From an uncultured Acidimicrobiaceae bacterium (GTDB lineage Bacteria > Actinomycetota > Acidimicrobiia > Acidimicrobiales > MedAcidi-G1): a DNA stretch of 38,494 bases. The stretch's first letter is position 1; each line of letters begins with the position of its first letter. A program made the position numbers and the translations under genes. This document shows positions 1 through 38,494 of this stretch, piece after piece. Under the pieces are notes generated by a model, which was given only the letters and a program-made list of their open reading frames with translations, did not search any database and had not been told where the DNA came from. The stretch covers positions 1 through 38,494 of the forward strand of contig CAJWFS010000010.1 of the NCBI GenBank assembly GCA_913030665.1. Reading direction: 5' to 3'.

Positions 1-530
1 CCGGTGAGCTGGAGGGCGTCGACTACGAGTCGATCACCTACGAGGGCTACGCCCCGCACGGGGTGGCCCTCTACATGGAGACGCTGACGGACAACCGCAA
101 CCGCACGGGATCCGAGGTCCGGTCGCTGCTCTCCAAGAACGGTGGTTCGCTGGCCGAGCCGGGTGCGGTGGCATGGCAGTTCGAGCGCAAGGGCGTGGTC
201 CTGCTGGACGGCACGGTCGACGAGGACGAGATCATGGTGGTGGCCCTGGACGCAGGCGCCGAGGACCTCGTGGACGAGGACGGGACGTGGCGCCTCACCT
301 GTGAGGCCACCGACCTGCCCGGCGTGCGCGAGGCGCTCGAGGCCGCCGAGGTCCCGTTCCTGAACGCCGAGGTGACGATGCTGGCCACGACCACGGTCGC
401 CATCGACAACGCCGAGCATGCGAGGGCCGTCCTGCGGCTGCTGGACATACTCGACGACAACGACGACATCCAGGACGTCCACGCCAACTTCGACATTCCG
501 GTCGAGGTCCTGGAGGCACTCGAGGACTGA
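1..530 (+). CDS. yebC: YebC/PmpR-family translation/transcription factor (5' partial)
   Basis: The reading frame enters from the left edge (first full codon at base 3) and stops at TGA 528-530; about 175 C-terminal residues are visible. The segment YEGYAPHGVALYMETLTDNR followed by NRT and a later FERKG is the family signature of YebC/TACO1 proteins (about 250 aa), so roughly 70 N-terminal residues lie outside the window. Family members are cytoplasmic; some were described as DNA-binding regulators, and more recent work ties them to ribosomes and relief of stalling. The C-terminus is acidic. yebC upstream of ruvC is a very common arrangement in bacteria. The GTG at 63 is internal and is not the real start. 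I am sure of the family and less sure of the molecular role. Confidence 0.93.
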   Translation, partial: GELEGVDYESITYEGYAPHGVALYMETLTDNRNRTGSEVRSLLSKNGGSLAEPGAVAWQFERKGVVLLDGTVDEDEIMVVALDAGAEDLVDEDGTWRLTCEATDLPGVREALEAAEVPFLNAEVTMLATTTVAIDNAEHARAVLRLLDILDDNDDIQDVHANFDIPVEVLEALED

Positions 531-623
531 CGCACAGCAGGGTTCTCCGGTTTCCCGACGCGCCGCGCCCATTGTCAGACCTGTCGACCGCTGGCCTGCC
601 GCGGCGATCGACCCGGCCGCCGG

Positions 624-649
624 GGTGACCGACCTCCGCGGTGGTCACC
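624..649 (+). promoter_or_regulatory. Inverted repeat just upstream of the ruvC -10 element
   Basis: GGTGACC (624-630) and GGTCACC (643-649) are perfect reverse complements separated by 12 bases. The dyad ends 2 bases before a TAGAGT hexamer, so a protein bound here would contact the promoter. It could equally be a terminator hairpin for yebC, but no T-run follows. No known SOS operator sequence is recognisable in it. Confidence 0.4.
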
Positions 650-651
650 GC

Positions 652-657
652 TAGAGT
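652..657 (+). promoter_or_regulatory. Predicted -10 element (TAGAGT) of a leaderless ruvC promoter
   Basis: TAGAGT fits the actinobacterial TANNNT -10 pattern and ends 7 bases before the ATG at 665, the distance expected if transcription starts at the start codon. No clear -35 is seen. The same arrangement recurs before queA, hisS, rarA, alaS, aroK and mihF in this window, which strengthens the call. Confidence 0.55.
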
Positions 658-664
658 CGTACAC

Positions 665-1180
665 ATGTTCGTTCTGGGTATCGACCCCGGCCTGACCCGG
701 TGTGGCTACGGCGTGGTCTCGCGTACCGGTCGACGGCTACGCGCCGAGGCCGCCGGTGTGATCCGGACGTCGCCGGAGACCGACCTGGCCTGTCGCCTCG
801 CCGAGCTTCAGGGCGAGGTCAGGGCGCTGATCCGGGAGTACCGGCCCGGCGAGGTGGCCATCGAGCGGGTGTTGTTCCAGGTGAACGTCCGCACGGCCAT
901 GCAGACCGGCCAGGCCTCCGGAGTGGTCATGGCCGAGGCCGCCGCTGCGGGATGCGAGGTGGCCCTCTATTCGCCGAACGAGGTCAAGTCGGCGGTGGCC
1001 GGATGGGGCGGTGCCGACAAGGACCAGATGGATCAGATGGTCCGCACCCAGCTGGGGATCACCACGCCACTTCGTCCAGTTGACGCGGCCGATGCCCTGG
1101 GCGTGGCGCTCTGCCACCTTGCGATGCTTCCGCCCGTTCGCGGGTCGGGTCGAACGGCCGGACAGGCAGTGGTCCGGTGA
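665..1180 (+). CDS. ruvC: Holliday junction endonuclease RuvC
   Basis: RuvC is the dimeric resolvase that nicks four-way DNA junctions symmetrically together with RuvAB. The 171-residue product has the family's usual length. It begins MFVLGIDPG, placing the first catalytic Asp at residue 7. The second acid is the Glu of VAIERVLF, and the last two are in the DAADALGVAL segment near the C-terminus. An in-frame GTG lies 24 bases upstream (641), but it falls inside the putative promoter dyad and would add a non-homologous tail, so ATG 665 is preferred. The stop overlaps the ruvA start (GTGA), so the ruvCAB genes look translationally coupled. Confidence 0.96.
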   Translation: MFVLGIDPGLTRCGYGVVSRTGRRLRAEAAGVIRTSPETDLACRLAELQGEVRALIREYRPGEVAIERVLFQVNVRTAMQTGQASGVVMAEAAAAGCEVALYSPNEVKSAVAGWGGADKDQMDQMVRTQLGITTPLRPVDAADALGVALCHLAMLPPVRGSGRTAGQAVVR

Positions 1181-1770
1181 TCGGTTCACTGCGGGGTTGC
1201 CTGCTGGAGCGCTTCGACCTGGGGGAGGTCCTGGTCGAGGTGGCGGGTGTCGGCTATCGGGTGGTGGTGACGCCCACCACGGCGGTCCGCCTGGGTGACG
1301 TCGGGACCGAGGTGTTCCTGCACGTCCACCACCACATCCGCGAGGCCGACCAGACGCTCTACGGATTCCTGGAACGCACCGAGAGGGCATGCTTCGAGGC
1401 CCTCCTGTCGGCCCACGGCGTCGGTCCCTCACTGGCCCTGTCGGTGCTCGGCGTGCACGGTCCGGCCGAGTTGGCGCGGGTCCTGGCCGATGACGACCTT
1501 GCGGCGCTCTGCCTGGTACCCGGCGTCGGCAAGAAGACCGCCGCCCGGCTGCTCGTCGAGCTGAAGAACTCCCTCGACCTGCCGATCGACGGCGTTCCCG
1601 CCACCGGTGACGGGACCACGGTTGGTCGCACCGCCTTATCAGAGGTCCAGGAGGCCCTCGGTGGCCTCGGCTACAGCCCCGACGAGGTGCGGGCCGTGCT
1701 CGTCGACCTGGGTGGGGACGACCCGGCGACCCTGCTTCGCGAGGCGCTGCAGCGCCTGGCGCGGGTGTAG
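1177..1770 (+). CDS. ruvA: Holliday junction DNA helicase subunit RuvA
   Basis: RuvA tetramers bind the four-way junction and load RuvB rings. The 197-residue protein shows the N-terminal OB-fold (MIGSLRG start, EVAGVGYRV), then the two helix-hairpin-helix motifs ([12 protein letters not shown] and [17 protein letters not shown]). A low-complexity acidic linker follows (about residues 130-150), then the C-terminal RuvB-contacting domain ([16 protein letters not shown]). The GTG start overlaps the ruvC stop by four bases. A TAG stop runs directly into the ruvB Shine-Dalgarno sequence. Confidence 0.96.
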
Positions 1771-1780
1771 GAGGCTGGCC

Positions 1781-2821
1781 ATGCGAGACGAGCTCCTCTC
1801 AGCGGACCGGGATCCGGAGGTCGACGACGTGGAGGTCGAGGCCGGCCTGCGACCGCGACGCCTCGACGAGTTCGTCGGCCAGGCCGAGCTGAAGGGCCAC
1901 CTCAGGGTGATGCTGGAGGCGGCCCGCCGGCGGGGGCAGGCGGCCGACCACTTCCTCTTCGCCGGCCCGCCGGGACTGGGCAAGACCACCCTGGCCCACA
2001 TCGTGGCCGCCGAGATGGCCGCTGAGATGCATGTCACCTCGGGCCCGGCCCTGGAGCGTGCCGGTGACCTGGCGGCCATCCTGACCAAGTTGGAACCCGG
2101 CGACGTCCTGTTCATCGACGAGATCCACCGGCTGGCCCGGGCCGTCGAGGAGGTCCTCTACCCGGCCATGGAGGACTTCGCCCTGGACATAATCCTTGGC
2201 AAGGGGCCGGCCGCCCGTTCGATCCGGCTCGAGCTTCCACCGTTCACCCTCGTGGGTGCGACGACGCGCACCGGCCTGATCACCGGGCCACTCCGCGACC
2301 GGTTCGGCCTCACGGCGCGACTCGAGTACTACGAACCAGCCGACCTGCAGTCCATTGTCACGCGCGCCGCCGGAATCCTCGACGTGGACCTGGACGCGGA
2401 AGGTGCCGCGGAGATCGCCCGACGATCCCGGGGTACGCCACGCATCGGCAACCGGCTGCTCCGCCAGGTCAGGGACTTCGCCCAGGTTGAACGCAGCGGC
2501 GTGGTGGACGGCCCGGTGGCGCGCGACGGCCTCGCCTTCTTCGGCGTGGACGACCTGGGCCTCGACAAGCCCTCCCGGGAGATCCTCTCGGTCCTCTGCA
2601 GGCGGTTCGGTGGTGGGCCGGTGGGGCTCAAAACCCTGTCCATCAGCGTCAGCGAGCCGGAGGACACCGTCGAGGACGTGTACGAGCCGTACCTCATCCA
2701 GCAGGGCCTCCTGCACCGCACCCCGAAGGGCCGGGTGGCCACGGCTGCCGCCTACGACCACCTGGGGATGAACAGGCCCGCCGTGCCGGTGAGCGGTGCC
2801 GGGTCCCTGTTCGAGGACTGA
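1781..2821 (+). CDS. ruvB: Holliday junction branch-migration ATPase RuvB
   Basis: RuvB is the hexameric AAA+ motor that drives branch migration. The 346-residue protein carries Walker [10 protein letters not shown] (Lys 68), Walker [10 protein letters not shown], sensor 1 GATTRTG, the arginine-finger region LRDRFG, and the C-terminal winged-helix domain ([17 protein letters not shown]). The ATG at 1781 has a strong GGAGG six bases upstream that begins at the ruvA stop codon. The usual RIANRLL motif reads RIGNRLL here, an Ala-to-Gly change in the sensor-2 region. The frame is open further upstream over ruvA, but that stretch has no RuvB similarity. Confidence 0.97.
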
Positions 2822-2822
2822 C

Positions 2823-2844
2823 CAGGCTGCCCCGGGCCAGCCTG
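2823..2844 (+). terminator. Hairpin after ruvB, no U-tract
   Basis: CAGGCTG (2823-2829) pairs perfectly with CAGCCTG (2838-2844) across an 8-base loop, starting two bases after the ruvB stop. A second small stem (ACGGGG 2882-2887 with CCCCGT 2893-2898) lies before the queA promoter. With no T-run, function as a terminator is only inferred from position. Confidence 0.35.
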
Positions 2845-2908
2845 ACCAGCTGCCCCAGGTGTCATACGAGCCGACGGGCTGACGGGGCCGGACCCCGTAC
2901 CCCGGACC

Positions 2909-2914
2909 TAGGCT
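2909..2914 (+). promoter_or_regulatory. Predicted -10 element (TAGGCT) for queA
   Basis: TAGGCT ends 9 bases before the queA ATG at 2924, consistent with a leaderless transcript covering queA and tgt. No Shine-Dalgarno sequence precedes that ATG, which agrees with leaderless initiation. Confidence 0.55.
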
Positions 2915-2923
2915 GACCGGCCC

Positions 2924-3937
2924 ATGGGACCGGAAGACTTCGCATACCAGCTCCCGGATGCTGCGATCGCCCAGGTGCCCCTGGAGGACCGGCCGGCGGC
3001 CCGGCTGCTGGATGCTGTAGGTCACAGCGTCGTGCACCGGACGGTCCGAGACCTGCCATCGCTGCTGGGACCCGGTGACGTGCTGGTGGTCAACGACACC
3101 CGCGTGCTGCCCGCCCGATTGCGACTTCGCCGTCGGACCGGGGGAGGCGCCGAGGTGCTGCTGTTGAGGGCACTGGAGGGCGACGGGACCTGGGAGGCCC
3201 TGGTACGGCCCAGCCGCAAGCTGCCCGAGGGGACGACCCTGGCAGTGGACGACGACCTCTCGGTGGAGGTCGGCCGGGACCTGGGCGACGGGAGGCGCCA
3301 CGTCCGGCTGCTCTGCAACGGTCCGGTGCTCGAGGCCGTCCACCGTTGTGGCGAGATGCCGTTGCCCCCGTACCTCACGACGGTCCTGGAGGATCCCGAC
3401 CGCTACCAGACGGTCTACAGCCGCCGATCCGCGTCGGCGGCGGCCCCGACGGCCGGACTCCACCTGACCGAACAGGTTCTGGACGCCTGCCGGGCAGCCG
3501 GAGCACGCATCGAATCGCTGGAGCTGGTGGTCGGGCTGGACACCTTCCGCCCGGTCACCGTGGACGACCTGGACGAACACCGGATGCACCGGGAGGAGTA
3601 CTGCGTGCCGGACACCACCCTGGAGGCCTGTCGGGATGCCAGCAGGGTCATCGCCGTCGGAACCACGACAGTGCGGGCCCTCGAGTCGGCGGCACGCTAC
3701 GGCGCGGAGGGCCGGACCGACCTCTTCATCCGTCCACCGTTCGACTTCCGGGTCGTGGACGTCCTCCTGACCAACTTCCACCAACCGCGTTCCAGCCTGC
3801 TGGTCATGCTCGAGGCCTTCGCCGGACTCCGCTGGAGGGAGCTCTACGGGACGGCGCTGGCAGACGGCTACCGCTTCCTGTCGTTCGGCGACGCCATGCT
3901 CGTGGGCCGGGCCCGTCCAGACAGGTCGGGGGCGTAG
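2924..3937 (+). CDS. queA: S-adenosylmethionine:tRNA ribosyltransferase-isomerase QueA
   Basis: QueA transfers and rearranges the ribosyl group of SAM onto preQ1 at tRNA position 34, giving epoxyqueuosine. The 337-residue protein is of normal length and shows the family segments: N-terminal FAYQLPDAAIAQVPLEDR, VLVVNDTRVLPARL, then LPPYL, APTAGLHLT, VGLDTFRPV, VGTTTVRALES, TNFHQPRSSLLVML and YRFLSFGDAML. It is followed 49 bases later by tgt, the preceding pathway step. No preQ1 synthesis genes (queC/D/E/F) are in view, so it cannot be said from here whether preQ1 is made or salvaged. Confidence 0.95.
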   Translation: MGPEDFAYQLPDAAIAQVPLEDRPAARLLDAVGHSVVHRTVRDLPSLLGPGDVLVVNDTRVLPARLRLRRRTGGGAEVLLLRALEGDGTWEALVRPSRKLPEGTTLAVDDDLSVEVGRDLGDGRRHVRLLCNGPVLEAVHRCGEMPLPPYLTTVLEDPDRYQTVYSRRSASAAAPTAGLHLTEQVLDACRAAGARIESLELVVGLDTFRPVTVDDLDEHRMHREEYCVPDTTLEACRDASRVIAVGTTTVRALESAARYGAEGRTDLFIRPPFDFRVVDVLLTNFHQPRSSLLVMLEAFAGLRWRELYGTALADGYRFLSFGDAMLVGRARPDRSGA

Positions 3938-3986
3938 TCGTGGGGCCACACCAGAGCGTGAGCCAGGTCGAGGGACCCGGTCCGTC

Positions 3987-5096
3987 ATGAGGGCCGCGTT
4001 CACCACCGCCACCACGGACGGCGGAGCCCGGACCGGGCGGGTCGACACCCCCGGCGGGTCGTTCGCCACGCCGTGCTTCATGCCGGTCGGTACCCGTGGC
4101 GCCGTGCGCCACCTCTCCTCGGAGGACCTGGTGGACCTGGGCGTCGAGGTGGTGCTGGGCAACACGTACCACCTGATGCTGCGTCCCGGTACGGAGGTGG
4201 TCCGGAACCTGGGCGGACTCGGGAAGTTCGCCGGCTGGGAGGGCGTGACGCTCACCGACAGCGGCGGATACCAGATCTTCTCCCTGAAGCCGAAGGTCGA
4301 CGATTCCGGGGCGACCTTCAGGTCCAGCTACGACGGGTCCACACACGTGCTCACCCCGGAGACGGCGGCATCCGTGCAGGCGGACCTGGGGGCCGACATC
4401 CAGATGGTCCTGGACGTCTGTCCGGCGCTGCCCGCCGACGAACCCGTCCTGCGCCGGGCGGTGGAGCGGACGGCGGCATGGGCGGCCCGTGGCCGCCGGG
4501 CGTTCCTGGACCACCCGGACGCCGCCGCACGCCAGTGCCAGTTCGGCATAGTGCAGGGCGGGGTGGACCCGGTGCTGCGGGCCGAGAGCACCCGGCGGAC
4601 ACTCGAGGTGGGCTTCGACGGCTACGCCGTCGGCGGCATGAGCGTGGGGGAGTCCCGCGACGAGATGCTGGAACCGCTGGCCGTCGTCACCTCCATGCTG
4701 CCGTCGGACCAGCCGCGCTACTTCATGGGCCTGGGGGACCCGGCGGGCCTCGTGGAGGTGGTGGCCAGGGGAATCGACATGTTCGACTGCGTGCTACCCA
4801 CCCGGCACGCACGCCACGGAACCGTGCTGACCACCGGAGGCAGGCTGAACCTCCGGAACGCCCGGTTCGCCAGGGACGACCTCCCACTGGATCCGGCGTT
4901 TCCAGCCAGCCCGGCGGCCCGATGGTCACGCGCCTACCTTCGGCACCTCCTGATGACCGATGAGCCCACCGGCCGGCGCCTCCTGACTCTCCACAACCTG
5001 GCCTGGCTGCTGGACTTCGTGGACCGGTTGAGGGCGGCCATCGAACAGGGACGGTTCGAGGCATTCAGGACCGAGACGTTGGCCGTCTGGGGCTGA
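3987..5096 (+). CDS. tgt: Queuine/preQ1 tRNA-guanine transglycosylase lacking the zinc cysteines
   Basis: TGT exchanges guanine 34 of GUN-anticodon tRNAs for preQ1. The 369-residue protein keeps the TIM-barrel landmarks: TDSGGYQIFSL (catalytic Asp), MVLDVCPALPADE, FGIVQGG, GGMSVGES and FDCVLPTRHARHG (nucleophile Asp). The C-terminal metal site is altered. Bacterial TGTs carry C-x-C-x2-C-x25-H; at the same spacing this protein has F305, A307, A310 and H336, so all three cysteines are gone while SRAYLRHL and the TLHN histidine remain. The usual FDEC segment also reads LDVC. Identity is secure from the rest of the protein and from the queA neighbour; whether it is active without zinc is open. 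ATG 3987 has only a weak upstream GAGGGA. Confidence 0.93.
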   Translation: MRAAFTTATTDGGARTGRVDTPGGSFATPCFMPVGTRGAVRHLSSEDLVDLGVEVVLGNTYHLMLRPGTEVVRNLGGLGKFAGWEGVTLTDSGGYQIFSLKPKVDDSGATFRSSYDGSTHVLTPETAASVQADLGADIQMVLDVCPALPADEPVLRRAVERTAAWAARGRRAFLDHPDAAARQCQFGIVQGGVDPVLRAESTRRTLEVGFDGYAVGGMSVGESRDEMLEPLAVVTSMLPSDQPRYFMGLGDPAGLVEVVARGIDMFDCVLPTRHARHGTVLTTGGRLNLRNARFARDDLPLDPAFPASPAARWSRAYLRHLLMTDEPTGRRLLTLHNLAWLLDFVDRLRAAIEQGRFEAFRTETLAVWG

Positions 5097-5107
5097 CCCG
5101 ACGGGCC

Positions 5108-5113
5108 TAGGCT
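5108..5113 (+). promoter_or_regulatory. Predicted -10 element (TAGGCT) for yajC-secDF
   Basis: TAGGCT lies 12 bases after the tgt stop. The yajC ATG is at 5206, so the transcript would carry a leader of about 85 bases, unlike the leaderless pattern elsewhere. A GTG at 5125 in the yajC frame sits 11 bases downstream and is a less likely alternative start. Confidence 0.45.
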
Positions 5114-5205
5114 GCCCGGGTCCGGTGATCCGACCCGACCGGCCCCACGGTCTTCGACCGACTACCTGCAAGGGGCCGACCTCCTCCAAAGGACGAACTC
5201 CAACC

Positions 5206-5541
5206 ATGGCTGGCTTCATTCCACTGATCCTCATCTTCGGGCTCATGTACGTCCTGATGATCCGCCCGCAGCAGAAGAAGGTGAAGGCGCAGCAGGCGCT
5301 CGTCTCTTCCATCCAGAAGGGCGACGAGGTGGTCCTCAACTCTGGGATCTTCGGCGTGGTCAAGGACGTGGAGGACGACATCCTGTGGCTGGAGGTCTTC
5401 GACGGCATCGAGCTGAAGGTGCTTCGCGGATCCGTGGATGGCCGCTTCAACGAGCCGGCTGCCTACGACGAGGATTCCGACGACGGGGATTCCGAGAACG
5501 ATTCCGAGGACGATTCCGATGAAGGTCCGATAGTGGGCTGA
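5206..5541 (+). CDS. yajC: Sec translocase accessory subunit YajC
   Basis: YajC is a small single-pass membrane protein that associates with SecDF. The 111-residue product starts MAGFIPLILIFGLMYVLMI, one transmembrane helix, followed by the signature RPQQKKVKAQQAL, then VSSIQKGDEVVLNSGIFG and a beta-rich domain. The last 25 or so residues are an acidic Asp/Ser/Glu tail encoded by a short DNA repeat. ATG 5206 was chosen because the membrane helix starts there, as in the family, with AAAGGA upstream; the frame is open back to a GTG at 5125. secD follows after 37 bases. Confidence 0.93.
   Translation: MAGFIPLILIFGLMYVLMIRPQQKKVKAQQALVSSIQKGDEVVLNSGIFGVVKDVEDDILWLEVFDGIELKVLRGSVDGRFNEPAAYDEDSDDGDSENDSEDDSDEGPIVG
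5473..5519 (+). repeat. Four GATTCCGA octamers coding the acidic YajC tail
   Basis: GATTCCGA occurs at 5473, 5488, 5500 and 5512, with periods of 15, 12 and 12 bases, all in the same codon phase and encoding a repeating Asp-Ser-(Asp/Glu) pattern. ATT-containing codons stand out against the GC-rich surroundings. This looks like a slippage-prone coding microsatellite. Confidence 0.8.
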
Positions 5542-5578
5542 GCCCACAGACCGCCCTGCCCCGCCACCCGGTACATCC

Positions 5579-7081
5579 ATGCCACGTCGCCAGCTCGTAT
5601 TCCTGATCGGGATCGTCATCCTCACCGTCGCCGCTTCGGTGATGACGGTCGTCTGGCGAAACGAGCCGCTGCTAGGCCTCGACCTGCAGGGCGGCGTGTC
5701 GGTCAGGTTGGTGGCGGTCGGCCCGGCCGACGAGGAGATGCTGGACCAGGCGGTTGAGATCATCCGTGACCGGGTGGACGGCCTGGGCGTAGCCGAACCC
5801 GAGATTTCACGGACCGAGAACGGCGTGATGGTCTCGTTGCCCGGCGTGGACGACCAGGAACGGGCGCTCTCGCTGGTGGGAACCACGGCCGAGCTGCGGT
5901 TCCGGCCCGTCTGTCGCGTGTACTCCGCCCGCGGCGCCTCCCGGCCGGCCTCCGGCGTGGTGTCGGCCATACCTGCCTCGTGCGAGGCAGTCGCCACCGG
6001 CGAGGTCGTCCCGGCAGTCGGCCCGGCCGGCGTAACCCTTCCCGAGGACGACCGACCCGGGGACTTCGTGGTGCTGGGCCTGAGGGGCGACGAGGGCGGG
6101 CGACGCTACCTGCTCGGCCCCAGCCTCCTCACCGGTGAGGCGGTAAGCGACGCCGATGCCCTGTTCATCGACTACCAGTGGCAGGTCGGCCTCGAGCTCC
6201 ACGAGGGCGCCGTGGGCATCGACGGCTTCAACGCCATCGCCGCCCTCTGCTTCTCCGGCTCTCCGGCGTGTCCACGCTCGGAAGGTGTCACCAACGGTCG
6301 TCTGGCCATCGTGCTGGACGGCCAGGTCGTGACCGCTCCCTCGATCCGGGCGCCCGAGTTCCGCAGGGACGCCATCCTCATCTCGGGGGGCTTCGAGAAG
6401 ATCGAGGCCGACGACGTCTCCCTGGCGCTGCGCTACGGCGCCCTGCCCGTCGAGTTGGAACCCGAAAACATCCGCCTGGTCTCGGCCACGATTGGTGAGG
6501 ACTCGTTGCGGGCCGGCGTCGTGTCCGGCCTCATCGGCCTTCTGCTGGTCGCCGTGTTCATCGTCGGCTACTACCGGATCCTGGGTCTCGTGGCGCTGGC
6601 CAGCCTGGCCGTCTCCGGCGCCCTCCTCTGGTCGATCATCGCCCACCTGGGGACGCAGTCGGGCCTGGCGCTGACCCTCGCCGGGGTAACCGGAATGGTC
6701 GTGGCGATCGGTGTCTCCGTCGACTCCAACGTCGTGTACTTCGAGCACCTGAAGGAGGACGTGCGCGACGGGCGGACGGCCCGCTCCTCGGTGGATCGGG
6801 CGTTTCCGATCGCCTTCTCCACCATCGTCAAGGCGGACACGGCCTCCCTCATCAGTGCCGGCCTGCTCTGGTACCTGACCGTCGGAGCGGTACGCGGCTT
6901 CGCCCTCTACCTCGGGTTGGCCACCATCCTGGACCTGGTCGCCACCTACTTCTTCATGGGACCGATGATCCGCCTGCTCTCCACCACACGTTGGTTCGCC
7001 GAGCATCCGGAGCGCTTCGGCCTCCCATCCAGCGGTGCCGTGTCGGCCACGGCAGGCAGCCTCAGGCGGGCCGGGGCATGA
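5579..7081 (+). CDS. secD: Protein translocase subunit SecD
   Basis: SecD with SecF uses the proton-motive force to complete protein export on the outer face of the membrane. The 500-residue protein has an N-terminal membrane anchor (residues 5-25), then the GLDLQGGVSVRL motif and the large extracytoplasmic P1 region. The C-terminal half holds RND-type membrane helices with GMVVAIGVSVDSNVVYFE and a conserved Asp in IVKADTASL. A Cys-containing insertion (VCRVYSARGASRPASG, later CFSGSPACP) lies in the extracytoplasmic part, as in other actinobacterial SecDs. It overlaps secF by ATGA. Confidence 0.95.
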   Translation: MPRRQLVFLIGIVILTVAASVMTVVWRNEPLLGLDLQGGVSVRLVAVGPADEEMLDQAVEIIRDRVDGLGVAEPEISRTENGVMVSLPGVDDQERALSLVGTTAELRFRPVCRVYSARGASRPASGVVSAIPASCEAVATGEVVPAVGPAGVTLPEDDRPGDFVVLGLRGDEGGRRYLLGPSLLTGEAVSDADALFIDYQWQVGLELHEGAVGIDGFNAIAALCFSGSPACPRSEGVTNGRLAIVLDGQVVTAPSIRAPEFRRDAILISGGFEKIEADDVSLALRYGALPVELEPENIRLVSATIGEDSLRAGVVSGLIGLLLVAVFIVGYYRILGLVALASLAVSGALLWSIIAHLGTQSGLALTLAGVTGMVVAIGVSVDSNVVYFEHLKEDVRDGRTARSSVDRAFPIAFSTIVKADTASLISAGLLWYLTVGAVRGFALYLGLATILDLVATYFFMGPMIRLLSTTRWFAEHPERFGLPSSGAVSATAGSLRRAGA

Positions 7082-8181
7082 GCGTCCTGGGCGCCCTCTA
7101 CCGGGGCGAGTCGCCAGTGGACTTTCCGAGCCTGTGGCGTCGCGCTGTGATCGTCTCAACGGTCGCCGTGCTGGTAGGGCTGGCCTCGTTCGGCGTGCGT
7201 GGCCTGAACCTGGGCCTGGACTTCGAGGGCGGTACGTCCTTCGAGGTGCGCTCACCGGGGACCAGCGTCGCCGAAGCCCGGCAGGTGATGGAACGACTCG
7301 ATGCCGCCGATGCCCGGATCCAGATAGTGGACGGCGAGGTGCTCCTCATCCGGTCCGACGTCCAGGATCCGACCAGGGCCACCGAGATACGCGACGTCCT
7401 GGCGGCGGAACTCGGGCCGGTCGAGGCATTCGAGCAGGTCGGTCCCACCTGGGGAGACGAGGTGACCGACAAGGCCGTCCGTGCCCTGTTGGTCTTCTTC
7501 ATCGTCGTGGCGCTCTACATCACCGTGCGCCTGGAGTGGAAGATGGCTGTCGGGGCGATGGTCGCCGTCGCCCACGACATCGTCCTCAGCGTCGGCGTCT
7601 ACTCGATACTGCAGTTCGAGATCACGCCCGCCACCGTCATTGCATTCCTGACCATCATGGGCTATTCGCTGTACGACACGATCGTCGTGTACGACAAGGT
7701 CCGGGAGATAGTCGGTCGCCTGGGTGCCACCGATCGCTACACGTACACCGAGTTGATGAACCTCTCCCTGAACCGGGTCGCCATGCGGTCCATCAACACC
7801 AGCGTGACGTCGGCCATCCCGGTCGTCTCGATGCTCCTCATCGGTTCGCTGGCCATGGGCGCCACCACCCTGCGGGAGTTCGCGGTCGCACTGCTGGTCG
7901 GGATCTTCGTGGGTTCCTACTCGTCGCTCTTCCTCGCCTCGACCATCGTGGCCGGCCTCAAGGAGCGCGAGGAGCGCTGGCGCCTGGTGTTCCAGAAGGT
8001 CAGGTCCCGTGGGTTGGTGGACGGTCCGACGCGGGTCATCGGCCGCCAGGAGGCGGCCGTATCCGACACCCGGGCGGCCCCGCGCTCCAGCCCGACCGGT
8101 GGCCCGGCGAAGCGCCGTCCGACGATCGCCGCACCCGGTGCTGGCGGGGCGCCACCCCGCCCCCGTAAGAAGAAGCGCTGA
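7078..8181 (+). CDS. secF: Protein translocase subunit SecF
   Basis: SecF is the partner of SecD. The 367-residue product starts at the ATG overlapping the secD stop (ATGA). It has a first membrane helix (about residues 24-42), the GLNLGLDFEGGTSFEV motif, and the periplasmic P4-like domain. Then come five membrane helices with FLTIMGYSLYDTIVVYDKVRE and LNRVAMRSINTSVTS, both diagnostic. The C-terminus is a basic, Pro/Arg-rich cytoplasmic tail ending in several Lys/Arg. In Mycobacterium apt lies between secF and rel; it is absent here. Confidence 0.95.
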   Translation: MSVLGALYRGESPVDFPSLWRRAVIVSTVAVLVGLASFGVRGLNLGLDFEGGTSFEVRSPGTSVAEARQVMERLDAADARIQIVDGEVLLIRSDVQDPTRATEIRDVLAAELGPVEAFEQVGPTWGDEVTDKAVRALLVFFIVVALYITVRLEWKMAVGAMVAVAHDIVLSVGVYSILQFEITPATVIAFLTIMGYSLYDTIVVYDKVREIVGRLGATDRYTYTELMNLSLNRVAMRSINTSVTSAIPVVSMLLIGSLAMGATTLREFAVALLVGIFVGSYSSLFLASTIVAGLKEREERWRLVFQKVRSRGLVDGPTRVIGRQEAAVSDTRAAPRSSPTGGPAKRRPTIAAPGAGGAPPRPRKKKR

Positions 8182-8209
8182 CCGGATCCGGAGCCCCGGA
8201 GGATCGGTC
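8180..8209 (+). terminator. Imperfect hairpin at the end of secF
   Basis: GACC (8180-8183) plus GATCC (8185-8189) pair with GGATC (8201-8205) plus GGTC (8206-8209), one base bulged, starting inside the secF stop codon. The position suggests transcription termination, but the following sequence (GTTGGCG) has no T-run. Confidence 0.4.
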
Positions 8210-8218
8210 GTTGGCGAC

Positions 8219-8224
8219 TATCGT
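8219..8224 (+). promoter_or_regulatory. Candidate -10 element (TATCGT) before rel
   Basis: TATCGT lies 6 bases before an ATG at 8231, the same geometry as the other putative leaderless promoters. If used for rel it gives a leader of about 125 bases containing a small reading frame. It differs from the TAG(G/C)CT type, so confidence is low. Confidence 0.35.
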
Positions 8225-8230
8225 TGGAGG

Positions 8231-8368
8231 ATGCGGGAGTCGCGCGACGAGGCCGACCGGCCCCAAATGGGCCCCTGCTCGGGCCTGACCAGCCGACAGG
8301 ACCACGAGGCCCATCGGAGACATGGTGGCGGTAGTGCCATGACGGGGTACGTGTCATGGCGACGGTGA
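8231..8368 (+). CDS. Possible 45-aa upstream ORF overlapping the rel start
   Basis: ATG 8231 opens a 45-codon frame that ends at TGA 8366-8368, 13 bases inside rel in another phase. The peptide starts MRESRDEADRPQMG and ends GYVSWRR; I recognise no domain. Support for translation: the ATG sits 6 bases after a TATCGT hexamer, as expected for a leaderless message, and the stop overlaps the next start, as in coupled translation. A 5-bp stem (8259-8263 with 8269-8273) falls within it. It may be a leader peptide or chance. Confidence 0.25.
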   Translation: MRESRDEADRPQMGPCSGLTSRQDHEAHRRHGGGSAMTGYVSWRR

Positions 8369-10575
8369 CCCGGGTCCTGCCCTGGCGCCGCCGCCCCAGG
8401 CCGACGGTCGAGGAGACCTCGACGCTGCTCACCGAGTTCCGGAACCGACACGTCGGCGCCGACACCTCGCTCATAGAGCGGGCGTACGAGGTGGCCCTGG
8501 CGGCACATGCCGGGCAGATCCGCAAGTCGGGCGAGCCGTACATCAACCATCCGATGTCCGTCGCCACCATCGTCGCCCGCCAGGGGCTTGACGACACCAC
8601 GGTTGCGGCCGCCCTCCTCCACGATGCCGTTGAGGACACCCCTGTCAGCCTGGATGACCTGGAGCGGGACTTCGGCTCGGAGGTCCGCATGATCGTGGAC
8701 GGCGTGACCAAGCTGGACCGGCTCCACTTCGACACGAGGGAGGAGCAGCAGGCGGCCAGCATGCGAAAGATGCTGGTGGCGCTCTCCAAGGACCTCCGCA
8801 TCCTGATAATCAAGTTGGCCGACCGCCTCCACAACATGCGGACCCTGGCCGCCCTCCCGGAGCACAAGCAGCAGCGCGTGGCCCAGGAGACCATGGACAT
8901 CTACGCCCCGCTGGCCAACCGGTTGGGAATGCAGGAGGTGAAGGACCAGCTCCAGGACCTGGCGCTGGCCACGCTGCATCCCAAGCGGTACAGCCAGATC
9001 GACCAGATGGTCCAGGACCGTTCGCCGGAGCGGGACCTCTACCTGGCACAGCTGATCGGCGAGGTGGAGGGCCGTCTGGCCGAGTTGGGAATTTCCGGCG
9101 GGGTGGCCGGCCGGCCCAAGCAACTCTGGAGCATCTACGAGAAGATGATCGTGAAGGGGCGGTCGTTCGACGAGATCCACGACCTGGTGGGGGTCCGGGT
9201 GATCGTCGACAGCGTGCGGGACTGCTACGCCGCCTTGGGAACGATCCATGCCACCTGGAAGCCGGTGCAGGGCAGGTTCAAGGACTACGTGGCGATGCCC
9301 AAGTTCAACCTCTACCAGTCCCTCCACACGACGGTCGTGGGGCCACAGGGAAAGCAGGTGGAGTTCCAGGTACGTACCGTCGAGATGCACGCCCGGGCCG
9401 AGTACGGCGTGGCAGCCCACTGGGACTACAAGGCCCAGGCGCCGTCGGACGAGATGGCGTGGCTGGGGCGCATCGTGGAGTGGCAGGCCGAGACCGAGGA
9501 TCCGGGCACCTTCATGGCCAACCTCAAGACCGACCTGGAGTTGGACGAGGTCTACGTGTTCACCCCCAACGGCCAGGTCGTCACCCTGCCCGTCGGTGCC
9601 ACGCCGGTGGACCTCGCCTATTCGATCCACACCGACGTGGGACACACCTGCGTCGGCGCCAAGGTGGGCGGCCGCCTCGTTCCGCTGGAGACCCGGCTGG
9701 AGACGGGCGACACGGTCGAGATCGTCACCTCCAGGCAGGCTGGTGCCGGCCCCAGTCGGGACTGGCTGCAGTTCGTGGCCACCCACCGGGCCTCCAGCAA
9801 GATCAAGCACTGGTACTCGAAGGAGCGACGTTCGGATGCCATAGACGCCGGATACGAGGACCTCAGTGCCGAGCTCCGCCGGGTCCGGCTCCCAGTGGGC
9901 GAGGTCCTCGCCGGCGCTGAGATGGCTGACATTGCGGCCTCGATGAACTACCACGATTCGGACGCGCTCTACGCCGCGGTGGGCGAGCACAACGTCTCGG
10001 CCCGGGCCGTCGTGGGGAGGGTCGTCAAGGCAGTGCGGGGACTCGAGTCCGAGGACGACGTCGCCGTGGAGGTCCTCCAGCCGCGGCGTCCACGCCGTGA
10101 CACCGGGACCGTCGGCGTCCACGTCGAGGGACTGGACGACATGATGGTGAGGCTGTCCAGGTGCTGTACGCCGGTTCCGCCCGACGAGATCATGGGCTTC
10201 GTGACCCGGGGCCGGGGCGTGTCGGTCCACCGCTCGGACTGTGCCAACGCCGTGTCGCTGATGGCCGACCAGGCCGACCGGCTGATCGACGTGGACTGGG
10301 ACGGCGACTCCTCGGGCCATTTCGTGGTGTCGGTGGAGATCAAGGCGCTGGACCGGCCCCGACTCCTCCGGGACGTGTCCGGCGTGCTGGCCGACAACCA
10401 CGTGAACGTGCTGGCCACCAGCTCGGCGACCAGTGGGGTGGACCGGGTCGCGACCATGCGCTTCGAGTTCGAGATCGGCGATCCCTCGCACCTCGAGTCG
10501 CTGCTGCGCCTGCTTCGCAAGGTGGACTCCGTCTACGACGTCCACCGGGTGGTCCCCGGTGGCGGCGGGGACTGA
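8356..10575 (+). CDS. rel: Bifunctional (p)ppGpp synthetase/hydrolase Rel
   Basis: Rel makes and degrades the stringent-response alarmone on starved ribosomes. Domains of the 739-residue protein, in order: hydrolase HD domain (NHP, HDAVEDTP, ADRLHNMRTL, about residues 50-200); synthetase domain (GRPKQLWSIYEKM, RFKDYVAMPKFNLYQSLHTTV, EFQVRT, about 240-380); TGS domain (VYVFTPNGQVVTLPVGATPVD); a helical region; a zinc-finger-like segment (RLSRCCTPVPPDEIMGF ... SDCANA); and a C-terminal ACT domain. The intact HD motif and the RFKD form of the synthetase motif both indicate the bifunctional Rel type rather than hydrolase-dead RelA. ATG 8356 has only a weak GGGG upstream. Confidence 0.96.
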   Translation: MATVTRVLPWRRRPRPTVEETSTLLTEFRNRHVGADTSLIERAYEVALAAHAGQIRKSGEPYINHPMSVATIVARQGLDDTTVAAALLHDAVEDTPVSLDDLERDFGSEVRMIVDGVTKLDRLHFDTREEQQAASMRKMLVALSKDLRILIIKLADRLHNMRTLAALPEHKQQRVAQETMDIYAPLANRLGMQEVKDQLQDLALATLHPKRYSQIDQMVQDRSPERDLYLAQLIGEVEGRLAELGISGGVAGRPKQLWSIYEKMIVKGRSFDEIHDLVGVRVIVDSVRDCYAALGTIHATWKPVQGRFKDYVAMPKFNLYQSLHTTVVGPQGKQVEFQVRTVEMHARAEYGVAAHWDYKAQAPSDEMAWLGRIVEWQAETEDPGTFMANLKTDLELDEVYVFTPNGQVVTLPVGATPVDLAYSIHTDVGHTCVGAKVGGRLVPLETRLETGDTVEIVTSRQAGAGPSRDWLQFVATHRASSKIKHWYSKERRSDAIDAGYEDLSAELRRVRLPVGEVLAGAEMADIAASMNYHDSDALYAAVGEHNVSARAVVGRVVKAVRGLESEDDVAVEVLQPRRPRRDTGTVGVHVEGLDDMMVRLSRCCTPVPPDEIMGFVTRGRGVSVHRSDCANAVSLMADQADRLIDVDWDGDSSGHFVVSVEIKALDRPRLLRDVSGVLADNHVNVLATSSATSGVDRVATMRFEFEIGDPSHLESLLRLLRKVDSVYDVHRVVPGGGGD

Positions 10576-10589
10576 CCTCTGCCGTGTGA

Positions 10590-10613
10590 CCCGGCCGTCG
10601 GTGGTCGGCCGGG
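10590..10613 (+). terminator. 8-bp perfect hairpin after rel, no U-tract
   Basis: CCCGGCCG (10590-10597) and CGGCCGGG (10606-10613) are perfect reverse complements around an 8-base loop, 15 bases after the rel stop and well before the hisS promoter. A U-less GC hairpin at this position is a plausible actinobacterial terminator. Confidence 0.5.
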
Positions 10614-10668
10614 AGGCCACCGGTTGATTCGGCGACACGAACCACAGCCTGCGCCGCAGAGGGGCCGG

Positions 10669-10674
10669 TAGCCT
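10669..10674 (+). promoter_or_regulatory. Predicted -10 element (TAGCCT) for hisS-aspS
   Basis: TAGCCT ends 8 bases before the GTG at 10683, with no Shine-Dalgarno sequence between; consistent with a leaderless hisS-aspS message. Confidence 0.55.
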
Positions 10675-10682
10675 CCATCGCT

Positions 10683-11942
10683 GTGGTGGACCACGCCTTT
10701 CGTGCCCCCAAGGGCACCCGCGACATTCTCTGGCCGGACTCCGCCCGGTGGCGGTCACTGGTCGACGTATTCGCCGACGTGGTCTCCTCGGCGGGCTACC
10801 TGGAGGTCATACCTCCGATGTTCGAGCACGTCGAGGTGTTCCAGCGCCTCGGACAGGCAACCGACGTTGTCCGCAAGGAGATGTACTCCTTCGAGGACAG
10901 GGGAGGTCGCCAGATCGCCCTGCGCCCCGAACAGACCGCCTCGGTGGTGCGGGCGTTCGCTGAGCACCGACCCGTGGTTCCCTGGAAGGCCTGGTACGCA
11001 GGCCCCAACTTCCGCTACGAGCGTGCCCAGAAGGGGCGCTACCGCCAGTTCGACCAGGTTGGCGTGGAGGTCCTGGGTCCGGAGGACGCACACGTGGACG
11101 CCGAGGTGATCGCCCTGGCGTGGCGGTTCTACGAGCGCCTGGGCCTGCGCCGGGTGACCCTGGCGGTCAACTCGCTGGGCAGTCCCGGTGACCGTGCCCG
11201 CTACGTCGAGGCGCTGCGGGCCCACTTCTCGGCGGACCTGGACTCCCTCAGCGAGGAGTCCCGCACGACCCTCGCCGTGAACCCCCTTCGGGTGCTCGAC
11301 TCCCGCAGGGAGGCCGACACCGCCCTGGTGGCTGCCGCTCCCAGCATGCTGGACCACCTGTCCGACGATGCTGAGGCGCACTTCGGCCGGGTCACCGACG
11401 CCCTCGCCGCCCTCGGGGTCCCGTTCACGGTGTCTCCCCGCCTGGTGCGCGGGTTGGACTACTACGTGCGAACCACCTTCGAGTTCGTCGCCGAGGCGCT
11501 GGATGCCGCCCAGGACGCCGTGGGAGGCGGAGGGCGCTACGACGGGCTGGCCGAGGACCTGGGAGCCCCTGCCACGCCGGGCGTGGGCTTTGCCCTCGGG
11601 GTGGACCGGACCCTGCTGGCATGTGATGCGGAGGGCGTGTTCGACGCACCCACCTCGTCCATCGACGTCTTCGTGGTGGACACCACGGGAGGCGAGCGGG
11701 CCGTGGTGCTGACCGACGACCTGCGCCGGGCCGGCCTGCGGGCTGACCGGGCATGGGACGGCCGGTCCATGAAGGCCCAGATGAAGGCCGCCGACCGGAG
11801 CGGAGCTGCAATGGCGGTGATAGTGGGCGAGGACGAGTTGGCGGCCGGCACGGTGGTCGTCCGGGACCTGAGGGGCGACGGTGGACAGGAGACCGTCGCC
11901 CTGGATTCGATGATCGACATCCTGCGAGCGAGGCTTCGTTGA
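10683..11942 (+). CDS. hisS: Histidyl-tRNA synthetase
   Basis: HisRS charges tRNA-His. The 419-residue class II synthetase starts VVDHAFRAPKGTRDILW (GTG 10683; a second GTG follows at 10686). It shows motif 2 (GPNFRYERAQKGRYRQFDQVG), the histidine-specific LVRGLDYYVRTTFEF, motif 3 (GGGGRYDGL ... GVGFALGVDR) and a C-terminal anticodon-binding domain. The usually conserved PEGTA near residue 80 reads PEQTA; the flanking Glu and Thr, which contact histidine in E. coli HisRS, are kept. The stop TGA overlaps a possible TTG start for aspS. Confidence 0.96.
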   Translation: MVDHAFRAPKGTRDILWPDSARWRSLVDVFADVVSSAGYLEVIPPMFEHVEVFQRLGQATDVVRKEMYSFEDRGGRQIALRPEQTASVVRAFAEHRPVVPWKAWYAGPNFRYERAQKGRYRQFDQVGVEVLGPEDAHVDAEVIALAWRFYERLGLRRVTLAVNSLGSPGDRARYVEALRAHFSADLDSLSEESRTTLAVNPLRVLDSRREADTALVAAAPSMLDHLSDDAEAHFGRVTDALAALGVPFTVSPRLVRGLDYYVRTTFEFVAEALDAAQDAVGGGGRYDGLAEDLGAPATPGVGFALGVDRTLLACDAEGVFDAPTSSIDVFVVDTTGGERAVVLTDDLRRAGLRADRAWDGRSMKAQMKAADRSGAAMAVIVGEDELAAGTVVVRDLRGDGGQETVALDSMIDILRARLR

Positions 11943-11959
11943 CCGACTACTCCACCTCC

Positions 11960-13684
11960 ATGAGGACCGATCGCTGTGGCGACCTGCGGGCCGACGACGT
12001 GGACCGCAGCGTCACGCTCTGTGGCTGGGTCGACCGGCGGCGTGAGCACGGAGAGCACCTCGCCTTCGTCGACCTGCGGGATCGCAGCGGCATGGTGCAG
12101 CTGGTGATCGACGGCGCGCACGACCTGCGCAGCGAGTACGTCCTGCAGGTCACCGGCAGCGTGCGGCTCCGTCCGAACGACACCGCCAACGAGGCCTTGC
12201 CGACGGGCGCCATCGAGATCGACGTGGACGAGGTGACGATCCTGTCCACGTCGGATCCCCTGCCCTTCCCCCTGGACGACCGCACGGAGGTGGACGAGGT
12301 TCTCCGCCTTCGCCACCGCTACCTGGACCTGCGGCGTTCCCGCCTGCAGCGGAACCTGGAGGTGCGGGCCCGGGTGAACAGCGCCGTGCGGACCGCCATG
12401 GAGGAGCAGGGGTTCATCGAGGTGGAGACCCCGATGCTCATAGCCAGCTCGCCGGAGGGCGCACGCGACTTCGTGGTTCCGTCGCGCAAGGAACCCGGCT
12501 CGTTCTACGCCCTTCCCCAGAGCCCGCAGCTCTTCAAGCAGCTCTGCATGGTGGGCGGCATCGACCGCTACTACCAGATTGCCCGCTGCCTTCGCGACGA
12601 GGACCTGAGGGCGGACCGCCAGTTCGAATTCATGCAGCTCGACGCCGAGGCCAGCTTCGTCTCCCAGGACGACGTGCTGGCCTTCATCTCACACACGGTG
12701 GCATCGGCGGCCGAGGCGGTCACGGGTGAACGCCTCGGCGAGATCCCACGGATGTCGTGGCTGGAGGCCATGGAGCGGTTCGGCACCGACAAGCCCGATA
12801 TCCGGTTCAAGATGGAACTGGTCGAGTTGACCGAGGTGTTCGCCGCCACGGAGTTCCGTGCGTTCCAGGCACCGTGCGTGAAGGGCATCCGGGTGCCGGG
12901 TGGTGCCGAGACGTCCCGCAACCGACTGGACGAGATCACGGACCAGTGCCGGACATGGGGGGCGAAGGGCCTGGTGTGGATGAAGGTCACCGAGGACGGC
13001 CTCAACTCGCCGGTGGCCAAGTTCCTGACCGATGACGAGCAGTCGGCCGTCGCTACGGCGATGGACGCCGAGGTGGGGGACCTGATCCTCATAGTGGCCG
13101 ACGAGCGCCGCGCCGCCAGGCACATCCTCGGCCTGCTGCGAATCCAGCTGGGCCGTCCACCGGTGACGGAGGGAGGCCTCCACTTCCTGTGGGTGGTCGA
13201 CTTCCCGCTGTTCGAGGGCATTGACGATGCGGGGAACCCGATTCCCGCACACCACCCGTTCACCATGCCCCACCCAGACGACATGGACGCCCTGGATCGT
13301 GGCGACCTGCTGGACGTGAGGTCGCAGGCCTACGACCTGGTGCTGAACGGCTGGGAACTGGGCTCCGGGAGCGTGCGGATACACCAGCGCGAGGTCCAGG
13401 AGCAGATATTCGCCATCCTCGGGATCGGCGCAGCCGAGGCGCAGACAAAGTTCGGCTTCCTGCTGGATGCCTTCCGCTACGGTCCGCCACCGCATGCCGG
13501 CTTCGCCTTCGGGATGGACCGCCTCACGGCGGTCCTGGCGGGAGAGGAGAACATCCGCGAGGTGATCGCCTATCCCAAGACCCAGTCCGGAGCAGATCCG
13601 TTGACCGGAGCGCCCACCCCGATCGACGACTGGCAGCTCGAGGAACTGGGCCTGAGGGTCCTGCCGCCGGCCAGCCAGGCGTAG
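11960..13684 (+). CDS. aspS: Aspartyl-tRNA synthetase, probably non-discriminating
   Basis: AspRS of the bacterial type, 574 residues from ATG 11960 (MRTDRCGDLRADDV matches the usual N-terminus). Alternative start: TTG 11939, overlapping the hisS stop, with an AGCGAGG five bases upstream, adding seven residues. Domains: anticodon-binding OB fold; class II catalytic core with TPMLIASSPEGARDF and PQSPQLFKQL; motif 2 RYYQIARCLRDEDLRADRQF; the bacterial GAD insertion; and motif 3 GFAFGMDRLTAVLAG. Residue 30 is His (RRREH), the residue found in non-discriminating AspRS (E. coli has Leu), suggesting it also makes Asp-tRNA-Asn for amidation by GatCAB, which is not in this window. Confidence 0.95.
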   Translation: MRTDRCGDLRADDVDRSVTLCGWVDRRREHGEHLAFVDLRDRSGMVQLVIDGAHDLRSEYVLQVTGSVRLRPNDTANEALPTGAIEIDVDEVTILSTSDPLPFPLDDRTEVDEVLRLRHRYLDLRRSRLQRNLEVRARVNSAVRTAMEEQGFIEVETPMLIASSPEGARDFVVPSRKEPGSFYALPQSPQLFKQLCMVGGIDRYYQIARCLRDEDLRADRQFEFMQLDAEASFVSQDDVLAFISHTVASAAEAVTGERLGEIPRMSWLEAMERFGTDKPDIRFKMELVELTEVFAATEFRAFQAPCVKGIRVPGGAETSRNRLDEITDQCRTWGAKGLVWMKVTEDGLNSPVAKFLTDDEQSAVATAMDAEVGDLILIVADERRAARHILGLLRIQLGRPPVTEGGLHFLWVVDFPLFEGIDDAGNPIPAHHPFTMPHPDDMDALDRGDLLDVRSQAYDLVLNGWELGSGSVRIHQREVQEQIFAILGIGAAEAQTKFGFLLDAFRYGPPPHAGFAFGMDRLTAVLAGEENIREVIAYPKTQSGADPLTGAPTPIDDWQLEELGLRVLPPASQA

Positions 13685-13708
13685 CCGGGTGGGACTCCGG
13701 GGGCCGGG

Positions 13709-13714
13709 TAGCCT
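13709..13714 (+). promoter_or_regulatory. Predicted -10 element (TAGCCT) for rarA
   Basis: TAGCCT ends 6 bases before the GTG at 13721, which has no Shine-Dalgarno sequence; consistent with a leaderless transcript through rarA and the two small downstream genes. Confidence 0.55.
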
Positions 13715-13720
13715 CCGGCC

Positions 13721-15043
13721 GTGTCCGGGGACCTCTTCGCCAGCGCAGCCGAGGAACGACTCGCCCGACGGGCACCACTGGCAGATCGGCTACGCCCGAC
13801 GCGCCTGGACGACATCGTCGGCCAGGACCACCTGTTGGGCCCCGGAAGGCCGCTCCGCCAGCTCATCGAATCCGACCGCCTCTCGTCGGTGATCCTGTGG
13901 GGTCCGCCGGGCACGGGCAAGACCTCGGTGGCCCGCCTCATCGCACGCGTCACCGCCCAGGAGTTCTCCGAGCTGTCGGCTGTCAACGCCAGCGTCAAGG
14001 ACGTGCGGGAGCTGGTGGCACGAGCCGAGGCCCGCCTGGGTGAACGCGACGTCGGCACCATCTTGTTCCTGGACGAGGTCCACCGGTTCAACAAGGCCCA
14101 GCAGGATGCCCTCCTGCCGTCGGTGGAGTCCGGCCTGCTGGTCCTAATCGGTGCGACCACCGAGAACCCCTTCTTCGAGCTGAACCCACCGCTGCTGTCG
14201 CGTTCCACCCTGTTCCGCCTCGAGCTGCTGGGTCCGGATGCCGTGAGGCGCCTCCTGGAGCGGGGCCTGGAGGCCGAGGAGGTGGCTGCCGACGAGGACG
14301 CCATGGAACTCCTGGTTGACAGGGCGGCCGGGGACGGGCGCCACGCGCTTACCAGCCTGGAGGTGGCGGCAGCCCTAGCCGTCGGAAGGGGGGAGGGACG
14401 GATCACCCTCGGCGATGCCGAGGCGGCGCTCGGCACCAAGGCACTGCGCTACGGGCGTGACGACCACTTCGACGTGATCAGCGCCTTCATCAAGAGCATC
14501 CGGGGATCAGACGTCGACGCCGGGCTGTACTGGCTTGCCCGGATGCTGGCCGCCGGGGAGGACGCCCGGTTCATCGCCCGCCGGCTGGTGGTACTGGCCA
14601 GCGAGGACGTGGGGATGGCGGATCCGATGGGGCTGCTCGTGGCCAACGCTGCGGCACACGCTGTGGAGTTCGTGGGACTGCCCGAGGCGAAGCTGAACCT
14701 GGCCCAGGCCGTCGTCCACCTGGCGACGGCACCCAAGTCGAACCGGGTGACGGTGGCCCTGGGCAGGGCGGAGGGCGACGCCAGGGCGTCGGGTACCGGT
14801 GAGGTGCCCATGCACCTGAGGGACGCCCACTACAGGGGCGCTGCCCAGTTGGGCCATGGCACCGGGTACGACTACCCCCACGACCACGCCGATGGATGGG
14901 TGGAGCAGCGCTACCGGCCCGATGAGGTGGAGGGCAACGTCTACTACGATCCGTCGCCACACGGCTACGAGGCCGAGGTAGCAGGCCGGATGGCTGGACG
15001 ACCGTCGGCCGACGGAGGAGCAGGACGCGATGGAGGCAGGTGA
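13721..15043 (+). CDS. rarA: Replication-associated recombination protein A (RarA/MgsA AAA+ ATPase)
   Basis: RarA is a clamp-loader-like AAA+ ATPase acting at stalled replication forks. The 440-residue protein has the N-terminal LADRLRPTRLDDIVGQDHLLG, Walker A WGPPGTGKTS (about residues 60-69), Walker B LFLDEVHRFNKAQQDALLP, and sensor 1 GATTENPFFELNPPLLSR. The tetramerisation and C-terminal domains contain YWLARMLAAGEDARFIARRL and YDYPHDH. The start is the GTG directly after a -10 motif. The end overlaps the next gene by 14 bases. Typical length and full domain set. Confidence 0.95.
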   Translation: MSGDLFASAAEERLARRAPLADRLRPTRLDDIVGQDHLLGPGRPLRQLIESDRLSSVILWGPPGTGKTSVARLIARVTAQEFSELSAVNASVKDVRELVARAEARLGERDVGTILFLDEVHRFNKAQQDALLPSVESGLLVLIGATTENPFFELNPPLLSRSTLFRLELLGPDAVRRLLERGLEAEEVAADEDAMELLVDRAAGDGRHALTSLEVAAALAVGRGEGRITLGDAEAALGTKALRYGRDDHFDVISAFIKSIRGSDVDAGLYWLARMLAAGEDARFIARRLVVLASEDVGMADPMGLLVANAAAHAVEFVGLPEAKLNLAQAVVHLATAPKSNRVTVALGRAEGDARASGTGEVPMHLRDAHYRGAAQLGHGTGYDYPHDHADGWVEQRYRPDEVEGNVYYDPSPHGYEAEVAGRMAGRPSADGGAGRDGGR

Positions 15044-15467
15044 CCTGGCGGCGGTACTGGTGGCGATCGTCTGCCTGGCGGCGATAGCCGTCCTGGTGGT
15101 GGCGGTGTCATCCCTGGTGAGGACGCTGCGGACCCTGCGCCAGACCGTGGACCTGCTCCGGGAGGAAGCCGTGCCCATGGTCGCTGACCTGCGCAGGGCG
15201 GTGGACCACGCAACGGTCGGGTTGGAGAGGGTGGACGACCTGCTGGACACGGCCGAGGACATCTCCACCACGGTGGATGCGGCGTCCCGCCTGACCTATC
15301 GGGCGCTGTCGCCGCCATTCATCGGGGCTGCCTCCATGGCGGCCGGCTTCGGCCGGTTCCTCCGACGACTCAGGGGCGGAACATCGGGTCGAGGCGTAGG
15401 CGATCCGGTGGTCGAGGCCGCTGCGATCCAGATCCGACCCGAGCGCCGACGGGACGGAGTGGCCTGA
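15030..15467 (+). CDS. DUF948-like membrane-anchored small protein
   Basis: The 145-residue product has one N-terminal membrane helix (about residues 7-30, Ala/Val/Leu-rich), then a heptad-like stretch (RTLRTLRQTVDLLREEAVP to about residue 85) likely to form a coiled coil, and a basic C-terminus. This is the layout of DUF948 proteins found before alaS in many actinobacteria; function unknown. ATG 15030 has GGAGGAG nine bases upstream, inside rarA. It overlaps the next gene by one base (TGATG). Confidence 0.8.
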   Translation: MEAGDLAAVLVAIVCLAAIAVLVVAVSSLVRTLRTLRQTVDLLREEAVPMVADLRRAVDHATVGLERVDDLLDTAEDISTTVDAASRLTYRALSPPFIGAASMAAGFGRFLRRLRGGTSGRGVGDPVVEAAAIQIRPERRRDGVA

Positions 15468-15754
15468 TGCGCAGGCGTCTCACCTGGCTGCTGGGCGGCT
15501 GGCTTATTGGTACGGCCTCGTCGGTCTGGTTGCGTCGCCGGGTCCGCCGCGGAGTCGAGAGGTACACGCCCGAGCACCTGAGACGCGAGTTGGCCGACCA
15601 GGGCACGGCAATGGTGCGAAGCGTCCGGCGGATCGCCGGCGAGTTCTCGGCAGCCACCCGGGATGGTCGAGCCGAGGTGGGTCGCACACGCAGCGCGCTG
15701 GACCACGAGTACGGCGACCGTCGGAGGCACCGGCCCCTCCGGTCGCTGCGCTGA
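15467..15754 (+). CDS. Small basic DUF6167-like protein
   Basis: A 95-residue protein with a short hydrophobic N-terminal segment (LTWLLGGWLIGTASSVWL) followed by a very Arg-rich region. Its position between a DUF948-like gene and alaS, and the RR...G..xG...VW.RRRV pattern, match the small DUF6167-type proteins at this site in Streptomyces and relatives. No function is known. It is coupled to the preceding gene by TGATG. The assignment rests mostly on context. Confidence 0.65.
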   Translation: MRRRLTWLLGGWLIGTASSVWLRRRVRRGVERYTPEHLRRELADQGTAMVRSVRRIAGEFSAATRDGRAEVGRTRSALDHEYGDRRRHRPLRSLR

Positions 15755-15833
15755 GCCCGATACAACCGGTGGCCCGTCCGCCGCTTCGCTGATCCGGTTG
15801 CGCTGAGTCTTCGGCATCACGTCGGGCAATCCC

Positions 15834-15839
15834 TAGGCT
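15834..15839 (+). promoter_or_regulatory. Predicted -10 element (TAGGCT) for alaS
   Basis: TAGGCT ends 9 bases before the alaS ATG at 15849. Upstream, CAACCGG (15763-15769) and CCGGTTG (15794-15800) form a wide inverted repeat of unknown role. No Shine-Dalgarno sequence is present. Confidence 0.55.
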
Positions 15840-15848
15840 GGGCCGATC

Positions 15849-18443
15849 ATGGACTCACGCCAGGTTCCCGAAGACCTCCTCACCGCCAACGGCCTGCGCC
15901 GTGCCTTCGTCGACTTCTTCGTCGCCAACGGGCATCACCACGAGGCATCCGGCAACCTCCTGCCCCACGACCCCACGCTGCTGTTCACGGTGGCCGGCAT
16001 GGTGCCGTTCAAGCCCTACTTCGTGGGCGAGCAGCCCGCCCCGTGGCCACGGGCCGTGACGGTGCAGAAGTGCCTGCGGGCCGGCGGCAAGCACAACGAC
16101 CTGGACGAGGTCGGTCGGACCCTGCGCCACCTCACCTTCTTCGAGATGATGGGCAACTTCAGCTTCGGCGACTACTTCAAGTCCCAGGCCTGCGCCTTCG
16201 CATGGGAGTTCGTGACGGACCGCCTGGGCCTGGACCCCGAGCGCCTCTGGATCACCGTGCATGTCAGCGACGACGAGGCCGAGGCGATCTGGCGTGACGA
16301 GGTGGGCGTGCCGGCCGAGCGCATCCAGCGCCTGGACGAGGACAATTACTGGCGGATGGCGGACACGGGTCCCTGTGGGCCGTGTTCGGAGATCTTCTGG
16401 GACAAGGGCCCCGACTTCGGCGACGGTGGCGGACCCGCCCACGGCGGCGACGAGCGGTACATCGAGATCTGGAACCTTGTCTTCATGCAGTTCGAGCAGC
16501 ACGCTGACGGATCCATGACCGAACTGCCCGCACCCTCCATCGACACCGGGGCCGGCCTGGAGCGGATCCTGAGCGTGCTCGGGGGCGTGGACTCCGTCTG
16601 GGAGACGGACGAGTTCTCACGCCTACTGGACCGGATCGGCGAGATCAGCGGCATTCCCCACGGTTCGGGCGATCGCACCGATGTATCGCAGCGGATCCTG
16701 GCCGACCACGCCAGGTCGTCCACCTTCCTGATCAGCGACGGAGCGTTCCCCAGCAACGAGGACCGGGGCTACGTGCTGAGGCGGATAGTCCGGCGCGCCG
16801 TTCGCCATGCCTGGCTGCTCGGCGTCGAGGACCAGATGATGCCCCTGCTGGTGGATGCCGTCGTGGAGATCATGGGTCCGGACTATCCGGAACTGGAACG
16901 CAACCATGCCTTCATACGCGACGTGCTGGACCGTGAGGAGGGTCGCTTCCGGGAGACCCTCCGCGTCGGCCTGTCCATCCTCGACGATGCCCTCGGGGAG
17001 CTCGGCGAGGACGGGAGGCTGGCCGGCGACGTGGCCTTCAAGCTGCACGACACCTACGGCTTCCCGCTGGAGTTGACCGAGGAGATAACGGCCGAGCGGG
17101 ATGTGGAGGTGGACCTGGAGGGCTTCCAGGTGGCCATGGCCGACCAGCAGCAGAGGGCCAGGTCGGCCCGCAGGGACGTCACCGCCAGCGCCGTAGCCGG
17201 CGACCTGAGGGCTGTGCTCGAGGCCAACGGGGTGACCGACTTCGTCGGACGCGAGGTGGACGAGGTGGAGGCGACGGTCCTGTTCGCCCTCGGCGATGTC
17301 GTGGTCCTGGACCGCACGCCGTTCTACGCAGAGGCCGGTGGCCAGGTCGGCGACACAGGCGTCCTCGTCCATGCGGGAGGTTCCACGAGGGTGCTGGACA
17401 CCACGTTGGCCCTCGATGGCCTCCACCAGCACCGGGTCGATGCCTCCGAGGGGTTGCCCGAGGTCGGCCAGATGGTCAGTGCAGTCATCGACGCCGATCG
17501 CCGGTCCGCCATCCGGCGCAACCACACCGGCACCCACCTCCTCCATTCGGCGCTCCGCCGGGTGCTGGGAGACCATGTGAAGCAGCAGGGTTCCCATGTC
17601 GGCCCGGACCGCCTTCGGTTCGACTTCAGCCACTTCGAGGCCATGACGCCCGAGCAGGTCATTGCCGTCGAGGATCTCGCCAATGCCGACATCCTCGCCA
17701 ACCCCGCATGCCGTCACTACGAGACGACGAAGGACGAGGCGGAGGCCGCCGGTGCCATTGCCTTCTTCGGCGACAAGTACGGCGACCTGGTCAGGGTGCT
17801 CGAGGCCGGCCCCAACTCGACGGAGCTCTGTGGTGGCACCCACGTGGCCGCCCTGGGAGACATCGGGCCGATCAAGATCGTGGCGGAGGGTTCCATCGGC
17901 TCAAACATTCGACGGCTCGAGGCCATCACCGGTACAGCGCCCATCGACCGCCTCCGTGACGCCGAGGCCACCCTTGACCGTGCAGCCGAGTTGGTCGGCG
18001 TGCCGGTGGACGACGTGCTGGACGGCATCCAGAAGCGGCTGGACGAAGCCAGGGGGCTGCGTCGGGAACTGGAGTCATGGAAGCGACAGGCAGCCCTGGG
18101 ACGTGCCGACGAGTTGGCGGAGTCGGCCACCGATGGCGTCGTGGCCGCCATGGTGGACGGCATAGACCGTGATGGCCTTCGCGACCTGGCTGTGGCAGTC
18201 CGGGACCGGGACGGCGTCAGGGCGGTGATCCTGGGAACGGCCCCCGAGGGTGGCGGAGCGATCCTCGTCGCAGCGGTCTCCGGCGACAGCGGCCTGGACG
18301 CCGGCGCCATCCTCGCCGAGGCGTCACGGACCATCGGTGGGGGAGGCCGGCCCAACCCCGAGGTGACCCTCGTCGGGGGCAGGTCGCCCGAGAACCTGCC
18401 CGACGCCCTGGAGCAGGCACGGGCAGCAGCCCACGCCGGCTGA
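15849..18443 (+). CDS. alaS: Alanyl-tRNA synthetase
   Basis: AlaRS, 864 residues, of normal length. It has the N-terminal class II catalytic core (FFVANGHHHEASGNLLPHDPTLLFTVAGMVPF, KCLRAGGKHNDLDEVG, TFFEMMGNFSFGDYFK) and the tRNA-recognition domain. The editing domain keeps both metal motifs, NHTGTHLLH and CGGTH, and the C-Ala domain ends with GGGGRPN...GG. Thus a zinc-binding motif is intact here, in contrast to tgt. The gene is followed after 7 bases by ruvX, so alaS-ruvX-mltG-aroE probably form one transcript. Confidence 0.97.
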   Translation: MDSRQVPEDLLTANGLRRAFVDFFVANGHHHEASGNLLPHDPTLLFTVAGMVPFKPYFVGEQPAPWPRAVTVQKCLRAGGKHNDLDEVGRTLRHLTFFEMMGNFSFGDYFKSQACAFAWEFVTDRLGLDPERLWITVHVSDDEAEAIWRDEVGVPAERIQRLDEDNYWRMADTGPCGPCSEIFWDKGPDFGDGGGPAHGGDERYIEIWNLVFMQFEQHADGSMTELPAPSIDTGAGLERILSVLGGVDSVWETDEFSRLLDRIGEISGIPHGSGDRTDVSQRILADHARSSTFLISDGAFPSNEDRGYVLRRIVRRAVRHAWLLGVEDQMMPLLVDAVVEIMGPDYPELERNHAFIRDVLDREEGRFRETLRVGLSILDDALGELGEDGRLAGDVAFKLHDTYGFPLELTEEITAERDVEVDLEGFQVAMADQQQRARSARRDVTASAVAGDLRAVLEANGVTDFVGREVDEVEATVLFALGDVVVLDRTPFYAEAGGQVGDTGVLVHAGGSTRVLDTTLALDGLHQHRVDASEGLPEVGQMVSAVIDADRRSAIRRNHTGTHLLHSALRRVLGDHVKQQGSHVGPDRLRFDFSHFEAMTPEQVIAVEDLANADILANPACRHYETTKDEAEAAGAIAFFGDKYGDLVRVLEAGPNSTELCGGTHVAALGDIGPIKIVAEGSIGSNIRRLEAITGTAPIDRLRDAEATLDRAAELVGVPVDDVLDGIQKRLDEARGLRRELESWKRQAALGRADELAESATDGVVAAMVDGIDRDGLRDLAVAVRDRDGVRAVILGTAPEGGGAILVAAVSGDSGLDAGAILAEASRTIGGGGRPNPEVTLVGGRSPENLPDALEQARAAAHAG

Positions 18444-18450
18444 TCGAACA

Positions 18451-18897
18451 GTGAGGGCTCTGGGCCTCGACCTCGGCTCCAAGCGGATCGGCGTAGCGGT
18501 CAGCGACGACGGTGGCCTGATGGCCACACCGGTCGAGGTGCTGCAACGCAGCGGCGACCGGCGCGGCGACCACCGCTGCATAGCCGCCCTGGTCGACGAG
18601 TGGGAGGCCGACGTGGTCGTCGTCGGGGTTCCGTATTCCCTGGACGGGTCTGTCGGCCCGATGGCCAGGAAGATGGGTGCGGAGGCCGACGAGATTGCTG
18701 CCCACCTGGCCGTTCCGGTCGAGACCTACGATGAGCGCCTGACCACGGTCACCGCCGAGCGCTCCCTCATGGAACAGGACCTACGTGGCCCCAGACGTCG
18801 ACAGCTCGTCGACATGGTGGCCGCTGCGGTGATGCTCCAGGCGTGGCTGGACAGCCGGCGTGGCGGCGGGGGCGTACCGGAAGCGGAGGACGGGTGA
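18451..18897 (+). CDS. ruvX: RuvX/YqgF family pre-16S rRNA nuclease
   Basis: RuvX has an RNase H-like fold and is implicated in trimming the 5' end of pre-16S rRNA. The 148-residue protein shows the hallmark MRALGLDLGSKRIGVAVSD start, VVVGVPYSLDGS, the YDERLTTVTAE motif and VDMVAAAVMLQAWL. The GTG start lies 7 bases after the alaS stop. It is coupled to mltG by a GTGA overlap. The alaS-ruvX-mltG order is conserved in actinobacteria. Confidence 0.93.
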   Translation: MRALGLDLGSKRIGVAVSDDGGLMATPVEVLQRSGDRRGDHRCIAALVDEWEADVVVVGVPYSLDGSVGPMARKMGAEADEIAAHLAVPVETYDERLTTVTAERSLMEQDLRGPRRRQLVDMVAAAVMLQAWLDSRRGGGGVPEAEDG

Positions 18898-20045
18898 GCG
18901 ACGACGGGGTCCGGCCGGATGTGCGGTGGGTCCGCCACCGACCCTCCATTGGCCCGTTGCCGAGGTGGGGGATCGTCCTGGTCCTCGTGCTGTTCAGCCT
19001 GCTGGTCGGCTACCGGCTGTTCATGGACTGGGTCAGCGACCAGATGACCCCGGTGGGCCTACCCGGCGCCGACGTCGAGTTCGTCATCGTGGAGGGGTGG
19101 ACCACCAACGACGTGGTCGCCGCCCTGGGCGACGTCGGCGTAATAGACAACCCGGCGATGTTCCGCCAGTGGCTGCGCTGCCCACAGGCGATCCGGTGGC
19201 TGATCGACTGTGATCCGGGTATCGACTACTCGTTCCAGGCTGGCGACTACGTGCTTCGCGAGCACCTCTCGTTCCCGGTGGCCGTTTCGGTGCTGGACCT
19301 CGGTCCGCTGCCCGAGGAGGTCATACGGGTGACCGTGCCGGAGGGCCTGACCATCGAGCAGACGATCGCCCGACTCCTGCGCGACATGCCCCTCTTCGAG
19401 GAGGAGGAGCTCAGGGCCGCCCTCATCAGCGACCGGCTGGCGTGGGAGCACTACCCGACAGACCTTTCGTTCCGCCTGCTGGAGGGGCTGCTGTTCCCCG
19501 ACACCTACCAGTTGGACGAGGCGACCGTCGGCGACGAGCTGGGCCTGCTGCTCCGGATGCACCGGCAGTTCCTGAAGGTGGTCGCCGACCTGGACCTGGT
19601 GGAGCGCGCCGCTTCGGTCGGGCTGACGCCGTACGAGGCGGTGGTGGTGGCCTCGCTGGTCGAGGAGGAGGCCCTGCTGGACGTGGACCGGGTCCGGATC
19701 AGCCGTGTCATCCACAACCGCCTGGCTGCCGGCTGGCGGTTGGGCATCGATGCCTCCACCCGGTATGCGGTCGGCAAGACGGCCGGCGAGCCGCTTGACG
19801 AGGTGGACCTGGACACCGTGTCGCTCTGGAACACCCGGGTGATCGTCGGACTGCCCCCGACGCCGATATCCGCACCGGGTAGGGCCTCGCTGGAGGCGGC
19901 GGTGGCACCGGAACCGGGGCCGTGGCTGTACTACGTGCGAACCGACGAGGGTGGCATCATGGGAGCCCACACCTTTGCCGTCACCGCAACCGAATTCGAG
20001 GTGGCCAGGAGGGTCTGCGTGCAGAAGGATCTGGGCTGTGGATGA
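18894..20045 (+). CDS. mltG: Endolytic murein transglycosylase MltG
   Basis: MltG cleaves nascent peptidoglycan strands at the membrane and acts as a length terminator. The 383-residue protein has a basic cytoplasmic N-terminus, a single membrane helix (about residues 24-44), a LysM-like subdomain (VIVEGWTTNDVVAAL), and the YceG catalytic domain. That domain has LLEGLLFPDTYQ, VVASLVEEEALLDVDR (catalytic Glu in LVEEEA), HNRL, and GLPPTPISAPG. GTG 18894 overlaps the ruvX stop and has GGAGG four bases upstream; the frame is open further back, but over ruvX. It overlaps aroE by 8 bases. Confidence 0.93.
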   Translation: MSDDGVRPDVRWVRHRPSIGPLPRWGIVLVLVLFSLLVGYRLFMDWVSDQMTPVGLPGADVEFVIVEGWTTNDVVAALGDVGVIDNPAMFRQWLRCPQAIRWLIDCDPGIDYSFQAGDYVLREHLSFPVAVSVLDLGPLPEEVIRVTVPEGLTIEQTIARLLRDMPLFEEEELRAALISDRLAWEHYPTDLSFRLLEGLLFPDTYQLDEATVGDELGLLLRMHRQFLKVVADLDLVERAASVGLTPYEAVVVASLVEEEALLDVDRVRISRVIHNRLAAGWRLGIDASTRYAVGKTAGEPLDEVDLDTVSLWNTRVIVGLPPTPISAPGRASLEAAVAPEPGPWLYYVRTDEGGIMGAHTFAVTATEFEVARRVCVQKDLGCG

Positions 20046-20910
20046 ACCGAACGTGGATGAGCGACCTCCGGTCGGCGGGGAGACGCGCCTCGCTGCGGTG
20101 ATAGGTGACCCGGTTCGCCACTCGTTGTCGCCGTGCCTCATGAACGCCGCGTTCGCCGAGACCGGCCTGGACTGGACCTGTGTGGCCATGGAGGTTCCGG
20201 AAGGGCGGGCCTCCGGCGCCCTGGAAGGGATGCGGGCACTGGGAATCGGTGGGCTCTCCGTCACGATGCCGCACAAGGCGGCGGTGGCCTCCGGCGTCGA
20301 CGACCTGGCCTCCGAGGCCGGCGCCCTGGGCGTCGTCAACTGCGTCGTGCCGGATGGTGACCGCCTGGTCGGGCACAACACTGATGGGGCCGGCTTCCTG
20401 GACGGCCTGCGACACGATGCGGGCTTGGATGTGGCGGGTCGGCGTGCCGTGGTGCTCGGGGCGGGAGGAGCGGCACGCGCCGTCGTGCATGCCCTGGGCC
20501 TGGCCGGAGCCGTCGAGGTGGCCGTGGCCAACCGTTCCGCCGGTCGCGCGGTGACGGCCGCCGAACTGGCCGGTGAGGCCGGCAGGGCGCTGGAGCTGTC
20601 ATCGCTGCGAGATGCGGTCGCCGGGGCGGACCTCGTGGTGAACGCCACATCGGTGGGTATGGCCGGTTCCGGGGCTGGGCATCCGGTTGATCCGGACCTG
20701 GTTGCGACCGGAGCCGTGGCCGTCGACCTGATCTACCACCCGGCGGAGACCGCCTGGCTGGCGGCCCTGCGCGGCCGCGGTGTCGAGGCCCACAACGGCC
20801 TCTCGATGCTCGTGTACCAGGCGGCGCACGCCTTCACCCTGTGGACGGGTGTGGAGGCGCCGGTGGCGGCGATGGATGCCGCCGCACGCGCTGCCCTGAC
20901 TCGACGCTGA
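20038..20910 (+). CDS. aroE: Shikimate dehydrogenase (NADP+)
   Basis: AroE reduces 3-dehydroshikimate to shikimate. The 290-residue protein has the substrate-binding IGDPVRHSLSP, the catalytic Lys in VTMPHKA, VGHNTDG (catalytic Asp), the nucleotide-binding LGAGGAARAVVHAL, the NRS motif suggesting NADPH preference, NATSVGM, DLIYHP and the C-terminal NGLSMLVYQAAHAF. GTG 20038 overlaps the mltG stop and has AAGGA eight bases upstream; GTG 20053 is an alternative. The remaining shikimate genes resume at aroK after a 300-base gap holding a gene remnant. Confidence 0.94.
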   Translation: MDEPNVDERPPVGGETRLAAVIGDPVRHSLSPCLMNAAFAETGLDWTCVAMEVPEGRASGALEGMRALGIGGLSVTMPHKAAVASGVDDLASEAGALGVVNCVVPDGDRLVGHNTDGAGFLDGLRHDAGLDVAGRRAVVLGAGGAARAVVHALGLAGAVEVAVANRSAGRAVTAAELAGEAGRALELSSLRDAVAGADLVVNATSVGMAGSGAGHPVDPDLVATGAVAVDLIYHPAETAWLAALRGRGVEAHNGLSMLVYQAAHAFTLWTGVEAPVAAMDAAARAALTRR

Positions 20911-20942
20911 ACCCCGGCCCGGACGGGCTGGCGTCCGGCTCC

Positions 20943-21145
20943 ATGAACCCGGCCGTCTGGTCGTCCATCGGTGCGGCGGCCTTCGGGGGCTGCTCCTGGC
21001 GGTGCGCAGCCTTGCGGGTGACGGCCTGGGTGGAGGCGATGTCCGCCTTGCGGTCCCGCTGGGATGGTTCCTGGGGAATACGGCGATGGGCTGGACCGAC
21101 ATCGTGAACGCCGTGGCCGTGGCCCTCCTCTCCGGCGTGGCCTGA
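20943..21145 (+). pseudogene. Frameshifted remnant of a type IV prepilin peptidase (A24 family)
   Basis: The 300 bases between aroE and aroK contain no intact gene. In the frame ending at TGA 21143-21145 they encode LAGDGLGGGDVRLAVPLGWF and then LGN...GWTDIVNAVAVALLSGVA. This resembles the GxGxGDVKLA-xxG-xxLG aspartate motif and following helix of A24 prepilin peptidases. The frame immediately upstream (ATG 20943, NPAVWSSIGAAAFGG) joins it if one G is added to the G5 run at 20985-20989. The N-terminal half, including the first catalytic aspartate region, is not convincingly present, and the C-terminus stops early, so it cannot be a working enzyme. In Mycobacterium tuberculosis an A24-like gene (Rv2551c) follows aroE, supporting the reading. 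Found by motif reading, not by search. Confidence 0.55.
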
Positions 21146-21198
21146 TCACCGGGCGTCCCCTCGGCGAGAATCGTCCCAGCCGTCGGGACCGGTGTCAG

Positions 21199-21204
21199 TA
21201 GCCT
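21199..21204 (+). promoter_or_regulatory. Predicted -10 element (TAGCCT) for aroK-aroB-aroQ
   Basis: TAGCCT ends 6 bases before the aroK ATG at 21211, suggesting that a new leaderless transcript starts after the aroE gap rather than read-through from alaS-aroE. Confidence 0.55.
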
Positions 21205-21210
21205 GTCCGG

Positions 21211-21765
21211 ATGGAACCGACCGCCGGGCTGCAACCCCATCGACACCTGGCGCTGGTCGGGCTCATGGGCGTCGGCAAGACGTCGGTGGGTGCCGCGGTG
21301 GCGGCCCGGTCGGGCCGTCGTCACGTGGACCTGGACCGTGCCGTGACGCAGTTGGCTGGTCGGTCTATCGGCGTGATATTCCACGAGGGCGGCGAGGCGG
21401 CTTTTCGCGCCTACGAGCAGGAGGCCCTGGCCATGCAGCTGGCTGCCGAGGATCCGGTGGTCATCTCCACCGGTGGTGGGGTCCTGATCGGCGAGTCCAA
21501 CCGGGAGGTGCTGGCCAGGTCCGCCACCGTCGTCTGGCTGAGGGCCACGCCCGAAACCCTTGCTGGACGGGTGGGGGACCCGGACGGCCGGCCCCTCCTG
21601 GCCGACGGTGAGCCACTGGAGGTGCTGCGGCGCCTTGCCGACGAGCGCGGCCCCTCGTACGAGACGGCTGCGGATGTGGTGCTTGACACCGACGGCCTGA
21701 CGGTCGACGAGGTCGGATGCATGGTGATCGACGTCGTTGCCGCCACCGGCGGGGTGCCCCAGTGA
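21211..21765 (+). CDS. aroK: Shikimate kinase
   Basis: AroK phosphorylates shikimate at the 3-OH with ATP. The 184-residue protein shows Walker A GLMGVGKTS (Lys 23), the substrate-binding DLDRAV..LAGRSIGVIF and GEAAFRAYEQEAL, the STGGG loop, and the lid segment with GRPLL. Standard single-domain length. It couples to aroB by a GTGA overlap. In most actinobacteria aroC sits just before aroK; it is not present here. Confidence 0.95.
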   Translation: MEPTAGLQPHRHLALVGLMGVGKTSVGAAVAARSGRRHVDLDRAVTQLAGRSIGVIFHEGGEAAFRAYEQEALAMQLAAEDPVVISTGGGVLIGESNREVLARSATVVWLRATPETLAGRVGDPDGRPLLADGEPLEVLRRLADERGPSYETAADVVLDTDGLTVDEVGCMVIDVVAATGGVPQ

Positions 21766-22811
21766 TCCGGGTCACGGTGGAGCTCCCCGGAGGTCGCTCC
21801 TATCCGGTCCTGGTCGGGCCGGGCGCCGTCGGCGAGCTGGCATCCGTCGTGCCGACGGGTGTCCGCCGGGTGGCGGTGGTCACCCAGGATTCGGTCCCGG
21901 TGGAGGTGGATCCCGGGGTCGAATACCGGGTGTTCAGGATCGGTGACGGCGAGACGGCCAAGAGCCTGTCCACCGTGGAGGAGCTCTGTTCGGCGTTCGC
22001 CGGCTGGGGCCTGACCCGTGCCGACGCGGTGGTGGGCGTCGGGGGAGGCGTGGTCACCGACGTGGCCGGCTTCGCAGCGGCCTCGTACCACCGGGGTCTG
22101 CCGGTGGTGCACGTGGCAACCACCCTGCTGGCCCAGATCGACGCGGCCATAGGCGGCAAGACCGGGGTGAACCTCCCCGAGGGCAAGAACCTGGTTGGAG
22201 CGTTCTGGCAACCGGCGGCGGTGGTCTGCGACACGACCGTCCTCGAGACGTTGCCCGAGCGCGAGATGGCCTGCGGGCTGGGCGAGATGGCCAAGTACCA
22301 CTTCCTGGGCGGGGGCGACCTGGGTGGGGGCGATCCGGGAAGCGGCGAGATGGCGGGCGGCGACCCGGGCGGCCTCACGCTGGAGCAGCGGGTCGCCCGG
22401 TGCGTGCAGATCAAGGCCGAGGTTGTCGCCGCCGATGAGCGCGAAGCCGGTCGACGCGCTGTCCTGAACTACGGGCACACGCTCGGCCATGCACTGGAGA
22501 CCACGGGTCGCTACGACCTGCGCCACGGCGAGGCCGTCGCCGTCGGCCTGGTGTACGCAGCCGAGTTGGCGCTCTCCCTCGGTCGCATCGACGACGAACG
22601 CGTGGCCGAGCACCGCAGGGTCGTGGACGGCTATGGGCTCTCGGGTTCGCTGCCGGCAGGCTCCGATCCCGACGAGTTGATGGCCGCCATGGGGCGAGAC
22701 AAGAAGGCCATCGACGGCCTGACGTTCGTTCTGGACGGCCCCTCCGGGGTCGAGGTGGTGCCCGGCGTCGATGCCGGGGTCGTGCGCGCCACGATCGAGG
22801 CGGTCCGGTGA
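21762..22811 (+). CDS. aroB: 3-dehydroquinate synthase with a Gly/Asp-rich replacement segment
   Basis: AroB converts DAHP to 3-dehydroquinate using NAD+ and a divalent metal. The 349-residue protein keeps GDGETAKSLSTVEEL, VGVGGGVVTDVAGFAAA, PTTLLAQIDAAIGGKTGVN (here TTLLAQ), NLVGAFWQP, ACGLGEMAKY, AADEREAGRRAVLNYGHTLGHALE and HGEAVAVGL, including the metal ligands. Odd: residues 183-204 (22308-22373) are GGGDLGGGDPGSGEMAGGDP plus GG, a low-complexity stretch where homologues have an amphipathic helical segment; overall spacing to the next conserved motif is unchanged. GTG 21762 overlaps the aroK stop. Confidence 0.94.
   Translation: MIRVTVELPGGRSYPVLVGPGAVGELASVVPTGVRRVAVVTQDSVPVEVDPGVEYRVFRIGDGETAKSLSTVEELCSAFAGWGLTRADAVVGVGGGVVTDVAGFAAASYHRGLPVVHVATTLLAQIDAAIGGKTGVNLPEGKNLVGAFWQPAAVVCDTTVLETLPEREMACGLGEMAKYHFLGGGDLGGGDPGSGEMAGGDPGGLTLEQRVARCVQIKAEVVAADEREAGRRAVLNYGHTLGHALETTGRYDLRHGEAVAVGLVYAAELALSLGRIDDERVAEHRRVVDGYGLSGSLPAGSDPDELMAAMGRDKKAIDGLTFVLDGPSGVEVVPGVDAGVVRATIEAVR
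22308..22373 (+). repeat. Gly/Asp-rich coding microsatellite inside aroB
   Basis: A G-rich stretch with repeated GGGCGA(C/T)C(T/C)GG-type units encodes GGGDL, GGGDP and AGGDP. It is in frame, 66 bases long, and stands out from the flanking aroB sequence. Confidence 0.7.
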
Positions 22812-22860
22812 CCGCCGAATCGGGGTCGCCCACGTCGGGAGCCGTGGAAGGATGTCGACC

Positions 22861-23304
22861 ATGAGGAAACAACTGCTGCTGCTCCTCTCGGGTCCGAACC
22901 TGAACCTGCTGGGGGAGCGGCAGCCGGACGTCTACGGCACGGAAGCCCTGGACGACCATGTGGAGTCCGCCCGGCTCGCAGCCGGTGCCCGGGGCCTGAC
23001 GCTGGAGCACGTCCAGTCCAACCACGAGGGCGAGCTGGTTGACGCCATCCATGCGGCGCGTGGTCGATGTGCGGGCATCGTGGTGAACCCCGGGGCGTTC
23101 ACCCACTATGCATGGGCCATACACGACGCCCTGGCGGCCTTCGAGGGTCCGGTGGTGGAGCTGCACCTCTCCAACCCGGCGGCCCGCGAACCGTGGCGCC
23201 ACACCTCGGTGGTCGCGCCGGTGGCCTCCGGGACCATCGCCGGTTTCGGTGGGGCCGGCTACCGGATGGCGGTCGAGGCGGTGGCCGACCTCCTGGACGG
23301 GTGA
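22861..23304 (+). CDS. aroQ: Type II 3-dehydroquinate dehydratase
   Basis: AroQ dehydrates 3-dehydroquinate to 3-dehydroshikimate. The 147-residue protein has the type II signatures: SGPNLNLLGERQPDVYG (catalytic Arg and Tyr), QSNHEGELVDAIH, NPGAFTHYAWAI (catalytic His follows), ELHLSNPAAREPWRH and IAGFGGAGYRMA. ATG 22861 has GGAAGG nine bases upstream; an in-frame ATG at 22852 is too close to that site. It couples to pepQ through GTGA. Confidence 0.95.
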   Translation: MRKQLLLLLSGPNLNLLGERQPDVYGTEALDDHVESARLAAGARGLTLEHVQSNHEGELVDAIHAARGRCAGIVVNPGAFTHYAWAIHDALAAFEGPVVELHLSNPAAREPWRHTSVVAPVASGTIAGFGGAGYRMAVEAVADLLDG

Positions 23305-24404
23305 GCACCGTCCCGTCGGCCGGGTTGGCGCCGCTACGGGTGGACGGGCGCCTGGACCGCCTCAGGGGGCTGCTGGATCCGGCGGGCTTGGATGCGCTGC
23401 TGGTCACCTCCAACACCAACGTCCGGTACCTGACGGGCTTCACCGGTTCTGCCGGAAGCCTCTGGGTGGATGTCGACCGGGCCGTCCTCGTCACCGATGG
23501 CCGTTACCGGGACCAGGCTCCCGACCAGGTGGCCGCCGCCGGTGCGGTCGCGGACGTGGTCGTGGTGAGTGGTGGGGACAGGTCGCCGATCACCTCCCTG
23601 GCTGCCGAAAGGAGCCGTGTGGGCCTGGAGGCCGGGTCCATCACGTGGTCGGAGCAGCTCCGCCTGGTCGACCTCCTGTCCGGGCCGCCGGTGGCCACCG
23701 ACGGCCTCGTGGAGGGCCTCCGGGAGCTGAAGGACGAGGGGGAGGTGGACCGCATCGCCGAGGCGGCGGCCATCGCCGACGAGGCACTCGCCGGGGTCCT
23801 GCCATCGATCCTGGCAGGCGCCGTGGAGGAGGAGATCGCCACGGCACTCGACCATGCGGTGCGGTCCGGAGGAGCGTCGGACCGGGCGTTCGAGACGATC
23901 GTGGCCGCCGGTCCCAACAGCGCCCTGCCCCACGCCCGTCCCGGACCCAGGCCCATGCTGGATGGCGACCTGGTGGTATGCGACTTCGGCGCCATGGTCG
24001 ACGGCTACCGGTCCGACATGACCCGTTCCCTGCGGATCGGCGGCACCGGCACCGGTAGGGCCGCCGACCTCCTCGGGGCGGTCCTGGATGCCCAGTTGGC
24101 CGGGTTGGCGGTGGTCGCCGACGGCGTGCCGATCGCCGAGGTGGACGCAGCCTGCCGCTCCACCCTGGAGGCAGCGGGACTGGGCGATGCCTTCTCCCAC
24201 GGCACCGGCCACGGTGTGGGCCTGGACATCCACGAGGGGCCGGCTGTCTCGTCCACGTCCACTGGTACCCTGCGTGCCGGTCAGGTGGTCACCGTGGAAC
24301 CGGGGGCCTACCTCGGCGGTTTCGGCGGTGTCCGTTGGGAGGACACCGTGCTCGTCACCGCTGACGGCCACCGTCGACTCACCCTGTCACCGAAGGAACT
24401 GTGA
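23301..24404 (+). CDS. pepQ: Xaa-Pro peptidase family protein (M24)
   Basis: A cytoplasmic metallo-aminopeptidase of the M24B group, expected to cleave Xaa-Pro bonds. The 367-residue protein has an N-terminal creatinase-like domain (LLVTSNTNVRYLTGFTGSAG, LVTDGRYRDQA) and a C-terminal pita-bread domain. The metal ligands are visible: VVCDFGAMVDGYRSDMTR (two Asp), HGTGHGVGLDIHEGP (His), VTVEPGAYL (Glu) and RWEDT (Glu; usually RIED). The position between aroQ and efp is a conserved actinobacterial arrangement. GTG 23301 overlaps the aroQ stop. Confidence 0.92.
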   Translation: MSTVPSAGLAPLRVDGRLDRLRGLLDPAGLDALLVTSNTNVRYLTGFTGSAGSLWVDVDRAVLVTDGRYRDQAPDQVAAAGAVADVVVVSGGDRSPITSLAAERSRVGLEAGSITWSEQLRLVDLLSGPPVATDGLVEGLRELKDEGEVDRIAEAAAIADEALAGVLPSILAGAVEEEIATALDHAVRSGGASDRAFETIVAAGPNSALPHARPGPRPMLDGDLVVCDFGAMVDGYRSDMTRSLRIGGTGTGRAADLLGAVLDAQLAGLAVVADGVPIAEVDAACRSTLEAAGLGDAFSHGTGHGVGLDIHEGPAVSSTSTGTLRAGQVVTVEPGAYLGGFGGVRWEDTVLVTADGHRRLTLSPKEL

Positions 24405-24452
24405 GCCGGCGGACCATGGCCCGGACGCCCTGCCACCACAACCCAGCCTCGC

Positions 24453-24477
24453 GAGTCGAAACCCGCCGGAGTCGAAA
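24453..24477 (+). repeat. Direct repeat GAGTCGAAA immediately before efp
   Basis: GAGTCGAAA occurs at 24453-24461 and again at 24469-24477, the second copy ending in the A of the efp ATG. The copies are 16 bases apart start to start. No -10 of the TAGSCT type and no good Shine-Dalgarno sequence precede efp, so the repeat may be part of its control region. Confidence 0.5.
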
Positions 24478-25040
24478 TGCCGACCATCACAACCAATGAC
24501 CTGAAGAACGGGATGACGCTGGAGCTGGACCGTGGCCTGGTCCAGGTGGTCGACTTCCAGCACGTCAAGCCCGGCAAGGGCCACGCCTTCGTGAGGACCA
24601 CGCTCCGCAACGTGCGAACCGGCTCGGTCGTGGACCGGACGTTCCGGGCGGGTGAGAAGGTCGAGCGGGCCATCATCGACAAGCGCTCCATGCAGTTCCT
24701 GTACAGGGACGGTGCCGACTACGTGCTGATGGACGACCAGACGTACGACCAGATCCAGGTCACGCCGACGACCCTGGGTGACGCCACGAATTACATGGTC
24801 GAGCAGGGCACGACGTTGATCCTCATGTACGGCGACGAGGTGATCGGCGTGGAGCTTCCGGCCTCCGTCGAGCTGGTGATCGCCCAGACGGAACCGGGGA
24901 TACAGGGTGACCGTGTCTCCGGGGCACGCAAGCCGGCCACGTTGGAGACCGGTCTGGTCGTCCAGGTCCCGCTGTTCATCGAGAACGACGAGCGGGTCAA
25001 GGTGGATACGCGCTCCGGCGAGTACCTCAGCCGGGCCTGA
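24477..25040 (+). CDS. efp: Elongation factor P
   Basis: EF-P rescues ribosomes stalled at proline runs. The 187-residue protein has the three expected beta domains. The tip loop reads HVKPGKGHAFV, with Lys 34 at the position modified in E. coli. Many actinobacterial EF-Ps carry a PGKGP loop thought to work unmodified; here the second Pro is His. The C-terminal signature (DERVKVDTRSGEYLSRA) is intact. It follows pepQ by 72 bases and precedes nusB by 11 bases. Confidence 0.97.
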   Translation: MPTITTNDLKNGMTLELDRGLVQVVDFQHVKPGKGHAFVRTTLRNVRTGSVVDRTFRAGEKVERAIIDKRSMQFLYRDGADYVLMDDQTYDQIQVTPTTLGDATNYMVEQGTTLILMYGDEVIGVELPASVELVIAQTEPGIQGDRVSGARKPATLETGLVVQVPLFIENDERVKVDTRSGEYLSRA

Positions 25041-25051
25041 GCAGGCTTTCC

Positions 25052-25480
25052 ATGGCCCGGACGGCAGATCCGATCGGTTCCCGGCGCGAAGCCCGGGAAT
25101 CGGCGCTCGCCATCCTCTATGCGGCGGAGTCCCGCGGCGTGGGCCTCCTGGAGGTGCTGGCCGATCAGACCGTGGCTCCGGGCGACTACGCCGTCGAACT
25201 CGTCGAGGGCGTGGCCGGTGTCATGGCCGAGGTGGACGTTCTCATCGACCGGTTCGCCGAAGGTTGGCGTACGGACCGGATGCCTGCGGTCGACCGGGCA
25301 CTGCTGCGCCTGGCGGTCTACGAGCTGTCGTACAGGAGCGATGTACCGACGTCGGCGGTCCTGGCCGAGGTGGTGGAGTTGGCCGGCAACTACTCGACTG
25401 AACGCTCGGCCCGGTTCGTCAACGGCGTGGTGTCGGGGATAGCCGAAGAGGTCCGACCGTCGGGGGCCGACCCGGCGTGA
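25052..25480 (+). CDS. nusB: Transcription antitermination protein NusB
   Basis: NusB with NusE (S10) binds boxA RNA in rRNA antitermination. The 142-residue all-helical protein has the typical SRREARESALAILYAAE start, WRTDRMPAVDRALLRLAVYEL, and the AVLAEVVELAGNYSTERSARFVNGVV C-terminal core. The efp-nusB order is conserved. The stop overlaps the GTG of the next gene. Confidence 0.95.
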   Translation: MARTADPIGSRREARESALAILYAAESRGVGLLEVLADQTVAPGDYAVELVEGVAGVMAEVDVLIDRFAEGWRTDRMPAVDRALLRLAVYELSYRSDVPTSAVLAEVVELAGNYSTERSARFVNGVVSGIAEEVRPSGADPA

Positions 25481-26058
25481 TGTACCTGCCGCTGCCCGAG
25501 CCGACGCTGGCCGGGATGCGGTGCCTCCTGAGGCCCTGGGAGGTGGGGGATGCCGCCACCCTCGCAGCCGCCTGGTCCGACCCCGAGATCCGACGCTGGT
25601 TGCCCGTGCCCGATCATGCCGACCAGGCTGCCGCAGCCGACTGGATCGCCGGCGACGCCGACAGGCGGCGTGCGGGCCTGGCGCTGGACCTGGTGGCCGT
25701 GGAGCCCGTCACCGGGCCGGGCATCGGATCCGGCTTGGCCGTCGAAGCGGCTGCCGGTGTTCTGGGCGAGGTCGGGCTCTCGTCTTTCGACCCGGAGGAT
25801 GGCATTGCCATGATCGGCTGGTGGACCGTGGACCGGCACCGTCGACGGGGCGTGGCCACCGAGATGGTCCGCCTCCTGACGACCTGGGCGCTGGGCCCAC
25901 CACTCGGGCTGAACGTCCTGGTGGCCGAGGTAGAACCCGCCAACCCTGGATCGGTGGCCGTAGCGCTGGCTGCCGGCTATGGGGAGGTGGGTCGTCGCGA
26001 TGATGGTCGCCTGGTCATGGCGGCAGGCGCCATGACCGGATCGGGCCGACGCGTGTAG
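25477..26058 (+). CDS. GNAT-family N-acetyltransferase (RimJ/RimL-like)
   Basis: A 193-residue acetyl-CoA-dependent acetyltransferase. The N-terminal CLLRPWEVGDAATLAAAWSD and RRWLPVP resemble RimJ/RimL-type enzymes. The acetyl-CoA loop is visible in IGWWTVDRHRRRGVATEMVR (RRGVA), followed by the VEPANPGSVAVALAAGY motif. The substrate cannot be told. The start is GTG 25477 (overlapping nusB) or ATG 25480. Its TAG stop doubles as the start of the putative pyrR -10 element. Confidence 0.85.
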   Translation: MMYLPLPEPTLAGMRCLLRPWEVGDAATLAAAWSDPEIRRWLPVPDHADQAAAADWIAGDADRRRAGLALDLVAVEPVTGPGIGSGLAVEAAAGVLGEVGLSSFDPEDGIAMIGWWTVDRHRRRGVATEMVRLLTTWALGPPLGLNVLVAEVEPANPGSVAVALAAGYGEVGRRDDGRLVMAAGAMTGSGRRV

Positions 26059-26061
26059 GGT
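26056..26061 (+). promoter_or_regulatory. Predicted -10 element (TAGGGT) of the pyr operon
   Basis: TAGGGT overlaps the stop codon of the acetyltransferase gene. Transcription from about 26068 would give a pyrR leader of roughly 54 bases (to ATG 26122) that includes the PyrR-binding hairpin. Confidence 0.5.
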
Positions 26062-26071
26062 TCCCCTTCGA

Positions 26072-26102
26072 CCGTGAATCGGGTCCCGTGAGGCCCGGAC
26101 GG
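26072..26102 (+). promoter_or_regulatory. PyrR-binding RNA hairpin in the pyr leader
   Basis: TCCCGTGAGGC (26084-26094) matches the known PyrR-binding consensus UCCNGNGAGGY. It folds as expected: lower stem CCGT (26072-26075) with ACGG (26099-26102), a 5' purine-rich bulge GAATC, upper stem GGGTC (26081-26085) with GGCCC (26092-26096), and a hexaloop CCGTGA of the CNGNGA type. UMP-bound PyrR would bind it and lower expression of the operon. The pyrR Shine-Dalgarno (GAGGAG, 26106-26111) begins 4 bases after it, so translational control, as in Mycobacterium, is plausible. Confidence 0.75.
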
Positions 26103-26121
26103 ATCGAGGAGAACGAGGCCG

Positions 26122-26688
26122 ATGGCCGAACGAGAACGACGTCAGACGCCCCCGTTCGGGGGCGTCTTCGTGTCCCACGCGCGGATCATGGGCACCGATG
26201 ACATGGGCAGGGCGATTCGTCGCATGGCCCACGAGGTCATCGAGCGGAACCACGGTGTGGACGACCTGGTGGTGGTGGGACTGCAGACCGGCGGAGTGCC
26301 GGTCGCCGAGCGCCTGGCCGAGACCCTCGCCGACATCGAGGGCGTCCATCCGTTGCTCGGAACCCTGGACGTCGCGCTCCACCGGGACGACATCGGCCTG
26401 CGTCCCGTCGTCCCCGAGGCCGTCACCGACCTGACGACCGACCTGGATGGGCGGATCGTGGTGCTGGTCGATGACGTGCTCTTCACCGGCCGGACCATCC
26501 GGGCCGCCCTGGACGCCCTCTGCGACTTCGGCAGGCCCCGCTCGATCCAGCTGGCGGTGATGGTCGACCGCGGTCATAGGGAACTGCCCATACGTCCCGA
26601 CTACGTGGGCAAGAACCTGCCGACGCGCCGTGACGAGGTGGTGGACGTGCACGCCGAAGGCGTCGACCTCGGGGTGATGCAGAAGTGA
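26122..26688 (+). CDS. pyrR: Pyr operon regulator / uracil phosphoribosyltransferase PyrR
   Basis: PyrR binds pyr mRNA when UMP is high and has weak uracil phosphoribosyltransferase activity. The 188-residue protein has IRRMAHEVIERN, LVVVGLQTGGVPVAERLA, TLDVALHRDDIG, the PRPP loop VVLVDDVLFTGRTIRAALDAL, and VDRGHRELPIRPDYVGKN. ATG 26122 has GAGGAG ten bases upstream, but gives an N-terminal extension of 16 residues over B. subtilis PyrR. The alternative GTG 26170 would give the classical length and lies just after a perfect hairpin. It couples to pyrB by GTGA. Confidence 0.94.
   Translation: MAERERRQTPPFGGVFVSHARIMGTDDMGRAIRRMAHEVIERNHGVDDLVVVGLQTGGVPVAERLAETLADIEGVHPLLGTLDVALHRDDIGLRPVVPEAVTDLTTDLDGRIVVLVDDVLFTGRTIRAALDALCDFGRPRSIQLAVMVDRGHRELPIRPDYVGKNLPTRRDEVVDVHAEGVDLGVMQK
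26144..26167 (+). promoter_or_regulatory. Perfect 10-bp hairpin in the first pyrR codons
   Basis: AGACGCCCCC (26144-26153) and GGGGGCGTCT (26158-26167) are exact reverse complements with a 4-base GTTC loop, followed by TCGTGT. It looks like an attenuator terminator with a poor U-tract, or a structure masking the GGGGG that could serve GTG 26170. In the ATG 26122 model it lies in codons 8-15. Confidence 0.6.
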
Positions 26689-27680
26689 GTGCCGTCATCG
26701 ACCGCCGAGCGGACAACGATCGGGGCCGGCACCTGCTGGGCATCGGTGGAATGGACCGGTCCGACCTGGAGGAGATCCTGGACCTGACCGACACGTTCGC
26801 CGAGATCGGCCGTCGCCCCATCCCCAAGGTTCCGGCACTGCGTGGTCGGACGGTGGCCACCGTGTTCTTCGAGGGTTCCACCCGGACCCGGATGTCGTTC
26901 GAGGTGGCAGCCAGGCGCCTCTCGGCCGACACGGTCGCATTCAACGCCGGCACCTCGTCGCTCAGCAAGGGAGAGAGCATCCGTGACACCGTCGAGGTGA
27001 TCGCCGCGTACGGAGCCGACCTCCTGGTGGTTCGCCACTCGATGGCCGGCACCGCCCACCGGGTGGCCGGATGGACCGACCTGTCGGTGGTCAACGCCGG
27101 AGACGGCTGCCACGAGCATCCGACTCAGGCGCTCCTGGACTGCTACACGCTGCGGGAACGCCGGGGATCCCTGGACGGGATGCGGATCGCCATCATCGGC
27201 GACGTCCGGCATTCCAGGGTTGCCAGATCCAACGTCCTGGCCTTCACCGCACTGGGGGCCGAGGTGGTGCTGGTGGCCCCGGCGACCCTGCTGCCCCCGG
27301 CCATTGAGGGCTGGCCGGTGACCGTCGTCCACGAACTGGATCCCATCCTCGGCGACCTGGACGCCGTGTACCTGCTGCGCATCCAGGGCGAGCGCATCAC
27401 CGAGGGCCTCATCCCGTCGCTCCGGGAGTACGCCTCCGACTTCTGCCTGACTGCGGGACGGGTCGCCCGGATGAGGAGCGATGCGCTGGTGCTCCACCCC
27501 GGACCGACCAACCGCGGGGTCGAGATCTCTGCAGAGGCGGCCACCGACCAGCGGTCGGTGATCCTGGACCAGGTCGTCAACGGCGTGTCGGTGCGTATGG
27601 CCGTCCTGTTCCTCCTTCTGGGTTCAGGCCGCCAACTCGGGGCGGTGGACGCCGGCGACAGCGTGGAGGGCGACCGATGA
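26685..27680 (+). CDS. pyrB: Aspartate carbamoyltransferase catalytic subunit
   Basis: PyrB condenses carbamoyl phosphate and aspartate. The 331-residue protein has the carbamoyl-phosphate motif GSTRTRMSFE (Ser 65-Thr 66-Arg 67-Thr 68), SSLSKGESIRDT, VRHSMAGTA, the aspartate-side GDGCHEHPTQALLD, IIGDVRHSRVARSN, LRIQGER and HPGPTNRGVE. No pyrI regulatory subunit is present, as usual for this operon type, where control is through PyrR. GTG 26685 overlaps pyrR; ATGA overlap with pyrC. A polar C-terminal tail extends slightly beyond the family core. Confidence 0.96.
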   Translation: MSAVIDRRADNDRGRHLLGIGGMDRSDLEEILDLTDTFAEIGRRPIPKVPALRGRTVATVFFEGSTRTRMSFEVAARRLSADTVAFNAGTSSLSKGESIRDTVEVIAAYGADLLVVRHSMAGTAHRVAGWTDLSVVNAGDGCHEHPTQALLDCYTLRERRGSLDGMRIAIIGDVRHSRVARSNVLAFTALGAEVVLVAPATLLPPAIEGWPVTVVHELDPILGDLDAVYLLRIQGERITEGLIPSLREYASDFCLTAGRVARMRSDALVLHPGPTNRGVEISAEAATDQRSVILDQVVNGVSVRMAVLFLLLGSGRQLGAVDAGDSVEGDR

Positions 27681-28969
27681 GCCTGGTGCTGAGAGGTGGA
27701 CGGATAATCGACAGTGGGGGTGAGCGGATCCTCGACGTCGAGATCGGCGAGGATGGCCTCATCGCTGCAGTGGGCACCGGCCTCACCGGCGACGTGAACC
27801 TCGACGCCAGCGGCTGCGTGGTCTCACCGGGCTTCGTGGACCTGCATGCCCATCTCCGTGAACCGGGCCTCGAGGAGGCCGAGACGATCCAGACCGGTGC
27901 CAGGGGTGGTTCCCTGGGCGGGTACACGGCCCTCGTCGCCATGCCCAACACCGATCCGACCACCGACTGCGTGGCCGTCGTGGAACAGGTGAGGTCGCTG
28001 GGTCGACGCTCCACCTGCGAGATCATCCCGACGGCGGCCATGACGCTGCGTCGTGATGGCGTCGACATGGCGCCCATGGGCGAACTGGTGGACGCCGGGG
28101 TGGGGATCTTCACAGACGATGGAACCGGTCTCCAGGACCCGCGCCTGATGCGTCGGATCATGGAGTACTCGACGGGCCTCGGCAGGAGACTTGGTCGACC
28201 CGTGGTGCTGGCCCAACACTGCGAGGTGGCGGCCCTGTCAGCCGGCGGCTACATGCACGAGGGGGAGTGGTCGTCGCGCCTCGGAATCCCGGGCCAGCCG
28301 GCCGAGGCCGAGGAGCTGATGGTCATGCGGGACATAGCGCTGGTCCGGATGACCGGTGCCCACCTGCACTTCCAGCACCTCTCGACGGCCAGTTCGGTGG
28401 CCATGGTGAGGGGTGCCAAGGCCGCGGGCCTGCCGGTCACCGCCGAGGCCACCACCCACCACTTCATCCTCACCGACGCCGCCTGCGCCTCGTACGACCC
28501 GGTGTTCAAGGTCCATCCGCCGTTGAGGACCGATGTCGACGTGAGGGCGATCCGCGAGGGTCTCGCCGACGGAACGATCGACGCGATCGCCACGGACCAC
28601 GCGCCGCACGCCCCGCACACCAAGGAGATGCCCTTCGACCAGGCTCCCGCGGGGATGCTCGGCCTCGAGACCGCCTTCTCGCTGGCCCTCGGCGATTCCG
28701 GACTGGACCTCCCCGAGGTGCTGGCGCTCCTCTCCTGGCGCCCGGCGGCCATCGCCGGCGTGGCGGACCGGCATGGTGTCCCGGTGGTACCGGGCGCCCC
28801 GGCGAACCTCTGCGTGGTGGACCCCGACGAGACCTGGACGGTCTCGGGTGCGGCCATGGCGAGCCTCAGCTCCAACACCCCGTACGAGGGTCGGACGCTG
28901 CGGGGTCGCGTCCGCCACACCATCCGTGCCGGCGAACCCGTCGTGGTCGACGGCGAGGCCCGGCGGTGA
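27677..28969 (+). CDS. pyrC: Dihydroorotase (class I)
   Basis: PyrC cyclises carbamoyl-aspartate to dihydroorotate. The 430-residue protein has the metal-binding FVDLHAHLREPG, the GGYTALVAMPNTDPTTD region, IFTDDGTGLQD, the histidine ligands in LAQHCEV and HLHFQHLST, and IATDHAPHAPHTK with the catalytic Asp. The C-terminus shows PYEGRTLRGRVRHTIRAG, typical of type I enzymes. It overlaps its neighbours by ATGA and GTGA. Confidence 0.95.
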   Translation: MSLVLRGGRIIDSGGERILDVEIGEDGLIAAVGTGLTGDVNLDASGCVVSPGFVDLHAHLREPGLEEAETIQTGARGGSLGGYTALVAMPNTDPTTDCVAVVEQVRSLGRRSTCEIIPTAAMTLRRDGVDMAPMGELVDAGVGIFTDDGTGLQDPRLMRRIMEYSTGLGRRLGRPVVLAQHCEVAALSAGGYMHEGEWSSRLGIPGQPAEAEELMVMRDIALVRMTGAHLHFQHLSTASSVAMVRGAKAAGLPVTAEATTHHFILTDAACASYDPVFKVHPPLRTDVDVRAIREGLADGTIDAIATDHAPHAPHTKEMPFDQAPAGMLGLETAFSLALGDSGLDLPEVLALLSWRPAAIAGVADRHGVPVVPGAPANLCVVDPDETWTVSGAAMASLSSNTPYEGRTLRGRVRHTIRAGEPVVVDGEARR

Positions 28970-30080
28970 CCCGACAGCACATCGTCGAAGCCGCCCTGGT
29001 CCTGGCCGATGGAGAGGTGTTCGAGGGGGAGGCCATCGGAGCTGAACCCGAAGGCGGGGTGGCCACCGGCGAGGTGGTCTTCAACACCGTCCTCTCGGGC
29101 TACCAGGAGGTCATCACCGACCCCTCCTACGCGGGCCAGATCATCACCTTCACCGTGGCCCACATCGGCAACTACGGCGTCAGCCGGGACGACCACGAGA
29201 GCCGGCGGCCGTTCTGTCGCGGCATCGTGGTGCGCGACCTGGCCCGGAGGCGGAGCAGTTGGCGGTCGTCGGACGACCTGGACGGGCTGCTGCGGGCAAA
29301 CGGCGTGCCGGGCATCGCCGGTATCGACACCCGTCGCCTGACCCGTCACCTGCGAGATGCCGGTGCCATGCCGGGGGCCTTCGGAACGGCCGATGCGTCC
29401 ACCCTCGCCGCAGCGGCGGCCGCCGAGCCCGGCACGGAAGGGATCGACCTGGTCTCCGAAGTGACGTGCGACGCCCCGACGGTCATCTCGTCCACCGGCG
29501 GGGCCCGACGGATCGTGGCCTACGACTTCGGGATCAAGGCGACCATCCTGGAGCACCTCTCCGGCCTGGGCGAGGTCACCGTGGTCCCGGCGTACACGCC
29601 TGCGGATGACGTGCTGGCAATGCAGCCGGACGGCGTCTTCCTCTCCAACGGTCCCGGCGACCCCGGGCCACTGTCCGACATCCGGAGCATCATTGCGGCC
29701 CTGCTGGGCGAGGTCCCCATCTTCGGCATCTGCCTGGGCCACCAACTGCTGGCCGGGACGCTGGGAGCCGAGACGTTCAAGCTGCCGTTCGGGCACCACG
29801 GCGGGAACCACCCGGTCCGCAACCTGGCCACCGGCAGGGTTGAGATCACCAGCCAGAACCACAACTACTGCGTGGCGGAGGGCTCGATCCCCTCGGCGCA
29901 GCTCACCCACGTCAACCTCAACGACCAGACAGTCGAGGGGATCCGTTGCCGTGACGTGCCGGCCTTCAGCGTGCAGTACCACCCCGAAGCCGGCCCGGGC
30001 CCACATGACAGCCGCTACCTGTTCGCGGAGTTCGAGGACATGATGGCAGCGGTCGTCGGCCCGGCGGGAGGACGTGGCTG

Positions 30081-30081
<1 letters not shown>
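28966..30081 (+). CDS. carA: Carbamoyl-phosphate synthase small (glutaminase) subunit
   Basis: CarA hydrolyses glutamine and channels ammonia to CarB. The 371-residue protein has the N-terminal [59 protein letters not shown], and the class I amidotransferase triad region [12 protein letters not shown] (Cys 256) with [15 protein letters not shown] (His, Glu). The first half also includes [15 protein letters not shown] 28966 overlaps the pyrC stop; the frame runs far upstream only as a shadow over pyrC. It is linked to carB by a one-base TGATG overlap. Confidence 0.96.
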
Positions 30082-33367
<3,286 letters not shown>

Positions 33368-33371
<4 letters not shown>

Positions 33372-34300
33372 GACGACGCAGCCCGGCCGTGGACCTCACG
33401 ACACGGCTCGGTTCGCTGGTGCTCCCCAACCCCGTGATGACGGCGTCCGGAACCGCCGGTCATGGGCACGAGCTGGCTGACCACCTCGACCCGGCGTTGC
33501 TGGGCGCCGTGGTGGTCAAGTCCCTCCATGCGGAACCATGGGAGGGCAATCCGGCGCCGAGGGTGCATGCCACCCCGGCGGGGATGCTCAACAGCGTCGG
33601 GCTGCAGGGGCCGGGCGTGGAGGCATGGCTGGAGCATGACCTGCCGGACCTGCTTGCCACGGGTGCCCGGATCGTGGCCAGCATCTGGGGCCGCACAGTC
33701 GAGGAGTTCGCGCTAGCCGCCGAGCTCCTGGCCGGTGCGCCACCAGAGGTGGTGGCCGTCGAGGTGAACGCCTCGTGTCCCAACCTCGAGGATCGGCGGG
33801 CGTTGTTCGCACACTCCACGACGGCCACGGCAGAGGTCGTGGAAGCCGCCGCCGCCGCTGAACGGACACTCTGGGCGAAGCTCAGTCCGAACACCCCTGA
33901 ACTTTCCGACATAGCGGCAGCGGCCGTCGGCGCCGGGGCCGAGGCCGTGACCGTCGCCAACACGGTGCTCGGGATGGTGATCGACACAGAGGCCCGACGA
34001 CCCCTCCTGGGGGCCGGCCGCGGAGGACTCAGCGGTCCGGCGATCCGACCGGTGGCGGTGAGGGCGGTCTTCGACATCCACGAGGCCCTCCCGGACGTGC
34101 CCATCATCGGTGTCGGCGGAGTGGCCAGCGCCGTCGATGCGGTGGAGTTCCTCATGGCCGGAGCATCGGCATTCCAGGTCGGGACCGCCACGTTCGCCGA
34201 CCCGGCGGCGCCCGCCGTGATCCTGCGCGACCTGGGTCGCTGGTGCGATGACCACGGCGTGTCCCATCTGGGCGAGCTGATCGGTGCCGCGCATGGCTGA
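33368..34300 (+). CDS. pyrD: Dihydroorotate dehydrogenase, class 1B catalytic subunit
   Basis: PyrD oxidises dihydroorotate to orotate with FMN. The 310-residue protein is of the class 1B kind: [32 protein letters not shown] followed by [10 protein letters not shown], the catalytic Cys in [11 protein letters not shown], the KLSPN segment, [22 protein letters not shown] and [20 protein letters not shown]. There is no N-terminal membrane anchor, so it is not the quinone-linked class 2 enzyme of Mycobacterium. Class 1B enzymes normally need the PyrK flavin/iron-sulfur partner, usually encoded just upstream; carB directly abuts here and no pyrK is in the window. Confidence 0.93.
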
Positions 34301-34338
34301 GGCGACGCAGCTGCCTGATGGGATGGTCGGAGGTATCC

Positions 34339-35040
34339 GTGGTTGACCACGAGGTGCCCGAAGAGGTCCGGCGCCGGCTCTGCCTGGTGCTGGACGTGGA
34401 TGACCTCGTGGTCGCCCAGCGGACGGCCCGGCTCCTGGGCCCATGGTTCGGAACGGTCAAGGTCGGCCTGGAATTGTTCTCAGCCGCCGGTCCGGAGGCG
34501 GTCACCTCCTTCGTGGAGGCGGGTTTCGACGTCTTCTGCGACCTGAAGCTGCATGACATCCCCAACACGGTGGGGAGTGCCGCCCGGGTGCTCGGGACCC
34601 TCGGTGCCCGATGGGTGACCGTTCACACCTCCGGAGGGGCCCCGATGCTGAGCGCCGCCGTCGACGGCCTGGCCGCCGGAGCCGCCGCCGCCGGTGCGGC
34701 GGTGCCGGGTGCCCTGGGGGTCACGGTCCTGACCAGCGACGACGTCGCTGACGGTGGCGTCCTACGGGACCGGTGCGATCTGGCCGCTGCAAGCGGGTGC
34801 GAGGGGATCATCTGCGCCGCCCCGGATCTGTCCGCCACCGACCCGTGGTCGGATCGGCTGGTCCGGGTCGTGCCCGGGATCCGCATGCCGGGTGGCGCCA
34901 CCCACGACCAGGCACGGGTGGCCTCACCCCGTGATGCCCTGGCCGCCGGAGCCGACCTCCTGGTGGTGGGCCGGGCGGTCACGGCGGCCGAGGACCCTGT
35001 GGCCGCAGCCGCGGCCATGGTCGACCACCTGCTGGACTGA
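34339..35040 (+). CDS. pyrF: Orotidine-5'-phosphate decarboxylase
   Basis: PyrF decarboxylates OMP to UMP, the last step before UTP branching. The 233-residue TIM-barrel protein has LCLVLDVDD, VKVGLELF, the catalytic FCDLKLHDIPNTVGSA, VTVHTSGG, GVTVLTS, RVVPGIRMPGGATHDQAR and LLVVGRAVTAAEDPV. GTG 34339 was chosen because GGAGGT lies five bases upstream; an in-frame ATG at 34318 would add seven unmatched residues. It lies 38 bases after pyrD and is the last gene of the pyr unit; pyrE and pyrK are absent. Confidence 0.95.
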   Translation: MVDHEVPEEVRRRLCLVLDVDDLVVAQRTARLLGPWFGTVKVGLELFSAAGPEAVTSFVEAGFDVFCDLKLHDIPNTVGSAARVLGTLGARWVTVHTSGGAPMLSAAVDGLAAGAAAAGAAVPGALGVTVLTSDDVADGGVLRDRCDLAAASGCEGIICAAPDLSATDPWSDRLVRVVPGIRMPGGATHDQARVASPRDALAAGADLLVVGRAVTAAEDPVAAAAAMVDHLLD

Positions 35041-35080
35041 AGACCGCTCCGGGCATCCCACCTCGAGCCCTGGCCCCTAC

Positions 35081-35086
35081 TAGGGT
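35081..35086 (+). promoter_or_regulatory. Predicted -10 element (TAGGGT) for mihF, within a small palindrome
   Basis: TAGGGT ends 7 bases before the mihF ATG at 35094, consistent with a leaderless message. CCCTA (35075-35079) and TAGGG (35081-35085) form a tight palindrome around one C over the hexamer, a possible operator. Confidence 0.5.
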
Positions 35087-35093
35087 CCGGCGC

Positions 35094-35408
35094 ATGGCAG
35101 GACTACCTCAACTCACGGACGAACAACGGCGGGCCGCCCTGGTCAAGGCGGCAGAGGCCCGCCGGGTGCGGGCTGAGATCAAGAACCTCCTCAAGATGGG
35201 TTCGATCACCCTCTCGGAGCTCCTGGAGCGTTCCGACGCCGAGGTGATCGTGTCCAAGATGAAGGTGCTGTCCGTGCTGGAGTCACTGCCCAAGCTGGGC
35301 AAGGTGAAGGCACGGCGGACGATGGACGAGGTCGGCATCAGCGACAGCCGTCGTCTGCGTGGCCTCGGCAGCCAGCAGCGGTCCGAGCTGCTCGCACGGT
35401 TCGGCTGA
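35094..35408 (+). CDS. mihF: Actinobacterial-type integration host factor (mIHF)
   Basis: mIHF is a small nucleoid-associated protein restricted to Actinomycetota, unrelated in sequence to E. coli IHF. It binds and shapes DNA and is essential in mycobacteria. The 104-residue product has the basic helical N-terminus (LTDEQRRAALVKAAEARRVRAE), KNLLKMGSITLSELL, and the DNA-binding core with VLESLPKLGKVKARRTM and DEVGISDSRRLRGLG. The position between pyrF and gmk is conserved with Mycobacterium, and it is the best single marker of phylum in the window. Confidence 0.95.
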   Translation: MAGLPQLTDEQRRAALVKAAEARRVRAEIKNLLKMGSITLSELLERSDAEVIVSKMKVLSVLESLPKLGKVKARRTMDEVGISDSRRLRGLGSQQRSELLARFG

Positions 35409-35436
35409 ACCCGACCACCCGACCGGAGTTGGGCCG

Positions 35437-36009
35437 GTGGACGACATGATCCGGCATCGGTCGTCCGTGGTCGTGGTGCTCTCCGGCCCGGGGGGCGCCG
35501 GAAAGGGCACCATCGCCAGGGCGCTCGTGGAGCGTGACGAAGGCCTGGTGCTGAGCCGCTCGTGGACCACCAGGCCCCGACGCATGGACGACTCGGCGGA
35601 CGCCTACGTCTTCGTGGACCGTGCCGCCTTCGAGGCCCGGAGGAGCGATGGAGGTTTCGTGGAGTGGAACGAGTTCCTCGGCTTCATGTACGGCACCCCG
35701 ACGCCGGACCCGGACGAGGGTCGGAACCTGCTGTTGGAGATCGACGTGGCAGGTGGAAGACAGGTGCGGGACCGCCTGCCCGGCGCATTGTTCCTGTTCG
35801 TGGATGCTCCTGACGACGGCGAGCTGAGGCGTCGGCTCCTGGGTCGCGGGGATGACGCCGAGCGTGCCGACGCCCGTGTGGACGAGGCGGCGAGGGAACG
35901 TCTGGAAGCCGATGAGCTGGGCTACAGGTGGGTGGTGAACGACAACCTGGAGGCGACCGTGGAGCTGGTCGCCGGACTGATCCACGACCACCGGGCTTCC
36001 CAGGACTGA
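35437..36009 (+). CDS. gmk: Guanylate kinase (divergent)
   Basis: Gmk phosphorylates GMP to GDP. The 190-residue protein has the P-loop LSGPGGAGKGTIARAL, the GMP-binding SRSWTTRPRR, FVEWNEFLGFMYGTP, LLLEIDVAGGRQVR, the lid RRRLLGRGDDAE and WVVNDNLEATV. It is divergent: the P-loop has GGAGKG instead of the usual SGVGKG, and the conserved PRxGExxGxxYxF segment reads PRRMDDSADAYVF. The start is GTG 35437 (GGAG eight bases upstream) or ATG 35446. Position between mihF and rpoZ is as expected. Confidence 0.9.
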   Translation: MDDMIRHRSSVVVVLSGPGGAGKGTIARALVERDEGLVLSRSWTTRPRRMDDSADAYVFVDRAAFEARRSDGGFVEWNEFLGFMYGTPTPDPDEGRNLLLEIDVAGGRQVRDRLPGALFLFVDAPDDGELRRRLLGRGDDAERADARVDEAARERLEADELGYRWVVNDNLEATVELVAGLIHDHRASQD

Positions 36010-36034
36010 CCGGTGGTCGACCTCGGACCGGTTT

Positions 36035-36057
36035 CCGGGCCTATCCGAGAGGCCCGG
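36035..36057 (+). terminator. 8-bp perfect hairpin after gmk, no U-tract
   Basis: CCGGGCCT (36035-36042) pairs perfectly with AGGCCCGG (36050-36057) over a 7-base loop, 26 bases after the gmk stop and before the rpoZ promoter. Position supports a terminator role; the tail is GGGAGTGG, without a T-run. Confidence 0.5.
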
Positions 36058-36115
36058 GGGAGTGGTTCGGCGGGTCTCTGGCGGCTCCGTTGCTCGAGGG
36101 TTGCAGGTGTCCCGC

Positions 36116-36124
36116 TGTTAGCAT
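36116..36124 (+). promoter_or_regulatory. Extended -10 promoter (TGT-TAGCAT) for rpoZ-coaBC-metK
   Basis: TGTTAGCAT is an extended -10 (TGN plus TAGCAT). It lies about 100 bases before the rpoZ start, giving a leader of roughly 95 bases. The rest of 36010-36224 holds a terminator-like hairpin and a GGAGGAA/AGGGGA ribosome-binding region; I see no other gene there. Confidence 0.45.
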
Positions 36125-36224
36125 TGGGACCCGCGTTGGACCGTTGTCTGAGCAGCCCGGATGGGCTTCAGGACGGGGGTGGCGGTCGCAGGAACCGGCA
36201 CTCGGAGGAACGCAGGGGATTCAA

Positions 36225-36584
36225 GTGAACCGCAAAGACAGCCTGGTGAATCCGGCGATCGAGGGCCTCCTCGAAACCGCTGAGTCCAAGTTTCGACTGG
36301 TCACGGTGAGCGCCAAGCGCGGGCGCCAGATCAACTCGTACTTCGGCCAGTTGGGCGAGGGCCTGGGGTCGTCCATCCCACCGCAGGTGACCTCGACGTC
36401 CCGCAAGCCTCTCTCGATTGCCTTCGAGGAGTTGGCCGCTGGCAAGATCCAGCCGGTCGAGCCTCCTGAGGAGGTCGAGGAGATCGATGCGATGCTCGAC
36501 GCCATCGATGCCGACCTGGCCGAGCAGGCTGCTGACGACCTGCCCTCCGGTGAGGCCCGGGTCGAGGGCGAAGAGGGCGCCTGA
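36225..36584 (+). CDS. rpoZ: RNA polymerase omega subunit
   Basis: Omega helps assemble RNA polymerase by chaperoning beta-prime. The 119-residue protein has NPAIEGLLETAESKFRLVTVSAKRGRQINSYF, best read as the helical core ending in KRGRQINSYFGQLGEG, then KPLSIAFEELAAGKI, and an acidic C-terminal tail of about 40 residues longer than in E. coli. GTG 36225 has AGGGGA five bases upstream. The gmk-rpoZ-coaBC-metK order is conserved in actinobacteria. coaBC follows after 23 bases. Confidence 0.92.
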   Translation: MNRKDSLVNPAIEGLLETAESKFRLVTVSAKRGRQINSYFGQLGEGLGSSIPPQVTSTSRKPLSIAFEELAAGKIQPVEPPEEVEEIDAMLDAIDADLAEQAADDLPSGEARVEGEEGA

Positions 36585-36607
36585 CCACTCGCCTGCGGGC
36601 ATCCACC

Positions 36608-37852
36608 ATGGGACCACTTGCCGGACGTCGCGTCGTCCTCGGGGTGACCGGGGGCATCGCCGCCTACAAGGCGGTCGAGGTCTGTCGTCGACTGGTTGAC
36701 GCCGGCGCCCACGTGGCACCGGTCCTCACCGGGGGCGCCATGCGCTTCATCGGCAGGGCCACGTTCGACGCCCTGGCATCCGAGCCCGTCCAGACGTCCC
36801 TCTGGGACGAACCCCACCCGATCCCCCATACCCGGCTGGGACAGGGAGCGGACCTGGTCATCGTGTGCCCGGCGACCGCCCGCCTGCTGGCCGACTACCG
36901 GATGGGACGCTCGGGAGACCTTCTGACGGCCACCCTGCTTGCGACCCGTGCGCCGGTCATCGTCTGTCCTGCCATGCACACCGAGATGTGGGAACAGCCG
37001 GCCGTGCAGGACAACGTCGAGGTCCTGGCCGGCCGTGGCGTGAGCATCGTCGGCCCCGTCGACGGGCGCCTCGCCGGTGGCGACCTGGGAGCGGGACGAA
37101 TGGCGGACCCGTCCGACGTGGTAGCCGCTGCCGAACGCATCCTTGGCGTGGCCCGTGGCACGGATGGCGGAGACCTGGCTGGACTCACCGTTCTGGTCAC
37201 AGCTGGTGGAACCCGCGAGCCGATCTGCCCGGTGCGCTTCATAGGCAACCGTTCGTCTGGCAAGCAGGGGCATGCGCTTGCCCTGGAGGCAGCGGAGCGC
37301 GGGGCGATGGTGCACTGCGTGACCACCCGGCCGGAGAGGCTGGCGGAGGCACCGGGCCTGGAGGTAGTGGCGGTGGATACGGCCGCCGAGATGGCTGACG
37401 CAGTGGGGGCACGGGCCGCCGGGGCCGACGTGGTCATCATGGCCGCAGCGGTGGCCGACTTCCGGCCGGCCACGGTGGCGACGGACAAGATCAAGAAGGG
37501 CGCCGGCCCACCGGAGATCCTCCTGGAGCCGACCGTCGACATCCTCGCCGGGCTGGGCCGTAGCCGCGTCGATGGCCAGGTCATCGTGGGGTTCGCGGCG
37601 GAGACATCAGATCTGCGCCAGAATGCCGCGGCGAAGCTGGTGGCCAAGGGCATCGACCTGATGGTCGCCAACGACGTGTCGGAGCCCGGGGTGGGTTTCG
37701 ACCACGACACGAATGCCGTGGTGATCCTGGATGCCGACGGCGGCGCCCGGGAGGTGCCACTGACCGACAAGCGGGAGGTGGCAGCGGCGGTGCTCGACGC
37801 TGCTCTCGCCGTTCACAGAACGAACCGGTCCACGAACGGAGACGACACGTGA
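36608..37852 (+). CDS. coaBC: Bifunctional phosphopantothenoylcysteine decarboxylase/synthase CoaBC
   Basis: CoaBC performs two steps of coenzyme A synthesis. The 414-residue protein has an N-terminal FMN-dependent CoaC domain ([39 protein letters not shown] with the catalytic His, CPAMHTEMW) and a C-terminal CoaB domain ([61 protein letters not shown]). In E. coli the flap reads ACGDxGxGRM with an essential Cys; here it is [10 protein letters not shown], with Gly at that place. It couples to metK by GTGA. Confidence 0.94.
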
Positions 37853-38494
37853 CCAGGAACTGGACCTTCACCTCCGAGTCGGTGTCCGAGGGGCATCCCG
37901 ACAAGATGGCCGACCAGATCTCGGACGCCGTCCTGGACGCCATGCTCGAGAAGGATCCCGAGAGCCGGGTGGCCTGCGAGACGATGATCACCACCGGGCT
38001 CGTGGTGGTCGCCGGAGAGGTGTCCACGTCGGAGTACGTGGACATCCCAAAGACCGTTCGCGAGACGATCTGCGAGATCGGCTACGACCGCGAGGACTTC
38101 GGCTTCGACGGCCACACCTGCGGCGTCATGGTCGCTCTGGACTCCCAGTCCAGCGACATCGCCCGGGGCGTGGACGACTCCGAGGAGGCACGGTCGGGGG
38201 CCTCCGGAGAGGAGGACGAGCTGGACCGCCAGGGCGCTGGTGACCAGGGGATGATGTTCGGCTTCGCCTGCGACGAGACCGACGTGCTCATGCCGTTGCC
38301 CATCCACCTGGCGCACCGCATGGCCGAACGCCACGCCGAGGTTCGCAAGGCCGGGACCATCCCGTACCTGCGCCCCGACGCCAAGACCCAGGTCACGTTC
38401 GAGTACGACGGCAACCGGCCGGTACGCCTTCTCAAGGTGCTCATCTCGACCCAGCACAACGACGGGATCGACCGGGACTCGATGATCCGACCCG
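37849..38494 (+). CDS. metK: S-adenosylmethionine synthetase (3' partial)
   Basis: MetK makes SAM from methionine and ATP, the methyl and ribosyl donor also used by QueA upstream. From GTG 37849 (overlapping the coaBC stop, with GGAG seven bases upstream) the frame runs open to the window edge. It encodes 215 residues of an expected 385-400. Visible signatures: [20 protein letters not shown], the [10 protein letters not shown] segment, [17 protein letters not shown], the core hexapeptide region [26 protein letters not shown] and [10 protein letters not shown]. The C-terminal third, including the P-loop-like GGAFSGKD region, lies outside. Confidence 0.96.

Follow-up and report, generated by a model that had tools for sequence, protein, structure and literature searches.

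Can a bacterial tRNA-guanine transglycosylase (TGT) do without its structural zinc? The question is raised by the tgt gene of a 38,494-nucleotide stretch of DNA (the window) from an uncultured Acidimicrobiaceae bacterium, whose product has none of the three cysteines of the C-x-C-x2-C-x25-H zinc site. Published descriptions treat TGT as a zinc enzyme whose zinc domain helps to bind tRNA; the accessible portions of two papers state that TGT requires zinc (PMC9508795, citing Chong 1995) and that the zinc domain is a hallmark of TGTs (PMC6165067). In the literature on TGT, queuosine and zinc-free L31, surveyed by title or the start of the abstract and partly among the matches listed, with supplements and subscription papers outside its scope, we found neither a report of TGTs without zinc ligands nor biochemical data for a TGT recognised as lacking them.

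The zinc site of the window TGT

The gene order on the forward strand is ruvC-ruvA-ruvB-queA-tgt-yajC-secD-secF, and other housekeeping genes are present in the window; except for queA, tgt, alaS, pyrC and aroB, gene names were read from the translations. The tgt frame opens with ATG and has no internal stop, and its product scores 400.9 bits against TIGR00430 (curated cut-off 306.75), which places it in the Tgt family, and 422.1 bits against PF01702 (cut-off 26.3). Scans of the window with Rfam and for tRNAs gave no matches. The aroB gene (21717-22811) scores 297.7 against a curated cut-off of 305, just below it, and carries the motifs NYGHTLGHA and RHGEAV.

We compared the zinc site across 132 TGT rows read in the class (L113, L119, L121, L129, L140, L211, L224 and L225, which are duplicates, fragments and one near-identical species, were left out), comprising 38 site-lost and 94 CCCH rows (Table 1). 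A site is called lost when its four positions are not C-C-C-H, and at least two of the three cysteines are replaced in every such row; CCCH denotes an intact zinc site.

Table 1. Coordinates in the window of tgt, queA and the residues at the former zinc site, with the residues found at the same positions in the class
Feature	Position	Strand	Evidence
tgt, tRNA-guanine(34) transglycosylase without zinc cysteines, 369 aa	3987..5096	+	TIGR00430 and PF01702 scores
queA, next queuosine-pathway enzyme, directly upstream of tgt	2924..3937	+	NF001140 351.4 bits (cut-off 324); TIGR00113 288.3 bits (cut-off 267.45)
F305, at zinc Cys 1 position	4899..4901	+	codon TTT; 38 site-lost rows: F 30, W 4, L 2, A 1, V 1
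A307, at zinc Cys 2 position	4905..4907	+	codon GCC; 38 site-lost rows variable: A 17, E 6, S 5, others; one Cys, one gap
S308-P309 turn beside the lost third Cys	4908..4913	+	P309 in 33 of 38 site-lost rows; V, T, A or I in 94 CCCH rows
A310, at zinc Cys 3 position	4914..4916	+	codon GCG; 38 site-lost rows: A 26, I 3, T 3, G 2, V 2, S 2
H336, fourth zinc-ligand position, kept	4992..4994	+	codon CAC; H in 37 of 38 site-lost rows, X in one

The initial annotation had claimed that the three cysteines are replaced at the exact spacing of the motif and that no frameshift is involved, and both points are borne out by the codons, the intact frame and a phmmer alignment with Zymomonas mobilis TGT, gapless over this stretch, that pairs F305, A307 and A310 with the zinc cysteines and H336 with the zinc histidine. 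The protein has four cysteines (residues 30, 145, 184 and 268), and a scan of its whole length for a zinc motif elsewhere, a check proposed with that annotation, found no C-x-C or C-x2-C; the motif has therefore not been displaced. The C-x-C-x2-C-x25-H site is thus absent as such and reads F305-A307-A310-H336. Anyone who regards the zinc site as the defining feature would exclude this protein from the classical TGTs; its sequence, fold and active site make it a variant within the bacterial TGT family, to which every tested feature but the zinc site assigns it.

For the view that the site was lost in sequencing, in assembly or through a frameshift, we found nothing in favour, although the source genome is fragmented (1.94 Mb in 177 contigs, 88.5% complete). 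The family of this bacterium (f1) comprises 25 genomes; one has no TGT match (G020), in another the TGT ends before the site (G003), and the 23 readable TGTs, the window's own included, all lack all three cysteines, one having an X at the His position. The answer to whether close relatives share the Cys-less site is therefore yes, and since the other 22 genomes of f1 with a readable TGT show it, with synonymous differences between them, the loss is neither error nor chance. With the gapless alignment at the site also against it, the artefact reading is refuted by the relatives and keeps practically no probability.

Active site, fold and pathway context

The catalytic Asp motifs had been described as intact, and D91 and D267 match, by the phmmer alignment, the catalytic pair Asp102/Asp280 of Z. 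mobilis TGT (Z. mobilis numbering; PMC6165067). Both are among the residues (D91, D143, Q190, E222, D267 and H320) that never vary across 62 aligned CCCH and site-lost TGTs, where C145, V220, F81 and Y317 are nearly invariant (at least 90%). We take Asp156/Cys158 to be residues of the preQ1-type TGT pocket, and a pocket of this type is present in the window TGT as G216-G217-M-S-V220-G221-E222, D143 and C145. GGxxVG is the preQ1-type pocket as in E. coli TGT, and GG[LS][AS]G has been reported for queuine salvagers (PMC11570991). An aromatic cluster at the dimer interface of Z. mobilis TGT consists of Phe92, Trp326, Tyr330 and His333, according to the accessible part of PMC5395182; F81, W313, Y317 and H320 align with it, so the cluster is kept.

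Structure prediction, which had been proposed as a check, gave a confident AlphaFold model (mean pLDDT 95.2, and 97-98 for residues 301-320). It predicts the TGT (beta/alpha)8 barrel, and its best Foldseek match is Z. mobilis TGT 1ozm (TM 0.96, rmsd 1.3 Å). The model of a CCCH control (L026, pLDDT 95.8) is similar overall; it has a short helix at residues 305-309, equivalent to 308-312 of the window TGT, and the window model has coil there. Such a model cannot prove stability without zinc. Selection on the gene can be gauged from its relatives: dN/dS between the window tgt and each of seven relatives is 0.10-0.18, and in most of the seven pairs the codons for F305 and A310 differ only synonymously, leaving both residues unchanged.

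The neighbouring queA, described beforehand as intact, exceeds the cut-offs of two models, and QueG is found in the genome at 239.8 bits (cut-off 200). Across the family, queG is over its cut-off in 23 of 25 genomes and missing in 2. Among the 23 tRNA matches in the source genome are tRNA-Asn(GTT) and tRNA-Asp(GTC), whose anticodons mark them as TGT substrates; the 88%-complete assembly yielded no match to tRNA-His or tRNA-Tyr.

This context bears on the idea that tgt is decaying as the lineage moves toward queuosine loss. Neither QueC over its cut-off nor a transporter of the QPTR/YhhQ family was found in the 25 family genomes, and across the class a TGT match is present in only 207 of 296 genomes, some of which were read, with none in the rest. 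Against decay stand the intact frames and low dN/dS values, the adjacent queA and the widespread queG, and we consider it quite improbable.

A change of base substrate, or a role as a non-catalytic partner like eukaryotic QTRT2, for which zinc-dependent tRNA handling would not be needed, could be read from the pocket region, where LDVC (142-145) stands for FDEC and GGM (216-218) for GGL, both as the initial annotation had described them. Its suggestion of altered base specificity is nevertheless not supported. LDVC is common to many CCCH TGTs of the class and GGM occurs, among the rows listed, only in the window TGT and in L003 and L005, which belong to three close species, so that altered specificity is unlikely on these grounds; moreover, both catalytic Asp residues and the GGxxVG valine of preQ1 enzymes are retained, QueA and QueG are present, and the sole TGT match of the genome is the one that adjoins queA. 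A substrate change or a partner role is, in our estimate, marginally less probable even than decay. With one TGT match, the 88%-complete genome also holds no pair of zinc and zinc-free TGT paralogues.

The window tgt probably encodes a working preQ1-type bacterial TGT that no longer binds the structural zinc. Such an enzyme would exchange G34 of GUN-anticodon tRNAs for preQ1, with a C-terminal subdomain presumably free of zinc. A bulky side chain at 305, in most cases Phe or Trp, would hold the loop once pinned by the metal, helped by a small side chain at 310 and the Ser-Pro turn, and H336 may be kept for packing or hydrogen bonding. The residue pattern at 305-310 in the 38 site-lost class rows is consistent with a buried bulky side chain and a tight turn. 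The zinc-independent TGT of the initial annotation is thereby supported as far as it can be inferred: the site is gone, the gene is conserved and under purifying selection, the predicted fold is normal, and published genetics on Sinorhizobium meliloti, discussed below, point the same way.

Spread of site loss

Beyond the family, 15 of 16 order mates have a TGT, 13 of them CCCH and two site-lost (LGVH in G036, LTIH in G040). In the class, L148 (ACTH) retains a single cysteine at the site, and the other 37 of the 38 site-lost rows retain none; the 38 rows come from eight families of the order (f1, f13, f17, f22, f25, f28, f29 and f31), and an Acidimicrobiales metagenome-assembled genome (MAG; L035) has a WEAH site, as in f22. 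On a class tree of 130 rows, the site-lost rows and two CCCH rows of family f26 form a 38-row clade (SH-aLRT 92), and the state changes at least twice. The two f26 rows, L132 (G293) and L153 (G218), are CCCH TGTs whose position inside the clade is poorly supported, and their genomes carry zinc-type L31; separate losses around them, transfer or regain are all possible readings. The zinc-site state is followed by the site's own positions 305, 307 and 310, mostly by 309 and partly by 341. Columns 185, 173, 246 and 97 also separate site-lost from CCCH rows, but the f26 CCCH rows share them at least partly, so they look like ancestry, and we rejected them as compensating positions.

Site loss is also found outside the class. 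A contig scan of other genomes yielded the best 80 loci, hence a biased sample, and without L032 and L035 these make 78 rows, 18 site-lost and 60 CCCH. The site-lost rows include Alphaproteobacteria of several orders (SCSH, SCAN, SCTN, SCSN, SWAI and SSAI), an unclassified Proteobacterium (SCAV), a Pelagibacter (CILH) and two Verrucomicrobiales (SPAH, and EHCH with uncertain alignment). In all alphaproteobacterial site-lost rows except Pelagibacter, Ser stands at the position of residue 305. Just four of the 18 have no cysteine at the three positions, 12 keep the cysteine of site 2, and the His is replaced in nine, which speaks against a substitute metal site among them. A 129-row tree was made with the site columns removed, a quick tree with SH-aLRT support only; on it the zinc-site state changes at least seven times, and nine site-lost clades result if losses are taken as irreversible. 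A tblastn search of a plasmid collection with Agrobacterium TGT matched at least 69 records, four of which were read; since Paracoccus and Sphingomonas TGTs in it are CCCH and that of Methylobacterium is SCAN, the state is mixed within Alphaproteobacteria. In one Verrucomicrobiales MAG (L087, TGT at 6001-7065) the loop is rearranged in such a way that one Cys, with His and Glu residues close by, might make up a different metal site.

The genetics available come from Alphaproteobacteria. The TGT of S. meliloti strain Ak57 (L421) reads S-C-T-N, with one ligand of four kept, and tgt works in S. meliloti strain 1021 on phenotypic evidence, queA having little symbiotic phenotype, according to the accessible part of PMC3568095; the comparison thus joins genetics in strain 1021 to a sequence from strain Ak57, and SCTN, which retains one Cys, differs from FAAH. 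L421 lies in CP090106.1 (3.7 Mb, S. meliloti, named pSymB), where a queA-like frame is directly upstream of tgt; the size of this record suggests a chromosome labelled as a plasmid. Partial complementation of an E. coli tgt deletion has been reported for the TGT of Bartonella henselae, which belongs to the order Hyphomicrobiales like S. meliloti (PMC11570991), and the word zinc is absent from the main text of that paper on Bartonella TGT.

Zinc economy and comparison with known systems

Why the ligands were lost is a separate matter. A lineage living in low zinc could have discarded the zinc sites it can spare, with TGT and ribosomal protein L31 as two cases. In line with this, the only L31 found in the source genome (L311, G000:C57:20-456) is free of cysteines, and among the 76 class-tree rows in which both states are known, L31 is exclusively zinc-free in 29 of 30 site-lost rows as against 10 of 46 CCCH rows, with two genomes that have both L31 types (G066 and G082) counted as zinc. 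Zinc-free L31 is found in seven of the eight site-lost families of the order, f28 being the exception, and G231 is the sole exception among the 30 site-lost rows. It also occurs in the SPAH Verrucomicrobium (G343) and in 11 proteobacterial genomes with a site-lost TGT.

Several observations weaken this explanation. With only about two changes of TGT state on the class tree, there is one independent TGT-L31 pair on well-supported branches and there are two on all branches, and the association therefore carries no statistical support. Two site-lost genomes, G231 (FAAH) and G344 (EHCH), have zinc-type L31, and conversely the 10 CCCH rows have only the zinc-free form. All 13 proteobacterial L31 proteins read (12 from Alphaproteobacteria, one unclassified; the match in G334 lies outside the 13, and three genomes have no L31 match) are zinc-free, those of the two CCCH genomes G331 and G340 included. 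A general loss of zinc sites was considered and is excluded, since the zinc motifs of S14 and L36 in the genome and of AlaRS and dihydroorotase (PyrC) in the window are intact. A partial zinc economy is possible; overall we regard zinc economy as an unlikely cause, if one with more in its favour than decay or a changed substrate, and a structural replacement not driven by strong selection is no less likely. The zinc-sparing adaptation proposed in the initial annotation is accordingly a weak possibility: the L31 counts speak for it, the small number of independent pairs and the intact motifs against it.

A wider reading is more doubtful still: the structural zinc of TGT would be an evolutionarily dispensable clamp, dropped several times with varied zinc-free replacements (an aromatic residue and Ser-Pro in Acidimicrobiia; in Alphaproteobacteria, Ser with Cys, Trp or Ser, the His frequently being Asn or Ile), preferentially after loss of the zinc form of L31, as one stage of a lasting zinc economy that the translation apparatus attains step by step. 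Whatever the cause, natural ligand-free TGTs, that of S. meliloti working according to its genetics, would show that zinc acts in TGT as a structural clamp for which there are substitutes, would put right annotation rules in which the zinc motif is required, and would provide related pairs of CCCH and site-lost enzymes in which the role of zinc can be tested.

Among known systems, the window TGT resembles bacterial TGTs such as that of Z. mobilis in predicted fold, catalytic Asp pair, preQ1-type pocket, dimer-cluster residues and QueA neighbour; it differs in having F305, A307, A310 and a Ser-Pro turn in place of C-x-C-x2-C, with the His alone left. Eukaryotic QTRT1 and QTRT2 share the TGT fold with it, but both retain the zinc domain, according to the accessible parts of PMC6165067 and PMC4425180. 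The TGTs of Hyphomicrobiales (S. meliloti, Agrobacterium, Rhizobium, Brucella, Methylobacterium and Bradyrhizobium) have likewise lost the site (SCTN, SCSH, SCSN, SCAN, SWAI and SSAI), yet they have Ser at site 1, mostly one Cys at site 2 and often Asn or Ile for the His, and they form a separate clade from the window TGT on the 129-row tree. Zinc-free L31, present in the same genome, is, like the window TGT, a version of a protein without its zinc-binding motif; L31, however, comes as two types that sometimes stand side by side, as in G066 and G082, whereas TGT is one gene changed in place.
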